From Cloacibacterium caeni (lineage in GTDB: Bacteria; Bacteroidota; Bacteroidia; Flavobacteriales; Weeksellaceae): DNA of 64,000 nt. Of the stretch, positions 1 through 64,000 are shown piece after piece (the stretch's first letter is position 1; each line of letters opens with the position of its first letter). The notes under the pieces are model-generated. The model made no database searches. It was given only the letters and a program-made list of their open reading frames with translations, and was not told where the DNA came from. The DNA lies in NCBI RefSeq assembly GCF_907163105.1, contig NZ_OU015321.1:2612501-2676500 (forward strand). Direction: 5' to 3'. The position numbers and the translations under genes were made by a program.

Positions 1-60
1 AAAGGCTAAGGATTTAGTTTAAAACTAGTCCTAAGTCCTAACAACTAATCCCTCATATAA
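1..60. repeat. inverted heptamer arrays in the rRNA operon spacer before 5S
   Basis: The spacer reads as 7-base units: CTAAGTC, CTAACAA, CTAATCC, CTCATAT on the right. On the opposite strand to the left are CTAAATC and CTTAGCC. The two halves can pair (GGATTTAG with CTAAGTCC). It may be an RNA processing hairpin. The period-7 layout matches other loci in the window. Confidence 0.6.
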
Positions 61-64
61 AGCC

Positions 65-175
<111 letters not shown>

Positions 176-184
176 TTATTTTTA

Positions 185-217
185 AATCCTCATCATGCAA
201 ATGATGAGGATTTTTTT
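185..217 (+). terminator. rRNA operon terminator
   Basis: A 12-bp perfect stem (AATCCTCATCAT / ATGATGAGGATT) with loop GCAA is followed by a run of T. It sits just after the 5S gene and is a classical intrinsic terminator. Confidence 0.9.
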
Positions 218-367
218 GTTTTATACCTATTCTATCTAATCCAATCTATCAATCTATGAAGATATCATTTTGAAAGTATAATATTTTAAATGAGAAAATA
301 CTCATGAAAATTGACTTGCATATATAAATTATAAACATGGATTTATATTTGAAGAAGAAATAGCATT

Positions 368-404
368 AAAAAGCCTCTGTTCTAATGAAGGACAGAGGCT
401 TTTT
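368..404. terminator. bidirectional terminator between 5S and the carboxylase gene
   Basis: A 13-bp stem (AAAAAGCCTCTGT / ACAGAGGCTTTTT) has A and T runs on both sides, so it can stop transcription from either direction. It lies directly after the stop of the minus-strand carboxylase gene. Confidence 0.85.
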
Positions 405-434
405 ACTTTATAATTTTATGTATGTTTAAATATA

Positions 435-2063
435 TTATACTTGGATAACTCCCAAATTAAACTTATCGGTTATTGGAGAATTATTTGCCCCTTCTATACC
501 AGCAGATACCCATTTTCTGGTGTCTAATGGATTGATAATAGCATCAACCCAAATCCTAGCTGCAGAATATTCTACTTTTGTTTGTTTGGTATAGTTCTGA
601 GTGATTTTCTCTACAAGTTTATTATGTTCTTCTGTTGTAATTTCCTTTCCTTGTTTTTTGAGAGTAGATTCTTGAATTTGAACCAAAACTTTTGCTGCTT
701 GAGAGCCTCCCATAACGGCTAATTCTGCCCAAGGCCAAGAAACAATTAATCTTGGGTCATAAGCTTTTCCGCACATGGCGTAATTTCCTGCACCGAAAGA
801 ATTACCTGTAATAATGGTGAATTTAGGAACAACAGAATTGGCAACTGCATTTACCATTTTGGCACCGTCTTTTATGATTCCGCCATGTTCTGATTTTGAA
901 CCTACCATAAAGCCAGTTACATCTTGTAAGAAAACCAAAGGAATTTTTCTTTGATTACAATTGGCTATAAATCTAGTAGCTTTATCTGCAGAATCTGAAT
1001 AAATAACACCTCCAAACTGCATTTCACCTTTCCCAGATTTCACCATTTTTCTTTGATTGGCTACAATTCCTACGGACCAACCATCAATTCTTGCTGTAGC
1101 ACAAATAATAGTTTTGCCATAATCTGGTTTATATTCTTCGAATTCTGAATTATCAACTAATCGTTTGATGATTTCATAAGTGTCATATTGTTCTGCTCTA
1201 GAAGCGGGGATAATACCAAAAATTTCTTCTGGATTTTCTTTTGGAGGAAAACTTTCTGTCCTATCGAATCCTGCTTTTTCGAAATCACCAATGGATTTCA
1301 TAATGTTTTTAATTCTGTCTAAAGCTTTTTTGTCATCTTTGGCTTTATAATCTGTAACTCCAGAAATTTCGCAATGTGTCGTTGCTCCACCCAAAGTTTC
1401 ATTGTCAATATTTTCACCAATTGCAGCTTTTACCAAATAACTTCCAGCTAAGAAAATAGAACCTGTTTTATCTACAATCATGGCTTCGTCACTCATAATT
1501 GGAAGGTAAGCACCACCTGCAACACAACTTCCCATAATGGCAGAAATTTGGATAATTCCCATTGCAGACATTTTCGCATTATTTCTAAAAATTCTGCCAA
1601 AATGTTCCTTGTCTGGGAAAATTTCGTCTTGCATAGGAAGATAAACACCTGCAGAATCTACCAAATAGATGATTGGTAATCTGTTTTCCATGGCGATTTC
1701 TTGCGCTCTAAGGTTTTTCTTTCCTGTAATAGGGAACCAAGCTCCTGCTTTTACGGTAGCATCATTGGCTACAACAATACATTGTTTGCCAGAAATCTTC
1801 CCTATTTTCACAACTACACCTGCACTTGGACAGCCACCATGTTCTTCATACATTTCGTGACCTGCAAAAGCTGCTATTTCTATCGCTTCATCATCATTAT
1901 CAAGAAGATAAGCGATACGTTCTCTAGCAGTGAGTTTGCCTTGTTCGTGCTGTTTTTGTAAAGCTTTTTCCCCGCCACCTTTTTTGATTTTGGCATAGAG
2001 TTGATTAATTTCTGAAAGCCTGAGTTTATTTGTGTCTTCGTTTTTATTGAATTGTAAGTCCAT
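435..2063 (-). CDS. acyl-CoA carboxylase carboxyltransferase (beta) subunit, methylcrotonyl-CoA type
   Basis: A 542-aa biotin-dependent carboxyltransferase. It moves the carboxyl group from biotin on the alpha subunit to an acyl-CoA. Both crotonase-like halves are present. The N-terminal half has the acyl-CoA pocket signature SCVAGGAYLPIMSDE. The C-terminal half has GNSFGAGNYAMCGKAY and VMGGSQAAKV, which resemble methylcrotonyl-CoA carboxylase (leucine breakdown) more than propionyl-CoA carboxylase. The length is normal. The start is an ATG. No alpha/biotin subunit is adjacent, so the partner must be elsewhere. Substrate assignment is inference. Confidence 0.88.
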   Translation of the reverse strand: MDLQFNKNEDTNKLRLSEINQLYAKIKKGGGEKALQKQHEQGKLTARERIAYLLDNDDEAIEIAAFAGHEMYEEHGGCPSAGVVVKIGKISGKQCIVVANDATVKAGAWFPITGKKNLRAQEIAMENRLPIIYLVDSAGVYLPMQDEIFPDKEHFGRIFRNNAKMSAMGIIQISAIMGSCVAGGAYLPIMSDEAMIVDKTGSIFLAGSYLVKAAIGENIDNETLGGATTHCEISGVTDYKAKDDKKALDRIKNIMKSIGDFEKAGFDRTESFPPKENPEEIFGIIPASRAEQYDTYEIIKRLVDNSEFEEYKPDYGKTIICATARIDGWSVGIVANQRKMVKSGKGEMQFGGVIYSDSADKATRFIANCNQRKIPLVFLQDVTGFMVGSKSEHGGIIKDGAKMVNAVANSVVPKFTIITGNSFGAGNYAMCGKAYDPRLIVSWPWAELAVMGGSQAAKVLVQIQESTLKKQGKEITTEEHNKLVEKITQNYTKQTKVEYSAARIWVDAIINPLDTRKWVSAGIEGANNSPITDKFNLGVIQV

Positions 2064-2166
2064 AATTTATTTTGTGTCTCTAAAAATACACATTTTATAA
2101 AAAATAAGAAATGAATTCTGAATGAGATGTACCATAAATTTTAATTTTAACTCTGAAAGTGTTTTT

Positions 2167-2275
2167 ATGACCGAACTGCGCCCGTGATGGAGCCATTGTT
2201 GGAGCTCTCCCGAAATGAAATGGGAATGAATTTGGCTTTTCGGGAAGCGACTGGCGACAGCACGAAATTGGCGCC
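2167..2275 (+). repeat. modular palindromic repeat, copy a
   Basis: The arms GAACTGCGCCCG...TTGTTGGAGCTC and AAGCGACTGGCG...AAATTGGCGCC match copy f near 46.6 kb and the arms of copies c and d. The variable core between the arms begins CCCGAAA and ends TTTTCGGG, which pair. A 60-aa minus-strand ORF across it is considered spurious. Confidence 0.6.
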
Positions 2276-2395
2276 AAAAAAAATAAAAATTTAACTAATT
2301 TTTAAGAAATATTGAATCTTGTTTTTCCGTTACTTATAAAAAGAATTTAATGATTTATTTTTCCTAATTAGTTTTTATAGTTTATTATTTGAGCA

Positions 2396-2428
2396 ACGCC
2401 CCGAATTTTCGAAGAAAATTCGGGGCGT
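2396..2428. terminator. 15-bp perfect palindrome, terminator-like
   Basis: ACGCCCCGAATTTTC, loop GAA, then its exact complement. It lies in the 440-bp gap between two divergently transcribed genes, so a terminator function is not required. It may instead be an extragenic palindrome. The rest of the gap holds repeat copy a and AT-rich sequence with no gene seen. Confidence 0.55.
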
Positions 2429-2503
2429 GTTTATAGGAATGATTTGAGGAAACCCAATGATAAATAGAAAAATAATGATATTTTTGTACAGAAAATTTGA
2501 GAT

Positions 2504-3403
2504 ATGTATAAAACTTCTACTTTTAGGCTTCATTTGATTGTTTTTTTATGGGGATTTACTGCTATTTTGGGGAAACTGATTCATGCGAATGCAGAAGTTT
2601 TGGTTTTTTACAGAATGCTTTTTGCTTCGGTTTTTCTCTATCTATTTATTAGGATTATCAAAAAAGACAGCATAAAAGTTTCTAAGAAATTGCTCTTAAA
2701 ATTAGTAGGAATAGGAAGTTTAATGGCATTTCACTGGTTGTTTTTCTTCAGTTCTATTAAGGTTTCTAATGTATCTATTGCGCTGAGTTGTCTGGGAACA
2801 TCTACCTTGTTTGCTGCACTGCTAGAACCTCTTATTTTTAAAAGAAAAATAGACCTTTCGGAGATTGTGATGGGAATAGTAATTGTGATTTGTATTTCCT
2901 TAATTTTCAAAGTAGAATTTCAGTATAAATTAGGAATTATTTACGGGTTAATTTGCGCTTTACTCGGAACTATTTTTTCAGTTTTTAACGGAAAATTATA
3001 TGGTAAAACATCATCTGGAAATATTATTTTCTATGAAATTTTCGGAGGTTTTCTGGTGATTAGTTTGTATTACGTTTTTTCTGGTCAAATTTCACAAATT
3101 GGCGAAATAAGTTACCGTGATTTAGCGTTATTAACCTTATTGGCGAGTGTTTTTACAGCATATCCTATGTTTGAGTCAGTGAATTTGATGAAGTATATTT
3201 CACCATTTACCTTGATTCTTACAGTAAATTTAGAGCCTATTTATGGAATTATATTGGCTTTTTTTATCTTTGGAGAATCAGAAAAAATGAGTGCTGTTTT
3301 TTATGGAGCTTCTTTGGTTATGATTTTGGCAATTGTTATTAACGGAGTCATTAAAGCCAGAAAAAAATCCAAAGAAATAGCGATAGAAAACACTCAAGAG
3401 TGA
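2504..3403 (+). CDS. EamA/DMT-family membrane transporter
   Basis: A 299-aa protein made of two EamA repeats, about ten hydrophobic helices in all. The second half has the familiar NLEPIYGIILAFFIFGE stretch that ends EamA domains. Family members export metabolites or amino acids, but the substrate cannot be read from sequence. The ATG start is preceded by a good -7 box, TATTTTTG, at 2479-2486. The next gene starts 15 bp after its stop, so co-transcription is likely. Confidence 0.85.
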   Translation: MYKTSTFRLHLIVFLWGFTAILGKLIHANAEVLVFYRMLFASVFLYLFIRIIKKDSIKVSKKLLLKLVGIGSLMAFHWLFFFSSIKVSNVSIALSCLGTSTLFAALLEPLIFKRKIDLSEIVMGIVIVICISLIFKVEFQYKLGIIYGLICALLGTIFSVFNGKLYGKTSSGNIIFYEIFGGFLVISLYYVFSGQISQIGEISYRDLALLTLLASVFTAYPMFESVNLMKYISPFTLILTVNLEPIYGIILAFFIFGESEKMSAVFYGASLVMILAIVINGVIKARKKSKEIAIENTQE

Positions 3404-3418
3404 TATTAAACAAATTTG

Positions 3419-4498
3419 ATGAAAAAATATTTACTTCTTTTAACCTTTTTGTCAGTCATTGGCAACGCACAAATCGTAAGAAAATATTCTAACGAATTTC
3501 TCAATATTGGAGCTGGAGCCAGAGGTTTAGCAATGGGAGGCGCTGTGATTTCTAATCAGAATGATGTCTATGCTCCGATGTGGAATCCAGCTGGTTTAAC
3601 CGAAGTAGAAAGCGATTGGCAAGGCGCAGCAATGCACGCAGAATATTTTGAATCTATTGCTAAATACGATTATATTTCTTTCGCCAAAGCGCTCGATTCT
3701 AAAGATGGCGTTTTGGGAATTTCTATTGTGAGACTGGGAGTTGATAATATTTTGAACACTACTCAGATGATAGACTCTGAAGGAAACATAGATTATGATA
3801 AAATTTCTAAATTTTCCACTTCAGATTACGCAGGAATCATTTCTTATGCTTTTCGTCCTGGTGGAAACCAAAAACTAAGCGTAGGAATTAATGCCAAAAT
3901 TGTTTACCGAAATATTGGGAAATTTGCCAATGGTTTTGGGTTTGGATTTGATGCAGGAGCTATTTATCGTGCAGATTCTGGTTACCAATTTGGAGCTATG
4001 CTGAGAGATGCCACTACTACGGTTAATTTTTGGAGTATCAACCAAAAAGAATTATCAACAGTAGTAAACGGAGAAGAATTCAATCCCGCTCCGAAAGATA
4101 AAATGGAAATTACCATGCCTAAATTGAATCTAGGCGTTTCCAAAAATTTTGAAATCAATAGGGATTTAGAATTATTGCCAGAAGCTGGTCTTAATGTAGA
4201 TTTTGCCAAAACCGCCGCAGTAATTTCTACAGATTTTGCGAGTATTTCGCCTTATTTGGGTGCGGAACTCAGTTTCCAGAAAATGATTTTTGTGAGAGCT
4301 GGACTCAATAGATTTCAAACTGTGACCGATATCGAAGACCTAAAACGCAAAGTTTCTATGCAACCAAGCGCTGGAATTGGCATCAAATACAAGGGACTTA
4401 CGCTAGATTACGCCATCACCAATACTGGAATTGGCGGCAGCAATTATTTCTCGAATTTCTTTTCTCTGAAATTGGATATGAGAGATTTTAGATATTAG
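3419..4498 (+). CDS. PorV/PorQ-family outer-membrane barrel protein
   Basis: A 359-aa secreted protein with a signal peptide ending near GNAQ. The N-terminus carries the PorV/PorQ (UPF0164) signature: GAGARGLAMGGAVIS, then YAPMWNPAGL. The remainder looks like alternating beta strands. True PorV shuttles type IX secretion substrates to the outer membrane. This paralogue may be related to that role, but no other T9SS gene is nearby. An upstream TTG at 3416 is possible, but the ATG at 3419 is preferred. Confidence 0.78.
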   Translation: MKKYLLLLTFLSVIGNAQIVRKYSNEFLNIGAGARGLAMGGAVISNQNDVYAPMWNPAGLTEVESDWQGAAMHAEYFESIAKYDYISFAKALDSKDGVLGISIVRLGVDNILNTTQMIDSEGNIDYDKISKFSTSDYAGIISYAFRPGGNQKLSVGINAKIVYRNIGKFANGFGFGFDAGAIYRADSGYQFGAMLRDATTTVNFWSINQKELSTVVNGEEFNPAPKDKMEITMPKLNLGVSKNFEINRDLELLPEAGLNVDFAKTAAVISTDFASISPYLGAELSFQKMIFVRAGLNRFQTVTDIEDLKRKVSMQPSAGIGIKYKGLTLDYAITNTGIGGSNYFSNFFSLKLDMRDFRY

Positions 4499-4529
4499 AA
4501 GCAACCCGTTTTCAGTTTCTAATCACGTT

Positions 4530-4634
4530 TTCACCTGCTTTCGCCACTCGCTTTTTTGTTTTTTTTAGATTCTTCGAATTCTCTCAGAATGACAAAAAAA
4601 CAAAAAGAGCTCAAACAAAGGCTCAATCAGGGCT
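4530..4634 (-). repeat. modular palindromic repeat, copy b (nested)
   Basis: Read on the minus strand, it has arms AGCCCTGATTGAG...TTGTTTGAGCTC and AAAAAAGCGAGTGGCGAAAGC, as in copy d. The core stem of T and A runs encloses a second repeat of the form GTCATTCTGAG...GAAGAATC. The combination suggests insertion of one repeat family into another. An upstream extension of the next gene through this element is rejected. Confidence 0.65.
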
Positions 4635-4732
4635 ATTTTTCACTTTCATTTCTTCGTAAGCACGTTTTTCAGAAAATTAATTTTATTAGAACTTATTTAT
4701 TTTTTACATTTACTTCACTAAAATTTCTCACA

Positions 4733-5512
4733 ATGAAAAAATCATTTGCACTTGCTTTCTTGTTTTTCACCCTTATATTTTCCGCTCAAAATATTACCGA
4801 CTACGAATATATTTATGTTCCCAAAAAATTCAAAGATTTTGAAGCAAATGAATATAATCTCAATACCCTTTTGAAAAAATCTTTAGAAGCAAAGAAATAT
4901 AAAGTAATTCAAGATGACATTGTTAACTGGCCTTTAGAATTAAGACAAAATCCTTGCAAAGTTTTAAATGCAGATTTACTTAATGATTCTAATATGTTTA
5001 GAAACCGACTGAAATTACAGTTTTCGAATTGCGAGAAAAATGTAGTTTTTGAAACCAAAGGCACTTCTATGATTAAGGATTTCGAGTTAGGCTATCAAGA
5101 CGCGATGAATATTTCACTCAAAAATTTACAAAATTCTCAACCTAAAGAAATAGAAATTTTAGTAAAACCAACTGAAAAAACCGTAGTAGAAACCGTTGTA
5201 GAAAAGCCAGTTCAGGCTGTAGTAGCTTCTACAAATTCTGCAACTGCAGAAGTTTCCAAAAAAGCAGAATCTTATAGCAACGGAACAATGAGTTTCCAAA
5301 AAATTCAGATTTCAAAAGATCAATTCATCTTGGTAAGTTCTAGTAGTTCTGTTCCTTTTGCCACTTTTAAAAATACTACAAAATCAGATGTTTACAGAGT
5401 AACTTTAGAAAACGGAACTTCTACTCTAGGTTACTCAGAAAACGGATATCTGGTGATAGAAATTCCAACCAATGACGGGAATTATAAGAAAGAAGTTTTT
5501 ACAGCGAAATAA
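4733..5512 (+). CDS. secreted protein of unknown function
   Basis: A 259-aa protein starting at MKKSFALAFLFF, with a clear signal peptide cleaved near FSAQ. I do not recognise a family. The N-terminal half (to about residue 150) is a mixed alpha/beta region with two cysteines. A low-complexity linker rich in T, V, A and K follows at about 150-185. The C-terminal region of about 60 residues has beta character. The longer reading frame from 4556 runs through a repeat element and lacks a signal peptide at its start, so the ATG at 4733 is chosen. Confidence 0.7.
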   Translation: MKKSFALAFLFFTLIFSAQNITDYEYIYVPKKFKDFEANEYNLNTLLKKSLEAKKYKVIQDDIVNWPLELRQNPCKVLNADLLNDSNMFRNRLKLQFSNCEKNVVFETKGTSMIKDFELGYQDAMNISLKNLQNSQPKEIEILVKPTEKTVVETVVEKPVQAVVASTNSATAEVSKKAESYSNGTMSFQKIQISKDQFILVSSSSSVPFATFKNTTKSDVYRVTLENGTSTLGYSENGYLVIEIPTNDGNYKKEVFTAK

Positions 5513-5582
5513 AAAGCAGAGTATCAATTTTTTCCTTTTTTAACCGCAAAAGCGATTAAAGATTTATTTTATTCTAAGCTAT

Positions 5583-5627
5583 CCAAAAGTAAAAAAAGTG
5601 ATTAGTGAAAACTTTTTTTACTTTTGG
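5583..5627. terminator. 17-bp inverted repeat downstream of uvrC
   Basis: CCAAAAGTAAAAAAAGT and its exact complement are separated by 11 bases. It lies between converging genes and could terminate both, although the stem is very AT-rich. Confidence 0.5.
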
Positions 5628-5683
5628 CAAACATATTTTCAAACATTTCTTTTGTGTCTTTTGTGGTTTATAAATAAATCTTT

Positions 5684-7474
5684 TTATTGATTAAAAAACT
5701 CCCAAACAATTTTCCCTTTTTGCTTCCCAAGAATTTCTTCCAGAGTTTCTAGGTTGGCTTCTTTTACCCGTTTTACAGATTTTAGTTTTTTCAGAAGCAA
5801 TTCTATGGTTTTTTCGCCAACTCCAGGTATCTCTTCCAATTCAGATTTTATGGTATTGTTGGTTCTGCGCGTTCTGTGATGTTTTACGCCAAAACGGTGC
5901 GCTTCGTCACGAACTCTTTGCAAAATTTTCAAAGTTTCAGATTTTTTATCTAAATACAACGGAATTGGATCTTCTGGAAAGAAAATTTCTTCCAAACGTT
6001 TTGCAATTCCCACAATCGTAATTTTTCCGTATAGTCCAAGCAATTTCAAACTTTTCACTGCAGACGAAAGTTGACCTTTTCCTCCGTCAATCAAAATCAG
6101 TTGCGGAAGATTTTCGCCTTCATCTAGCATTCTTTTGTAACGTCTGTAAATCACTTCTTCCATCGTTGCAAAATCATTCGGTCCTTCTACTGTTTTTACA
6201 TGGAAAATTCGGTAATCAGATTTACTCGGTTTTCCGTCTTTGAAAACGACACAAGCCGAAACAGGATTACTTCCTTGAATATTAGAATTGTCAAATCCTT
6301 CAATATGTCTAGGTTCTACTGGCATTCTGAGCAGTTTTTGCATTTCTGCCATAATTCTGTTGGTGTGTCTTTCTGGATCTACAATTTGAACTTGTTTCAG
6401 TTTTTCGAGTCTGTATTCTTTGGCGTTTTTTTCAGAAAGTTCTACAATTCGTTTCTTGTCACCCACTTTTGGAACGATGAGTTTTATATTCGGAATTTCT
6501 ATATTCAAGTGAAAAGGAAGCAAAATTTCTTTGGATTCCGAAGCGAATTTTTGTCGGATTTCTATGAGTGCTTCTTCCAAAATTTCTTCATCGGTTTCTT
6601 CCAGCATTTTTTTGATTTCAGTAGTGAAACTTTGGACAATATTTCCGTTTCTAATTTTGAAGAAATTCACATAAGCTGCGGTTTCATCACTCGTCATTCC
6701 GAAAACATCTACATCATCTATATTTGGATTTACAACCGTATTTCTCGCTTGGTAATCTTCTAAAAACTCTAATCTTTCTTTTACATTTTGTGCTGCTTCA
6801 AACTCTAAATTGGCAGCAAAACGAAACATTTCGTCTTCTAAATATTTCCTCGCTTTTCGGAAATCTCCTTTGATAATTCCACGGATGGCATCTATTTTTT
6901 CATCATAACTTTCCAGACTTTCTAAGCCTTCACAAGGACCTTTGCAATTTTTGATATGGTATTCTAAGCAAACTTTATATTTTCCGTCTTCAATTTTTTT
7001 CGGGGCCAAATCTAAATTGCAAGAACGAATTTTATACAAATTTTTAATTGTTTCCAATAAAATTTTTGCTGGACGAACTTTAGCATAAGGTCCGTAATAT
7101 TCACTTCCATCTTTGATGATGGTTCTAGTCAAAAAAACACGCGGGAAATTTTCGTTTTTAATACAAATCCAAGGATAGGTCTTATCGTCCTTCAACATAA
7201 CATTGTAAAACGGCTGATGTTCTTTGATTAGATTATTTTCTAATAAAAGTGCGTCATATTCAGAGTTTACAACGGTCGTTTCTAATCGTACAATTTTAGA
7301 AACCATAATTCTGGTTCTGTAACCGTTTTGATTTTTGTTGAAATAAGAAAGCACTCTTTTCTTCAAATTTTTGGCTTTTCCTACATACAAAAGTTGTCCG
7401 TTTTTATCGTAATAACGGTAAACTCCGGGTTCTGAAGGAAGTGTTTTGAGTTGAAGTTCGAGATTTGAATTCAT
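5684..7474 (-). CDS. uvrC: excinuclease ABC subunit C
   Basis: A 596-aa protein of normal length that makes both incisions in nucleotide excision repair with UvrA/UvrB. Domains in order: GIY-YIG nuclease at about residues 10-95 (GVYRYYDKNGQLLYVGKAK), a UvrB-binding UVR motif near 210-245, the RNase H-like nuclease (EGFDNSNIQG...LILIDGGKGQL), and C-terminal helix-hairpin-helices (LEEIPGVGEKTIELLLKKL). The ATG start is unambiguous. It is encoded alone. Confidence 0.97.
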   Translation of the reverse strand: MNSNLELQLKTLPSEPGVYRYYDKNGQLLYVGKAKNLKKRVLSYFNKNQNGYRTRIMVSKIVRLETTVVNSEYDALLLENNLIKEHQPFYNVMLKDDKTYPWICIKNENFPRVFLTRTIIKDGSEYYGPYAKVRPAKILLETIKNLYKIRSCNLDLAPKKIEDGKYKVCLEYHIKNCKGPCEGLESLESYDEKIDAIRGIIKGDFRKARKYLEDEMFRFAANLEFEAAQNVKERLEFLEDYQARNTVVNPNIDDVDVFGMTSDETAAYVNFFKIRNGNIVQSFTTEIKKMLEETDEEILEEALIEIRQKFASESKEILLPFHLNIEIPNIKLIVPKVGDKKRIVELSEKNAKEYRLEKLKQVQIVDPERHTNRIMAEMQKLLRMPVEPRHIEGFDNSNIQGSNPVSACVVFKDGKPSKSDYRIFHVKTVEGPNDFATMEEVIYRRYKRMLDEGENLPQLILIDGGKGQLSSAVKSLKLLGLYGKITIVGIAKRLEEIFFPEDPIPLYLDKKSETLKILQRVRDEAHRFGVKHHRTRRTNNTIKSELEEIPGVGEKTIELLLKKLKSVKRVKEANLETLEEILGKQKGKIVWEFFNQ

Positions 7475-7499
7475 TGAACAAAAATAGTGAAAAAGTAAT

Positions 7500-7527
7500 G
7501 AGATACGAGATACGAGTTTCGAGATTT
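7500..7527. repeat. heptamer array upstream of uvrC
   Basis: Four consecutive 7-base units: GAGATAC, GAGATAC, GAGTTTC, GAGATTT. The unit family is shared with the array near 43.6 kb. It lies between uvrC and the next upstream gene. Confidence 0.7.
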
Positions 7528-7565
7528 TAACGTTTCATACAAACATCTCAATTATTTATTCTCTA

Positions 7566-8084
7566 CTATTTCATTTCCATTGTTTCAATATAAATTGCTT
7601 TTCCTTTTGGTAAGAGAACAGGTTCTACAAACGGTTGTTCTTCTAAAATTTTCACAGAAATGATGGCAGATTTATCTAAAAGGAGATAATCTTTTTCATC
7701 TACGAAATGTTTGTTGAGCACAATTGGCAAGAATTGGTCCGCTTTTGAAATTTTAAATTCTTTAACAATATTTTTAAAATTTAGAAATTGAGTATTTGGT
7801 TTAGTTTTAAAGATTAAAACTCCATTTTTTGCTCTATAACCATATAATCCCGTTGCTCTTTCTCCTTTTATAACATTAATACTTTCAATGTTTTGAACAT
7901 TAATTGCAAAGCAATCAGAAAAAGTTGGCATTCCGTTAATCACATATAGAACATTTTGGGAGTTTTTGTTATCTCGGATTTTTACATTCTGAGAGTTGTT
8001 AGAAATAATTTTTCTGAGGTTATTTTCTTGAGCAAAACTCATTTGAACAAAAGACAAAGCAAGGAAAAATAATAATTTTTTCAT
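7566..8084 (-). CDS. secreted TonB-receptor plug-like protein
   Basis: A 172-aa protein with signal peptide (cleaved near SFAQ). Residues about 45-95 (VLYVINGMPT...IESINVIKGERATGLYGYRAKNGVLIF) match the plug-domain core of SusC-type receptors. No beta-barrel follows, and the C-terminus is a short unrelated tail. It could be a stand-alone plug or carboxypeptidase-like exported protein. The function is unknown, and it is not an obvious truncation because it has its own signal and stop. Confidence 0.6.
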   Translation of the reverse strand: MKKLLFFLALSFVQMSFAQENNLRKIISNNSQNVKIRDNKNSQNVLYVINGMPTFSDCFAINVQNIESINVIKGERATGLYGYRAKNGVLIFKTKPNTQFLNFKNIVKEFKISKADQFLPIVLNKHFVDEKDYLLLDKSAIISVKILEEQPFVEPVLLPKGKAIYIETMEMK

Positions 8085-8104
8085 GGTATTAATTTTTTAT
8101 AAAG

Positions 8105-11100
8105 TTACAAATAAATCAACTCGGCTCCACCAATTTTTCTACCGAGATTTTCCATTGCAGATTGGTATAAATCAATTTGTTTTTGATGTTTTTCTGACGG
8201 ATTTCCTGTTTTAAAATCGATGATAAACCATGCGTCATCTATTTTCACCATTCTGTCTGGTCTGTAAGTTTTTCCTTCAATCATCAATTCTCTTTCGCTT
8301 AAAATTTCTTGATTTTCAGCAAAATATTTCGGATGTTTTTCGATAATTTCAAAAATTCTTTCAGCGATTTCAGATTTTTCAGTTTCAGTAATTAATCCTT
8401 CTAAAAGATAAGATTTCAAAACTTTTTCCACATCGTTTTTAGTATTGATTTTTGCTAAAATTTCGTGCGTGAAAATTCCGTTTCTTACTTTTTCGTTTCT
8501 TTCTTGGTAGTTTTTAGAAGGCGTTGCAATCGTGATATTGGCAGATTTTTCGTGCTTTTGAGTGAGAGAAGAAATTTGTTGAGAAATGTGTTGTTTTTCT
8601 TCTTTCTTACTTTGTTTTTTCAAAGCATTTTCATCAATTTTAAAAACATCAAAACTGTCTACATTTTCTGTGTTTTTAGATTTTAAAAAATCATAAATTT
8701 CAATATTTGATGGTTTTTCTGCTCCCGTTTTAGTGTCTTTTGATGGTCTTTGAACGTAAAGAAACAACTGTTCTACAGGTCTGGTTGTGGCTACATATTG
8801 CAAACATAATCTATCGATGAAATTTTTATAAGCATTTTCTTCGTTAAATTTAGAAATTTGGTAATCGTAGGTTTGTAATTTTTTGTCAAAACCACCAATA
8901 TTTACCGATTTCAAAGCGATATTTTCTTCCAAAGAAAACCAATCTTGAATTTTATTGTCCTTATGTGCATTTTCCATCGGAAGAAATACAATCGGGAATT
9001 CTAAACCTTTTGCTTTGTGAATGGTCATCAATTGTACTGCATCAATATTTTCCGATGCTTGAATGCTCGTGTTTTTGCCTTCTTCTTCCCAAAAATTGAG
9101 AAAATCTTTCAAAGTTGCGCCTGCATTTTGGGTGTAATTGTAAAGCAATTCCAAAAAATTGAGTAAGAAATCGGTTTCTTTATCTTTCACCGAAAATTCG
9201 TGGATGTAATATTCTATGAAATTGTACAAATTAAGATGCGGAAAATCTTCTTGTTTCAGTGCAACCCCATAGTTTTCTTTGATGAAATTTTCGATGTCTT
9301 TTTTACTTTCGATTTCTAAAATTTGCTTCATTTCCACGGAAAAATCCTGCATTGTTATTCTTCCAGATTTTTCTAATTCGTACATCATTTTTACCAAAAA
9401 TCTTCTGTTTTTAGGAAAAGTTTCCCAATACAAAAACTGAATCAAAGCACGAAGTGTTCCCGAAAGTTCGAGTGTTAAACCTTTCTCCGAAATGGTTTTA
9501 ATATACGTTTCTTCGCCTTTATAGTTTACTTTTAAGTTTCCCAACAATTTAGAAAAATTGAAAATGTCATTATTTCCACGGCAAAGAATGGTGATGTCTG
9601 AAAACTCAAATCCATTATTGATGCACTCTTGCAAATCTTGTTGCATTTTTTCGGTGCAATCTTGGTAATAAATTTCCTTCAAATCGTTTTCTAAAAAATG
9701 AACTTTTACACGACCTTCTTTTTCTGAATAAGCGCTTTGTTCAGCATCTTTCCCGAATAATTTTGCGTGTTCTTCATTCAGGTAACTTCCGTAAAAATGA
9801 TACAATTCATTGTTGAATTTCACAATATTTTTGGCACTTCTAAAGTTTTGTTGAAGCGTCTCAATTTCCACTTCAATTGGCGAAAAATCTTTTTTATTGA
9901 TAATGTCGAGCATTATTTCTGCATTTCCACCTCTGAATCTATAAATGCTTTGTTTAGGGTCACCAACTAACGTAAAACTAGAATTTTCGGTAGCGATATT
10001 GTGGTCGCGAAGCGGAAGAAAATTCATCCATTGTAATTCAGAAGTATCTTGAAATTCATCGAAAAAATAATGCTGAAATTGTGTTCCCACTTTTTCATAA
10101 ATGAATGCAGAAGGTTCGTTTCGAAGGTTTTCATTAATCAAAACATTGAATTTTGAAAGCAAAACCAAATCGTTTTCATCTTCAATCAATTGCAATTGGT
10201 CTTGAATTTCTTTGTTAACTTTCAAAGGCAATAATGCTCTTAGAATTTTCTCTTTTTTCTCTCCGAGAATATAATTTTGAATGATTTTTCTGCGGTTTTC
10301 AATTAAAGTTTCTAGAATTCCGAAAATTTCAGATTCTTTCTTTTTACCTTTTACAGAAGCACCTTTTTGAAAATTTTCTAAAGTTCCTATTTCTTTTTCT
10401 TCAGATTCATATAGTAAAGGTTCTTGTTTTTCTTCAAATTTTTTAAAAAAACTACCTATTCCGTTTGTTTTTCCTCCAGCAAAATCTTCGATTTCTAAAC
10501 CGTTGTTTTTAATTAAATCTAAAGAATCTTGGGCAATTTTTTTAGAATTTTCTTTGAGTTCTTTGATTTCTTTTCTGATGTTATTTTTGGTGTTTTCATA
10601 AGCTTTCCAATCGAAATCTTTATTTTCTTCGAGCCAATGATAATGCTTATCATTCACAAATTCTTTAGCAGAATCGAGTAGGGTTTTGTTGATGTTGACA
10701 CGCTCATTTTGGTCGAGACTGTAATTTACATAATCAAGAAAAGCTTCGGAAATTTGTTCGTCTTCACCAATTTTATTGAGCATTTGATCCACCGCTTCAA
10801 TCAAGAAAGGTTCTGGTTGAATTTCTAAGTTAAAATTTTGAGCTAAACCCAATTCGTAAGAAAAACTTCTCACCAATTTGGCGTTGAATTTATCAATCGT
10901 ACCGATGTTTAAAGTAGAGTAGTTGTGCAAAATATAATCGAGCACTTTCTGCGAACGCTGGTGTAAATCGTCTAATGTAATTTTCTTGCCTTGTTCTTCA
11001 AATTTTTGTTGAATTCCGAGCAATTTATCGTTTTCAGCGTAGTTTTCTTGGGTAAATTCTTTGAGCCAAGAAAGAATTCTTTCCTTCATTTCGTTGGCTG

Positions 11101-11245
11101 CTTTATTGGTAAAAGTGAGCGCCAAAATATGACGAATAGCGTCTTTTTGATAAGGATTTTCAAGGCAAATCATCAACACTCTTTGTACCAAAGTGTAGGT
11201 TTTACCAGAACCGGCAGAAGCATTGATGGCGATATATGGTTTCAT
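8105..11245 (-). CDS. UvrD/RecB-type helicase-nuclease (AddA/RecB-like)
   Basis: A 1046-aa ATP-dependent helicase fused to a nuclease. Walker A is at the N-terminus (INASAGSGKTYTLVQRV), followed by FDEFQDTSELQW (motif II), GDPKQSIYRFRGG (motif III) and LMTIHKAKGLEFPIVFLP (motif V). The last 120 residues hold a PD-(D/E)XK nuclease core (RPDRMVKIDDAWFIIDFKTG). Together these indicate the AddA or RecB subunit that processes double-strand ends. An AddB/RecC-like partner is not in the window. Confidence 0.88.
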   Translation of the reverse strand: MKPYIAINASAGSGKTYTLVQRVLMICLENPYQKDAIRHILALTFTNKAANEMKERILSWLKEFTQENYAENDKLLGIQQKFEEQGKKITLDDLHQRSQKVLDYILHNYSTLNIGTIDKFNAKLVRSFSYELGLAQNFNLEIQPEPFLIEAVDQMLNKIGEDEQISEAFLDYVNYSLDQNERVNINKTLLDSAKEFVNDKHYHWLEENKDFDWKAYENTKNNIRKEIKELKENSKKIAQDSLDLIKNNGLEIEDFAGGKTNGIGSFFKKFEEKQEPLLYESEEKEIGTLENFQKGASVKGKKKESEIFGILETLIENRRKIIQNYILGEKKEKILRALLPLKVNKEIQDQLQLIEDENDLVLLSKFNVLINENLRNEPSAFIYEKVGTQFQHYFFDEFQDTSELQWMNFLPLRDHNIATENSSFTLVGDPKQSIYRFRGGNAEIMLDIINKKDFSPIEVEIETLQQNFRSAKNIVKFNNELYHFYGSYLNEEHAKLFGKDAEQSAYSEKEGRVKVHFLENDLKEIYYQDCTEKMQQDLQECINNGFEFSDITILCRGNNDIFNFSKLLGNLKVNYKGEETYIKTISEKGLTLELSGTLRALIQFLYWETFPKNRRFLVKMMYELEKSGRITMQDFSVEMKQILEIESKKDIENFIKENYGVALKQEDFPHLNLYNFIEYYIHEFSVKDKETDFLLNFLELLYNYTQNAGATLKDFLNFWEEEGKNTSIQASENIDAVQLMTIHKAKGLEFPIVFLPMENAHKDNKIQDWFSLEENIALKSVNIGGFDKKLQTYDYQISKFNEENAYKNFIDRLCLQYVATTRPVEQLFLYVQRPSKDTKTGAEKPSNIEIYDFLKSKNTENVDSFDVFKIDENALKKQSKKEEKQHISQQISSLTQKHEKSANITIATPSKNYQERNEKVRNGIFTHEILAKINTKNDVEKVLKSYLLEGLITETEKSEIAERIFEIIEKHPKYFAENQEILSERELMIEGKTYRPDRMVKIDDAWFIIDFKTGNPSEKHQKQIDLYQSAMENLGRKIGGAELIYL

Positions 11246-11360
11246 TTTACTAATTTCTTGAAATTTTTTGGAAATAAAAAATTTTTAAAACCGCAAAAGT
11301 GATAAAAGAAATTTTTGAAGTAAGCATTTCAAAAGTAAAAAAAGTTTCAAATCGTTGAAT

Positions 11361-11394
11361 AAAAAAATCCGTCCAAAAAAAATGAACGGATTTT
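11361..11394 (-). terminator. groEL terminator
   Basis: On the minus strand the stem AAAATCCGT / ACGGATTTT is followed by a T run. It lies just after the groEL stop. Confidence 0.85.
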
Positions 11395-11421
11395 AAAATT
11401 TATTGTTTTAGCGAATTGCTA

Positions 11422-13153
<1,732 letters not shown>

Positions 13154-13155
<2 letters not shown>

Positions 13156-13432
13156 ATCCAATAATTCCTAATAAATCACTTTCTCTTACAATTAAATAAT
13201 CTTTACCGTCTAGTTTTAATTCTGAACCGGCATATTTACCGTAAAGAACTCTATCGCCAACTTTTACTGTCATTGGTTCGTCTGGTTTTCCGTTGCCAAC
13301 AGCAACTACAGTTCCTTCTTGTGGTTTTTCTTTTGCGGTGTCAGGAATAATGATTCCTGATGCTGTTTTAGTTTCTGCTTGTACAGGTTCTACTAAAACT
13401 CTGTCTGCTAATGGTTTAAAATTTACTGACAT
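13154..13432 (-). CDS. groES: 10-kDa co-chaperonin GroES
   Basis: A 92-aa co-chaperonin that caps the GroEL ring. The conserved LADRVLVEP start, the mobile loop ([18 protein letters not shown]) and the [12 protein letters not shown] segment are all present. A longer frame with an upstream TTG exists, but the ATG at 13432 gives the usual N-terminus [12 protein letters not shown]. It is first in the groES-groEL operon. Confidence 0.97.
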
Positions 13433-13465
13433 ATGTATAATTATTTTTAAATTTTCTGTGATGGA

Positions 13466-13565
13466 ATTCTCCAATTCTGTGCCAATGGTAATTCTCCAAT
13501 GTAAATTGAAAAGTGAGAGATAATTTGGCAGATTTTTCTCAAAATGAAGTGAAATTTTGGCAGAA
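13466..13565 (-). promoter_or_regulatory. groES leader with direct repeats
   Basis: On the minus strand TTGGAGAATT occurs twice, 24 bp apart, flanking TTGGCACAGAATTGGA. CTGCCAAA occurs twice further upstream. The TGGCAC block recalls a sigma-54 -24 box, but the -12 part is poor. A heat-shock regulatory role is plausible. No CIRCE element was seen. Confidence 0.35.
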
Positions 13566-13594
13566 AAAAGCCACTCATTTTTTGTGAGTGGCTT
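13566..13594 (-). terminator. terminator of the M1 peptidase gene
   Basis: Stem AAGCCACTCA / TGAGTGGCTT followed on the minus strand by a run of T, just beyond the stop at 13620. Confidence 0.8.
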
Positions 13595-13619
13595 CAGGGT
13601 TATATCAATTATTTAAGGT

Positions 13620-16004
13620 TTAATTTTTCTTTCCTGCGGCTTGCATTGGGTTTACCATTCCAGCAGCAGCTCCTCTTCTTCTGTTTTCTTGGTTCTGTTT
13701 GAACACTTGGAATTTAGAAGTGCTTTCTGGTGTAACTTTATCAGCAGTCCATAGGTTATTAGTGGTGTCAATATCGGCAGTTTCTAACATTGGGTCTAAT
13801 TGAATTGACTTTAATTTTTTGTCAAAATAGTATGTTTTCGAAACTTTTTTCTCATCTGATCTCCAGATTTGCGCTGGGATTTTGTCATTTAACTTAGTTC
13901 CATCTTCGAAAGTGAATTCTAAGATAAGAGGCATTACCATTCCTCCTTTGTTAGAGAAGTCAATTTGGTAGCCTGTGATATTTTTTAGACTTTCTCTTTC
14001 TTTGGTGTCAAGATTTTTTGGAGCGTCACCTTTTATGGTGTATTCTTTTTGAGTGTCTACTTTTTCTAAACCTCTTGCGTATCTCCAATAGAAGTCTCTT
14101 AAAGATTGGTCTTCGTCTGTTTTGAAAGTAATTTTCTTATCTTCTTTATTTCTGATTTTCGAAATGTCTTCGAAGTCATTTACTTGTGGTTCGTCTACTT
14201 TATATTTAAAATCTCTAGCTTGTGGTTTTCCGTCAAAATCTGGAGTTGCAACAGTAACTTTGTCTATGGCTATGTCTACTGCATCTGTGCTGTAGAACCA
14301 TCCTCTCCAGAACCAGTCTAAATCTTCACCAGAAGCATCTTCCATCGTTCTGAATAAATCTGCAGGTTCAGGATGTCTGAACGCCCATCTTTTAGAATAT
14401 GTTTTGAAAGCTTTGTCAAAAAGTTCTCTTCCCATGATGGTTTCTCTCAAAATATTAAGACCAGTTGCAGGTTTTGCGTAAGCATTAGGGCCGAAATGAA
14501 TAATGTTTTCAGAGTTGGTCATGATAGGCTCTAATTGGTCTTTTGGCAATTTCATGTAGTTCACAATGGTGTGAGCTGGTCCTCTTCTTGAAGGGAATTT
14601 ATTATCCCAAAGTTCTTCGGTAAGATATTCTACAAAAGTATTAAGGCCTTCATCCATCCAAGACCATTGTCTTTCGTCTGAATTGATAATCATCGGGAAG
14701 AAATTATGTCCTACTTCGTGGATAATTACTCCAATCATTCCGTTTTTGATTCCTTCTGAATAGGTTCCGTCTTTTTCTGTTCTACCGTAGTTGAAACAAA
14801 TCATAGGATATTCCATACCGTTTGATGCTTCTATAGATTGAGCTACTGGATATGGATATGGAATCGTGAATTCTGAATAGGTTTTAATCGTATGTGCTAC
14901 TGCTTTAGTAGAATATTTTCTGTATAAATTGTATGCTTCTTTAGGATAAAGACTCATACACATTACTTTATTGTTATTTTCTTCAATCAATTGAGGCATT
15001 GCATCCCAGATGTATTTTCTAGAAGAAGTCCAAGCGAAATCTCTTACATTTTCTGCTTCGAAAGTCCAAGTTTTTCTGTTTTTTGATTTAGATTTTTCTG
15101 CTTTTTTAGCTTCGTCTAGTGTAACGATTTCTATTGGTTCTTTAGTATTTTGCGCTTTTTGCCATCTTGCAAACTGTTCAGCGGTTAAAACTTCTGAGAA
15201 ATTTTTTCCAGAACCTGTAGAAGCTACAATATGATCAGCAGGAACATTCATATTTACTTTGAAATTTCCAAAAGTAAGGGTGAATTCTCCACGACCTGTA
15301 AATTGGTGATTTTGCCAACCTTGATTGTCCGAATAAACACAAAGTCTAGGATACCATTGTGTCATGGTAAAAAGGTGGTTGCCATCTTCTGGGAAGAATT
15401 CATAACCGCCTCTTCCTCCTTGCTTCATTCTATCTGGAATGTTATAATTCCAATCGATTTTAAATTTAAAAGTTTCCCCTTTTTTTAATTTTTTAGGTAA
15501 ATCTATTCTCATCATGGTTTTATTAACCACATAAGAAAGCGCATTACCATTCGCATCTGTTACTTTTTCTAAATTAATCCCGAAACCATTATCTTTTACG
15601 GGTAATTCAGTAGCTTTTAATCTATCAGATGAAATTTGTTTAGCTAAAGTAGAAGAAGATTGATAACCTGCATCTTTTGTGTTGCTGGTATCGTTTTCAT
15701 CTAATTGTAACCAAATATATTCTAATTCGTCTGGCGAATTATTGTAATAAGTAATTGTTTCTGAGCCTTTTAAGTTAAGTTTTTCCTCGTCTAGATATGC
15801 ATTGATTTCATAATCAGCACGTTGTTGCCAATATTCATGACCAGGTGCTCCAGAAGCGGTTCTGTAACTGTTTGGCGTAGGTAAAATGGTTCCTAGTTGC
15901 TCGAATTTATTTCCATGATTGCTCCCTGGATTATTCTGGTGGTTTTGGGCGGAAGTACTTACGAAAGCGTAAAGAAAAACAAAAATACTTAGAACTTTTT
16001 TCAT
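13620..16004 (-). CDS. M1-family metallopeptidase, secreted
   Basis: A 794-aa exported zinc aminopeptidase-like protein. It has a signal peptide (cleaved near TSAQ), an N-terminal beta domain, and the gluzincin site HEVGH with the third ligand in SWMDEGLNTFVEY about 18 residues later. The substrate-anchoring stretch is SNGMEYPMICF, compared with the usual GAMEN. The C-terminal region carries a beta domain and a basic tail. Such proteins trim peptides in the periplasm or outside the cell. No type IX sorting domain is evident. Confidence 0.9.
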   Translation of the reverse strand: MKKVLSIFVFLYAFVSTSAQNHQNNPGSNHGNKFEQLGTILPTPNSYRTASGAPGHEYWQQRADYEINAYLDEEKLNLKGSETITYYNNSPDELEYIWLQLDENDTSNTKDAGYQSSSTLAKQISSDRLKATELPVKDNGFGINLEKVTDANGNALSYVVNKTMMRIDLPKKLKKGETFKFKIDWNYNIPDRMKQGGRGGYEFFPEDGNHLFTMTQWYPRLCVYSDNQGWQNHQFTGRGEFTLTFGNFKVNMNVPADHIVASTGSGKNFSEVLTAEQFARWQKAQNTKEPIEIVTLDEAKKAEKSKSKNRKTWTFEAENVRDFAWTSSRKYIWDAMPQLIEENNNKVMCMSLYPKEAYNLYRKYSTKAVAHTIKTYSEFTIPYPYPVAQSIEASNGMEYPMICFNYGRTEKDGTYSEGIKNGMIGVIIHEVGHNFFPMIINSDERQWSWMDEGLNTFVEYLTEELWDNKFPSRRGPAHTIVNYMKLPKDQLEPIMTNSENIIHFGPNAYAKPATGLNILRETIMGRELFDKAFKTYSKRWAFRHPEPADLFRTMEDASGEDLDWFWRGWFYSTDAVDIAIDKVTVATPDFDGKPQARDFKYKVDEPQVNDFEDISKIRNKEDKKITFKTDEDQSLRDFYWRYARGLEKVDTQKEYTIKGDAPKNLDTKERESLKNITGYQIDFSNKGGMVMPLILEFTFEDGTKLNDKIPAQIWRSDEKKVSKTYYFDKKLKSIQLDPMLETADIDTTNNLWTADKVTPESTSKFQVFKQNQENRRRGAAAGMVNPMQAAGKKN

Positions 16005-16116
16005 TGTAAATTTTTAATTTTTATTGATTTGTTAACAAATATAAAAATTTGTTACAACAGAGCATGTTTTTTTATAAAAAATAACTGTTAATGTGGTGCT
16101 ATGCAGATAAAATTGG

Positions 16117-16692
16117 TTAAGGAATTCTTTCTAATGCCATTTTTAGGGCAAAAATGAAGATAGGAACAGATATAATGTAAATCCAAATTTTATTAGAAAG
16201 TTTCAGAACTTCCGAGAAAATGTAATGTATGAATAGTGCGATGGCTACGACTACAATTTGCCCTAATTCTAGTCCTACGTTAAATCCAAATAACGGTAAA
16301 GTAATGTCTTGTTCACTTGCGAGCATCATTCTTACAGAATTGGCAAATCCCATTCCGTGAATTAAACCGAATAATAAAGCTAAATAATAATTAAGTTGTA
16401 TGAGTTTTTTCTCGTTTTTAGAAAAAATAATGTTGTCCAAAGCAGTGAAGACGATAGTGCAAGGAATTAAAAATTCTACCCAATCAGAAGAAAATCTGAA
16501 CACATCTAATGCGCTTAAAACCAATGTTAAAGAGTGCCCAATCGTAAATGCAGTTACTAGAATTAAAACTTTTTTCCAATCTCTAAAACTGAAAATAGCA
16601 ATGAGTGCCAAAATGAATAATTGATGATCTAGAGCGTCTTTTGAGATGATGTGTTCCCAACCTAATTGTAAATAAAATAAAAAATCTTGCAT
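16117..16692 (-). CDS. HupE/UreJ-family membrane protein
   Basis: A 191-aa protein with about six membrane helices. Conserved residues include FTIGHSLTL and LIHGMGFANS (HupE/UreJ 2 pattern). Family members are linked to nickel/hydrogenase/urease systems, but many Bacteroidetes carry this form without those enzymes. It lies divergent from the DUF6702 gene, a pairing I remember from related genomes. Confidence 0.75.
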   Translation of the reverse strand: MQDFLFYLQLGWEHIISKDALDHQLFILALIAIFSFRDWKKVLILVTAFTIGHSLTLVLSALDVFRFSSDWVEFLIPCTIVFTALDNIIFSKNEKKLIQLNYYLALLFGLIHGMGFANSVRMMLASEQDITLPLFGFNVGLELGQIVVVAIALFIHYIFSEVLKLSNKIWIYIISVPIFIFALKMALERIP

Positions 16693-16756
16693 GTTTTAAA
16701 ATTTGAGTTACGAAAATAATGATTAATTTCGGAACGGATTTTTAAATAATGAACGC

Positions 16757-17257
16757 ATGAAAAAATTCTTCTTACTTTTTACTTTTTTACTGGCTTTTTT
16801 AGCTTCAGCGAAACCTATTCATCCTTATCACGTAGGTTCGGTGGAAATAAATTATAATGCTAAAACCAAAACTTTTGAGATTTCTGCCAAATTTTTCTTA
16901 GACGATTTAGAAAATAGTCTTAATGCCAAGTATAATAAAACGTTACACTTCGGCGAAGAAAAAAGTAAAGCAGGATTAGGCCAAGCTCTAGAAAATTATT
17001 TTGCAGAATATTTTAAATTGAAATCAAATAATAAATTTCTAAAAATCAATTATTTAGGTTTTGAAGAAGATAAAGAATCTGTTAATATCTATCTAGAATC
17101 TGAAGCGACAGAAATGCCTAAGAAAGTAGAAACCGCAGTGAGTTTATTGTACAGTTTTTTTGATGATCAAATGAACATAGTGCACATTATTGTAAATGGC
17201 GAACGAAAAAGTTCTAAACTAAACTATCCGGATCGATATCTGTATCAGATTTTTTAA
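16757..17257 (+). CDS. DUF6702-family exported protein
   Basis: A 166-aa protein with signal peptide (cleaved near LASA). The mature start HPYHVGSVEINYN and the later LEISAKFFLDDLE-type stretch fit DUF6702, which in Bacteroidetes neighbours M1 peptidases and HupE-like proteins. Its role is unknown. The stop overlaps the end of the convergent gene by 44 bp. Confidence 0.72.
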   Translation: MKKFFLLFTFLLAFLASAKPIHPYHVGSVEINYNAKTKTFEISAKFFLDDLENSLNAKYNKTLHFGEEKSKAGLGQALENYFAEYFKLKSNNKFLKINYLGFEEDKESVNIYLESEATEMPKKVETAVSLLYSFFDDQMNIVHIIVNGERKSSKLNYPDRYLYQIF

Positions 17258-17834
17258 AATTATCATTCAGAGAGATACAGAACTGATGTAAATCTGGGAA
17301 AAATTCTTCGTAGCAAGAGCGCAAAAACTCTTTGTGATGCTGAAAAAATCCATATACAGGAATAGAGTTGTCTAGATATTTTGCTTTGTTCAATACATTA
17401 TTAATGCTGTATTCCATTCCCCAATCAAAACGATAATTGTAGAGCCAATTGTCTTTTTCCATTCTAGGAAGCACTTTTCTGAAATTTTCAGGTAAAATGG
17501 CTTCGTGTTTATTGAGAACTTGATAAACATGAGCGGTAAAATCACGCCACTCTTTGGCAGATTTTACATTTTTATCATTGGCTAAAAAATAATCAAAAAC
17601 CACATCTACAAAAGCACCAGAATACAACCTTACAATCGGTTGGAAAACGGTTTTGGCTTCTAAAACTTTTGGGTGAACATCCGTAAAAGCATCAATAGCT
17701 CTATGCAACGTAATTCCTTGCTGAATCCCTTCTGATAAATGATCTCGCTTTTTATTTTTAATAAAATCACCAATCAAATTCCCCACGATTTGCTCGTCGG
17801 TAAAAGAAAGGTAAGTATGTGCAAGGAAATTCAT
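17214..17834 (-). CDS. acyl carrier protein phosphodiesterase family (DUF479)
   Basis: A 206-aa protein. MNFLAHTYLSF at the start, then GNLIGDFIKNKKR and LHRAIDAFTDVHP, are the metal-binding signature of AcpH-type phosphodiesterases, which remove phosphopantetheine from ACP. The length is normal. It is monocistronic and convergent with the DUF6702 gene. Confidence 0.85.
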   Translation of the reverse strand: MNFLAHTYLSFTDEQIVGNLIGDFIKNKKRDHLSEGIQQGITLHRAIDAFTDVHPKVLEAKTVFQPIVRLYSGAFVDVVFDYFLANDKNVKSAKEWRDFTAHVYQVLNKHEAILPENFRKVLPRMEKDNWLYNYRFDWGMEYSINNVLNKAKYLDNSIPVYGFFQHHKEFLRSCYEEFFPDLHQFCISLNDNFKKSDTDIDPDSLV

Positions 17835-17957
17835 TTAATCTAAAAATTTAAAAACGAAAATCTAATTATTCGCCCTTTTTTCAAATTTAATGAAAATTAT
17901 TGAGTTGAAAAAACGAAAAAATAATGCTCAAAATAGCAAAATAAATTTTTGAATTCT

Positions 17958-19307
17958 TTAAAAAAGTTTTTCGTGGAACTCTTCTATTTTACTTACTTCT
18001 TCTATTCTAATCCCGAATTTTCTTTTAGGAATTTTGTTGAGGTTGGATACAAAAATCTTTTCGTAGCCCAATTTTTCTGCTTCCGAAATTCTTTGCTCAA
18101 TTTGAGGAATCGGTCTAATTTCTCCACTCAAACCTATTTCACCTGCAAAACAATATTTCTCCGAAATGGCTAAATCTTCGTTGCTGCTTAGAACTGCTGC
18201 GATTACCGCCAAATCAAGGGCGGGATCGTCTGTTTTTATTCCACCTGTAATATTCAGGAAAACGTCTTTTACGCCCAACATAAAACCAGCGCGTTTTTCT
18301 AAAACAGCAAGAAGCATGTTCAATCTTTTGCTATCAAAACCAGTACAACTGCGTTGCGGAGTTCCGTAAACTGCAGTAGAAACCAAAGCTTGAATTTCTA
18401 AAAGCATGGGCCTGTTTCCTTCCAAAGTAACGGCAACTGCATTCCCAGAAAGTTCTTCAAATTTTTTGGTGATTAAGATTTCCGAAGGATTTTTAATTTC
18501 TTTTAAACCTTGAGTCACCATTTCGTAAATCCCAATTTCTTGAGTGGAACCAAAACGGTTTTTCTGAGCTCTTAGTAATCTGAAAAGGTGATTTCTGTCT
18601 CCGTCAAAATTCAAAACCACGTCTACCATGTGTTCCAGAACTTTCGGCCCAGCAATTTGTCCGTCTTTGGTAATGTGGCCAACCAAAATAACTGGGATGT
18701 TTTTTTCTTTGGCAAATTTTATCAATTCTCCAGAACATTCTCTAATCTGTGAAACCGTTCCTGCAGCACTTTCTAGCAATTGAGATTGTAAAGTTTGAAT
18801 AGAGTCTACAATCATCAAATCTGGCTGTAGATTTTTGGCTTCCATCAAGATTTTTTCGATAGAAGTTTCGGTGTAGAGGAAACAGTTTGGGTTTTGAACA
18901 TCTGTAATTCTGTCGGCGCGCATTTTAATTTGCGAAGCGCTTTCTTCACCAGAAACATAAAGAATTTTCTTCTTCATTTTTAAGGCAAGTTGTAGTAGAA
19001 GCGTAGATTTACCAATTCCAGGTTCGCCACCAATGAGAATAACAGAGCCTAGAACAATTCCGCCTCCTAAAACACGGTTCAGTTCTTCTGAAACAGTTTT
19101 CAGACGAATTTCTGTTCCTGTTTCTACTTCGGTAATGTTAATGATTTTTTGTTTCCCGCTTCCTAGAATATCATAGTGAGAAGATTTTTTTTCTACAATT
19201 TCTTCTACTAAAGTATTCCACTCTCCACAGTTTTTGCATTGTCCGTGCCATTGTGGATATTGCGTTCCACATTTCTGACAATAGTATGCTGTTTTTATTT
19301 TTGCCAC
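17958..19307 (-). CDS. radA: DNA repair protein RadA
   Basis: A 449-aa recombination helicase that extends RecA-made joints. It has an N-terminal four-cysteine zinc finger (YYCQKCGTQY...GQCKNCGEW), Walker A GEPGIGKSTLLLQ, the RadA-specific KNRFGST motif and a C-terminal Lon-like domain. The start is GTG; no in-frame ATG gives the usual MAKxKT N-terminus. It is divergent from pyrG, with about 100 bp between the starts. Confidence 0.96.
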   Translation of the reverse strand: MAKIKTAYYCQKCGTQYPQWHGQCKNCGEWNTLVEEIVEKKSSHYDILGSGKQKIINITEVETGTEIRLKTVSEELNRVLGGGIVLGSVILIGGEPGIGKSTLLLQLALKMKKKILYVSGEESASQIKMRADRITDVQNPNCFLYTETSIEKILMEAKNLQPDLMIVDSIQTLQSQLLESAAGTVSQIRECSGELIKFAKEKNIPVILVGHITKDGQIAGPKVLEHMVDVVLNFDGDRNHLFRLLRAQKNRFGSTQEIGIYEMVTQGLKEIKNPSEILITKKFEELSGNAVAVTLEGNRPMLLEIQALVSTAVYGTPQRSCTGFDSKRLNMLLAVLEKRAGFMLGVKDVFLNITGGIKTDDPALDLAVIAAVLSSNEDLAISEKYCFAGEIGLSGEIRPIPQIEQRISEAEKLGYEKIFVSNLNKIPKRKFGIRIEEVSKIEEFHEKLF

Positions 19308-19366
19308 AGATTTATAATTGATAAATGATGTTGCAATTTACAGAATTTTTGAAATAATTAATCGTT

Positions 19367-19398
19367 TTTGGGACTTTAGTCAAAATCCATTAACTTTG
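19367..19398 (+). promoter_or_regulatory. Bacteroidetes promoter of pyrG
   Basis: TTTG at 19367-19370, a 20-nt spacer, then TAACTTTG at 19391-19398. This is an exact match to the Bacteroidetes primary sigma consensus. The start of transcription would lie only about 10 nt before the ATG. Confidence 0.7.
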
Positions 19399-19413
19399 CA
19401 CAAACCTAATCTA

Positions 19414-21021
19414 ATGAGTAAAAAGAATACCAAATACATCTTTGTGACAGGAGGTGTAACTTCGTCTTTGGGAAAAGGCATTGTTTCGGCTTCACTTGGC
19501 CTGCTTTTAAAATCCCGAGGATTTAATGTAACCATCCAAAAGCTTGACCCTTACATTAATATAGATCCAGGAACGCTTAATCCTTATGAACATGGAGAAT
19601 GTTATGTAACGGAAGATGGTGCAGAAACCGACCTAGATTTGGGTCACTACGAAAGATTTCTAGATTCTGCCACTTCTCAGAATAATAACGTTACTACAGG
19701 AAAAATCTATCAAACTGTAATAGAAAAAGAAAGAAAAGGAGATTTCCTAGGTAAAACCGTTCAGGTAATTCCACATATTACTAATGAAATTAAACGCAGA
19801 ATAAAAATTCTTGCTAAAGAAAATTATGATATCATCATTACAGAAATTGGCGGAACAGTAGGAGATATAGAATCATTACCTTATATAGAAAGTGTTCGTC
19901 AATTAAGATGGGAACTCGGCGAAAATAATTCTATGGTCATTCATCTTACCTTGCTTCCTTACCTTGCTGCAAGTGGCGAATTGAAAACCAAACCTTCTCA
20001 GCATTCTGTAAGACAATTAATGGAAAGCGGAATTCAAGCAGATGTTTTGGTGTGCAGAACAGAGCATAAAATTACCAAAGAAATTAAAGCTAAACTGGCA
20101 CAATTCTGTAACGTTCCTGCAGAAAATGTAATCGAAAGTATAGATGTAGAAACGATTTATCAAGTTCCGTTAGAATTACAAAAACAAAAATTTGATGAAG
20201 TAGTTCTTAAAGAATTGGCTTTGCCAGTGAATCAAGAATCTGATTTAAAAGATTGGAAAAACTTCCTTAAAAAATATAAAAATCCTAAGAAAAAAGTTGA
20301 AATCGCTTTAGTTGGAAAATATGTTTCGCTTCAAGATTCTTACAAATCTATTGCCGAAGCATTTATTCATGCAGGAGCTTCACAAGATACTGAAGTAAAA
20401 CTGAGATGGGTTTACAGTGGCGATTTAACCGAAGAAAATTTAGCAGAAAATTTCAAAGGAATTGATGGGATGCTTATCGCTCCAGGTTTTGGCGATAGAG
20501 GAATTGAAGGAAAAATTCTTGCGGCAAAATTTGCTAGAGAAAATAAAATTCCGCTTTTGGGAATTTGTCTCGGAATGCAGATTATGACCATCGAATTTGC
20601 GAGAAATGTTTTGGGATTAAAAGATGCTAATTCTGCAGAATTTGATTTAACGACTAAAAACCCTGTTATTTCTTTAATGGAAGAACAAAAAAATGTAGTA
20701 GATAAAGGTGGTACGATGAGGTTGGGCGCTTGGAAGTGTCAATTAAAACCTCATACTAAACTTATAGAAATCTACGGAAACAAAAATATTACCGAAAGAC
20801 ACCGTCATCGCTACGAGTTTAACTCAGATTATTTAGAAGATTTCGAGAAAAATGGATTGTACGCTTCGGGAATTAATCCAGATACTAAATTAGTAGAAAC
20901 TTTGGAGCTGAAAAATCATCCTTTTTATATAGGTGTTCAGTATCATCCAGAATATAAAAGTACTGTAGCTACACCACATCCGCTGTTTGTAGCTTTGGTA
21001 AAAGCAGCTACAGAAAAATAA
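19414..21021 (+). CDS. pyrG: CTP synthase
   Basis: A 535-aa enzyme that aminates UTP to CTP with glutamine. The N-terminal synthase domain begins KYIFVTGGVTSSLGKGI. The C-terminal class I glutaminase has the nucleophile in LGICLGMQ and the His/Glu pair in QYHPEYKS. The frame extends 96 bp upstream from an alternative codon, but the promoter and the usual N-terminus place the start at the ATG at 19414. Confidence 0.98.
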   Translation: MSKKNTKYIFVTGGVTSSLGKGIVSASLGLLLKSRGFNVTIQKLDPYINIDPGTLNPYEHGECYVTEDGAETDLDLGHYERFLDSATSQNNNVTTGKIYQTVIEKERKGDFLGKTVQVIPHITNEIKRRIKILAKENYDIIITEIGGTVGDIESLPYIESVRQLRWELGENNSMVIHLTLLPYLAASGELKTKPSQHSVRQLMESGIQADVLVCRTEHKITKEIKAKLAQFCNVPAENVIESIDVETIYQVPLELQKQKFDEVVLKELALPVNQESDLKDWKNFLKKYKNPKKKVEIALVGKYVSLQDSYKSIAEAFIHAGASQDTEVKLRWVYSGDLTEENLAENFKGIDGMLIAPGFGDRGIEGKILAAKFARENKIPLLGICLGMQIMTIEFARNVLGLKDANSAEFDLTTKNPVISLMEEQKNVVDKGGTMRLGAWKCQLKPHTKLIEIYGNKNITERHRHRYEFNSDYLEDFEKNGLYASGINPDTKLVETLELKNHPFYIGVQYHPEYKSTVATPHPLFVALVKAATEK

Positions 21022-21024
21022 ATC

Positions 21025-21056
21025 TTAAACTCTCATTTTTGAGAGTTTAATTTTTT
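21025..21056 (+). terminator. pyrG terminator
   Basis: Stem TTAAACTCTC / GAGAGTTTAA with a T-rich loop and a following T run, right after the pyrG stop. Confidence 0.85.
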
Positions 21057-21083
21057 AGAAATGACAATCTGACAAAAATTTCA

Positions 21084-21091
21084 TATTTTTG
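21084..21091 (+). promoter_or_regulatory. yidC -7 box
   Basis: TATTTTTG matches TAnnTTTG. No good TTTG lies at the expected upstream distance. Confidence 0.45.
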
Positions 21092-21114
21092 TCACCCAAA
21101 TTAAAAAGGAATGC

Positions 21115-21163
21115 TATTTGAGAAAATTAAATCTCAAATCTTAAATTTCAAATCTTAAATTAA
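21115..21163 (+). repeat. heptamer array in the yidC leader
   Basis: Five consecutive 7-base units: AAATCTC, AAATCTT, AAATTTC, AAATCTT, AAATTAA. They are preceded by the inverted copy ATTTGAGA. The array ends just before the yidC ATG, so it lies in the 5' untranslated region. Confidence 0.75.
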
Positions 21164-21167
21164 AGTA

Positions 21168-22973
21168 ATGCAAAAGAATAACGGATTAGATAAAAATCAA
21201 CTGATTAGTTTTGTGATTTTTTCTGCCATTTTGATGGCTTTCATGTTTTATTTTCAAAACAAACAATCAGACGAAAAACAAGTAGCAGATGCTAAAGCAA
21301 AAACGGAGCAAAAAGTAGCTTCTAAAACTATTGCTAACAATATTAATGCTACAGTAAATGCAGCAGCAATAAAAAATGTTACGGTAAAAAATAAAGAACT
21401 TACTTTAGAATTTGCAAGTTTAGGAGGTCAACTTTCGTCTGTGGAAATTAATCAATACAAAGCTTATAATGCTAAAACCGATAAGCATGATTTGCCACTT
21501 TATTTAATAGAGAAAAATAATTCTAGTTACGGATTTCAGTTTAAAGACAAAACAGGAAAAACTTTTAATACAAAAGATCTAGTTTTTGTGCCTAGCGTAA
21601 AGGATAATACTGTTACCATGACTGCTCAAGTTTCTGGCGCTACAATTCAGTACGTGTATCAACTTTTAGATAATTATACTTTAGATTTTAATGTTAAAAC
21701 TCAAGGTTTATCTTCTATTGTTACAGATGAAAAAGCAGATTTTCACTGGAATTATACCGTAAGAGGAATGGAAAAAGGACGTTCGCAAGAACAAACCCAT
21801 TCAGAATTTAATTATGCTTTTGATAATTATGGTTCTACCGATTATGATACCAATGGATTTGAAGAGCCAGAAGAAACCTTAAATTGGTTAGCTGTTAAAC
21901 AACAGTTTTTTACTTCTATTATAGAGTCTACTAATGGTTTTACGCAAACTAAAGGAACTCAAGAAACAATAGAAAAAGGAGAATTTTTGAAAAAATTCAA
22001 TTTTGATGGTCAAGTAAAATTGGCAGGAAATGAATTGAATCAAAATTTCAAATGGTATTTCTTACCACTTGATTTGCCATTGCTTAAAACTTTTGAAGGA
22101 AAAGAATTTGACACAATATTACCTTTAGGTTGGAGTTTCATAGGAACTTTGAACAGAATCTTCTTTGTGCCGGTATATAATTGGTTGTCAGATTGGGGAA
22201 TTGCAGCAGGTTGGGTAATTTTCTTAATGACTATTGCCACTAAACTTATCTTGTCTCCAGTGATGTTTAAGCAGCACAAATTGAGTGCGATGATGAAAGT
22301 GGTAAAACCAGAAATAGAAGAAGTTACAGAGAAATTTAAAGGTCAAGAAAACGCTATGAAGCGTCAACAGGCAACTATGGAAATTTACAGAAAAGCCGGA
22401 ATCAATCAAATGGCGGGCTGTTTACCAGCGCTGGTTCAGATTCCTATTTTCTATGCGCTTTTCCGTTTCTTCCCGAATATGATTGACTTAAGAGGAAAAG
22501 GGTTCTGGTTTGCTAATGACCTTACTGCTTATGATGATTTAATTAAATTGCCATTTAATATTCCATTAATCGGGGAGCATATCAGTATTTTTGCGGTAGC
22601 ATGTACCATTGTAGTTTTGATTTATACAATCATGACTTCTGGACAAATGCAACAACCACAGCAAGAAGGAATGCCAGATATGAGAATTATAATGTATATT
22701 TTCCCAATTACATTCTTCTTCTTCTTGAACACATCTTCTTCGGGACTTTCTTGGTATTATTTTGTTTCGAATGCTTTAAATATATTAATTATCCTTGCGA
22801 TAAAATATTGGATTTTAGATGAAAAGAAAATTCATGCTCAGATTCAACAAAATAAATCTAAAGCACCAAAACCAGAAGGAAAATTCCAGAAACGTATGCG
22901 TGAAATGATGGAAAAAGCTCAAGAGCAACAAAAAATGCAAGAAGAGCAACGCAAAAAAATGAATAAGAAATAA
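21168..22973 (+). CDS. yidC: membrane protein insertase YidC
   Basis: A 601-aa inner-membrane insertase/chaperone. It has an N-terminal membrane anchor (residues about 12-30) and a large periplasmic beta domain to about residue 330. The conserved 60KD_IMP core follows (SPVMFKQHKLSAMMKVVKPE...QMAGCLPALVQIPIFYALFRF). The C-terminus is basic and glutamine-rich, a likely ribosome contact. The length fits the long Bacteroidetes form. Confidence 0.97.
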   Translation: MQKNNGLDKNQLISFVIFSAILMAFMFYFQNKQSDEKQVADAKAKTEQKVASKTIANNINATVNAAAIKNVTVKNKELTLEFASLGGQLSSVEINQYKAYNAKTDKHDLPLYLIEKNNSSYGFQFKDKTGKTFNTKDLVFVPSVKDNTVTMTAQVSGATIQYVYQLLDNYTLDFNVKTQGLSSIVTDEKADFHWNYTVRGMEKGRSQEQTHSEFNYAFDNYGSTDYDTNGFEEPEETLNWLAVKQQFFTSIIESTNGFTQTKGTQETIEKGEFLKKFNFDGQVKLAGNELNQNFKWYFLPLDLPLLKTFEGKEFDTILPLGWSFIGTLNRIFFVPVYNWLSDWGIAAGWVIFLMTIATKLILSPVMFKQHKLSAMMKVVKPEIEEVTEKFKGQENAMKRQQATMEIYRKAGINQMAGCLPALVQIPIFYALFRFFPNMIDLRGKGFWFANDLTAYDDLIKLPFNIPLIGEHISIFAVACTIVVLIYTIMTSGQMQQPQQEGMPDMRIIMYIFPITFFFFLNTSSSGLSWYYFVSNALNILIILAIKYWILDEKKIHAQIQQNKSKAPKPEGKFQKRMREMMEKAQEQQKMQEEQRKKMNKK

Positions 22974-22990
22974 TTCAATTTAAAAATAGA

Positions 22991-23023
22991 AAAAGTCGGT
23001 TAAAAAATTTAACCGACTTTTTT
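22991..23023. terminator. bidirectional terminator between yidC and rnhB
   Basis: A 13-bp stem AAAGTCGGTTAAA / TTTAACCGACTTT with A and T runs outside. It serves two converging genes. Confidence 0.88.
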
Positions 23024-23030
23024 ATTAGGT

Positions 23031-23615
23031 TTAGTCATAGTTTAATCTAAATGATTGTCGATGATATTTTGTGGGGCCATATTTCTTCAAAGCTTCTATG
23101 TGAACTTTAGTAGCGTATCCCATGTTTTTATTCCAACCGTATTCGGGAAACTCTTCATGTAACCGAATCATGAGTTGGTCTCTGTAATTTTTAGCAAGAA
23201 TAGAAGCCGCAGCAATAGATAATATTTTAGAATCTCCTTTTATAATACACTGATGAGGTATAAAATTATAAGGATGAAACTTATTCCCATCCACTAAAAT
23301 TAATTCTGGTCTTATTGTAAGTTTATCAAGAGCATTATGCATAGCATGTATGCTTGCGTTAAGAATATTCTGCTGGTCTATAAACGCAGGCGAAAGTTCT
23401 GCAATAGCATAATCTTTTACATTATTTTTAATGTAATCATCTAGCTCTAAACGTGTTTTAAAATTTAGTTTTTTAGAGTCATTAACTAAATTTTGCTCAA
23501 AATTATCTTCTAAAATCACTGCTGCAGCCACTACAGGACCACATAAGCAACCTCTTCCTACTTCATCACACCCAGCCTCGACGTAATTTTCAGACCATTT
23601 TTTTATCAATTCCAT
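23031..23615 (-). CDS. rnhB: ribonuclease HII
   Basis: A 194-aa endonuclease that removes ribonucleotides and RNA from RNA-DNA hybrids. The catalytic motif is GCDEVGRGCLCGPVVAAAV; ILVDGNKF and KGDSKILSIAAASILAK hold the other acidic residues. The ATG at 23615 is chosen over an upstream TTG. Confidence 0.95.
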   Translation of the reverse strand: MELIKKWSENYVEAGCDEVGRGCLCGPVVAAAVILEDNFEQNLVNDSKKLNFKTRLELDDYIKNNVKDYAIAELSPAFIDQQNILNASIHAMHNALDKLTIRPELILVDGNKFHPYNFIPHQCIIKGDSKILSIAAASILAKNYRDQLMIRLHEEFPEYGWNKNMGYATKVHIEALKKYGPTKYHRQSFRLNYD

Positions 23616-23693
23616 AAATTTTAACAAAAAATCAATAACGTTATTGAAAACATTACAAAGTTAATGATTCTTTAAGGTTTTTTTAACAAAAAG

Positions 23694-23725
23694 TTTGTAT
23701 ATGTTAAGAATGTTTTGCATTTTTG
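23694..23725 (+). promoter_or_regulatory. promoter of the susC-like gene
   Basis: TTTG at 23694, a 20-nt spacer and CATTTTTG at 23718, one mismatch from TAnnTTTG. It is placed 25 bp before the ATG. Confidence 0.5.
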
Positions 23726-23749
23726 TATCATTGAAAAATTTAATTTGAT

Positions 23750-26700
23750 ATGAAGAAACTAACAAAAAGCGTTTTAGCTGTTGTTCTTTCTGCTTCTTTT
23801 ACTGTGTCTTATGCACAAAAAAGTAAAGTTGACACCACTAAAACTAAAGATATCGAAGGTGTTGTAGTAACAGCCTTGGGTATTAAAAGAGAGAAAAAAG
23901 CTTTGGGATACTCATCTCAAGAAATTAAGAGCGATGCTCTTACAGACGGGACCACAAACACCGGAAACATTGCAGCGCAACTTTCTGGTAAGGTAGCAGG
24001 TCTTCAAGTAAATACGAACAACAACTTTGGTGGTAGTTCAAATTTGGTAATCAGAGGTTACAAATCACTTAGTGGTGGTGGACCTTTAATTGTTATCGAT
24101 GGGTCTCCAGTAAGTAACTCATCTCTTTCAGGACAATATGATTACGGAAACTACTTATCTGATATCAACCAAGAAGATATCGAATCCATCAACGTGTTAA
24201 AAGGTGCAGCAGCATCTGCTCTTTATGGGGAAAGAGGTCTCAATGGTGTAATTGTGATCACTACAAAATCCGGAAGAGGTAAAAACGATACAAGTTGGGG
24301 AATTACGTTAAATAGTGGCGTAAGCGTTGGTACTATCGACAAAAGTACTTTCCCTAAATACCAAAACCAATATGGTGGAGGGTATGGTGACTACTTTAAC
24401 GAAGATGGCTATGCTAACTTTAGTGATGACGCATCCTTTGGACCGAAGTACGATGGCAGCTTGGTTTATACTTGGGATTCATTCGACCCAACTTCACCTA
24501 ACTACAATAAGTTGAGTCCATATAGAGCTGGAGAACACACTCCGGTTGACTTTTTCGAAACTGCTACAACTTATACTAATACTATTTCATTACAGAAAGC
24601 AGGAGAAAAGTCTAACATTTTGCTTAACTACTCAAATCAATTAATGAATGGTATTCTTCCTAATTCTGAATTAAGAAAAAATACGGTTTCTGCAAAATTC
24701 AATTATGATTTCACAGATAAGTTAACCGCGTCTGTTTATAGCAGTTTAACATTGCAAGATACCAAAGGTAGAAACGAGACAGGATATTCAGATAACCAAA
24801 TGTCAGCTTTCAGACAATGGTGGAACGTTGATACCGATCTTTATAAACAAAGAGATGCTTATTTCAGAACAGGACAGAACGTAACATGGAACTGGCATTC
24901 TTATGATGATTTGACTCCTTACTACTGGGATAACCCGTACTTCCAGAGATACCAAAGTTATCAAAGTGATGACAGAACAAGAAATTTTTCTTACGCTTCA
25001 TTAACTTATAATTTCTCTAAAAAAATAGGATTAACTACCAAATTGTCTTATGACTTAATGGATATGTTAATTGAAAACAGATTGGCATCAGGATCAGTTG
25101 CTAGGGACTGGGGCGCATCAGGAAACCCTGCATCTTCAGGATATTCAAGACAAAATATCAGAAATACTGAGTTGAATTTTGACACTTACTTAAACTATGG
25201 TTTTGACCTTGCAGATGGATTAGATATTTCCGGTCTTGTAGGAGCAAACGTAAGAAGAAACACTAATTCAAGCACATATATTTCTACAGAAGGCGGATTG
25301 GTAATCCCAGGATTATATTCCATCGCTAACTCTAACGAATCAATCCTTCCAATGAGTGAAACTCTAGGGAAAATCGTAACAGCGGGTGCTTATGCTACTG
25401 CATCGTTAGGATACAAGGATACATACTATGTTGATGGTACTTACCGTGTTGACAAATCCTCAACCTTACCAGAAAGTAATAAAGTATTTGGTTATGGGTC
25501 TGTTTCAGGTTCCGTAATTCTATCCAACTTAATCAAACAAGATTGGTTAAGCTTCTGGAAATTGAGAGGTAACTACGCTGTAGTAGGAGGTGCAACATCT
25601 GCATACCAATTATTTAATACTTACACCACCCCTGGTATCTACAATGGTGTTGTATTATTCGACACTTCAAATACTTTAAGAAACCCTGAGCTAAAACCGG
25701 AGCGTTCAAAAGAATACGAATTTGGTACAGAATTACAATTCTTTAAGCGAAGAGTAGGTATCGATGTAGCGTATTACAAGTCTAAAACATTTGATCAAAT
25801 TATTAGTTTACCAATTTCAAATGCTACAGGATACAACGCAATGGTATTCAACGCAGGACAAATTGATAACGAAGGGGTTGAAGTTGCATTAAACTTAACT
25901 CCTATCAAAAGCGCTAACTTTACTTGGGATATTACTGCCAACTGGGCAAAAAATAAGAATACAGTGGTTGATCTAAATGGTGTAGATAACTATAACCTTG
26001 GAAATTACCAAGGAGGGGTATCCTTAAATGCGACAGTGGGCCAAGCATTTGGAACACTAGTAGGTACAGATTATGTGTATCATGAAAATGGACAGCGAGT
26101 AGTAACTTCACCAAACGCAAATGGCGTAGGAGGCGGATTCTGGGCAAAATCAAGTCCAAAAGTAATTGGTAACATTACGCCAGATTGGACCGGAGGTGTA
26201 AGAAACACATTCAGCTATAAAGGTTTAAGTTTAAGTTTCTTGGTTGATGTACAACAAGGAGGTGATACTTTCTCCACTGATTTATGGTATGGCTATGCCG
26301 GTGGTTTATATGCTGATACAGTAAGCCCAGAATGGAGAAGTCCAAACGGAGTTATTTTGCCAGGTGTAACTGCAGATGGAAATCCGAACACTTTAATAGT
26401 AGGTGGATACAGAGCTAATGGCAACCCGCAGTTAAATGCAAATAATTACTATAGCTATCAGCCAGAAGGATATACTAATGCACCAAACAGTCGTTATATT
26501 TATGATGCGTCTTATGTGAAACTAAGAGAAGCTAGCGTGTCATATACTTTACCTAAAACAGTGATCGCAAGTACTTTCCTAGAAGATGTAACCTTATCAT
26601 TAGTAGGAAGAAATTTATGGATTATCCACAAAAACTTACCATATGCTGACCCAGAAGCTGGAGTTGGTGGCGGTTTAAGATCAAGAGGAAACTCTATCGG

Positions 26701-26752
26701 GGTATTACCAACTACCAGAGAGATAGGTTTCAATGTTAATATTAAATTTTAA
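23750..26752 (+). CDS. SusC/RagA-family TonB-linked outer-membrane protein
   Basis: A 1000-aa TonB-dependent transporter. A signal peptide is followed directly by the plug (IEGVVVTALGIKREKKALGY...IESINVLKGAAASALYGERGLNGVIVITTKSG), without the carboxypeptidase-like extension of many SusC proteins. A 22-strand-type barrel follows, ending in the aromatic terminus VNIKF. It forms a pair with the SusD-like lipoprotein that starts 12 bp downstream. The ligand is unknown. No glycoside hydrolase, peptidase or regulator is adjacent. Confidence 0.93.
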   Translation: MKKLTKSVLAVVLSASFTVSYAQKSKVDTTKTKDIEGVVVTALGIKREKKALGYSSQEIKSDALTDGTTNTGNIAAQLSGKVAGLQVNTNNNFGGSSNLVIRGYKSLSGGGPLIVIDGSPVSNSSLSGQYDYGNYLSDINQEDIESINVLKGAAASALYGERGLNGVIVITTKSGRGKNDTSWGITLNSGVSVGTIDKSTFPKYQNQYGGGYGDYFNEDGYANFSDDASFGPKYDGSLVYTWDSFDPTSPNYNKLSPYRAGEHTPVDFFETATTYTNTISLQKAGEKSNILLNYSNQLMNGILPNSELRKNTVSAKFNYDFTDKLTASVYSSLTLQDTKGRNETGYSDNQMSAFRQWWNVDTDLYKQRDAYFRTGQNVTWNWHSYDDLTPYYWDNPYFQRYQSYQSDDRTRNFSYASLTYNFSKKIGLTTKLSYDLMDMLIENRLASGSVARDWGASGNPASSGYSRQNIRNTELNFDTYLNYGFDLADGLDISGLVGANVRRNTNSSTYISTEGGLVIPGLYSIANSNESILPMSETLGKIVTAGAYATASLGYKDTYYVDGTYRVDKSSTLPESNKVFGYGSVSGSVILSNLIKQDWLSFWKLRGNYAVVGGATSAYQLFNTYTTPGIYNGVVLFDTSNTLRNPELKPERSKEYEFGTELQFFKRRVGIDVAYYKSKTFDQIISLPISNATGYNAMVFNAGQIDNEGVEVALNLTPIKSANFTWDITANWAKNKNTVVDLNGVDNYNLGNYQGGVSLNATVGQAFGTLVGTDYVYHENGQRVVTSPNANGVGGGFWAKSSPKVIGNITPDWTGGVRNTFSYKGLSLSFLVDVQQGGDTFSTDLWYGYAGGLYADTVSPEWRSPNGVILPGVTADGNPNTLIVGGYRANGNPQLNANNYYSYQPEGYTNAPNSRYIYDASYVKLREASVSYTLPKTVIASTFLEDVTLSLVGRNLWIIHKNLPYADPEAGVGGGLRSRGNSIGVLPTTREIGFNVNIKF

Positions 26753-26763
26753 AAAGAATTCAA

Positions 26764-28215
26764 ATGAAAAAAATAATAAAATTACTGGGGGCTCTTTCAC
26801 TTGTGGCAGCGAGTTTCACTTCGTGTGAGAGAGACATTTCTGCTTTAAATGTTGATCCTAAAAACCCTAGCGTTGTACCTACCGAAAACCTTGTATCAAC
26901 GGTTTCGTACTATTTAGCAAATGCACATGTGTCTCCCAGCGTTAATGAAAATATCACCAGATTTTTCACTCAGCAATGGACAGAAACAACTTACACCTCT
27001 GAAACAAATTATTTCTTTGAGCAAAGAAATCAAAATCAGTATTATTGGAATAATACATACAGAGAAGTGTTAGGACCATTAGCAAAAGCAAAAGAGTTTT
27101 TGCAATCGGAAAAAGAAAATTCTACTTATAGTCTTGCAGATCAAGCTAAAATTAAAGCTAACAAAAAAGCAATTTTAGAAATCCTATCTATCTATGCTTG
27201 GGCAACATTGGTTGACTCATTTGGAGATGTGCCATATTCTGAAGCATTGAAATCAAATTCAACCGACCTTAACTTGCAACCAAAATATGATGATGCTGCT
27301 ACAATCTATACCGATTTAGTTGCAAGAATCGCGGCTGTACAGTCAACGATTGATCCGAGCTTACCAAGTTATTCCGACCCTTATTACGCAGGTGATATGG
27401 ATAAATGGAAAATGGTTCTGAACACCATTAAATTAAGAATGGGATTAAACTTAGCTGACACTAATGCAGCTCAAGCTAAATCTCTTGTAGAAAGTGCTTA
27501 TGCAGATGGTGTAATCACTGATGAAGGGGATAATTTCCAATTCCAGTTTGATAATGCGCTTTTCTCTAACCCAGTGTACTTGAACTTGGTAGCTAATGGA
27601 AGAAATGACTTTTTACCATCAAATGTTCTAGTGAACTTCATGAAAGCAAACAACGACCCAAGAGTTCCGGAATATTTTACTCCTGCACCAGATGGAACCT
27701 ATAAAGGTGGTAATTATGGTTTATTAAATACTTACGCAAACTTCTCTAAAGTTGCAGATCGTATTAAAAAACGTGATGCTCCAGGTCAAATTTTTGATCA
27801 TGTGAACGTAAAATTCATGTTGGCTGAAGCTGCTGCAAGAGGATACTCTGTAGGTGGAACTGCTGCTGATTATTATGCAGATGCGGTAACTGCTTCTATG
27901 GAAGAATGGGATGTTGATGCTGCTGCTGCTGCTTTCCTACTTGCTCATCCTTATGATGCTGCTAACTGGAAAAAATCAATCGGAGAAGCTGCATGGGTTG
28001 CAATGTACAACAAAGGCTTTGAAGCGTGGTATTTCTGGAGAAGACTAGACTACCCAGTTCTAGCTCCAGCTCCAACCGCAGTATATGGATTGGTAAGAAG
28101 AATGCCTTACCCACTTAATGAAAAGAATAATAATGCTGCGAATGTTGAAGCAGCTTCCACTAAAATCCCTGGAGGCGATATCTATAGTTCAAAAGTATTT
28201 TGGGATAAAAACTAA
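26764..28215 (+). CDS. SusD/RagB-family surface lipoprotein
   Basis: A 483-aa lipoprotein (lipobox SFTSC, Cys at residue 20) rich in TPR-like helices. It binds nutrients at the cell surface and acts as a lid on its SusC partner. The C-terminal part has ALAPAPTAV-type proline-rich loops followed by RRMPYPLNEKNNN, as in the SusD-like superfamily (SusD/RagB 2 type). It shares an operon with the preceding gene and is ended by a strong terminator. Confidence 0.9.
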   Translation: MKKIIKLLGALSLVAASFTSCERDISALNVDPKNPSVVPTENLVSTVSYYLANAHVSPSVNENITRFFTQQWTETTYTSETNYFFEQRNQNQYYWNNTYREVLGPLAKAKEFLQSEKENSTYSLADQAKIKANKKAILEILSIYAWATLVDSFGDVPYSEALKSNSTDLNLQPKYDDAATIYTDLVARIAAVQSTIDPSLPSYSDPYYAGDMDKWKMVLNTIKLRMGLNLADTNAAQAKSLVESAYADGVITDEGDNFQFQFDNALFSNPVYLNLVANGRNDFLPSNVLVNFMKANNDPRVPEYFTPAPDGTYKGGNYGLLNTYANFSKVADRIKKRDAPGQIFDHVNVKFMLAEAAARGYSVGGTAADYYADAVTASMEEWDVDAAAAAFLLAHPYDAANWKKSIGEAAWVAMYNKGFEAWYFWRRLDYPVLAPAPTAVYGLVRRMPYPLNEKNNNAANVEAASTKIPGGDIYSSKVFWDKN

Positions 28216-28227
28216 AAAATATTTTTT

Positions 28228-28255
28228 AACCACTCTTCGGAGTGGTTTTTTTTTA
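28228..28255 (+). terminator. terminator after the SusC/SusD pair
   Basis: Stem AACCACTC, loop TTCG, GAGTGGTT, then T9 or more. A near copy (CACTC TTCG GAGTG) follows the next gene at 28812. Confidence 0.92.
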
Positions 28256-28278
28256 TAAATTCACATAAAATTATATAT

Positions 28279-28785
28279 ATGAGAAACCGAGTTATTAATT
28301 TAGCATTCCTGTTGTTATTATTTTTCACAACCATATCATGTGCTACCAATAAATTTTCATATGAAGATTTGAAAGCGAAGGTATATAGCAATGACTTTAA
28401 GTTTATTGTTACCAAGTACGATAGCAGAAAAACATTTAGTGCTCCCGCAGGGACAGGCCGGATACTCTCTTCCAACCTACCGGTAAGTGCTTCAGAAGAA
28501 ATCGGCGTTATCGTCAATCATAAAAAACTGGTGGTCAATCTTCCTTTGGATGAAAACACAAGTACATTAAAAAAATCGCGGTTAGAATTTACTTCCTATG
28601 ATTTTACTGTAGCACGAAAAGATTTAGACAATGGAAATATCCTAATAAATTTTTTCCTCAATGATCAAAAGGAAATTAACCTAATTAAAATGGAAGTTAA
28701 TAAAAACAATATCATTGATGCTTCTATCGAAGGTCCAAAACAATTGCCCCTATTATATTTAGGTGAAATCCGATTGAATGATTAA
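28279..28785 (+). CDS. putative lipoprotein, possibly DUF4251
   Basis: A 168-aa exported protein with a lipobox (TTISC). The body has FKFIVTKYDSR near the start and a beta-rich end. The overall layout recalls DUF4251 proteins of Bacteroidetes, but the match is loose, so the family is uncertain. It lies between two related hairpin terminators and is probably transcribed alone. Confidence 0.5.
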   Translation: MRNRVINLAFLLLLFFTTISCATNKFSYEDLKAKVYSNDFKFIVTKYDSRKTFSAPAGTGRILSSNLPVSASEEIGVIVNHKKLVVNLPLDENTSTLKKSRLEFTSYDFTVARKDLDNGNILINFFLNDQKEINLIKMEVNKNNIIDASIEGPKQLPLLYLGEIRLND

Positions 28786-28811
28786 TAACCACTGTTATCC
28801 ATATTTCCTAA

Positions 28812-28833
28812 ACCACTCTTCGGAGTGTTTTTT
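28812..28833 (+). terminator. terminator overlapping the argS promoter region
   Basis: CACTC, loop TTCG, GAGTG, T7. It ends only 10 bp before the argS -7 box TATATTTG at 28842-28849, so termination and initiation signals nearly abut. Confidence 0.75.
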
Positions 28834-28841
28834 TATTTCCG

Positions 28842-28849
28842 TATATTTG
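28842..28849 (+). promoter_or_regulatory. argS -7 box
   Basis: TATATTTG is a perfect TAnnTTTG match 17 bp before the ATG. The -33 position falls inside the preceding terminator, where only T runs are seen. Confidence 0.5.
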
Positions 28850-28866
28850 TCATTCAAAATTATAAC

Positions 28867-30645
28867 ATGAATATTAAAGATATAATTGAAGATAAAATCG
28901 CGGAGGTTATTCAATCGGTTTTTCAGATCGATGATGTGAATCCTCCGAATTCCATCAAACTTGAGGTACAGCAAAACAAATCCGAGTTTGAAGGCGATTT
29001 TACAATCGTGACCTTCCCTCTTGTGAAGGTTTTAAAGAAAAGTCCGGACCATATCGCTATGGAACTGGGTGACGCTCTTTCTACGCAGTCCAATTTTGTG
29101 GAAAGCTACAATGTGGTGAAAGGTTTCCTAAATCTTACCATTCAGAAAAGTTTCTTTTTAGAAAATTTCAAATCTACCAAAGAAAAGTTCGATCAAGTAG
29201 TTCCAAAGAACGAAACCGTAATGGTAGAGTATTCTTCACCGAATACTAATAAACCTTTGCACCTTGGTCACATCAGAAACAATCTTTTAGGTTTTTCGGT
29301 GGCTCAAATTCTTAAAGAAGCAGGTTACAATGTGGTAAAAACTCAAATCATCAATGATAGAGGAATCCATATTTGTAAATCAATGCTCGCTTGGGAAAAA
29401 TTTGGAAAAGGGGAGACTCCAGAAACGACTGGTTTAAAAGGAGATAAATTGGTTGGGAATTATTATGTAGAATTTGATAAAAATTATAAATCCCAAATTT
29501 CTGAACTCAAAGAGCAAGGTTTAGACGAAGAAACTGCAAAAAAACAAGCGCCAATAATTCTTGAAGCTCAAAAGATGCTTCTAGATTGGGAGCAAGAAAA
29601 TAAGCAAGTCAGAGACTTGTGGGAAAAGATGAATTCTTGGGTTTATGCAGGTTTCAACGAAACATACAAAAGATTGGGCGTAGATTTCGATCAAGTTCAA
29701 TACGAAAGCAATACTTATATTTTAGGAAAAGACATCATCGAAGAAGGTTTAGCTAAAGGTGTTTTCTTCAAAAAAGAAGATAATTCGGTTTGGATTGATT
29801 TAACGGAAGATGGTCTCGACCAAAAACTCGTTCTTCGTGGCGATGGAACTTCGGTTTACATGACGCAAGATTTAGGAACTGCCGTTGAACGTTTCAAACA
29901 AAACGATATTCAGAAACTCATTTATACTGTTGGTAACGAACAAGATTATCACTTCCAAGTATTGTTTTTAATTCTGAAAAAGTTAGGTTACGATTGGGCA
30001 AATCAATTGTATCACCTTTCTTACGGAATGGTAGAATTGCCTGAAGGTAAAATGAAATCCAGAGAAGGAACAGTAGTAGATGCAGATGACTTAATGCAAG
30101 AAATGTATCTTACCGCTAAAGAAAAATCTGAAGAATTAGGAAAATTAGAAGGTCTCTCAGACGAAGAAAAAGAAAAATCTTACGAAATTGTAGGTTTAGG
30201 CGCTTTGAAATACTTTATGCTGAAAGTAGACCCAAAAAAGAAAATGCTTTTCAATCCTGCAGAAAGTATCGATTTCAATGGAAATACGGGGCCTTTTATT
30301 CAATACACGTATGCTAGAATTCAGTCTTTATTGAATAGAGCAAATTTTGCAGAAGCAGATTTTGGAAATTATCAACCAAATGCTTCTGAAAAAGAATTAA
30401 TTATGCAATTGTCTAATTTTAAAGATGTTGTGGAAAAAGCAGCTGAAACATTAAGTCCAGCTCAAGTTGCCAATTATGTGTATGATTTGGTGAAAACGTA
30501 TAACTCTTTCTATCAAAACAATCCTGTAATGACTTTGGATGACGAAAACGCTAAGCAATTCAAACTCCAAATTTCAGATTTAACAGCAAAAACCATCAAA
30601 AAATCCTTACATTTATTGGGAATTAATGTGGTAAACAGAATGTAA
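28867..30645 (+). CDS. argS: arginyl-tRNA synthetase
   Basis: A 592-aa class I synthetase charging tRNA-Arg. The N-terminal Add-1 domain is followed by VEYSSPNTNKPLHLGHIRNN (HIGH signature HLGH), KMKSREGTVV in place of KMSKS and a C-terminal anticodon-binding domain ending LLGINVVNRM. The frame extends 42 bp upstream, but the -7 box shows that the ATG at 28867 is the start. Confidence 0.97.
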   Translation: MNIKDIIEDKIAEVIQSVFQIDDVNPPNSIKLEVQQNKSEFEGDFTIVTFPLVKVLKKSPDHIAMELGDALSTQSNFVESYNVVKGFLNLTIQKSFFLENFKSTKEKFDQVVPKNETVMVEYSSPNTNKPLHLGHIRNNLLGFSVAQILKEAGYNVVKTQIINDRGIHICKSMLAWEKFGKGETPETTGLKGDKLVGNYYVEFDKNYKSQISELKEQGLDEETAKKQAPIILEAQKMLLDWEQENKQVRDLWEKMNSWVYAGFNETYKRLGVDFDQVQYESNTYILGKDIIEEGLAKGVFFKKEDNSVWIDLTEDGLDQKLVLRGDGTSVYMTQDLGTAVERFKQNDIQKLIYTVGNEQDYHFQVLFLILKKLGYDWANQLYHLSYGMVELPEGKMKSREGTVVDADDLMQEMYLTAKEKSEELGKLEGLSDEEKEKSYEIVGLGALKYFMLKVDPKKKMLFNPAESIDFNGNTGPFIQYTYARIQSLLNRANFAEADFGNYQPNASEKELIMQLSNFKDVVEKAAETLSPAQVANYVYDLVKTYNSFYQNNPVMTLDDENAKQFKLQISDLTAKTIKKSLHLLGINVVNRM

Positions 30646-30688
30646 TTTCTGTAAAAATAATGGCGTGCCCTTTTGTTTTCGCCATCAC

Positions 30689-30727
30689 AAAACCCTTTCT
30701 GCATTTTAAAATGCAGAAAGGGTTTTT
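30689..30727 (+). terminator. argS terminator
   Basis: A near-perfect palindrome AACCCTTTCTGCATTTT / AAAATGCAGAAAGGGTT followed by T5, placed just outside the left end of the insertion sequence. Confidence 0.85.
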
Positions 30728-30768
30728 CACTTCATGACTAATCCTAAAATAGGTTTACAAGTTTTACA

Positions 30769-31614
30769 TTAAAATACCAATCCGGAAGATATTGATTTTC
30801 CGGATTTTTTGTGGATTGTTTCCGGGGTTTTCATCTTCAGACTAAGATGTGGTCTTTTGTTGTTGTAAATATAAATACTTTCTTTAACCATTTGTTTTAA
30901 ATCCTGAATGTTTTTGCATTTATAAATTAAAAATTCCTGCTTCAATATTCCGTTTATTCTTTCTGCCAAAGCATTTTGATAACAATCATAGCCATCTGTC
31001 ATTGAGGGTTTTATTTTGTTTTCAACAAGTACTTTCTGATACACTTCTGAGCAATATTGCAATCCCCTGTCTGAGTGATGAATAAGCGGAAGATGTGTTG
31101 TTCTGTTTTTAACGGCCATTTTCAGAGCTTTGACTACATTTTCAGCATTCATATTTTCACTTAATTCGTAACCCATTATTTTTCTGCTGTAAGCATCCGT
31201 AACCAAAGATAAATAACAGACATTCGTTTTGGTTTTTATATAAGTGATATCGCTTACAAATACCTGTTCTTTTCTTTTTAGGCAAGTCGTTTTCAAAAGG
31301 TTGGGGTGTTTTCTGAGCCAGTGTTTGGAGAAAGTTGTTCTTGTATATCTTTTCTTAGGATAAATAAGCAGGTTTTCTCTTCGTAAATAATTGAACAGCG
31401 CATCTCTGCCTATTTTTATCTTTTCAAGCTTGAACTTATTTTTAAGCAAATAATAAAGTTTTCTTGTTCCTATTCTGGGCTGTTCTAAACGAATCTCCTC
31501 AACGAATTGTTTAACTTTCTCCAATTCTTTTTCCCGAACACATAATCTTTGGCGCTGCTGGTAAATGGCTTGTCTGCTTATCCCAAACAATCTGCAGATT
31601 TTGGATAAACTCAA
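30769..31614 (-). CDS. IS3-family transposase, orfB (DDE integrase)
   Basis: A 281-aa rve-type catalytic subunit. The acidic triad is visible: VSDITY, HHSDRGLQYCS and NALAERINGILK. An N-terminal HTH_21 region (EQPRIGTRKLYYLLK) is present. The frame begins with TTG overlapping the orfA stop by 4 bp. It may be reached by a -1 frameshift at GAAAAAG near the end of orfA, giving a fused protein, or by coupled re-initiation. The sequence does not decide. Confidence 0.92.
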   Translation of the reverse strand: MSLSKICRLFGISRQAIYQQRQRLCVREKELEKVKQFVEEIRLEQPRIGTRKLYYLLKNKFKLEKIKIGRDALFNYLRRENLLIYPKKRYTRTTFSKHWLRKHPNLLKTTCLKRKEQVFVSDITYIKTKTNVCYLSLVTDAYSRKIMGYELSENMNAENVVKALKMAVKNRTTHLPLIHHSDRGLQYCSEVYQKVLVENKIKPSMTDGYDCYQNALAERINGILKQEFLIYKCKNIQDLKQMVKESIYIYNNKRPHLSLKMKTPETIHKKSGKSISSGLVF

Positions 31615-32000
31615 TCCTTTTTCTTGGAGTTGTCTGACTGTTTGGGCGTAAACTTTTTTCGGATCTGTGTGCCGTATTGCTTGTCGGAGATATCAATCAT
31701 CATATTGAGAACTTTGGTTTTCAGTTTCTCATCAGCTAATTCTTTCTCTAATCTTTTAATCTTTTCGGCGGGTGTTTCTTTGGATTGTAACATGGTATGA
31801 ATGGTGGGTTTGCTCCAATCTAAATTACCATATTTTCTGAGCCAAACCAAAACGGTGCTTCTACCTTGGATACCGTAATGTTGTTGTGCCTGTTTGTAAG
31901 TGAATTCGCCCTTTTCTACACGGCTTACAATACCTAATTTAAAAGCCATTGTGTAATCTTGTTGTGTACGCTTTTCTACTGTCTTCTCTCGATTTTCCAT
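31611..32000 (-). CDS. IS3-family transposase, orfA (HTH protein)
   Basis: A 129-aa DNA-binding subunit. A helix-turn-helix lies at about residues 15-60 (TMAFKLGIVSRVEKGE...QHYGIQGRSTVLVWLRKYG). A leucine/lysine-rich coiled coil (IKRLEKELADEKLKTKVLN) follows, used for multimerisation. It ends in SNSKKKD-like basic sequence at the possible frameshift site. Confidence 0.9.
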   Translation of the reverse strand: MENREKTVEKRTQQDYTMAFKLGIVSRVEKGEFTYKQAQQHYGIQGRSTVLVWLRKYGNLDWSKPTIHTMLQSKETPAEKIKRLEKELADEKLKTKVLNMMIDISDKQYGTQIRKKFTPKQSDNSKKKD

Positions 32001-32054
32001 AATAAGTCTATTGGGTGTAAACTTATTTTAGGACGGGTCATCAAAAAACAAAAG

Positions 32055-32127
32055 GTCGGTCTTCGGCAAGTCGCTTTTTACGGCGGCGGCTTCGCCGCCG
32101 CCGTAAAAGAGCTCCAACAATTGCCTT
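32055..32127 (-). repeat. modular palindromic repeat, copy c
   Basis: On the minus strand the arm TTGTTGGAGCTC, a 15-bp stem TTTTACGGCGGCGGC / GCCGCCGCCGTAAAA with a 3-base loop, and the arm AAGCGACTTGCCG. The GC-rich core contrasts sharply with the surrounding AT-rich DNA. Confidence 0.7.
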
Positions 32128-32214
32128 CGCCCTCACGCAAAAAATCGTTAACTTTACCACATAAGTTTTTAAAACATAATAAATCTGCTCCATCAGCAAA
32201 ATCAGCGAGAGAAA

Positions 32215-33258
32215 ATGCAAATCGACTTCAAAAATTTTGATATAAAAAACATTCTTCCAAGAACAGAATTTGAAAAAAAAGTTCTTCAGTTTTTGCAAGA
32301 ATGGTTTTTAGATTCTAAAACCGTTTCGGTTCAAACTTCGGGTTCTACAGGAATTCCGAAAGTCTTTGAAATCGAAAAAAAAAGAATGCTCAGCTCTGCG
32401 AAAATGACATGCGATTTTTTAGGATTGAAAGAAGGAGATACAGCTTTGCTTTGTTTGCCAGTTCAGTATATTTCGGGTAAAATGATGTTGGTGAGAGCTA
32501 TCGAAAGAAAATTGAAAATTATTATTTCTGAACCAAGTTCCGCTCCTGAAATTTCACAAAATATAGACTTCTGTGCGATGACACCGTTGCAAGTTCAAAA
32601 TTCGTTAAATAAAATTCATTTCATCAAAAATTTCATCATTGGAGGAGCAGCCGTTTCAGAAAAGTTGAAAAATGAAATCTCTACTACTCTCCAATTCTCC
32701 AATTCTCCCACTAGAATTTACGAGACTTACGGAATGAGCGAAACGCTTTCTCACATTGCTTTGAAGCAGATTTCACCAATTCAGGAAGAATATTTTACGA
32801 TTTTTAATGATGTTGAAATTTCTGTAGATGAAAGAAACTGTTTGAAAATTTTCGCACCAAAACTTAATCCAGAAGTTTTGCAAACCAATGATATTGTAGA
32901 ATTGCTGAATGAAAAGCAATTCAAATTCTTAGGGAGATTTGATAATGTGATTAATTCAGGTGGCGTGAAAATCTTTGCTGAAGAATTAGAGAATTTAGTT
33001 AAAAAACATATTGATAGAGATTTAGTTTTCCTTGGAAAACCAGATGAAACTTTAGGCGAAAAATTGGTGTTAGTAATTGAAGATGAATTGTTTAGTGAAA
33101 GTTGTCAGTCTGAGCGTAGTCGAAGACTCAAATCTCAAATCTCAAATCTCAAATTTGAGAATAAGTTTCATATTCCGAAAGAAATCTTATTTTTAGAGAA
33201 ATTTCCGAGAGCTGAAAATGGAAAGATTTTAAGGAAAGAAATTTTAAAATTGATTTAG
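32215..33258 (+). CDS. menE: AMP-binding enzyme, o-succinylbenzoate-CoA ligase-like
   Basis: A 347-aa acyl-adenylating enzyme of the short form found in Bacteroidetes; it is expected to act in menaquinone synthesis. It has the P-loop QTSGSTGIPKVFEI, YETYGMSETLSH, FLGRFDNVINSGGVKIFAEE and the catalytic lysine in ENGKILRKEI. Two places look like in-frame repeat DNA: QFSNSPT (near 32690) and SCQSERSRRLKSQISNLKF (33104-33163). The neighbouring motifs are intact, so the enzyme may still work. No other men gene is adjacent. Confidence 0.85.
   Translation: MQIDFKNFDIKNILPRTEFEKKVLQFLQEWFLDSKTVSVQTSGSTGIPKVFEIEKKRMLSSAKMTCDFLGLKEGDTALLCLPVQYISGKMMLVRAIERKLKIIISEPSSAPEISQNIDFCAMTPLQVQNSLNKIHFIKNFIIGGAAVSEKLKNEISTTLQFSNSPTRIYETYGMSETLSHIALKQISPIQEEYFTIFNDVEISVDERNCLKIFAPKLNPEVLQTNDIVELLNEKQFKFLGRFDNVINSGGVKIFAEELENLVKKHIDRDLVFLGKPDETLGEKLVLVIEDELFSESCQSERSRRLKSQISNLKFENKFHIPKEILFLEKFPRAENGKILRKEILKLI
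33104..33163 (+). repeat. repeat DNA inside the menE-like gene
   Basis: AGTCTGAGCGTAGTCGAAGA, resembling the TGTCATTCTGAG...GAAGAATC repeats of this lineage, is followed by three exact AAATCTC heptamers and a fourth variant (33130-33157). The reading frame stays open through it. Confidence 0.7.
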
Positions 33259-33260
33259 TA

Positions 33261-33653
33261 ATGAAATCTTTCCAGCACGAACTTTCTTACAAAACTTCCC
33301 GAAGTAGCGGAAGTGGCGGACAAAATGTAAACAAAGTAGAAACTTCCGTAACAGTACTATGGAAGTTAGAAGATTCTGCAGTTTTTACAGAAAGTGAAAA
33401 AGAAAGAATTTTGTTGAAGCTTAAAAACAAAATTAATGCAGAAGGAATTCTTCAAACTACAGTTTCGGAAAGCAGAACACAACTGCAAAATAAAAAAATT
33501 GCGATTGAAAAGATTCAGGAATTGGTGAATAAATCGCTCATCGTTCCTAAGAAAAGAATTGCAACCAAACCAAGTCGAGTAAAAGTAGAAAAGCGCCTAG
33601 AAAGCAAAAAGAAACTCTCTGAGAAGAAAGAAAATAGAAAATTTAGGTTTTAA
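33261..33653 (+). CDS. arfB: peptidyl-tRNA hydrolase ArfB (ribosome rescue)
   Basis: A 130-aa release-factor-like hydrolase that frees stalled ribosomes. It has the GGQ loop in SSGSGGQNVNKVET and a basic C-terminal tail (KRLESKKKLSEKKENRKFRF) that enters the mRNA channel. It starts 2 bp after the menE stop, so the two are translated from one mRNA. Confidence 0.93.
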   Translation: MKSFQHELSYKTSRSSGSGGQNVNKVETSVTVLWKLEDSAVFTESEKERILLKLKNKINAEGILQTTVSESRTQLQNKKIAIEKIQELVNKSLIVPKKRIATKPSRVKVEKRLESKKKLSEKKENRKFRF

Positions 33654-33751
33654 GAAATGATAAGATTTGGTTCCATAGGAATCAAAGGTTTGTAGAAATT
33701 ATAAATAACGTTTAGCTGGAAGCTCCATTGGAGCGATACAAATAAAAAAAT

Positions 33752-33898
33752 ATGAAAAAGTCAGTTTTTAGAATTGTTAACCGATTCAATAAAAAATTTC
33801 TCCCAAAATACAGCAATCTTGACCCAACGAAACTTACAAAATTCCAAAAAGGAGTTTTGGCTTTTCGATATTATATTTTAATCAATTCTTTGGATTAA
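33752..33898 (+). CDS. small conserved basic protein (48 aa)
   Basis: A short frame beginning MKKSVFRIVNRFNKKFLPKY and ending RYYILINSLD. It has a purine-rich leader (AATAAAAAAAT) and high lysine/arginine content. I remember similar 45-50 aa proteins in Chryseobacterium-group genomes, sometimes mislabelled SsrA-binding protein, but the function is unknown. Confidence 0.6.
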   Translation: MKKSVFRIVNRFNKKFLPKYSNLDPTKLTKFQKGVLAFRYYILINSLD

Positions 33899-33902
33899 AA
33901 TT

Positions 33903-33985
33903 TGAAATGGCGCGAGCGAAGCGAGCGTCGATTTTTTTCAAAGTAAATAATCCTTCAAGGATTCTAAATCCTTGAAGGATTGATA
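33903..33985. repeat. two consecutive palindromes in the gap before the DHS-family gene
   Basis: GCGCGAGC, GAA-centred, GCGAGCG, resembling the cores beside recA, followed by AATCCTTCAAGGATT and TCCTTGAAGGATT (33950-33980). They lack the conserved arms of the modular element. No gene was found in this gap (33899-34237). Confidence 0.5.
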
Positions 33986-34030
33986 TAAGGATATTGTAGA
34001 AAAGTGGAAAGAAAAACGAATAGTGATTTC

Positions 34031-34130
34031 TAGCCCCGATTGAACGGTTTGTTTGAGCTCTTTTTAGAAATTTTTTAGAGGAATGGTTTGGCAAAAATTT
34101 CTAAAAAAGCGAGTCGTGAAAGCGGGACTG
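34031..34130 (+). repeat. modular palindromic repeat, copy d
   Basis: Arm TAGCCCCGATTGAACGG then TTGTTTGAGCTC, a 15-bp stem TTTTTAGAAATTTTT / AAAAATTTCTAAAAA, then arm AAGCGAGTCGTGAAAGCGGG. This is the clearest copy of the family. Its inverted partner, copy e, lies beyond the DHS-family gene. Confidence 0.75.
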
Positions 34131-34169
34131 TAAGTGAAAAGAAGTATAAAACGGCTTGCTTTTATAAAA

Positions 34170-34197
34170 TTTTTACTTTTTACTTTTTACTTTTTAC
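34170..34197 (+). repeat. TTTTTAC x4 heptamer array
   Basis: Four exact tandem copies of TTTTTAC lie 16 bp before the -7 box (TATCTTTG, 34213-34220) of the DHS-family gene, where the -33 element should be. Copy-number change would alter the promoter. Confidence 0.75.
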
Positions 34198-34212
34198 TTG
34201 GCTCTTATTTCT

Positions 34213-34220
34213 TATCTTTG
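34213..34220 (+). promoter_or_regulatory. -7 box of the DHS-family gene
   Basis: TATCTTTG matches TAnnTTTG and lies 17 bp before the ATG. The -33 region is occupied by the TTTTTAC array. Confidence 0.5.
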
Positions 34221-34237
34221 CAAAAATTCTTATAAAA

Positions 34238-35215
34238 ATGAGCAATAAACCGATTACCGAATTTATAGAAAAATATTATTTGCATTTTAATTCTGCTGCT
34301 TTGGTAGATGCTGCAAAAGGTTATGTAGCACACCTTAAAGATGGCGGGAAAATGATGATTACTTTGGCTGGAGCAATGTCAACCGCAGAAATGGGAAAGA
34401 TTTTGGCAGATATGATTCGTGAAGACAAAGTGGATATTATTTCTTGTACAGGAGCGAATTTAGAAGAAGATTTAATGAATTTGGTAGCGCATTCTCACTA
34501 CGAAAGAGTGCCTCATTACAGAGATCTTACGCCTCAAGAAGAGTGGGATTTGCTAGAAAGAGGTTTAAATAGAGTTACCGATACTTGTATCCCAGAAGAA
34601 GAAGCTTTCCGTAGATTGCAAAAGCATATTTATGAAATATGGAAAGATGCAGATTCTAAAGGAGAAAGATATTTTCCACACGAATATATGTACAAAATGA
34701 TTCTTTCTGGAGTTCTAGAGCAATACTATGAAATCCCAAGAGAAAATTCTTGGATGATTGCTGCTGCTGAGAAAAATTTACCAATTGTAGTACCTGGTTG
34801 GGAAGATTCTACGATGGGAAATATTTTCGCAAGTTATTGTATTAAAGGAGATTTGAAGGCTTCTACTATGAAATCTGGAATTGAATATATGATGTTCTTA
34901 GCAGATTGGTATCCAAAAAACAGCGGTGGAAAAGGAGTTGGTTTCTTCCAAATTGGAGGAGGAATTGCAGGTGATTTCCCGATTTGCGTTGTACCAATGT
35001 TATATCAGGATATGGAAATGCACGACATTCCGTTCTGGAGCTATTTCTGTCAGATTTCAGATTCTACCACTTCTTATGGTTCATATTCTGGAGCTGTTCC
35101 GAACGAAAAAATTACTTGGGGAAAATTAGATATCACCACACCGAAATTCATCGTTGAAAGTGATGCTACAATTTGTGCACCATTAATTTTCAAATATATT
35201 TTAGAAAATTCATAA
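34238..35215 (+). CDS. deoxyhypusine synthase family protein
   Basis: A 325-aa protein. The NAD-binding and active-site features of the deoxyhypusine/homospermidine synthase fold are visible: ITLAGAMSTAEMGK, CTGANLEEDLM, GSYSGAVPNEKITWGK (with the lysine expected to carry the intermediate) and the C-terminal TICAPLIF. Bacteria lack eIF5A, so bacterial members are thought to make polyamines such as homospermidine. The substrate here is not known. The start at ATG 34238 is set by the promoter; an upstream extension runs through repeat copy d. Confidence 0.85.
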   Translation: MSNKPITEFIEKYYLHFNSAALVDAAKGYVAHLKDGGKMMITLAGAMSTAEMGKILADMIREDKVDIISCTGANLEEDLMNLVAHSHYERVPHYRDLTPQEEWDLLERGLNRVTDTCIPEEEAFRRLQKHIYEIWKDADSKGERYFPHEYMYKMILSGVLEQYYEIPRENSWMIAAAEKNLPIVVPGWEDSTMGNIFASYCIKGDLKASTMKSGIEYMMFLADWYPKNSGGKGVGFFQIGGGIAGDFPICVVPMLYQDMEMHDIPFWSYFCQISDSTTSYGSYSGAVPNEKITWGKLDITTPKFIVESDATICAPLIFKYILENS

Positions 35216-35243
35216 AGCTGAAGACGAAAGTCAGAAGCTGAAA
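35216..35243 (+). repeat. heptamer array after the DHS-family gene
   Basis: Units aGCTGAA, GACGAAA, GTCAGAA, GCTGAAA begin one base after the stop codon. The unit resembles the one between groES and groEL. Confidence 0.6.
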
Positions 35244-35319
35244 GTTATATAAACGCTCAAATTATTTTGGGCGTTTTTTTATTTTGGAGCAAAAAGATTT
35301 GTAATTTTTTTGAAAATTC

Positions 35320-35388
35320 AGTCCCGCTTTTCGCTTTATTTTTTTCTTTTTGAAAAAAGAAAAAGGATGTCGCTTCAATCGGGGCTAC
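35320..35388 (-). repeat. modular palindromic repeat, copy e
   Basis: On the minus strand: TAGCCCCGATTGAAGCG, an A/T stem, then AAGCGAAAAGCGGGACT. It has the same outer arms as copy d in opposite orientation. The rest of the gap 35216-35550 is AT-rich with no gene seen. Confidence 0.65.
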
Positions 35389-35550
35389 AATTCACTTTTC
35401 GGTTTTTGTTTGAAGATTTAAAAATTTTGAAAACAATCATTACTCACTGATTTATATTGAGTTTGCAGAAATGCTCAAATTAAAAATTCATAAAATATTT
35501 TATCTTTGAATTAATGTGATTTCTGAAATCTTACATCTAAAATCAAAAAA

Positions 35551-35865
35551 ATGAACGAAACCTTCAAACAACAAGTCTTTGAAATCATCAAAATGATTCC
35601 GATCGGTAGAGTTACAACTTATGGAGCAATTGCTAAAGCAGTTGGTTTTCCTAATCATTCTCGCCATGTAGGAAATGCTTTGAGGAATTATGATGAAGAT
35701 TTTCCAGCGCATAGAGTTTGTAGCGCTTGTGGAATTATTTTTGCGGAAACTTGTATTCCAAAATTTACAGAAAAGTTAGCCAAAGAAGGAGTAGAAGTGA
35801 AAGGAAATAAAATTCAGAATTTTAAAAATATTTTTTGGAATCCTTTAGAAGAAATTAATTTGTAA
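35551..35865 (+). CDS. alkyltransferase-like protein (ATL), MGMT family without the acceptor Cys
   Basis: A 104-aa protein with the DNA-binding half of O6-alkylguanine transferases (GRVTTYGAIAKAVG, SRHVGNALR). The acceptor motif PCHR is PAHR here, so it cannot remove alkyl groups itself. ATL proteins bind O6-alkylguanine and hand it to nucleotide excision repair; uvrC and recA are in the same window but not linked. Two nearby cysteines (VCSAC) follow the motif. Confidence 0.85.
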   Translation: MNETFKQQVFEIIKMIPIGRVTTYGAIAKAVGFPNHSRHVGNALRNYDEDFPAHRVCSACGIIFAETCIPKFTEKLAKEGVEVKGNKIQNFKNIFWNPLEEINL

Positions 35866-35907
35866 AAGTGGAAACTCTACTTTTGTTAATTTTAATTTAA
35901 TATTGAT

Positions 35908-35981
35908 AAGAATACTGCGGCAGCGAAGCTGCCGCAGTATTCTTAAAAAAAACCGGCGCGAGCTTTGCTCGCGCCGGTTTT
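35908..35981. terminator. two consecutive long hairpins downstream of recA
   Basis: A 17-bp stem AAGAATACTGCGGCAGC with loop GAA, then after A8 a 15-bp stem AAAACCGGCGCGAGC with loop TTT. They sit between the converging ATL and recA genes. Both have runs suited to termination. The GC-rich cores are of the kind found in the modular repeats. Confidence 0.75.
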
Positions 35982-35997
35982 GTATCTAAAAAAAATA

Positions 35998-36996
35998 TTA
36001 TTTTTCTTTAATAGCCACTTTTATTTTCTCAGCTAATTCTTCTAAAAGTTCAGGATTATCTTTTAGTAATTCTTTCACGGCATCTCTACCTTGTCCCAGT
36101 TTCGTGTCACCATAGCTAAACCAAGAACCAGATTTTTTAACAATGTCAAATTCTACACCCAAATCTAGAATTTCGCCAACTTTAGAAATTCCTTCTCCAT
36201 ACATAATATCAAATTCTGTATTTTTAAATGGTGGAGCAACTTTGTTTTTCACAATTTTTACTTTCACGCGGTTTCCTACTGCATCTTCGCCTACTTTTAT
36301 TGGTGAACCACTTCTTCTGATATCAATTCTTACCGAAGCATAGAATTTTAGTGCATTTCCACCAGTTGTAGTTTCAGGGTTTCCGAATACTACGCCAATT
36401 TTTTCTCTTAATTGGTTGATGAAAATCACCGTACATTTTGTTCTGGAAATCGTTGCTGTTAATTTTCTCAAAGCTTGAGACATTAATCTTGCATGCAATC
36501 CCATTTTAGAATCGCCCATTTCTCCTTCAATTTCTGCTTTTGGAGTCAATGCTGCAACAGAGTCAATTACCACAATATCAATCGCTCCAGAACGAATTAA
36601 ATTATCTGCAATTTCTAATGCTTGTTCACCATTGTCAGGTTGAGAAATGATTAAATTTTCTACATCAATTCCCAATTTTTTAGCGTAAACTGCATCAAAA
36701 GCGTGTTCTGCATCTATGAAAGCTGCAATTCCTCCCGCTTTTTGAGATTCTGCAATTGCGTGCATGGTAAGTGTGGTTTTACCAGAAGATTCAGGGCCAT
36801 AAATTTCGATGACTCTACCTTTTGGATAACCGCCAACTCCCAAAGCAATATCTAAACCAAGCGAACCACTCGGAATTACTTCTACTTCTTCTACTGCACT
36901 GTCTCCCATTTTCATAACGGTACCTTTTCCATAGGTTTTATCCATTTTTTCGAGGACTAATGCGAGTGCTTTTTTCTTATCGTCTATACTGCTCAT
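35998..36996 (-). CDS. recA: recombinase RecA
   Basis: A 332-aa strand-exchange protein and SOS co-protease. Walker [11 protein letters not shown] is at residues 67-76, followed by [31 protein letters not shown] (loop region) and [11 protein letters not shown]. The length is normal. It is encoded alone. No LexA-like palindrome was recognised upstream. Confidence 0.98.
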
Positions 36997-37160
36997 TTTT
37001 CTTAAATTTTATCAAAAATACAATTAATTTGTTTATACCTAGAAAGAAAATTTCGTTATTTTCTTCTTTTCTCCGACAAAGATAAAACAGTTATGCGACA
37101 AAATATGTCGTGTAAGCTGATTTAAAATTTTATTTTAGATTTGTAAAATAATTTTACATC

Positions 37161-37730
37161 ATGAAAATAATTAAAAGAGCTTCATTTCTCCTTTTACTTT
37201 CCCTTTTCAGCTTTAATTTGACCTTTGCACAGCAAAAAGTAGATACTGTTTTTGTAGGTAAGGCTACTTCTAGAAAAATAAAGCAAAGCATTGATAAAAA
37301 AGCTTTGGTTTATATTATTGTAAGACATGGAGAGAAAGAAAATAATGGCAAAAATCCTCATCTTTCTGAAGCAGGAAAAGAAAGGGCAAAACATTTAGCT
37401 CAACTATTCAAAAAAGTAAAAATTCAGAATGCTTTTAGTACCGATTTTTTCAGAACTCGAGAAACATTAGAACCTTTGATTTTAGAGAAAAAATTAGATT
37501 TGAAGATTTACAATCCAAAAGAAATTCCTGAATTTGTGAAAAAGGATTTGACTAAAAATACTGGAGTCAATATTATTTCTGGACATTCTAACACCAACCC
37601 AGTTTTGCTCAATGAATTAATTCAGCAAACTTTGTTCAAAGATATTCCAGACGAAAAATTTAATGACATTTACATTGTCAATTTTTTTGAAAATGATAAA
37701 AAATTGAAAGTTTATCATTTATTATACTAA
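37161..37730 (+). CDS. exported histidine phosphatase family protein
   Basis: A 189-aa protein with signal peptide (cleaved near TFAQ). The catalytic VRHGEK motif, the LSEAGKERAKHLAQ stretch and the second histidine in IISGHSNTNP define the phosphoglycerate-mutase-like phosphatase fold (SixA-type size). It is probably periplasmic. The substrate is unknown. The -7 box TAGATTTG is at 37136-37143. Confidence 0.85.
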   Translation: MKIIKRASFLLLLSLFSFNLTFAQQKVDTVFVGKATSRKIKQSIDKKALVYIIVRHGEKENNGKNPHLSEAGKERAKHLAQLFKKVKIQNAFSTDFFRTRETLEPLILEKKLDLKIYNPKEIPEFVKKDLTKNTGVNIISGHSNTNPVLLNELIQQTLFKDIPDEKFNDIYIVNFFENDKKLKVYHLLY

Positions 37731-37758
37731 AAAAACTGCCTCAAAAAGGGCAGTTTTT
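37731..37758. terminator. bidirectional terminator
   Basis: AAAAACTGCC / GGCAGTTTTT with an 8-base loop, between two converging genes. Confidence 0.85.
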
Positions 37759-37761
37759 ATT

Positions 37762-38274
37762 TTAATTATTTGCTACGGTATCTTTATTCTTTTTAGATAA
37801 TTCTGCGATTCTTGAGATGTCATCCAAAGAAAGTTTTCCTAAAACTTTTACATAGACCAGCTCTTTGTCATCTCTGACGGTAATCAGTAAATCCTTAATC
37901 ATAGTGTCTGAATCTGTAATTGCAGACATAATTTTAATTTTAGAATCCTTACTGTTTACGCTCATCAGTTCTTGTAAATTGCTACCAAAAGATTGTCTAG
38001 AAAACTGAGCAACCATTTTATCAGAAGCATTTTGTACGGTGTAAACTTTTACTTTTCTGATTTTTTTGATAAGGCGAATTACCTCTTCTGATTCACCGTC
38101 TTCTCTTAATGCTTTTTTGATGTAAGGTTTTATGATAAACATCGGAACATTTATTTTGGTAACGGTTGCGTTTCCTTTTGTTTCTTCGTTGTAGAGAGAC
38201 TTTTCACTTACAATGCAAGATTGCAGAGAGACCAAAATGGTAAAAATTGCTATAAGTTTTAGAAATGATTTCAT
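37762..38274 (-). CDS. DUF4252 lipoprotein
   Basis: A 170-aa protein with lipobox SLQSC. The C-terminal pattern LVYVKVLGKLSLDDISRIAEL is typical of DUF4252. It is the fourth gene of a sigma / anti-sigma / DUF4252 / DUF4252 cluster, and is separated from the previous gene by 80 bp. The biochemical function is unknown; it is a likely envelope target or sensor of the regulon. Confidence 0.8.
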   Translation of the reverse strand: MKSFLKLIAIFTILVSLQSCIVSEKSLYNEETKGNATVTKINVPMFIIKPYIKKALREDGESEEVIRLIKKIRKVKVYTVQNASDKMVAQFSRQSFGSNLQELMSVNSKDSKIKIMSAITDSDTMIKDLLITVRDDKELVYVKVLGKLSLDDISRIAELSKKNKDTVANN

Positions 38275-38354
38275 AGGTGTTAATTTTAGTTGACAATGGT
38301 TGAAAGAAAATCGCCATTTTCTAAAACTCTATTTTACAATGGCGATTTCAGCGT

Positions 38355-38921
38355 TTATTTTTTTTGTTTTTCTGGTGTTTTAGGTGCTTTGTCTTCTTTT
38401 TGAACGTCATTAATCAAGTTAGAAACGTCGTCCATAGAGATTTGTCCGTCTAACATCATCAAGATGTTTTCATCATCAGAAGAAATGGTTAATAGCATGT
38501 TATTCAGTAAATTAGAACTTGTATCTGCTGCTAAAAACTTGATTTTATTGTCTTTACTGTTTAGTGTCATGAGTTCATCATATTTCAGATTTTTTACAGC
38601 AGCTAGAATTTCATTTTTTACTTTACTAGCTTCATTGATGGCAGCTAATTGAGCAGCAGTAGGATTTTCGGCTTTTTCAGGTTTTTCCATGATGAGGATT
38701 TTTAAACCATTCATTTTACTGATGAGCGGTTTAATTTTGTCCATATCTGAGTCATCAATATTAATGTTATTGAGCAATCTAAACATAGGTTTAGCAATCT
38801 TAATAGAAGTTACGCCTTCTGCTTCTTGATATTTTTCAAAAATAGCATCTAATTTTTCAGTTTGAGCCAAAGCAAACACTGGCAAAAACAGGAGGAATAG
38901 GAATGTGATAATATTTTTCAT
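38355..38921 (-). CDS. DUF4252 exported protein
   Basis: A 188-aa paralogue of the neighbouring DUF4252 lipoprotein, with a signal peptide (cleaved near ALAQ) instead of a lipobox. It shares the features LMTLNSKDNKIKFLAADT and ILMMLDGQISMDDVSNLI. The C-terminal tail is charged (EDKAPKTPEKQKK). It starts 12 bp after the anti-sigma-like gene and is clearly in the same operon. Confidence 0.82.
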   Translation of the reverse strand: MKNIITFLFLLFLPVFALAQTEKLDAIFEKYQEAEGVTSIKIAKPMFRLLNNINIDDSDMDKIKPLISKMNGLKILIMEKPEKAENPTAAQLAAINEASKVKNEILAAVKNLKYDELMTLNSKDNKIKFLAADTSSNLLNNMLLTISSDDENILMMLDGQISMDDVSNLINDVQKEDKAPKTPEKQKK

Positions 38922-38933
38922 TGTATTAATTTT

Positions 38934-39572
38934 TTAAAAGTTAATGGATAAATTTTTGATAGGCTCTGCCTGGTTTATAGTTTTGGTAACGTTACTCGCG
39001 AAAAGTTGAAATGCTTCCTTAGTAATGTCGATGGCTTCTTCTTCGTTATAGATTTTTTTACCATTGACGATTACATAATCAGCGCTGTATTCTTCTGCTG
39101 GATTTTCTAGAATTTCAGTAGAATTTTCTACAGTTTTACTTGGTTGAGAAGCAATATTTTGATGTTCATTTTTGAACTCGTGATTTATTTTTTCAGTTGG
39201 TTTTACATTGTTTTCAGCAACTTTGATGGTGTTTAAATTAGTGTTAATATTTTGATTTTCAGTTGTTTTTATGACGTTGGTTTGTGCTGGTTTTTGTGAA
39301 GGATTACTGTTATTAGAAACAATAGGTTTCAAGGTTGGTTCTGTAATGTCTGGGTTAAAGAACATCATCATGCCAAACATCGTAACCAAACTTGCTGCCA
39401 TCCAATACCATTTTTGACTGCCACCACCAAATCCTTTTTTCAAAGGAATTACTTTAGTTTCCTCTGGTTTTTCTTCGGTTTTTTTCAAGAAATCTTCGAA
39501 ATTCCAATCCATTTTTTCTTCCTTCAGTTCTTGGAAGATGTTTTGGTATTCTTTATCTATATTTGGGTTCAT
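38934..39572 (-). CDS. putative anti-sigma factor, single membrane span
   Basis: A 212-aa protein. The cytoplasmic N-terminus (about 55 residues, MDWNFEDFLKKTE) is followed by one membrane helix (WYWMAASLVTMFGMMMFF) and a periplasmic asparagine/threonine-rich part. The C-terminal block DYVIVNGKKIYNEEEAIDI is more ordered. Its position directly after an ECF sigma gene is the main support for the anti-sigma role; there is no zinc (ZAS) motif. Confidence 0.65.
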   Translation of the reverse strand: MNPNIDKEYQNIFQELKEEKMDWNFEDFLKKTEEKPEETKVIPLKKGFGGGSQKWYWMAASLVTMFGMMMFFNPDITEPTLKPIVSNNSNPSQKPAQTNVIKTTENQNINTNLNTIKVAENNVKPTEKINHEFKNEHQNIASQPSKTVENSTEILENPAEEYSADYVIVNGKKIYNEEEAIDITKEAFQLFASNVTKTINQAEPIKNLSINF

Positions 39573-39583
39573 TGTTTCGGGTT

Positions 39584-40093
39584 TTAAATGTTTTGAATTT
39601 TTCTGTTTTCAAACGCTAACAGGTTGTTAATCTGTTCTTTTACTTTTTGTCTGGCTCTTATCAGATTCACTCTCACTGCATTTTCTTCTATTTCTAAAAT
39701 CTCCGAGATTTCCGAGACTTCATATTCTTCTACATCTTTCAGGTGAATGACCAATTTCTGTTTTTCGGGGAGCGCATTGATAAATTCTAAAATTTTCTCC
39801 TTCAAATTATTGGTTTCAATTTTGTAGAGTTCATTTCTATGCAATTGAAAATCTGCAAAATTTTGTTTCACCGTTTCGTGTTTCAGTTTATTAAGACACT
39901 CGTTTTTCACACATTTTAGTACATAAGATTTTAAATTGAGATGTACCAATTCATCCTTTTTTTGCCAAAATTTTAGCATTAAATCCTGTACCAAATCTTC
40001 GGCTTCGTCACTACTCACCAAGAATCGCTTCGCAAAACGATACATCTCGTCTTTCAAAACAAATACTGTATTCTTAAATGTTTCTTGGTTCAT
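39584..40093 (-). CDS. ECF-type RNA polymerase sigma factor
   Basis: A 169-aa sigma-70-family regulator with region 2 (SSDEAEDLVQDLMLKFWQKK) and region 4 (LPEKQKLVIHLKDVEEYEVSEISEILEIEENAVRVNLIRAR). It is the first gene of the cluster with an anti-sigma-like protein and two DUF4252 proteins. It probably controls its own operon in response to an envelope cue. Confidence 0.9.
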   Translation of the reverse strand: MNQETFKNTVFVLKDEMYRFAKRFLVSSDEAEDLVQDLMLKFWQKKDELVHLNLKSYVLKCVKNECLNKLKHETVKQNFADFQLHRNELYKIETNNLKEKILEFINALPEKQKLVIHLKDVEEYEVSEISEILEIEENAVRVNLIRARQKVKEQINNLLAFENRKIQNI

Positions 40094-40174
40094 AGGTTAG
40101 TTTCTATAGGTAAGACAACGAAGGTCGTAAAAATATTACATCAGAATTGAAAATTTTTTATTTTCTTGATTTTT

Positions 40175-40212
40175 AGCCAAAAAAAGCCGCTTTCAGTTTT
40201 TTGAAAGCGGCT
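40175..40212 (-). terminator. terminator of the GlmU-like gene
   Basis: Stem AGCCGCTTTCA / TGAAAGCGGCT with T7 on the minus strand, about 110 bp beyond the stop. Confidence 0.8.
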
Positions 40213-40327
40213 AGTATTTTTAGTTAATTTTGTCATCCGTAAGAATCACATTTTAATGTCATAAATTTTTTGTTAAGATTCCTTCGGAATGACAAAAGCA
40301 ACGTAGAAATCTTTGCGTTTAAAAAGA

Positions 40328-41488
40328 CTAATAATTCTCATAAACCCATTTCAGAATCTCCTTATCTTCTTCTGTTAAAGTTATTTTTCTTCTTGCCATA
40401 GCTTTTTCGGCAACTTCGTAAGCGGTTTCTAATCTGAATTTTTCATCTCCTTTAAATCCGCCCCAAGAAAAATGTTCAATCAAATTTGGCGGAAATCCAC
40501 TTTTGAAAATATTAGCGCCAACTCCCACTACAGTTCCAGTATTAAATTGAGTGTTAATAGCGGTTTTAGAATGATCGCCCATAATTAATCCGCAAAATTG
40601 AAGTCCAGTTTTTACAAATTTCTTAGATGGATAATTCCAGAGTTTTACTTCTGCATAATTGTTTTTGAGGTTAGAAGAATTAGTGTCTGCTCCAAGATTG
40701 CACCATTCTCCGATTACAGAATTTCCCACAAAACCTTCGTGACCTTTATTGGTAAAACCAGTGATGACAATATTATTCACTTCTCCGCCAACTTTAGAAT
40801 GTGGACCAATTGTAGTAGCGCCATAAATTTTAGAACCCATATTAATTTTAGAGCCTTCACAAAGTGCCAAACTTCCTCTTACTACAGAACCTTCCATAAT
40901 TTCTGCATTTTTGCCAATGTAGATTTTCCCAGTTTTACAATTAAGCGTAGCAAACTCTATTTCGGCACCTTCTTCTATAAATAAGTCTTCTTTATTGCCT
41001 AAAAATCCGTTGGTTTCAGAAAGTGGAGCAGAAGTTCTTCCTTTGGTTACCAATTCAAAATCAAAATCAATGGCTTTATCATTTAAGGAAAATAAATCCG
41101 TAGCTTTTTTAAAGAAAATCAGTTCTTCGGTGATGTCTGTCATTTTCTCAATCTGCGAAAGCGAAAAATTTTCCATGTTTAATCTCGCCGCCAAAACTTC
41201 ATTTTCATAAGTCAAAGCTTCTCCCAGTTGCAAATTTTTAATCTGAGCCAAAACCCTTTCTGAAGGAAGAAAATTTGGAGTAATCAGTAAACTTTCTTTC
41301 TTTTCGTAAGATTTATATTTTTTTTGAAGATAATCTTCGGTGATGTAAGAAACTTCTGAAGAATCTAACAGTTTTTGCCAACGTTCAGAAAACGTAAGAA
41401 TTCCTGTTCTAAGTTCTGCGATAGGTTTGGTATAAGTAAGCGGAAGAAAATCTCCCCAAAATTGAGCATCAGAAAATATAAGTTGCAT
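40328..41488 (-). CDS. GlmU-like sugar nucleotidyltransferase family protein
   Basis: A 386-aa protein. The N-terminal half looks like a degenerate nucleotidyltransferase domain (FSDAQFWGDFLPLTYTKPIAELRTG). Residues about 170-345 show hexapeptide repeats of a left-handed beta helix (IYIGKNAEIMEGSVVRG...KINMGSKIYGATTIGP). It is the Bacteroidetes GlmU-family paralogue commonly found beside L31, as here. The exact reaction is not known. Confidence 0.8.
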   Translation of the reverse strand: MQLIFSDAQFWGDFLPLTYTKPIAELRTGILTFSERWQKLLDSSEVSYITEDYLQKKYKSYEKKESLLITPNFLPSERVLAQIKNLQLGEALTYENEVLAARLNMENFSLSQIEKMTDITEELIFFKKATDLFSLNDKAIDFDFELVTKGRTSAPLSETNGFLGNKEDLFIEEGAEIEFATLNCKTGKIYIGKNAEIMEGSVVRGSLALCEGSKINMGSKIYGATTIGPHSKVGGEVNNIVITGFTNKGHEGFVGNSVIGEWCNLGADTNSSNLKNNYAEVKLWNYPSKKFVKTGLQFCGLIMGDHSKTAINTQFNTGTVVGVGANIFKSGFPPNLIEHFSWGGFKGDEKFRLETAYEVAEKAMARRKITLTEEDKEILKWVYENY

Positions 41489-41493
41489 TTTAA

Positions 41494-41655
41494 TTCAAGA
41501 TTTAAAATTTAAATTCAAAAATTTTAACGCAATGGCGCAAAACAATTTTTTAATAGTGTTTGTTTTTTAAGTCGCAAAGAATTTGTCTTTAGACAAATTT
41601 TCTTGGCGCCTTTAAAACGTTTCAATTTTTATTTTTTCTTGCGTCTTTGCGTTGA
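41494..41655. repeat. heptamer array and AACGCAA inverted repeats
   Basis: Units TCAAGAT, TTAAAAT, TTAAATT, CAAAAAT at the left, then AACGCAATGGCGCAA, which pairs imperfectly with TTGCGTCTTTGCGTT about 110 bp later. AT-rich in between. Probably relics of dispersed repeats; no gene is seen. Confidence 0.45.
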
Positions 41656-41670
41656 TTGTAAACAAATTTA

Positions 41671-41702
41671 CAAAAAAAGTCCTTCAAAATTTTTGAAGGA
41701 CT
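41671..41702 (-). terminator. rpmE2 terminator
   Basis: Palindrome AGTCCTTCAAAA / TTTTGAAGGACT with a T run on the minus strand, just after the L31 stop. Confidence 0.8.
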
Positions 41703-41728
41703 GATTTATTATGAAAAAATCGGCTAAA

Positions 41729-41980
41729 TTACTTAGCGAATTTTTTGTATTTGTTCATGAATTTGTCTACTCTACCTGCAGTATCTACTAATTTTACTTT
41801 ACCAGTGTAGAATGGGTGAGAAGTAGAAGAGATTTCCATTTTGATTAATGGATATTCTGTACCTTCGTAAACAATAGTATCTTTAGTTTCAGCTGTAGAT
41901 TTGCAAAGAAACACTTCGTCATTACTCATGTCTTTGAACACAACTAATCTATAATTTTCTGGGTGAATTCCTGATTTCAT
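41729..41980 (-). CDS. rpmE2: 50S ribosomal protein L31 type B
   Basis: An 83-aa ribosomal protein of the type that lacks the zinc-binding cysteines ([42 protein letters not shown]). Type B is the normal single L31 in this group, so no zinc-starvation role is implied. Neighbour of the GlmU-like gene. Confidence 0.96.
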
Positions 41981-42189
41981 ATCTTTATTGTCTTTTTAAA
42001 TTTTAGTTGATAATAATTGCGTGTAATGGCACTGCTTTTATTATTCTTAATTTTAGACTGCAAAAATAAAAATATTTTTTGAATTGACAAATAGCGTTTT
42101 AAGTTTTTGTGAAAGAAATTTTACAGTTTTTGCGTTTTTAGAAACAGTTCAGCTTTTTTCATTAACTTTACGCTTATTTTTAAACTTCC

Positions 42190-43590
42190 ATGAAGACAAA
42201 ATATTTTCTTTTTTTCGGGTTTTGGTTGGCTCTTTTTGTTATTTCTTGTAACAGAGACGAAATAGAATTTGATACACCAAGCAAAAAACTCAGATTTTCG
42301 GTAGACACTTTGGTTCTAGACACTGTTTACAATCAGGTGAGAAGCGAAACTTATGCTGTAAAAATTTACAACGACGAAAATAAAGATATTTCCATTCCAA
42401 AGATTTATCTGGAATCAGGAAATTCTTCACTTTACAGAATTAATGTAGATGGAAAAGCTGGAACTGAATTTACCAATGTTCCCCTTCGTAAAAAAGACAG
42501 CCTTTATATTTTTGTAGAAATTGCTCCTACTGCAAATGCTCCAGAAGCGATTGCGGAAGAAAGAATTCAGATAGAATCGCCAGTTGCGAATCAACATGTG
42601 ACCTTGTTGTCAGTAGTTCAAGATGTAGAATTTTATATTTCTACCGAAAACAGTCCGAAAATTTTAACAGACAATACTTCTTGGAACAATACAAAAGCTA
42701 AAATTATTTATGGCGACTTGAAATTAGCTGATGGAAAATCACTGACTATTTCTGAGGGAACAAAAGTGTATTTTCATAAAAATGCCAATTTGAAAATCGG
42801 GAAAAATGCTCAATTGATTGCCAATGGAGATTTAGGAAAAGAAGTAATTTTCCGCGGAGATAGAAATGATGCGAGATATGACACGCTTCCTCTTAACTGG
42901 GGCGGAATTCAGTTAGAACAAGGTGCAATTGCCAATTTAAAATATGCTAAAATTTTTGGTGGAACAACTGGTTTAGAACTCAATCACGCTTCTGCTACGC
43001 TTAAAAATACGATTGTTCACACTTTTCAAGATTTTGGAATTTTAGGAATTAATGCAACTGTAAATGCAGAAAATTTGGTGGTCAACAATTGTGGTCAAGC
43101 GAATTTAGGAATTTTTAAAGGCGGAAATTATACATTTTTACATGCTACTTTTGCCAATTATTGGAACTTAAACAGCACTTTGCCGAGTTTTGGAATCTAT
43201 GCAACTAACGAATATAACAATGGAACTTCTATAGAACAAGGCGCTTTAACATTGAATCTTCAAAATTCTATTGTTTACACCGAAAGAAATAACGCGATAC
43301 AGTTCAAGCCAACTTCTGGACAAACATTTAATTATTTCATCGAGAATTGTTTGGTAAAATTTGATGCTGCAAACGCAGGTTTTACTTGGGACGGAAATAC
43401 TAAAATTGTGAATTCTATCAAAAACGAAGACCCAAAATTTGAGAATTATTTCACCCAAAAAATGAATTTGAGAGTGAAAGCAACTTCTCCCGCAAAAACC
43501 AAAGGAAAAGTTTCCACAGCAGCTTTGGTTCCTCTAGATATTGTAAAAGTGAACAGAACTACCAATCCTACCATTGGAGCGTATCAGTAA
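42190..43590 (+). CDS. surface lipoprotein with parallel beta-helix
   Basis: A 466-aa protein with lipobox FVISC. The N-terminal about 140 residues (LRFSVDTLVLDTVYNQVRSETYAV) form a beta-sandwich-like region. A right-handed beta helix follows (repeats such as INATVNAENLVVNNCGQANLGIF). The C-terminus ends in PTIGAYQ, a usual end for this Bacteroidetes family. The function is unknown. Confidence 0.75.
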   Translation: MKTKYFLFFGFWLALFVISCNRDEIEFDTPSKKLRFSVDTLVLDTVYNQVRSETYAVKIYNDENKDISIPKIYLESGNSSLYRINVDGKAGTEFTNVPLRKKDSLYIFVEIAPTANAPEAIAEERIQIESPVANQHVTLLSVVQDVEFYISTENSPKILTDNTSWNNTKAKIIYGDLKLADGKSLTISEGTKVYFHKNANLKIGKNAQLIANGDLGKEVIFRGDRNDARYDTLPLNWGGIQLEQGAIANLKYAKIFGGTTGLELNHASATLKNTIVHTFQDFGILGINATVNAENLVVNNCGQANLGIFKGGNYTFLHATFANYWNLNSTLPSFGIYATNEYNNGTSIEQGALTLNLQNSIVYTERNNAIQFKPTSGQTFNYFIENCLVKFDAANAGFTWDGNTKIVNSIKNEDPKFENYFTQKMNLRVKATSPAKTKGKVSTAALVPLDIVKVNRTTNPTIGAYQ

Positions 43591-43593
43591 AAA

Positions 43594-43660
43594 GTTTCGA
43601 GTTGTGGGTTTCGAGATACGAGATTATCTCGCAACACGCAACACGTACCTCGTAACAAAG
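43594..43660. repeat. inverted heptamer arrays before the mazG-like gene
   Basis: Units GTTTCGA, GTTGTGG, GTTTCGA, GATACGA, then GATTATCTC, then GCAACAC, GCAACAC, GTACCTC, GTAACAA. The left units on the opposite strand (TCGTATC, TCGAAAC) and the right units (TCGCAAC, TCGTAAC) share one degenerate consensus. The whole can fold as a hairpin. Confidence 0.7.
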
Positions 43661-43665
43661 AAATT

Positions 43666-43992
43666 ATGGAAATAAAAATTCTACAAAATCAAGTTGATGA
43701 ATGGATAAAAACCATTGGTGTTCGTTATTTTAATGAATTAACAAATATGGCAATGTTAACCGAAGAAGTAGGAGAAGTTGCCAGAATTATAGCCAGAAGA
43801 TATGGCGAACAAAGCGAAAAAGAATCTGATAAATCTAAAGATTTAGGCGAGGAATTAGCAGATGTACTTTTTGTAACTTTGTGCTTGGCAAACCAAACTG
43901 GCGTAGATTTACAAGTCGCTTTTGATAAAAAGATGAAAGTAAAAACCGAAAGAGATTTTGACCGTCATCAAAATAATGAAAAACTGAAATAA
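43666..43992 (+). CDS. MazG-like nucleotide pyrophosphohydrolase
   Basis: A 108-aa all-alpha NTP pyrophosphatase. The metal-binding acidic residues are in LTEEVGEVARIIARR and LGEELADVLFVTLC. Such proteins sanitise nucleotide pools. Its stop overlaps the start of the PspC gene (TAATG), so the two are translationally coupled. Confidence 0.88.
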   Translation: MEIKILQNQVDEWIKTIGVRYFNELTNMAMLTEEVGEVARIIARRYGEQSEKESDKSKDLGEELADVLFVTLCLANQTGVDLQVAFDKKMKVKTERDFDRHQNNEKLK

Positions 43993-44228
43993 TGAGAGAA
44001 CCCAAAATTATTACTGATTTAAGACACAAAGTAGAACATGAATGGTTCGGAACGCTCACCAGATTTGGCAGTAGACTGGGGATTCCTGTTTCTAAACTGC
44101 GTGTATTTTTCATTTATTCCACTTTTGCTACCGCTGGTTTTTTCTTCTTGGTTTATCTCATGATGGCATTTACGCTTTGGGTAAAAGATATTTTCGTCAC
44201 CAGAAGACCTAATGTTTTTGACCTGTAA
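43992..44228 (+). CDS. PspC-domain membrane protein
   Basis: A 78-aa protein with one PspC domain (WFGTLTRFGSRLGIPVSKLRVFF, then one to two membrane helices). PspC proteins belong to envelope stress responses, but no PspA is nearby. It is coupled to the MazG-like gene. Confidence 0.82.
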   Translation: MREPKIITDLRHKVEHEWFGTLTRFGSRLGIPVSKLRVFFIYSTFATAGFFFLVYLMMAFTLWVKDIFVTRRPNVFDL

Positions 44229-44246
44229 ATAATAGTTTTCATTAAA

Positions 44247-44298
44247 GTCAAAAATCGTAAATCAAAAATCGTAAATCAAAAATTGTAAATCGTAAATA
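44247..44298 (+). repeat. 14-bp (two-heptamer) tandem repeat before the GNAT gene
   Basis: AAAAATCGTAAATC occurs twice exactly and once with a single change, then GTAAAT again. Each 14-mer is two heptamers, AAAAATC and GTAAATC. It ends just before the ATG of the acetyltransferase gene. Confidence 0.75.
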
Positions 44299-44301
44299 AA
44301 A

Positions 44302-44808
44302 ATGGTTTGGTTCGAAGAATTACAAAACCGTAAGAAAATTTCTAAAATTTTCTACCGCTACGAAAAGACTTTTCCCGAAGAAGAAAGACGAAGCAAAGAC
44401 CAATTTCTAGATTTGGCCGAAAATCCAGACGCCTTTGTTTATTCCATTAATCACGAAGATGAAAATATAGGATATTGTGTAATTTGGGAGCTTCAAGAAT
44501 TTTATTTTTTAGAGCATTTTGAAGTTTTTGAAGAATTCCGAAATCAAAAATTTGGCGAAAAAATTCTGGAAAGTTTACAGGAAAAATTCGAAAAACTGAT
44601 TTTAGAAACTGAGCCCGATTCACTTTCAGAAATTGCAGAAAGAAGATTGCGTTTTTACGAAAGAAATGGTTTTAGCGTCATAGAAAAAAATTACCTTCAA
44701 CCAAGTTATGGCGAAGGTAAATATGCTGTTAATTTATTTTTAATGGCTAATTTCCAGCCTGAAAATTTAGATGTTTTGGTGAATGAAATTTATGAAGTAG
44801 TTTATTAA
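44302..44808 (+). CDS. GNAT-family N-acetyltransferase
   Basis: A 168-aa protein with the acetyl-CoA binding stretch EEFRNQKFGEKILESL and the following RRLRFYERNGFSVIEKNY, usual for GNAT enzymes. The substrate is unknown. It is the last of the mazG-pspC-GNAT run. Confidence 0.82.
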   Translation: MVWFEELQNRKKISKIFYRYEKTFPEEERRSKDQFLDLAENPDAFVYSINHEDENIGYCVIWELQEFYFLEHFEVFEEFRNQKFGEKILESLQEKFEKLILETEPDSLSEIAERRLRFYERNGFSVIEKNYLQPSYGEGKYAVNLFLMANFQPENLDVLVNEIYEVVY

Positions 44809-44814
44809 CACCCC

Positions 44815-44853
44815 GTCAAAATCAAAGATTTTGACACCCCTCTAAAAGAGGGG
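44815..44853. terminator. tandem palindromes after the GNAT gene
   Basis: GTCAAAATC AAA GATTTTGAC followed by CCCCTCT AAA AGAGGGG. Both are short hairpins between converging genes. The second is a common Bacteroidetes extragenic repeat as I remember it. Confidence 0.55.
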
Positions 44854-44909
44854 AACCAATAGAGAAAGTTTTTTTCAACCTTTGCATCAACCTTTACCTC
44901 AATCTCTAC

Positions 44910-45641
44910 CTAATCCACTTCATATTCTAATTTAATTGTAATACTCGCTTCTTTTTCTTTTGATTGAGTATTATAAGTTCCGCCATAAGAAAAATCTTCG
45001 TTTGAATTTGGCGCGGTAATTTGGATCACACCCATTGTTGCTTTTTTAAGATTTCCTAAATCTGAACCTGCATTTTCTGCAATTTTTTCGGCACGTTCTT
45101 TAGCGTCTTTTGTAGCATTAGCAATCATTTCTTGTTTTACTTCCGCCAATTTGGTGTAAAAATAATTAGGTCTGGAAGAAGTGAATTCTATTCCAAGATT
45201 GATAATTTCGGTGATATTTCTAGACAAATTTTCAATTTTTGCCACATCTTTACTTTCTAATGAAACCGATTGAGTTAATTGGTAACCTGCAAAAGTTTGG
45301 TGACTACTTCCATTAGCGTCTGAAACATAATTATATTGCTTCTGAATATCTACCGCCGAAAAAACGATTTCGTTTTTAGGAATTCCTTTAGAAATCAAAT
45401 AGTTTTCGATGATTTTTCGGTCGTTTGAAAGTGCATCATAAGCTTGTTTCAGTTCAAAGCTATTTCTGGAGAAGTTTCCGCTCCAAGTGATGAGGTCTGA
45501 AGTAAATTTTTTGGTTCCGAGACCGGTAACAGAGATGGTGTTTTCTGATTTGTTTCGGTTTTTGATGGCGCTTCCTAATAAGCCAAGCCCAATGATGAAG
45601 CCCAAAGAAGCAACAGCAATGGCGATAATGTTTTTGTTCAT
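44910..45641 (-). CDS. SIMPL domain (DUF541) protein
   Basis: A 243-aa protein. It has an N-terminal membrane anchor (AIAVASLGFIIGLGLLGSAI), then ISVTGLGTKKFTSDLITWSG and the conserved C-terminal KATMGVIQITAPNSN. SIMPL proteins are envelope proteins of unclear function. Monocistronic. Confidence 0.85.
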   Translation of the reverse strand: MNKNIIAIAVASLGFIIGLGLLGSAIKNRNKSENTISVTGLGTKKFTSDLITWSGNFSRNSFELKQAYDALSNDRKIIENYLISKGIPKNEIVFSAVDIQKQYNYVSDANGSSHQTFAGYQLTQSVSLESKDVAKIENLSRNITEIINLGIEFTSSRPNYFYTKLAEVKQEMIANATKDAKERAEKIAENAGSDLGNLKKATMGVIQITAPNSNEDFSYGGTYNTQSKEKEASITIKLEYEVD

Positions 45642-45714
45642 AAAATTGTGATTTTAGGTGGTGATTTGATAACTTTAAATTTACGAAAAATTATACATCA
45701 AATTCAATTCCATA

Positions 45715-46443
45715 CTATTTTAACTTTCTAAAATCATTGATTTTTATTTCTGCTTGTTTTCTGAACTGAGCAATGTCGCTTCCTTTGAGATAACCATATT
45801 TATAAGCGTTTTTTAAATCTAACCCACTCATTACATGAAAGATGAACGAGGAAATTTCACTTTTTTTAAGTCCTAAATCTGTAAAATAATCTTCGCCAAG
45901 AATTTCTAGAAAATCTTCGGCTAAATCTATTTGATCTGCTTTACTAGAAACTTTACCTACAGAAAAACCTTCACCTTTAGGTTGTACAAATTCGCCTGCT
46001 TTTGGTTTTAGTATTAGAGGATCAGATTTTTGAGTGATGTATTTTGCAATTTCTTTATTGAGTTTTACTTTTCTCACAGATTCTACTCTTCTTGCATCTT
46101 CTTTTAGATCGCCTGTGAGTTTGGTTTTAATTTCTACTTCTTCTATTTCTACTACGGATTTTATCAACGTAATTTTTATAGAATTTTTAAAATCTTCGGG
46201 TTTTACGGAATAGGTAATTCTATCAAATTTTTGTTTTACGAATCGCAGTGCATCATTATTTTTTGCAGAAATCATAAAATTTCCATCGCTGTCTGAATAT
46301 GTTTTCTCGTCTGTTCTGGTGTTGAGGATCAAAACTCCCGATAATTCTATGTTTTGTTCGGAAGAAATTTTTCCAAAAATGTATTCTTGAGCATGAAAAG
46401 AATGGGAGATAATGAATAAAAATAAGAGTAGAGTTTTCTTCAT
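45715..46443 (-). CDS. exported carboxypeptidase-like regulatory domain protein
   Basis: A 242-aa protein with a signal peptide (cleaved near FHAQ). Residues about 20-100 are a CarboxypepD_reg-like beta sandwich (YIFGKISSEQNIELSGVLILNTRTDEKTYSDSDGNF). The remaining part is charged and helical. The function is unknown; similar proteins are frequent in Bacteroidetes envelopes. Confidence 0.75.
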   Translation of the reverse strand: MKKTLLLFLFIISHSFHAQEYIFGKISSEQNIELSGVLILNTRTDEKTYSDSDGNFMISAKNNDALRFVKQKFDRITYSVKPEDFKNSIKITLIKSVVEIEEVEIKTKLTGDLKEDARRVESVRKVKLNKEIAKYITQKSDPLILKPKAGEFVQPKGEGFSVGKVSSKADQIDLAEDFLEILGEDYFTDLGLKKSEISSFIFHVMSGLDLKNAYKYGYLKGSDIAQFRKQAEIKINDFRKLK

Positions 46444-46566
46444 GGGTTATGATTAGCAGCCTCAAAATTATTTTGAAATTTGATTGCTGAAACAACTTTA
46501 ACCGAGATTAACTTTTTTATGAGTTTTTAAGAAGGAAATTTTCAAAATTTGGTTAAAAAGTTCTAA

Positions 46567-46667
46567 TGATGACGGAATTGCGCCCCGACTTTAGTGGAGC
46601 TCTTTTTTGTGCGGCGGCAAAGCCGCCGCACAAAAAAAGCGGGAACGGAAGGCGGAAATTTGGCGCC
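46567..46667 (+). repeat. modular palindromic repeat, copy f
   Basis: Arm GACGGAATTGCGCCCCGAC...GTGGAGCTC, 16-bp stem TTTTTTGTGCGGCGGC / GCCGCCGCACAAAAAA with AAA loop, and arm AGCGGGAACGGAAGGCGG...TTTGGCGCC. The outer arms are closest to copy a. It fills most of the gap before ssrA. Confidence 0.75.
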
Positions 46668-46712
46668 AATATAAAAGAATTACAGAATTAAAATTTAGGT
46701 ACATTTTTTGCT

Positions 46713-46720
46713 TATATTTG
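46713..46720 (+). promoter_or_regulatory. ssrA -7 box
   Basis: TATATTTG, a perfect -7 match, lies 15 bp before the mature 5' end of tmRNA, so a short leader would be trimmed by processing. Confidence 0.55.
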
Positions 46721-46734
46721 CATACTAAAAAATT

Positions 46735-47131
46735 GGGGTTGACTGGTTTCGACAGCAAGACCAATGGGTAAGTAAGCATGCAGAGAACCGTAGCGCGATC
46801 TCTTTAATCCCTTGCTACAGAATTTAACTGGCAACGAAGAGTTTGCTCTTGCTGCTTAATCCGAAGCTTAGTAGGATTAGCGTTTTTCCCGAAGTATAGT
46901 AAGGAAACAAGATGTCTCCCGAAAGTTCTGTTCTGCGACGTTCGATTCCGAGGCATAGAAAATGCGGAAATAAGTCCCGAAAAACTTCGGTTCGGGAACG
47001 AAAATTTTAGAAGATAAGCGTAAAGTTGGCTGTTTGCTGTCTGCTTTATGACGAAAACCAATAGCAAAATAAGCATGTAGAAAGCTTGCGTATTGCTTGT
47101 TTGGACGAGGGTTCGAATCCCTCCAACTCCA
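46735..47131 (+). ncRNA. ssrA: transfer-messenger RNA (tmRNA)
   Basis: The 5' end GGGGTTGACTGGTTTCGACA and the 3' end GGTTCGAATCCCTCCAACTC are the tmRNA hallmarks. GGGGTTG (46735-46741) pairs with CAACTCC (47124-47130). CCA is not encoded. The tag frame at 46830-46859 reads GNEEFALAA then stop, with the usual ALAA degron end. It rescues stalled ribosomes, as does arfB in this window. The T-loop end is a favoured attachment site for integrative elements, and a decayed recombinase follows. Confidence 0.97.
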
Positions 47132-47134
47132 CTT

Positions 47135-47168
47135 AAAACCCTGTAAATTATTGATTTACAGGGTTTTT
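47135..47168 (+). terminator. ssrA terminator
   Basis: Stem AAAACCCTGTAAAT / ATTTACAGGGTTTT and a T run, starting four bases after the tmRNA. Confidence 0.9.
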
Positions 47169-47579
47169 TATTTTTGGGTGCTAGATTAGGTGCTAATATT
47201 AAATATAGGATATTTCTCTTATATGAAAAAATTTGAGGCAAAGATTTATTCTTATCACTAAAAGGAAGTCGTTTTATCTAATAGAGTATCTGTTGAGGCC
47301 TTTTACTTTTCCCCCATAGAAACCATTTAGCAAAAATTCACCAACAAATCTACATTCTTATTGAAGTCTAAGTATAGAGCCCTCGAATAAATTCTCTACT
47401 GTCTTTACAAATAAAAGTTCCTTCTGGGGTACTTAAAACTCTCTGTAACTACTGTTAACAAAGAGTTTTTTATTTTAAGGGGGAACAAAAAGGGGAATAC
47501 GATATTTGAGATTTCTAATTTGTGCTATATTCAAATATTTTCTTTTAATAGACTTACTTTGTTTTTAGTTCCGTCTTGG
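47169..47579. other. gene-free, degraded integration-scar region
   Basis: AT-rich DNA with many stops in all frames. A short direct repeat (GGTGCTA twice at about 47177-47200) and the G-rich block AAGGGGGAACAAAAAGGGG near 47474 are seen. They may be remnants of an earlier element integrated at ssrA. No intact gene is supported. Confidence 0.4.
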
Positions 47580-48130
47580 AACTTATGGCTCATAAATTTA
47601 CTATTAAAGAGATATAGTATCTTTCTCTTTAATTTATCTTTATTTCCTTTAGACTGGCGGATCAGCAGGAGACGATCTTTAGTTTTGATATCAGAGATCT
47701 ACAATTCCAACACCTCGCTAAGACGCAGACCGCACGAATATATTGTGGTAAGAATAGCTTTATGTTTTAAATTCTCCGTAGCATCCAATACCTGTTTCAC
47801 CTCTTCAAGGGTAAGAAATTTCGGTAATTTATGTTCTTTGCGTTTGGGATAGAGATGTTTTAAACTGATCTGGCGGTTGAAGATTTCCTTATAAAATTTG
47901 GTAATAGTGGCGATCATTGCTTTTTGATATGATTGCCCTATCTTCATCTTGTCGACAAGCCAGACAATAAAATCTTCAAGTTGTTGTTAGGTTATATTTT
48001 CCGGTTTATGTTTGGAAGATAATTTAAGAAAATAGCTGAGATGTGAAGCGTAGGTCTTAATACTTTTCTCGGCATATCGTTGCATTCGAAGGATCACTAT
48101 GAATTGATCGGTCAGATTTTCATTCATCAT
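47580..48130 (-). pseudogene. decayed tyrosine recombinase/integrase
   Basis: Translating the minus strand from ATG 48130 gives a core-binding domain (NLTDQFIVILRMQRYAEKSI...SHLSYFLKL), a stop at 47989-47987, then KEHKLPKFLTLEEVKQVLD...ILTTIYSCGLRLSEVLEL and a second stop at 47701-47699, followed by a short stretch RLLLIRQSKGNKDKL. The catalytic Arg region (CGLRLSE) is present, but the C-terminal HxxR and Tyr part is missing. It is therefore a broken XerC/D-type integrase near its likely target, ssrA. Confidence 0.82.
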
Positions 48131-48305
48131 ATAATTGCGTTTATCCAAAAATTATTCAATATTTAATCAACTAACAAACAGAATCTTAAATAAAATATAT
48201 AAAAGAATAAGCGCAACATTATATATTTCGTATTGGCGCAATGCGTATATTTAAACCCTTGGAGAACTCAAGAAAAAATGAGTAAAATAACTTAATCCTA
48301 TAATA

Positions 48306-49199
48306 ATGTTTGATTTTCGTTTACAAGTATTTCACAAAGTAGCAAAACGACTTAATTTTACAAAAGCTGCCGAAGAATTATTTATTACGCAGCCAGCAGT
48401 TTCAAAACACATACAAGAAATTGAAAGTTTTCTGAAAACTAAACTTTTTGAAAGAAATGGCTCAAAGGTAAAATTAACAAAAGCAGGAATTATATTATTT
48501 TCTCATACCGAAAAAATATTTGAAACCTATCGTAATTTAGAATTTGAAATTAATTCTCTTTCTCAAAATTTCAACGGAAAATTAAGAATTGGTGCGAGTA
48601 CAACAATTGCTCAATATCTTTTACCTGAAATTTTAGCATCGTTTCATAAAAAATTTGACCAACTTATCGTTTCTTTAGAAGCTAATAATACAGAACAAAT
48701 TGAAATTGCGCTGCAAAAAAATGAAATTGATTTGGGTATCATAGAAGGAAAATCCAAAAAAGCCTATCTAAAATATACCGAATTTGTCAAAGACGAAATT
48801 GTTTTAGTTTCAAATAGCACAAATCCTCTCTCAAAAAGACAGAACATTACTATTGATGAGCTAAAAAACATTCCTCTCTTGTTTCGCGAGCAAGGATCAG
48901 GAACACTAGAAGTAATTGCACATCATTTAAAATCTTTGAATGTAAAAATTTCAGATTTAAAAATTGAAATGCAATTAGGCAGCACTGAAAGTATTAAAAA
49001 CTATATACTTCACAGCAACACTATGGCTTTTATATCATTACATTCCATATACAAAGAACTTAGAGAAAATAAATTTACAATAATAGATGTTCAACATTTG
49101 TCTATCGAAAGGAATTTTTACTTTATCCAACAACAAGGTCAAGTTGAGGCTTTACCTGAATTATTTATGAAATTTGCCAATCATTATAACTTTAAGTAA
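48306..49199 (+). CDS. LysR-family transcriptional regulator
   Basis: A 297-aa regulator. The HTH (VAKRLNFTKAAEELFITQPAVSKHIQEIESFLKTKLFER) is at residues about 8-50, with a periplasmic-binding-like effector domain behind (FRIG-type LRIGASTTIAQYLLPEIL). It lies 78 bp before and in the same direction as a YeiH-family gene, matching the YeiE/YeiH arrangement of enterobacteria. It probably controls the next two genes. Confidence 0.9.
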   Translation: MFDFRLQVFHKVAKRLNFTKAAEELFITQPAVSKHIQEIESFLKTKLFERNGSKVKLTKAGIILFSHTEKIFETYRNLEFEINSLSQNFNGKLRIGASTTIAQYLLPEILASFHKKFDQLIVSLEANNTEQIEIALQKNEIDLGIIEGKSKKAYLKYTEFVKDEIVLVSNSTNPLSKRQNITIDELKNIPLLFREQGSGTLEVIAHHLKSLNVKISDLKIEMQLGSTESIKNYILHSNTMAFISLHSIYKELRENKFTIIDVQHLSIERNFYFIQQQGQVEALPELFMKFANHYNFK

Positions 49200-49276
49200 T
49201 GACGCATAACTTTTTACAATTTCCAACATATCCTTTATTTCAAGAAATTTGTACTAACAATAATATATAAAGTAAG

Positions 49277-50242
49277 ATGGAAAATCAAAAAGGATTCAAA
49301 AATTTATTAGACAAAAGTATAACCACTAGAGAAGTGATTTTTTTATTAGCAGTTGTACTCTGCTTGTCTCCATTAATATCACCGCCAATTGCCTTACTTA
49401 TGGGTTTAATAATTGCGCAATTTATTGGACATCCATATTTACATCTAAATCATAAAGCAACTCATATATTATTACAGGTTTCTGTTGTTGGTTTGGGCTT
49501 TGGAATGAATGTTACAAGTGCATTAAAAGCGGGTAAAGAAGGTATTTTATTTACAATAGTTTCTATTATTGGAACATTAGTAATTGGTTTCTTTATGGGT
49601 AAGTTTTTAAAGATAGAAAAAAAGACTTCTTATTTAATATCAACTGGAACAGCCATTTGTGGTGGAAGTGCTATTGCTGCTATTTCTCCTGTAATAAAGG
49701 CAGAAGAAAAACAGATATCGGTTGCATTAGGAACCATATTTATTCTAAATTCTGTAGCCTTATTTTTATTTCCTTTTATTGGGCATCAGTTAAATTTATC
49801 ACAATCACAATTTGGAATGTGGTGTGCAATTGCTATTCACGATACCAGTTCAGTTGTAGGTGCAGCAAGTAAATATGGTCCGCAAGCTTTAGAGATTGCT
49901 ACAACTGTTAAATTAGCACGAGCATTATGGATAATTCCTGTTGCTTTTTTATCAACTTTTATTTTTAAAAGTAAAGACAGTAAAATAAAAATTCCTTACT
50001 TTATTGGATTATTTGTTCTTGCAATGATTGCAAATACCTATATTCCCTTTGTTCAGCAATACAATCATTATTTAACAAATATTGCAAAAGCAGGATTAAC
50101 GCTTACCTTGTTTTTAATAGGATGTGGATTGAACAGAAAAACAATATCTTCTGTTGGATTTAAACCATTAATTCAAGGTGTAATTCTATGGGTGATTATA
50201 GCAACTGCTGCACTTTGGGCTGTAACAACTTTAACAAACTAA
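49277..50242 (+). CDS. YeiH/UPF0324 family putative sulfate exporter
   Basis: A 321-aa inner-membrane protein with about ten helices. GTAICGGSAIAAISPVI and AIHDTSSVVGAASKYG are the family signature motifs. The transported anion is not established; the family name suggests sulfate or related sulfur compounds. It follows a LysR regulator and is 12 bp before the next gene. Confidence 0.88.
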   Translation: MENQKGFKNLLDKSITTREVIFLLAVVLCLSPLISPPIALLMGLIIAQFIGHPYLHLNHKATHILLQVSVVGLGFGMNVTSALKAGKEGILFTIVSIIGTLVIGFFMGKFLKIEKKTSYLISTGTAICGGSAIAAISPVIKAEEKQISVALGTIFILNSVALFLFPFIGHQLNLSQSQFGMWCAIAIHDTSSVVGAASKYGPQALEIATTVKLARALWIIPVAFLSTFIFKSKDSKIKIPYFIGLFVLAMIANTYIPFVQQYNHYLTNIAKAGLTLTLFLIGCGLNRKTISSVGFKPLIQGVILWVIIATAALWAVTTLTN

Positions 50243-50254
50243 TAAATTCAAAAT

Positions 50255-51229
50255 ATGAAAAATAAATTCAAAATTGGAATGTTAATACTATTCTTTAGTA
50301 TTATTGCTACCAAAACTCAAGCGCAACAAATCTTTGACGGCAACATAAAAAATAATTCTTTAGCAATAAGTCCAACCGGAAATATTGCATTAGCATCAAA
50401 CAGCGACGTAAATTTCGTAAGTGTTTATAATCTAAAATCTCGTAAATTAATAAAAAAGATACCTGGATTCATCAGTCCAAGAAACATCATTTTTTCGCCT
50501 GATGGAATGAAGTTTTACATCACTGACAGCAGCACCGGATTTTTAACTGTACTGGAAACAAAGAACTTTAAAATCATTGAAAAATATGCGGTAGGCTTTG
50601 GAGCATTTGGTTCAGCAATTAGCAACAATGGTCAGGAAATTTATATTAATAATGAGGCAACAAATACAGTAACGGTAATTGACCTTTCAAGTAAATCGGT
50701 AAAAAAAATAATAACAGGTTTTGCCGAACCAAGACAAGGTATTAAATTAAACGCAACAAATACAAAGATTTACGTGACCAATTTTGCCAGCGACGCTATT
50801 TCTGTTGTGGACGCAGCAACTTTAAAAATCGATACAACTATTACTGGTTTTAGCAAAATAAGAGCTATCTCTATTACTAAAGATGGTGAAACATTATTTG
50901 CTGCTAATAGTGGTTCCAATTCCATTGCAGTAGTTAATTTAAATACAGGTATAATCGCTAAAACAATTTCTGTAGGCAAAGATCCTTATGGCGCATCATT
51001 ATCTTCAGATGAAAACATTTTATTGAGTGGAAATAAGGAAGATAATTCTCTTTCAATAATTGATGTATCAACATTAACTAATATTGGAGTGATAACAGGA
51101 TTTAATGAACCAAGACAAGCGATTGTTTACTCTAAAAACGGTAAAAATGTATTTGTACTAAACAAAGATTTATCTATTAGTGTAGTTAATCTTTCTGAAA
51201 AGAAAATAATATATAGTATTCAGAATTAA
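50255..51229 (+). CDS. exported YVTN/YncE-type beta-propeller protein
   Basis: A 324-aa protein with a signal peptide (cleaved near TQAQ). About seven propeller blades are visible, with repeats such as NTVTVIDLSSKSVKKIITGF, DAISVVDAATLKI and NSIAVVNLNTGIIAKTI. It is probably periplasmic or on the surface; a binding rather than an enzymatic role is likely. It is in an operon with the YeiH gene. Confidence 0.8.
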   Translation: MKNKFKIGMLILFFSIIATKTQAQQIFDGNIKNNSLAISPTGNIALASNSDVNFVSVYNLKSRKLIKKIPGFISPRNIIFSPDGMKFYITDSSTGFLTVLETKNFKIIEKYAVGFGAFGSAISNNGQEIYINNEATNTVTVIDLSSKSVKKIITGFAEPRQGIKLNATNTKIYVTNFASDAISVVDAATLKIDTTITGFSKIRAISITKDGETLFAANSGSNSIAVVNLNTGIIAKTISVGKDPYGASLSSDENILLSGNKEDNSLSIIDVSTLTNIGVITGFNEPRQAIVYSKNGKNVFVLNKDLSISVVNLSEKKIIYSIQN

Positions 51230-51252
51230 TAAATTTCCTAAAAAAGGTAAAA

Positions 51253-51395
51253 GGGCTATTCGCTAACAGCCGTTTCTCGCAATTGCGAATTTTGTGGTAA
51301 GTTCTCGTTTGCGTTTCGCAAGAATTTTTATTTTTAACAGAAAATAAAAAGTTCCGAACTTCGCAACTGACGAGAAGCGGCGGAACCTTAACCAA
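51253..51395. repeat. long imperfect hairpin, attC-like
   Basis: GCCGTTTCTCGCAATTGCGAA (51269-51289) pairs with the complement of TTCGCAACTGACGAGAAGCGG (51360-51381), with two differences and one extra base. An inner stem TTTTTATTTT / AAAATAAAAA lies between. The outer context CGCTAACAGCC recalls integron recombination sites and a repeat seen in Flavobacteria. A true R-box GTTRRRY was not found. Confidence 0.5.
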
Positions 51396-51417
51396 TTTTT
51401 AACAATACAACTGAAAG

Positions 51418-51533
51418 TGAAATTTTCGCCATACATATACGAACCAGACAAAAGTATTGAGGTTTACCGACAAACCGAAAAATAGTTTGAGGACAATCCC
51501 GAAGTTAAAAAACGTGTTGAAGAATTAGGATGA
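51418..51533 (+). pseudogene. short coding remnant
   Basis: The plus strand reads FSPYIYEPDKSIEVYRQTEK, a stop, then FEDNPEVKKRVEELG and a stop. It looks like the C-terminal end of a broken gene. The family is not recognised. The rest of 51230-51790 holds the hairpins described and no further gene. Confidence 0.35.
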
Positions 51534-51650
51534 TTGAATTTTATTCTAATTTGAAATGCGAATTCATATTCGCTTTTATAAATAAAGACAAAGAGTGGTT
51601 AGCTTTTAAATAAAAATATAAGTAATTCGGGATAATTACTTTTTCATAGG

Positions 51651-51683
51651 AAAGGCTCAACCAAATTGGTTGAGCCTTTTTAT
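51651..51683. terminator. bidirectional terminator
   Basis: A 13-bp stem AAAGGCTCAACCA / TGGTTGAGCCTTT with loop AAT and a following T run, between the propeller gene and the end of the fluoride operon. Confidence 0.85.
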
Positions 51684-51790
51684 AGTTTAAATTTAAAATT
51701 ATTACTATTTAAAGTTTGGTAATAGTACCATTGTATGATTTCTTATATAATATTGAACTTGAAAATTATTCAAATCGTTACATAAGTTAT

Positions 51791-52357
51791 TTACTTTTCT
51801 CTAAAGTGAATTTTTTTTGAAAAGTAAGCAATTGTACTTCCATAAAAAATTCCCAAGAATGCTGCCACAATAACATCCGTAGGATAATGAACACCGTTGT
51901 AAATACGGCTGTATGCAACCAAAACAGCCCAGCAGACTAAAACATATTTTAGCCAATTATATTTTCTTGGTAGCAAAAAGATTAGGAATGTTGCTAAGCC
52001 AAAAGCGTTGGCAGAGTGAGACGATATAAAACCATACTGACCACCTGGTCCTGCTTTGCTTAAATGTATCAAATTTTCGAGAGATGGTTCATGTGATGGT
52101 CTTAGTCTTTTGAACGCATTTTTTATAAGATGAGATGCGGTCTGGTCACAGATCGTGATCAGAAAAGCAATTGCCAAAAGTACGTAAGCACTTTTCTTTT
52201 TAAATTCTCTCATAATGATATACAAAAGAAAAGTATAAAATGGTATCCAAAACAGTTTATCACTTGCCCAATACATGATCGGATCAAAAAATGAATTGTG
52301 CTTTCGGTTTATAAAAAGAAAAAGCTGAGTGTCGAGTTGGTTTATATTTTCGAGCAT
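51791..52357 (-). CDS. PAP2-family membrane phosphatase
   Basis: A 188-aa protein with about five helices. The three PAP2 motifs are present: KNAFKRLRPSHEP, ISSHSANAFGLA and YSRIYNGVHYPTDVIVAAF. It resembles undecaprenyl-diphosphatase or lipid phosphatases. It lies 41 bp after the EamA gene at the end of the fluoride operon; a link to fluoride is not evident. Confidence 0.85.
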   Translation of the reverse strand: MLENINQLDTQLFLFINRKHNSFFDPIMYWASDKLFWIPFYTFLLYIIMREFKKKSAYVLLAIAFLITICDQTASHLIKNAFKRLRPSHEPSLENLIHLSKAGPGGQYGFISSHSANAFGLATFLIFLLPRKYNWLKYVLVCWAVLVAYSRIYNGVHYPTDVIVAAFLGIFYGSTIAYFSKKIHFREK

Positions 52358-52398
52358 AGTAATGTCTTAATAATGAATATTTTAAGTTGTTGTTATTT

Positions 52399-52821
52399 TT
52401 ATTTGAGAGTCAATATTAATATTCCCCCGATGATCATAAAACCGCCCACAGCAATTTTCCAGGTAAATTGCTCGTTTAGGAAGAAAAAGGAAAGAGCCAG
52501 CGTAATAATTATACTTCCCTTGTCTATTAATGCTATTTCTGAAACATTACCCACCTTCATTGCCCTGTAATAGAATATCCACGAAATTGTGGTCGTAATT
52601 CCCGAAAATCCCAGCAATAAAATATCTTTTTTGGTAAGATTTGAAAAATCTTTGGCGTTATTAAATGCGAATATATTGAGCCAAATTAGAAAAAACACAA
52701 ATGAAGTCCGGACAGCCAAACCTGTATCTGATGCAACATTTTTCAGTCCTGCTTTTGCTATGACTGAGGTTAAACCTGCAAATATCATCGAAATGATGGC
52801 GAAAATTTGATATTGTTTCAT
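52399..52821 (-). CDS. single-domain EamA-family membrane protein
   Basis: A 140-aa protein with four to five helices and one EamA domain (SEIALIDKGSIIITLALSFFFLNE near the end). Half-size EamA proteins work as dimers. The substrate is unknown. It starts 85 bp after the enolase stop and may be co-transcribed with the fluoride genes. Confidence 0.8.
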   Translation of the reverse strand: MKQYQIFAIISMIFAGLTSVIAKAGLKNVASDTGLAVRTSFVFFLIWLNIFAFNNAKDFSNLTKKDILLLGFSGITTTISWIFYYRAMKVGNVSEIALIDKGSIIITLALSFFFLNEQFTWKIAVGGFMIIGGILILTLK

Positions 52822-52906
52822 AAAGTGTTGTGTGAGAATATGTGATATTAAAAGGCTAACTTTTTAGTATTGAAATTAGCCTTCAATAAATTTGATATTT
52901 TGTGTA

Positions 52907-54181
52907 TTATTTAAACGCTTTGATTCCCGCAAACTTTGCTGCACTTCCAAGCTCCTCCTCAATTCTCAATAGTTGATTGAATTTTGAAACCCGCTCACTT
53001 CGGCAGCCACTTCCTGTTTTCAAATGCCCTGCACCAACTGCCACTGTCAAGTCGGCGATTGTTGTATCTTCTGTTTCTCCGCTTCGGTGCGAGATAAAGC
53101 AGTTGTAATTGTTTTTATAGGCCAGGTCAATCGTTTCCAGAGTTTCTGTAACGGTTCCAATTTGATTTAATTTTATCAAAACAGAGTTTCCAATTTTTTG
53201 GTCAATGCCTTCCTGTAGAATCTTTGGATTCGTACAGAAAATATCATCTCCCACCAGTTCTACTTTGTTTCCTAATCTCTCCGTCAATTGCTGCCAGCCT
53301 TTCCAGTCATTTTCTCCAAGACCGTCTTCCAACAAAACAATCGGATATTGTGATGTCCAGCTTTCCCAAAGTTCAATCATCTGTTCACTTGTTTTTTGTT
53401 CTTTGGTGCTTTTGAAAAATTCATATTTGTCATTGTTCCACATCTCACTTGTTGCAGGATCTAAGCATAACGACACATCTTTTCCAGGCGTAAAACCGGC
53501 TTTGGTAATCGCTTCTAAAATGACATCAACGGCTTCTTCATTGGATTTTAGATTTGGTGCAAATCCTCCTTCATCGCCAACTCCTGTGTAATATCCTTTT
53601 CCCTTTAAAATTTCTTTTAAGGTGTGGAAGACCTCTTCACCCATTCGAATACTCTCCTTAAAGTTTGGGGCATTGTGTGGTGCAATCATAAATTCCTGAA
53701 AATCGATATTATTGTCAGCGTGTCTTCCGCCATTGATCACATTCATACAAGGTACAGGCATGGTATATGTTGATTCATCCCTGAATTGTCGGTACAGTGG
53801 GATCTTGTTAAAGGCAGCTGATGCTTTGGCATAAGCAATGGAAACTGCTAAAATGCCATTTGCACTGAGATTAGATTTGTTGGGCGTCCCATCCAACGAG
53901 ATCATCAAGGCATCTACATCACTCTGCAGTAGTATCTCTTTCCCGACCAATGCGTTCGCAATAATGGTATTGACATTATTGACAGCTTTTGAAACACCTT
54001 TCCCCTGATAGCGTGCTTTATCGTTATCTCTTAATTCCACGGCTTCCTTTTCGCCTGTGCTTGCACCGGACGGAGATATGGCTCTGCCCGTAAACTCACC
54101 ATTGATGTTAATCTCTGCTTCAACTGTCGGATTTCCTCTGGAATCGAGTACTTCTCTTGCGTGTACTTTTGTAATTTTCAT
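52907..54181 (-). CDS. eno: enolase (extra copy in a fluoride operon)
   Basis: A 424-aa enzyme that interconverts 2-phosphoglycerate and phosphoenolpyruvate. All catalytic residues are seen: [17 protein letters not shown], the three metal ligands in LCLDPA, LLEDGL and [23 protein letters not shown] and KTGSG. Enolase is the classical fluoride-sensitive enzyme. Here it follows the ClC-F and DUF190 genes by 17 bp behind a fluoride riboswitch, so it is probably a second, fluoride-induced copy. Base composition appears richer in G and C than the core genes. Whether it tolerates fluoride is unknown. Confidence 0.96.
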
Positions 54182-54198
54182 AATATTTTTTGATTTAT

Positions 54199-54561
54199 TT
54201 AGGTGAATAATATTTCAGAACTGGGTTGAACAAGTATTATTTTAGCTTGTTTTAAAAGGTCTTTATTTAATTTTAAAAATTGGTTGATTTTATTTTCGTT
54301 ATCAATAAGCTCAAGGCAGGCAGGATTCTTCAAAGCAGGAAGCTCCGAAATATTGTAGGAAATATTTTTATAATTCAGATAACCCGATTTAGCAATGAAG
54401 ATATTCGCTTGCTCTATGTTACTTTCCCTGGCTTTTTTCAATAGAAATTCGCCCAGAGAATTGTTCCATAACCTTTTCCAAAACGATTGATCTTTTACAG
54501 ATGCTCCGTATTCGAAATAAATCCTTACGATCACCGTTGATTTGTTTTCCATTGCGTTCAT
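54199..54561 (-). CDS. DUF190 family protein
   Basis: A 120-aa soluble protein of the PII-like DUF190 fold: [40 protein letters not shown] and the final [16 protein letters not shown]190 genes often accompany fluoride exporters of the CrcB/Fluc type. Its start codon directly follows the ClC stop (TAAATG), so it is translationally coupled. It may be a regulator of the transporter; the mechanism is unknown. Confidence 0.75.
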
Positions 54562-55875
54562 TTATTTGTTTTCGTTTATATTTCTTCCGGACTGGTTCTG
54601 AAATCTGGAATGTTTTGCTTCCCCGATGACCTGTTTTCCATAAATGCTGTTATGACCTGAAATTAAATATGATACCACGCAGGCAATGGCCATATAGATC
54701 CCGCTTTCAGCTCCGAAGAGTTCTATTCCCATCAGCATACAGGCGAGTGGTGTATTGGTTGCCCCTGCAAACACTGCCACAAATCCCATTCCTGCCAAAA
54801 GTCCTGTCGGCAAAGGGATAAATAAGGATAAGGCACTTCCTAAAGTAGCGCCGATAAAAAATAAAGGCGTTACTTCGCCACCTTTGAATCCTGCTGCAAG
54901 TGTGATAATGGTAAAGGCCATCTTCAATGCAAAATCGTAAGGCGGTAACTGCTGCTCGAAAGACTGAACAATGGTCGGAATACCCAATCCGATATATTTC
55001 GTGGTTCCCATTGCAAACACAGCGACGGCAACGATGATCCCTCCTACAAAAGGACGGAGCGGCGGAAAAGATATTCTGGATTTGAAAAAAGAAGTTACGT
55101 AATGGATGACCTTGCTAAAGGTCGCCGCACAAAGGCCGAATAAGATCCCTGCCAGTATACTGTAGATGATCGGTAAGGCTTCCAATTGGGGAACAAGGTC
55201 GATATGATAATGGGTGTGTTTAACCTGCCAGAGGTTAGTGACCAGGTCTGCCAGTATTGCTGAAGCAAACGCAGGAAATATCGCATCATATTTTATTCTT
55301 CCTATCAGAAATACTTCGAGACCGAACAAGGCACCCGCCAAAGGTGTTCCGAATATAGAACCGAAACCTGCTGAAATTGCCGAGATCAGCAGTATTTTAC
55401 GCTCAGGTTCAGTTAGTCTGAAAGGTTTTGTGAATTGATCAGCGATTGCTCCCGCCATCTGCAATGCCGTTCCCTCTCTACCTGCGGAACCTCCAAAAAA
55501 GTGGGTTGCAATCGTTCCTAAATAAACAAAGGGTGCCATCCTGAAAGGAATAATTTCCTTTGGATTGTGGATGCTGTCAATCAATAAATTATTTCCAGCC
55601 TCAATATCCTTCCCCAGATAATTGTAAAGCAAGCCGATTAACAGACCTGCAATTGGCAGAAAAGCAATGAGCCACAGATGATTCTCCCTGAAATTCGTAG
55701 CCCAGTCCAGTGATACCAGAAAACCTGCCGAGGCAGACCCTACACAGATCCCAATGATGGAACTGATTAAAAACCATTTAACGATGTATGGGAGAGTAGG
55801 GTATTTACGGAAAAAGATCTTTGTGTGAAGCTGAGCTGCTTTGCTGTTGGATCTAAAATGCTGATTTTTGGACAT
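54562..55875 (-). CDS. ClC-family antiporter, fluoride (ClC-F/EriC-F) type
   Basis: A 437-aa protein with the 18-helix ClC layout. In place of the chloride-selectivity motif GSGIP it has GNNLL (residues 94-98), and the gating-glutamate motif is GREGT (132-136) rather than GREGP. As I recall, these changes mark the fluoride/proton antiporter clade. The fluoride riboswitch immediately upstream gives independent support. It is first in the operon, coupled to DUF190. It removes fluoride from the cytoplasm. Confidence 0.9.
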   Translation of the reverse strand: MSKNQHFRSNSKAAQLHTKIFFRKYPTLPYIVKWFLISSIIGICVGSASAGFLVSLDWATNFRENHLWLIAFLPIAGLLIGLLYNYLGKDIEAGNNLLIDSIHNPKEIIPFRMAPFVYLGTIATHFFGGSAGREGTALQMAGAIADQFTKPFRLTEPERKILLISAISAGFGSIFGTPLAGALFGLEVFLIGRIKYDAIFPAFASAILADLVTNLWQVKHTHYHIDLVPQLEALPIIYSILAGILFGLCAATFSKVIHYVTSFFKSRISFPPLRPFVGGIIVAVAVFAMGTTKYIGLGIPTIVQSFEQQLPPYDFALKMAFTIITLAAGFKGGEVTPLFFIGATLGSALSLFIPLPTGLLAGMGFVAVFAGATNTPLACMLMGIELFGAESGIYMAIACVVSYLISGHNSIYGKQVIGEAKHSRFQNQSGRNINENK

Positions 55876-55910
55876 AATTTACCTGATTAAATGTGTTAAC
55901 ATTGTCTAAT

Positions 55911-55966
55911 CAGGCGTCATCAGCTTTTTTAGGGCGGTTGGGTAAGGAAGAGCACCATTTCCTTTC
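55911..55966 (-). promoter_or_regulatory. fluoride (crcB) riboswitch
   Basis: On the minus strand: AAGGAAATGGTGCTCTTCCTT, then CCAACCGCC, then GCTGATGACGCCTG, the crcB-motif hallmarks. P1 is formed by AAGGAA/TTCCTT. The pseudoknot pairs GGTG (55956-55953) with CGCC (55916-55913). The last two C of CGCC also start CCTGATTA (55914-55907), which can instead pair with TAATCAGG (55889-55882) carrying the AGG ribosome-binding site, 6 nt from the ATG. This suggests translational control: fluoride binding frees the site. Confidence 0.9.
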
Positions 55967-55968
55967 AA

Positions 55969-55976
55969 CAAATGTA
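55969..55976 (-). promoter_or_regulatory. -7 box of the fluoride operon
   Basis: TACATTTG (minus strand) fits TAnnTTTG and would start transcription at about the first base of the aptamer. The -33 element is not convincing. Confidence 0.5.
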
Positions 55977-56025
55977 CAAAATAGTTTTTAGAAAATACTA
56001 TTGACAGACATTATAATAATGTTTT

Positions 56026-57057
56026 TCAGGGATAATACTTTTTCTTCAGCCACAAACTAACCCTTACCAATAAAATTAAAACAGGTACTTCCACAAGAGG
56101 ACCGATGACCCCTACAAATGCTTGTGAGGAATGAATTCCAAAAACTGCTATAGCAACAGCAATCGCTAATTCAAAATTATTTCCAGTCGCTGTAAAAGCA
56201 ATAGATGCATTTTTGTCGTAGGGTACTTTCAATGCCTTACTAATGAAAAAGCTGATGAAGAATGTAAGAACAAAGTAAATTACTAATGGTATTGCAACTT
56301 TAACAACGTCCATTGGTAGCTCTAAAATTTTGTCTCCCTTCAAACTGAACATCAATACGATTGTAAACAGCAAAGCATACAAAGTAATAGGTGAAATAGC
56401 CGGAATGAATTTCCTATTGAACCACTCTTTTCCTTTTAATTTAATCAAGAAGTAACGGCTCAAAAATCCTGCAATAAATGGGATCCCTAAATAAATGAAT
56501 ACACTCTCGGCAACATCTTTCATTGGTACCGCAATGTTAAAATTTCCTAAGCCTAGTTTTTGTGGTAATACATTAATAAAAAGCCAAACATAAAAACTAT
56601 AAAACACCAATTGGAAAATACTGTTTAATGCGATTAGCAGAGCTGCGTACTCCCGATTACCTTTTGCTAGATCGTTCCAGACAATGACCATTGCAATACA
56701 TCTTGCTAAACCGATCAAAATTAGACCAATCATATAGTCTGGCTCATCTCGTAGAAAAATGATAGCTAATACAAACATTAAAATAGGACTGATAATCCAA
56801 TTGAGTAGCAATGATACCGACATTACCTTTTTGTCTTTAAAAGCCATTGGTAATAGACTATAATCTACTTTTGCCAAAGGTGGATACATCATTAAAATTA
56901 AACCTATTGCTAAGGGAATATTAGTTGTTCCGACAGACAAAGAATTTGTGACAGTAGAAATATCAGGAAAGAAATATCCTAACCCAACGCCCAAAAGCAT
57001 TGCTAAAAAAATCCATAGGGTAAGAAAGCGGTCGAGGAATTTTAATTTTGGTTGCAT
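56026..57057 (-). CDS. arsB: Acr3-family arsenite efflux transporter
   Basis: A 343-aa protein with ten helices. [20 protein letters not shown] (with the essential cysteine), [15 protein letters not shown] and [18 protein letters not shown] are Acr3 signatures. It extrudes arsenite. It is the last gene of the arsenic operon and starts 3 bp after the H-protein stop. Named arsB in the Acr3 sense (also acr3). Confidence 0.95.
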
Positions 57058-57060
57058 CTT

Positions 57061-57438
57061 CTAATTATTTAGTTGAGCGTATTGTTCCGCTGTTAATAAA
57101 TTTTCAGTTTCTCTCAGGTCTTCAATTTCAATTTTCACCATCCAGCCATTATCAAATGGATTAGAATTTACAAGCGTTGGCTCTTTTAAAAGTTGCTCAT
57201 TGGTTTCAATTATTTTCCCTGAAAGAGGCATAAATAGGTCGCTGACGGTTTTAATGGCTTCTACAGAACCAAATACTTCGTCTTGTTTGAAATTATGATT
57301 AACATTAGGTAAGTCAACATATACGATTTCTCCCAATTCCTTTTGAGCAAATGCTGTAATACCGACCGTTGCAGTTTTGTTCTCAATACGAACCCAAGTA
57401 TGTTCTTTTGAATAATGTAGATCTTTTGGAAGTTCCAT
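57061..57438 (-). CDS. gcvH: glycine-cleavage H-like lipoyl protein in an arsenic operon
   Basis: A 125-aa complete H-protein. KELGEIVYVDLP, FGSVEAIKTVSDLFMPLSG (with the lysine that carries lipoate) and NPFDNGWMVKIEI are all conserved. Lipoate is a dithiol and a prime target of arsenite. The gene is embedded between a phosphoesterase and Acr3, apart from any gcvT/gcvP. It may replace poisoned H-protein, bind arsenite, or have another lipoyl role. A TTG start 18 bp upstream is possible; the ATG is preferred. Confidence 0.9.
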   Translation of the reverse strand: MELPKDLHYSKEHTWVRIENKTATVGITAFAQKELGEIVYVDLPNVNHNFKQDEVFGSVEAIKTVSDLFMPLSGKIIETNEQLLKEPTLVNSNPFDNGWMVKIEIEDLRETENLLTAEQYAQLNN

Positions 57439-57456
57439 TTTTTTAGATTTTAACAA

Positions 57457-58230
57457 TTAATAGCCACGTCTTAGATTTTCTGCATACTCGTTTGGAAGAG
57501 GGCTGTCTTCCACTGCCTTTGCTGCCTTTTCAAAGTCATAGTCGAAGCGGATAAATTCTACACTGATGCTTTCTTTGTTCAAAACAGAACTGTTTTCATC
57601 AACTGTCAACATCACATAACCACCTCTAATATCATTGTCTTTCGGCTTCCCAACGGAACCGATATTTACTGCGTGACGAAAATGATCTTGTCCATCAATA
57701 CCCGAATTTAAAACTCTATGATATGGTTTGTGTGTATGTCCGAAACACATAATGTCGGCATCGGCTTGTTCCATAATACGAAGCATACTTTTTTCTTCAC
57801 GGTCTTCGAAAAGATATTCATTTATTTTTCTCGGACTCCCGTGTACCAAAAGCAGGTTCAGTTTGTCTTCGTTCAGTTGAAATTCTACTTTTATATGTGC
57901 TGGAAGTGTGCGCAGGTACGCCCTTTCATCATCTTTCATCAAAGAATTGGTAAAAGAAATGGAAATATTTCCGTTGTCCTTCTCAGCGTCTGTTTTGTAG
58001 GCGCAACCACATTCATTACTCATTCTCCCAATGCCAAAATCGTAGTTGCCAGCAATACTTGGTATTTTTCTTTTACGGATTTCATTGACCACTTCGTTTG
58101 GCCAGATATTGTAACCAACTAAATCTCCCAAACAATAAATGCTGTCGGGATTTCTTTTTTCAACATCTGCAAAGAATGCTTCTAATGCAGGGAGATTAGC
58201 GTGAATGTCGCTGAATAATGCAATTTTCAT
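57457..58230 (-). CDS. metallophosphoesterase in an arsenic operon
   Basis: A 257-aa calcineurin-like phosphoesterase. FSDIHANLPA, LGDLVGY, GNYD (for GNHD), LVHGSPR and FGHTHKPYH are the metal-binding blocks. A cysteine pair (ECGCAYKT, after residue 70) is unusual and could sense or bind metals. It ends 18 bp before the H-protein ATG and starts 1 bp after the ArsO-like gene. The substrate is unknown. Confidence 0.88.
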   Translation of the reverse strand: MKIALFSDIHANLPALEAFFADVEKRNPDSIYCLGDLVGYNIWPNEVVNEIRKRKIPSIAGNYDFGIGRMSNECGCAYKTDAEKDNGNISISFTNSLMKDDERAYLRTLPAHIKVEFQLNEDKLNLLLVHGSPRKINEYLFEDREEKSMLRIMEQADADIMCFGHTHKPYHRVLNSGIDGQDHFRHAVNIGSVGKPKDNDIRGGYVMLTVDENSSVLNKESISVEFIRFDYDFEKAAKAVEDSPLPNEYAENLRRGY

Positions 58231-58231
58231 T

Positions 58232-59293
58232 TTATTTATTTTTATTTAAGAATTCTTCTATTTCAATTATTGTTTGTTTTGCAGATCTGTTTATACCAAT
58301 TAATGTTGCAGATGCGTAGCCTGTCCAGTTACCATAGCCAACAAACCATAAACCTTCCATTTCCAAAGATCTGCTATCTGTGGTTTTAGCGATACCTCTT
58401 TCATCTATACGGACGATTGATCTTAAGTAGGCGGTGTCATAACCAAAGCCTGTGCACCAGACAAAAGCATCAAACTCTTCTGAATTTCCATCATCCCATA
58501 CCACGCCTTGATCATAAATTTTATGAAATGAACCGCTTGAAACTAAAACGCCTCTTTTCTGAGCTTCTTTAACAGGAGGAACCATAACGATATTTCCTAA
58601 ATTGTACTGCGATGCATCAAAGGGTTTTCCTTCTTTTTCCGCTTTGTATTTCGCTGACGCAACATTAAATAGGTAATAACCATCTACATTGTCTGGAAGA
58701 AATTGAGGTTCTCTTTTTGTAGACCATTTTGTTTCAGTAAATCTTGAAACTTCAGCTACAATCTGTGCACCGGAATTCCCTTCACCAATGACTAAAGTTT
58801 TCATTCCTATAAAGTTCTCTGGATTTTTGTAGTTTCCGGAATGAATTTGTATTCCCTTAAAACTTTCGATGCCATCTATGTTTGGAATAGTAGGGTTTCC
58901 CCAGGTTCCGGTTGCTGAGATAATTGACTTAGCTTTTATAGTGTTCTGTTGTATATCAACGATAAAAAAATCTCCATTTTTTTTGATATTATTAACCTCA
59001 AATCCCCGTCTTATATTCAGCTGATAGTGTGCTTCGTATTGCTGTAAGTAATTTATTACTTCTTGCTTAGGAGGAAATTTATTTTTAGATTTCGGCATCG
59101 CCCAGCCAGGCAAGGAACTGTAATCGGCTGGTGAAAAAAGGGTTAGACTGTCCCAAGTATGAAGCCAGGCACCTCCAGATATATTTTGTTTATCCAATAT
59201 TACATAATTCAGTTTAGCTCTTCTCAAATAATATCCGCAGGCTAAAGCGCTTTGTCCTCCTCCAATAACAACGACGTCGTATATTTCATCCAT
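58232..59293 (-). CDS. arsO: ArsO-like flavin monooxygenase
   Basis: A 353-aa FAD/NAD(P)H oxidoreductase. FAD site VVVIGGGQSALACGYYL at the N-terminus; NADPH site LVIGEGNSGAQIVAEVS in the middle; FVWCTGFGYDT near the end. It belongs to the group named ArsO in arsenic operons, whose exact reaction is uncertain. It lies between DUF6428 and the phosphoesterase genes. Confidence 0.8.
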   Translation of the reverse strand: MDEIYDVVVIGGGQSALACGYYLRRAKLNYVILDKQNISGGAWLHTWDSLTLFSPADYSSLPGWAMPKSKNKFPPKQEVINYLQQYEAHYQLNIRRGFEVNNIKKNGDFFIVDIQQNTIKAKSIISATGTWGNPTIPNIDGIESFKGIQIHSGNYKNPENFIGMKTLVIGEGNSGAQIVAEVSRFTETKWSTKREPQFLPDNVDGYYLFNVASAKYKAEKEGKPFDASQYNLGNIVMVPPVKEAQKRGVLVSSGSFHKIYDQGVVWDDGNSEEFDAFVWCTGFGYDTAYLRSIVRIDERGIAKTTDSRSLEMEGLWFVGYGNWTGYASATLIGINRSAKQTIIEIEEFLNKNK

Positions 59294-59345
59294 TAATCTT
59301 TGGTTTTGATTATTTTATAATGGCAGATTAGTGAGTAAATTATGT

Positions 59346-59819
59346 TTAGCAGCAACCTCCGCCAGGCGTACAAGAACTGTTTTGGTTTACACCAAGTTCA
59401 ATTAGATTCTTTTTTTCTTTTTCTGATGGGATTCCGCAAGCATCCTGTGCTAAACAAGCTGTAGTTTTATTTTTTAGAATAAATGTTTTCCCATTGAATT
59501 CTAGATCATATTTTCCAATAGTATCACTCTGATATTCCACTTCAATATCGAAATCCTCGATTCCTAATTTATCCTCGGAAAGTTTGATAATGTTGAGTAA
59601 TTTGTTAGGCTTCAGACGATGTTCAAAATCGTCTGCATTCCAAAGCTGGAAATTGACAACCTTCTCTGAACGGATGACACCGCCACAATCAATAAAGTTT
59701 TTATTGATCATTCCTACTTCCGTAACGTGAAAATGTTCCGGAACAAAAGTTCCATTTTCTAATTGGAATTCAACATTTTCTAATGTTGGTAAAATTTGTT
59801 TTATTTCTGATAATTTCAT
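59346..59819 (-). CDS. DUF6428 arsenic-operon protein
   Basis: A 157-aa soluble protein starting MKLSEIKQILPTLENVEF, with FVPEHFHVTEVG and FIDCGGVIRSEKVVNFQLW. I recognise this as the DUF6428 family commonly found in Bacteroidetes ars operons. The C-terminus has cysteines (AQDACGIPSE and SCTPGGGCC) that could bind arsenite. The upstream TTG start is rejected in favour of the ATG. Confidence 0.75.
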   Translation of the reverse strand: MKLSEIKQILPTLENVEFQLENGTFVPEHFHVTEVGMINKNFIDCGGVIRSEKVVNFQLWNADDFEHRLKPNKLLNIIKLSEDKLGIEDFDIEVEYQSDTIGKYDLEFNGKTFILKNKTTACLAQDACGIPSEKEKKNLIELGVNQNSSCTPGGGCC

Positions 59820-59842
59820 AATTAAATGCTTATAGGTTAAAT

Positions 59843-59862
59843 GCAATATTGCGATATATTAA
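59843..59862 (-). promoter_or_regulatory. second ArsR-type operator between arsR and DUF6428
   Basis: The minus strand carries ATCGCAATATTGCA. The same word (ATCGCAATATTACA) is found on the plus strand at 60221-60234, over the arsR promoter. GCAATATTGC is a perfect 10-bp palindrome. Confidence 0.45.
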
Positions 59863-59875
59863 GGTAAAAAAACGC

Positions 59876-60202
59876 TTAACAGCATTTTGATTTGGTAACA
59901 GTTTGTACTATTGCGGAAAAATAAGTGTTGAGAATTTCGATGGTCTTTTCGTCTATACAATAGCAGATAGCGTTTCCGGAAATGTTACCTTTTATGATCC
60001 CGGCATTTTTCAGTTCTTTCAAATGCTGAGAAACGGTAGGTTGAGCTAAGGGTAATTCATTCACGATGTCGCCACAGATACACTCATTGACTTTCATCAA
60101 ATACTCAATAATAGCTATTCTGGCAGGATGCCCTAATGCTTTTGCAATAGTTGCAATTTGATTTTGCTTATCTGTAAAATGTTCTGTTTTAGTAGCTCCC
60201 AT
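59876..60202 (-). CDS. arsR: ArsR-family metal-responsive repressor
   Basis: A 108-aa winged-helix repressor. The DNA-reading helix is ELPLAQPTVSQHLKELKNAG. Cysteines in ECICGDIV and at the C-terminal KCC may bind arsenite. It heads the arsenic operon, which runs arsR, DUF6428, ArsO-like, phosphoesterase, H-protein, Acr3. Arsenite binding releases DNA and induces the operon. Confidence 0.93.
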   Translation of the reverse strand: MGATKTEHFTDKQNQIATIAKALGHPARIAIIEYLMKVNECICGDIVNELPLAQPTVSQHLKELKNAGIIKGNISGNAICYCIDEKTIEILNTYFSAIVQTVTKSKCC

Positions 60203-60220
60203 AATTCCAAAAAATATTAC

Positions 60221-60258
60221 ATCGCAATATTACAATATAATATTTGCTTCGCAAAATA
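60221..60258 (-). promoter_or_regulatory. arsR promoter and operator
   Basis: On the minus strand, TTTG (60255-60252), a 19-nt spacer, then TAATATTG (60232-60225), one mismatch from the consensus. The operator word ATCGCAATATTACA overlaps the -7 box. TATTTGC TTC GCAAAATA is a second inverted repeat over the -33. Confidence 0.55.
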
Positions 60259-60393
60259 TTTTTTAATAAATTGTCTAAAGAGAAGCTTAGAGATCCAATT
60301 CAAAAAGATTCAAATAGTAGAAAATATATTCACCGAAGGTTTTTACCTTAATTTTCATCTCCAAAGTAATTTTCCAGCTGAGTGATAATTTCT

Positions 60394-61005
60394 TTAATGA
60401 TTTTCCTTACTTGCGTTATATCCATCTTTAAACCTCAGAAAATCCTCTGCTTTTTTAGGATTATTCTTGATCCATAATTGCATAACTTGAGTATTTTCTC
60501 TCAAAACTGTTATCTCATTTTTATCATAGATTTTTTTTCCTTCATCAGCAATTTCATTTAAAATATCTTGGCGTAGTTCACTTTTCGCTTTGATGCTTTC
60601 TTTGTACCAATTGGTTGCGAAATAGATGGATGCGATAAATACTAAAACGGCAAAGACAAAAACTCCAATTCCGCTCCAAATAAATTTCTTCTTCCATCGT
60701 ATATCCTTTCCAAAACCGTCCAAATAATCTTTAGTTTCTTTTGAAAGAACCATTTCTGTCTGCGTAGGAATACTGGCAAGAAATTCAGTCATTTTGGCTT
60801 GCACTAATTTGAAAAAGACCACAGTTTCATTATTGAGTGACTGTCCGTCTTCCAAGCAGATCTTTAAGTCATTCAATAGAGTCGTATGATCTTCAATGGC
60901 AAACTGCAGTTTGATATTTTGTTCAATATTTTCCATATTTGATTTGATCACGTTTTCTAAAAGTTCCATTCCGTTACTTTTAGATTCTTTATTTTCACTA
61001 TCCAT
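60394..61005 (-). CDS. single-pass membrane protein of a mobilisation module
   Basis: A 203-aa protein. A helical N-terminal part is followed by one membrane helix at about residues 112-135 (GVFVFAVLVFIASIYFA) and a charged C-terminal part. No family name is known to me. It is 22 bp downstream of the relaxase gene, where similar proteins are found in Bacteroidetes mobilisable elements. It may couple the relaxosome to the membrane. Confidence 0.6.
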   Translation of the reverse strand: MDSENKESKSNGMELLENVIKSNMENIEQNIKLQFAIEDHTTLLNDLKICLEDGQSLNNETVVFFKLVQAKMTEFLASIPTQTEMVLSKETKDYLDGFGKDIRWKKKFIWSGIGVFVFAVLVFIASIYFATNWYKESIKAKSELRQDILNEIADEGKKIYDKNEITVLRENTQVMQLWIKNNPKKAEDFLRFKDGYNASKENH

Positions 61006-61027
61006 ATTTATTGTTTTATATTTTTAA

Positions 61028-62176
61028 TTATCTTCTTAATTTTCGCTTCTTTTTCCAGAGTGCATCTTCGTCCTGAGAAACATAGGTTGGATTAAGGAAG
61101 TCACTTATTAATCCGCCTGCAATATCTATTAAGCTTTCATTTGGGTCTGATTTCAGATGATTACTTGCATCATTATTTACACTATTTTGACTTAATGATT
61201 TTACCAGATCATCCAGACCAGAATCTATTGCTGACAGAGAGAACCCGACATTTTTCCGAAAAAAGAATCCGTTTTTCTCTTGACTATCACCAATTTTATT
61301 TATCCAGAAATCTTGAATTTCATTTTTTTGACCGGCTTTAAATTCTCCTTTGTATTGGATCTTTACAGAAATTCCTTTTTGTTGTATAATTTTTCGAAAT
61401 CCCTCTATGTTGCCAGCGTCTTTTTGTGCTTCCTTGACCGCATTTTTCATTTCAAACAGAGATTTTATTTCAGAAATTTTCAGTTGATTTGAGATTTCAG
61501 ATAATTTGTAACCAGCTTTATAAATCCTTTCGGTATGAAAATTTTTGTCTTTTTCCATCACAATTCGCATTCCCGAAATCCCGTCTTTGATATTTGAAGA
61601 CAATTGAATTTCAAAACCTTTTTTATTCATTTCTGAGATCAGATCATCAAAATTATCTTTTGACCTAATAGCTTCGGTCAAGCTTTTCAGCATCTCAGCT
61701 TTTTTCTGAATTCCAATTTCTATATCAGTCAACAATCCTCTTTCCTTGCAAACTTCTCTGACAGCATCACCAAATCTCTTTCCGATATCGTGTGATTTCA
61801 CAGTGCAATTTCCCGAAATATCAATCCTGTTTACGACAAAATGAATATGCTTATGTTTTGTACTATTGTGAATATCCAATCGGTACTGATTTTTGTTTGT
61901 CACTCCAATTTTATCTAAAGCTTTGGTGGCGATTTCTGCGAATTCTTCATCCTTCAATTTTCTACCAATTTCGTCCGGTTGAGAAATGTAGCCTGTCAAT
62001 GCCCATTTCTTTACTTTGGTATTTCTTTCAGCTACAGTTTTCATTTCGTGAAATTGACCTTCAGCAGTGTCACTCAAAAGATAATTCGAAGCCACCATTT
62101 CTGATGTTCCTTTATCGTTTGCATTGTATTCCAAAGCAATTTTTGTAATGGATCTGGTGGTTGCTGAATTATTCAT
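61028..62176 (-). CDS. relaxase/mobilisation nuclease
   Basis: A 382-aa MOB-type relaxase. The N-terminal domain has SNYLLS (candidate catalytic tyrosine, residue 32) and the HUH-type metal site KHKHIHFVVNRID (residues 107-119). It nicks DNA at oriT and leads it into the recipient. The start overlaps the MobC-like gene by 8 bp. Confidence 0.9.
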   Translation of the reverse strand: MNNSATTRSITKIALEYNANDKGTSEMVASNYLLSDTAEGQFHEMKTVAERNTKVKKWALTGYISQPDEIGRKLKDEEFAEIATKALDKIGVTNKNQYRLDIHNSTKHKHIHFVVNRIDISGNCTVKSHDIGKRFGDAVREVCKERGLLTDIEIGIQKKAEMLKSLTEAIRSKDNFDDLISEMNKKGFEIQLSSNIKDGISGMRIVMEKDKNFHTERIYKAGYKLSEISNQLKISEIKSLFEMKNAVKEAQKDAGNIEGFRKIIQQKGISVKIQYKGEFKAGQKNEIQDFWINKIGDSQEKNGFFFRKNVGFSLSAIDSGLDDLVKSLSQNSVNNDASNHLKSDPNESLIDIAGGLISDFLNPTYVSQDEDALWKKKRKLRR

Positions 62177-62618
62177 TTTTCTGAATTTTTGAATATAAAT
62201 ACTGATGAATCAATTCGATCAAATTTTCGATTTTCACTAAAATCTCCTTCTTGTTTTCGAAAACATTCCATTCCCGATTTCGTAAAAGATTGGTTATTTT
62301 TTTGAAATGAGTCCCATACTGCAGTAAGACTTCATCAGTTTGAAATTCATTGATTTTTAGTTCTTTTTCGAACAAAACATTTCGGATATAGGTTGATAAT
62401 TTGAACGGATGTTTTTCTTGTTTTTGAATGAGAGTTTCGTATTCGGAATTGGTCATTCGTATTGAAATAACTTTATCAAGTTTTTTGTTTTCTTTAGTTT
62501 TCAAACCGCCTTTCCTACCTAGTTCCTGGAAATATTTTTTTCTCTTTTCCTGAGCAATCTTCGTTTCATTTTCTTTGGCAACTTCGTATATGAATTCTTG
62601 TAAAAAGTCTTTTTCCAT
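62169..62618 (-). CDS. MobC-like ribbon-helix-helix relaxosome protein
   Basis: A 149-aa protein. The basic N-terminus is followed by a ribbon-helix-helix (VISIRMTNSEYETLIQK...KLSTYIRNVLFEK). MobC proteins bind oriT and assist the relaxase. It overlaps the relaxase gene and is preceded by an oriT-like inverted repeat. Confidence 0.82.
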   Translation of the reverse strand: MEKDFLQEFIYEVAKENETKIAQEKRKKYFQELGRKGGLKTKENKKLDKVISIRMTNSEYETLIQKQEKHPFKLSTYIRNVLFEKELKINEFQTDEVLLQYGTHFKKITNLLRNREWNVFENKKEILVKIENLIELIHQYLYSKIQKNE

Positions 62619-62684
62619 TGTGTAAATTTTATTGTATTTAAAAACATTTCTGACGATAGGAAGAAATCAAAAATCCCAATTTTG

Positions 62685-62706
62685 CAATCAGCGGATACGC
62701 TTATTG
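62685..62706. other. candidate oriT stem-loop
   Basis: CAATCAGCG GATA CGCTTATTG is a 9-bp inverted repeat with one mismatch, in the 147-bp space upstream of mobC and the relaxase gene. This is where oriT normally lies. The nick site cannot be placed. Confidence 0.45.
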
Positions 62707-62765
62707 TAAACTTTGGGTACTTTTTGCACTAACATATCACCATATTTTACCTGTGTTTATTTTAC

Positions 62766-63644
62766 TCACCTTCTCCTTTGTTTGACTTGTCTTTCAAGTG
62801 ATGGGTTTTTATGAATCATCCAATCATTTAAGTCTTTAAAATCTGAATATAAAACCCGACAATCTTCTACATTTTTGTTTTCATTTTTAATCATTTCAAT
62901 GCCACGATCTCCTGCTTCATCATTGTCAAAATAAAGCTCAATATTTTCATAATTTTCGATTGAATTTTTAATCTTAGAAATCATCGAAACGGAATTCAAA
63001 ATGAGATAATCTGAAAGTTCTTTTTGTAAAAATTTCTCTACATTTTTAAAGGAAAGAAAATCGAAAAACCCCTCGAAGACCCGCAGCGATTCTGCTCCAT
63101 TTTGTATAGTAGAAATGTCTTTTTTACCCAAACAAATTTTAGAGTATTTATTACGGATTTCATAACCGCCAGAATCGTTCTTGAAACCAATTCCAAAATA
63201 GTTTTTATCTTTCATTCGGTAATGAATTTCGTGTAAGAACTGAGTTTGATTTCCAACTTTTCTTTCTCTTAAATATTCCAAAAGCGAAGGATGCTGAACG
63301 TTTTTAATTTCAATGATTTCATATTGTTTAGATAAATTTTCTGCTTTCTGATTTGAAATACGTTGCTGTTGAAAAGAAGAAAAACTCTGCTTCTCAACCC
63401 ACGCTAAAACTTCATTGACCGAAGCGTTCAGGTATTTCTTCATAAAGTCGGTACTGGTTCCACCAATTCCTTCTGAAAACAGATACCAATAGTTTAGGCT
63501 TTTATTGATTTTAAAAGAGGCTTGGGATTCGTTGGCAAAGGGGTTGAGATACCAAGCTTCTTTTTCATTTTGTTTCGTTGGAAGGTGTCCGAGAGAAAGG
63601 AGGACTTCTTCCAACGGTATGCTGTTGAATTGTTTGCAGTTCAT
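62766..63644 (-). CDS. Toprim-domain primase-like protein
   Basis: A 292-aa protein. The N-terminal region resembles a CHC2 primase zinc domain (PLEEVLLSLGHLP...FKINKSLNYWYLFSEGIGG), but the zinc cysteines are absent. The Toprim domain has FEGFFDFLSF and ELYFDNDEAGDRGIEMI. It is typical of Bacteroidetes mobilisable elements, where it is thought to prime replication of the transferred strand. Confidence 0.82.
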   Translation of the reverse strand: MNCKQFNSIPLEEVLLSLGHLPTKQNEKEAWYLNPFANESQASFKINKSLNYWYLFSEGIGGTSTDFMKKYLNASVNEVLAWVEKQSFSSFQQQRISNQKAENLSKQYEIIEIKNVQHPSLLEYLRERKVGNQTQFLHEIHYRMKDKNYFGIGFKNDSGGYEIRNKYSKICLGKKDISTIQNGAESLRVFEGFFDFLSFKNVEKFLQKELSDYLILNSVSMISKIKNSIENYENIELYFDNDEAGDRGIEMIKNENKNVEDCRVLYSDFKDLNDWMIHKNPSLERQVKQRRR

Positions 63645-63727
63645 TGTTGTAATTTTTAATATTTTTAGTAATAAATAGTAGGTGTCCTGTCGGTTAAAAC
63701 GGACGGATTTGGTTTTGATTAATTTTT

Positions 63728-63885
63728 GATGAATTGATGAGAAAACCTTATAATTAATTGAATTTTAATAATTTACGTCCTCATCAAAATCTCATCATCT
63801 CATCAAACTTGTGGTATTCTTCTCATCAAGCTCTCATCAAAAACCAAGGTTTAAAAATTTGATGAGGCTTTTGATGAGATGTAAC
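63728..63885. repeat. cluster of TGATGAG/CTCATCA repeats
   Basis: The words TTGATGAG or CTCATCA(A) occur about eight times in both orientations in 160 bp between the primase gene and the next CDS. No gene is supported in 63645-63910. It resembles iterons or a binding region for the element's replication or excision proteins. Confidence 0.5.
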
Positions 63886-63910
63886 TAATTGATTTTATTT
63901 CCATTATCAA

Positions 63911-64000
63911 TTAATTCATCATTTCATCAAATTTTTGAAGAATAAAATTTCTGTCTACTGTAAAATACCGTCCTGTTTTGTTCTGTTGGAAAAAGCTTAA
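63911..64000 (-). CDS. C-terminal end of a further element gene (partial)
   Basis: The minus strand reads an open frame from the window edge, FFQQNKTGRYFTVDRNFIL to a final DEMMN and a stop at 63911. Only 29 codons are visible. The context suggests a helix-turn-helix/excisionase or replication protein of the same mobile element, but this cannot be settled here. Confidence 0.5.
   Translation of the reverse strand, partial: LSFFQQNKTGRYFTVDRNFILQKFDEMMN

Follow-up and report, generated by a model that had tools for sequence, protein, structure and literature searches.

The closest described relative of the locus presented here is the GI3 operon of Enterobacter cloacae FRM, which, according to the available portion of PMC5533749, combines a riboswitch, an extra enolase and a fluoride exporter on an island with mobile genes, all of them features shared by our locus. 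The enolase transcript of that strain rose 176-fold with fluoride, and a spare-enolase role had already been proposed for it (PMC5533749, same portion). The accompanying genes differ, however: the GI3 operon has ppaC, uspA, gpmA, crcB and orf5249, whereas ours carries genes for a CLC-F, a DUF190, an EamA and a PAP2 protein instead. A broader frame is given by the fluoride-stress gene set of PMC11139923, which, in the part available, treats enolase and pyrophosphatase as established targets of fluoride, names phosphatases as a class of fluoride response genes and places enolase in riboswitch operons, as is the case here; DUF190 and EamA have 0 occurrences in its main text, and the part available contains no mention of PAP2. 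Finally, the riboswitch-controlled CLC-F antiporters (structure 6d0j; PMC5100911, available in part) share both filter motifs and closest structure with our ClC protein, known here from its sequence.

The locus lies in a stretch of 64,000 nucleotides from Cloacibacterium caeni, hereafter the window. We read it, with a probability of roughly 0.7 and from sequence comparison, as a fluoride-induced resistance operon (switch, CLC-F export, extra enolase and PAP2 phosphatase) that belongs to the cargo of a mobilizable element. Its parts are as follows:

55971-55904, minus strand: fluoride riboswitch aptamer (RF01734, 41.7 bits, gathering score 34, E 3.6e-08, covariance search)
55915-55881, minus strand: predicted expression platform, where the aptamer 3' end pairs with sequence ahead of the ClC ATG
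55875-54562, minus strand: ClC, CLC-F type fluoride/proton antiporter (437 aa; PF00654, 248.7 bits)
54561-54199, minus strand: DUF190 protein (120 aa; PF02641, 28.2 bits, cut-off 23.4)
54181-52907, minus strand: second enolase, of a fluoride-linked clade (424 aa; TIGR01060, 641.3 bits)
52888-52846, minus strand: hairpin separating enolase and EamA, possible attenuator (-12.7 kcal/mol, z -5.85)
52821-52399, minus strand: EamA transporter-like protein with one EamA domain (140 aa; PF00892, 65.5 bits, cut-off 28.2)
52357-51791, minus strand: PAP2 phosphatase (188 aa; PF01569, 83.1 bits)

The order and small gaps proposed in a previous sequence-only reading were confirmed by coordinates and Pfam matches, with 0, 17, 85 and 41 bases between successive genes from ClC to PAP2. 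All five genes pass the curated Pfam cut-offs, DUF190 by the lowest margin, and a near-mode search of the operon DNA against plasmids gave no match.

The crcB-motif aptamer that the same reading had placed before ClC is likewise borne out by the covariance score. The 3' end of this aptamer (GCCTGATTAGA, 55915-55905) is predicted to form an 11-bp stem, equalled in 0 of 200 shuffles, with TTTAATCAGGT (55891-55881), a sequence whose end lies five bases ahead of the ClC start (ATG at 55875). The window riboswitch has a predicted competing structure linking aptamer to expression, and an anti-aptamer stem of at least 6 bp was found in 57 of the 60 family loci having the core (62 loci examined). Such a geometry predicts a translational ON switch: in the absence of fluoride, the 3' strand of the aptamer would pair just ahead of the ClC start codon and block translation, whereas fluoride would stabilise the aptamer and release the start.

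The ClC translation carries GNNLL, GREGT and GEVTP, that is, the fluoride-type filter (GNNLx / GREGT / GEVTP) of the table in the available part of PMC5100911. Its best PDB match is the CLC-F antiporter 6d0j (2.3e-60), in comparison with 2.9e-11 for the chloride CLC 1kpl. Filter motifs and nearest solved structure support a CLC-F type, as initially claimed, and led us to reject a chloride channel; CLC-F proteins export fluoride, and the same is predicted for this one. As for the DUF190 protein, a profile built from nine proteins, distant ones included, matches 1o51 and 2dcl, which we take to be DUF190 structures.

The operon enolase is complete and, as already supposed, not alone: a second enolase elsewhere in the genome rules it out as the only genomic copy. 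In a tree of 33 rows (21 from the clade and 12 from the housekeeping side), the fluoride-linked enolases form a single clade with support 98/96, separate from the housekeeping copies that these genomes also carry, and ten genomes have one enolase on each side. The clade enolase of one of these ten (G696) is not fluoride-linked. A family-wide profile finds enolase in 11 riboswitch-led runs, nine of which are represented in the tree, all nine in the clade; the other two, from Pedobacter, are represented by a third enolase with identical first 70 residues. One genome, G762, has both enolases within the clade, which counts against this division. Nineteen positions distinguish the 21 clade rows from the 12 housekeeping-side ones, and several adjoin catalytic motifs in sequence: C239 two residues before D241, C316 right after GDD, L338 after K337 and C393 before RSER. 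These positions would fit a fluoride-tolerant isoform rather than an additional dose of enzyme, but the catalytic motifs checked are themselves unchanged in the clade, and in G636 and G830 no enolase was found besides one of this type, so that we regard a tolerant isoform as unlikely. The earlier proposal of fluoride export plus a spare enzyme target is supported, although, since those motifs are unchanged, its 'replacement' target is better called an extra copy. This additional enzyme comes from an enolase lineage that moves in company with fluoride genes and would keep lower glycolysis running under enolase inhibition. Moreover, a deep enolase lineage moving with fluoride genes offers a natural comparison on whether enolase can turn fluoride tolerant.

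Two features went unremarked in the sequence-only reading, namely a strong hairpin within the 85-base gap and the location of the whole operon inside an apparent mobile element. The parts of the latter are:

46735-47134: tmRNA, at which the element would lie
47110-47132, plus strand: left att-like repeat, within the tmRNA 3' end (21 of 23 bases match)
67699-67721 in window numbering, beyond the window: right att-like repeat, beside the integrase
61028-63644, minus strand: relaxase, NikA-like and primase-like genes (Pfam Relaxase 81.3, NikA-like 37.8 and Toprim_2 46.9 bits)
L290:2827-4068, beyond the window: integrase (Pfam Phage_integrase 46.7 bits)

The repeat pair has a blastn-short E of 0.082 when taken alone. 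Integrase and relaxase genes are both present, as expected of an integrative mobilizable element, and the operon looks like cargo of one inserted at the tmRNA gene. The element is 98.8% identical over 4.6 kb to Chryseobacterium gregarium, an indirect sign of excision and transfer, and it has arsenic genes directly upstream of the fluoride operon, suggesting that fluoride and arsenic resistance move jointly between genera.

This company raises the question of whether EamA and PAP2 play no role against fluoride and are simply hitch-hikers, genes for general resistance (metal or envelope) that gather on fluoride and arsenic islands. In the case of EamA, several observations point that way besides the adjoining arsenic genes. 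In a sample not chosen by EamA, the gene is found downstream of 3 of 107 riboswitches versus upstream of 2 of 107, and three relatives (G123, G172 and G176) have no EamA gene between their enolase and PAP2; both findings led us to reject it as a constant component of the fluoride genes. It does recur beside fluoride genes in Pedobacter and several plasmids, and on Emticicia and Fibrella plasmids it adjoins metal-efflux RND and two-component genes. These two islands are not clean counter-examples, however, because the Emticicia plasmid has a fluoride riboswitch and a ClC about 17 kb before EamA, and on the Fibrella plasmid a gene annotated as a chloride channel stands three genes ahead of EamA, in a stretch that gave no riboswitch match. 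The hairpin preceding EamA, with identical letters in C. daeguense and not listed by a terminator scan with a loop limit of 8, is a possible attenuator, which may separate EamA-PAP2 from riboswitch control. From this comparison we infer that EamA is the weak link of the set, an optional passenger.

The case of PAP2 is different, and here the earlier suggestion that the last two genes are newly fluoride-linked gains comparative support that the counts deny to EamA. Within the next eight ORFs downstream, PAP2 was found for 10 of 107 riboswitches, versus 0 of 107 within eight upstream (Fisher p 0.0008; 761 and 692 ORF slots, respectively), numbers which near-copies inflate, which derive from a profile including proteins from some of the counted loci, and in which two of the ten matches are remote or outside the run. 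The 107 loci comprise 62 family loci (60 wide regions out of 114 listed places, some weak ones deliberately taken, plus one short locus and the window) and 45 further ones (43 over the cut-off and two below; one over-cut-off place is in neither set), and seven of the 107 riboswitch matches fall below the gathering score. A by-family Fisher value of 0.055 used an assumed total of 24 families and, this total being a guess, is left out of the argument. PAP2 occurs in riboswitch-led blocks of five families and is the first gene after the riboswitch in Pedobacter and in one further genome (G668); together with the empty upstream control, this speaks against mere hitch-hiking, as does the unrelated PAP2 subfamily found on an Enterobacter plasmid with a fluoride riboswitch on either side. 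The majority of family riboswitches lead a ClC without enolase or PAP2, which counts against including either. Altogether, the comparison suggests that PAP2 belongs to the same fluoride defence, and we consider hitch-hiking of both genes improbable. The context material is selective: the 38 genomes or records showing PAP2 context are a chosen subset of 62 PAP2 loci; in a separate comparison of neighbourhoods, two loci were covered in part; shares among matches of our PAP2 alignment are an unfair sample because it was built from PAP2 proteins near fluoride genes; and the PAP2 tree served for its coarse result only, because the Pedobacter rows sit on a very long branch. Among the open-licence papers listed, which for one query were 15 of 62 matches, a literature search found no PAP2-fluoride link in print.

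The window PAP2 has complete motifs (KNAFKRLRP at 79, SSH at 112 and SRIYNGVHYPTD at 150), following motif definitions that we assume to be those of the family, and a 45% paralogue exists elsewhere in the genome. All 16 Pedobacter copies are without the third motif in frame, so that this motif cannot be needed there. The protein shares family and motifs with the PAP2-type undecaprenyl-diphosphatases (YbjG, SepP and BcrC-like) but, unlike them, scores under the curated equivalog cut-offs (SepP 63.1 versus 250; PRK11837 41.5 versus 229), and membership of a named equivalog was rejected on these scores. It would most likely be a spare membrane phosphatase acting on undecaprenyl diphosphate or a similar lipid phosphate, which would keep cell-wall carrier recycling going under fluoride. 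Another candidate substrate is lipid A or other outer lipid, in the manner of LpxE, which would lessen dependence on Mg/Ca bridges at risk of removal by fluoride. LpxE is indeed the best profile match among solved structures (7.9e-11), the operon PAP2 of another locus (L126) has a weak NCBIfam LpxE match (1.2e-4), and PAP2 relatives (~65%) adjoin sugar-transferase-like genes in two loci (GT9-like, names by reading only), where no fluoride gene or riboswitch was found, a setting that also counts against a fluoride role. However, the matches of the window PAP2 (up to 0.001) do not include NCBIfam LpxE but do include undecaprenyl-diphosphatase models, and a model of the latter kind is also the top score of the enterobacterial PAP2, leaving the LpxE-like role unlikely. 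PAP2-type phosphatases need no bound metal, and the genome has one BacA gene. Returning to the undecaprenyl diphosphate reading, a speculative and quite unlikely extension is that lipid-carrier recycling is fluoride-sensitive and that a fluoride-induced PAP2 bypasses the metal-dependent UppP/BacA, having been recruited at least twice (Bacteroidota and enterobacterial plasmids). Should PAP2 prove to be a true member of the fluoride regulon, the recycling of cell-envelope lipids may have to be counted among fluoride targets.

In comparison with known systems, the core of the operon, export plus a spare enolase target, is already known in other bacteria (PMC11139923 and PMC5533749, in the portions available). 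What our locus adds is the enolase clade, the PAP2 association, the predicted translational ON switch and an apparent mobilizable element at a tmRNA gene.

The sequence-only reading had placed a fluoride riboswitch before a minus-strand ClC-DUF190-enolase-EamA-PAP2 set, and this layout was confirmed; a hairpin and an arsenic gene cluster, both additional to that reading, are listed with it:

55971-55904, minus strand, fluoride aptamer (41.7 bits vs gathering score 34)
55875-54562, minus strand, ClC, gene 1 after the aptamer
54561-54199, minus strand, DUF190, gene 2
54181-52907, minus strand, enolase, gene 3
52888-52846, minus strand, hairpin (-12.7 kcal/mol, z -5.85)
52821-52399, minus strand, EamA, gene 4
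52357-51791, minus strand, PAP2, gene 5
56026-60202, directly upstream of the operon, arsenic gene cluster (ACR3, glycine cleavage H protein, metallophosphatase, FMO-like, what we take to be DUF6428-like, ArsR)

The 3'-terminal bases of the aptamer, GCCTGATTAGA, form 11 bp with TTTAATCAGGT, which stops five bases upstream of the ClC ATG, a stem equalled by none of 200 shuffles. Stems of 6 bp or more that begin at the same CCT, which is conserved, occur in 57/60 family loci having the core (62 examined), with p ≤0.05 in 55, and in 28/44 loci across the phylum (45 examined), the arms differing in places on both sides, as in Pedobacter (CGCCTACAATA with TATTGTAGGTG). Since no T run follows the stem in the window, we read the switch as translational, and fluoride would turn it from OFF to ON.

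The second enolase sought to support a replacement target was found in the source genome (G000:C1:1998628-1999491), with 52% identity to the operon copy. All 18 fluoride-linked rows of a 33-enolase tree fell within one clade (support 98/96), opposite 11 housekeeping-labelled rows, a result favoured because many rows had been picked up through similarity to the enolase of the window. Three of these 18 rows (a Lentimicrobium MAG, L163 and G740) have neighbouring fluoride genes with the leading riboswitch not shown, and another, G649, sits on a long branch. One enolase on each side of the split is seen in ten genomes, both copies of G762 lie within the clade, and in G636 and G830 the single enolase is of the fluoride-clade type; the sole enolase found in G636 sits in a fluoride riboswitch run (L219). 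Near the clade enolases of G696 and G830, and near the second G762 copy, there was no match to ClC, CrcB, DUF190 or pyrophosphatase; of loci L218, L220 and L221, the riboswitch scan covered L218 and was empty. A family-wide profile gave 11 enolases in riboswitch-led runs, nine of which the tree includes and places in the clade, the other two being Pedobacter copies represented by L183; the G916 enolase, upstream of a riboswitch, falls outside. At E 1e-185, the clade type occurs in 11/395 Bacteroidota genomes. The catalytic motifs checked show no change, and 19 positions distinguish the two groups.

The last two genes had also been proposed as fluoride-linked, which is probable for PAP2 and possible for EamA. 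PAP2 immediately follows the enolase, without EamA, in G176 and the Chryseobacterium relatives G172 and G123, and comes after DUF190 in Empedobacter; the G534 riboswitch leads crcB, pyrophosphatase, enolase, ClC, DUF190, two PAP2, an MFS-like gene (assigned by reading only) and a universal stress gene. A named-genome scan, its query itself built from PAP2 proteins near fluoride genes, gave 61 PAP2 loci (62 with the Adhaeribacter plasmid). Within the stretch examined around each, ClC, DUF190, enolase, CrcB or pyrophosphatase accompany PAP2 in 38/62 (16 being closely similar Pedobacter loci) and none of these in 24. A same-strand riboswitch precedes the PAP2-containing block in 18 of 38 scanned genomes or records, from hand-converted coordinates, with sequences for 17 and the core position for the other.

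Against this, motifs 1 and 3 are kept in 22/38 fluoride-linked vs 23/24 other loci, in-frame motif 3 is absent from all 16 Pedobacter copies (L183-L198), and the window protein is below curated cut-offs. Among 107 riboswitch loci, PAP2 lies within eight ORFs downstream in ten and upstream in none (Fisher p 0.0008), a value that overstates the evidence because proteins from some of the counted loci went into the profile, near-copies are numerous among the loci, seven loci are sub-threshold riboswitch matches, ORF slots number 692 upstream vs 761 downstream, and two of the ten matches (L045, L046) are remote or outside the run. In a 62-row tree, fluoride-linked rows take 9 label changes vs 19.5 in shuffles; they are clustered, not exclusive. 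A role of PAP2 in undecaprenyl-diphosphate recycling is offered as a testable guess.

The Pedobacter loci L183-L198 share a closely similar PAP2-EamA-enolase-ClC block, preceded at constant distance by an aptamer core (confirmed by Rfam in all six loci that were scanned). In another family, a housekeeping-type PAP2 adjoins CrcB (L135:8055-9411, L136:8049-8992; CRCB confirmed by Pfam), the genes of L136 overlapping by 4 bases, and L175 and L181 have similar neighbours by tblastn. The Adhaeribacter swui plasmid L137 (NZ_CP055154.1) has riboswitch-eno-ClC-DUF190-crcB opposite an EamA/PAP2/RND cluster, plus more PAP2 genes and a vanadium haloperoxidase.

EamA is 100% identical in C. daeguense, where the hairpin before it is conserved, and 91% identical in a MAG, placed after PAP2. 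Pedobacter, a Lentimicrobium MAG, Adhaeribacter and Spirosoma linguale pSLIN02 have it close to PAP2 or enolase, and in pSLIN02 a riboswitch precedes ClC-DUF190-UspA-enolase; on Emticicia and Fibrella plasmids it adjoins RND and two-component genes, with a riboswitch-ClC ~17 kb away in Emticicia.

The tmRNA 3' end recurs as a 23-base repeat 20.6 kb downstream (21 matches, E 0.082 alone), beside a tyrosine integrase; between the repeats, relaxase, NikA-like and primase-like genes accompany the fluoride operon and the arsenic cluster. C. gregarium has in common 4.6 kb of the left part of this putative carrier at 98.8% (relaxase 100%), and its fluoride part, without EamA, is 91% identical; C. daeguense holds an 8.4-kb fluoride-arsenic block in two copies (96.8%). 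Most probably, the operon is cargo of a mobile element, with exchanged parts.

The window also contains a Flavo-1 RNA (35316-35390; RF01705, 70.4 bits), for which we know of no function. Elsewhere, six genomes, each of a different family, have dynamin-like GTPase genes in riboswitch-led runs (L211, L215, L216, L217, L219, L238; Dynamin_N confirmed by Pfam in L211, L215, L217 and L219), and the portions of the cited literature consulted hold no mention of them in such runs. Two runs encode CYTH-domain proteins (L215:5338-5832, L216:10743-11285), possibly triphosphatases.

As predictions from sequence, the exporter, switch and spare enolase assignments are secure. The claim of a fluoride-type ClC was borne out by its filter motifs (GNNLL, GREGT, GEVTP) and by its best solved-structure matches, which are CLC-type fluoride/proton antiporters (6d0j, 2.3e-60), with the chloride CLC structure 1kpl far behind (2.9e-11). 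Going by the parts of the sources consulted, the motifs are identical to those tabulated for fluoride-type CLC proteins (PMC5100911), and enolase under fluoride riboswitches has already been described (PMC11139923, PMC5533749). The operon belongs to a known type, here in a new form.
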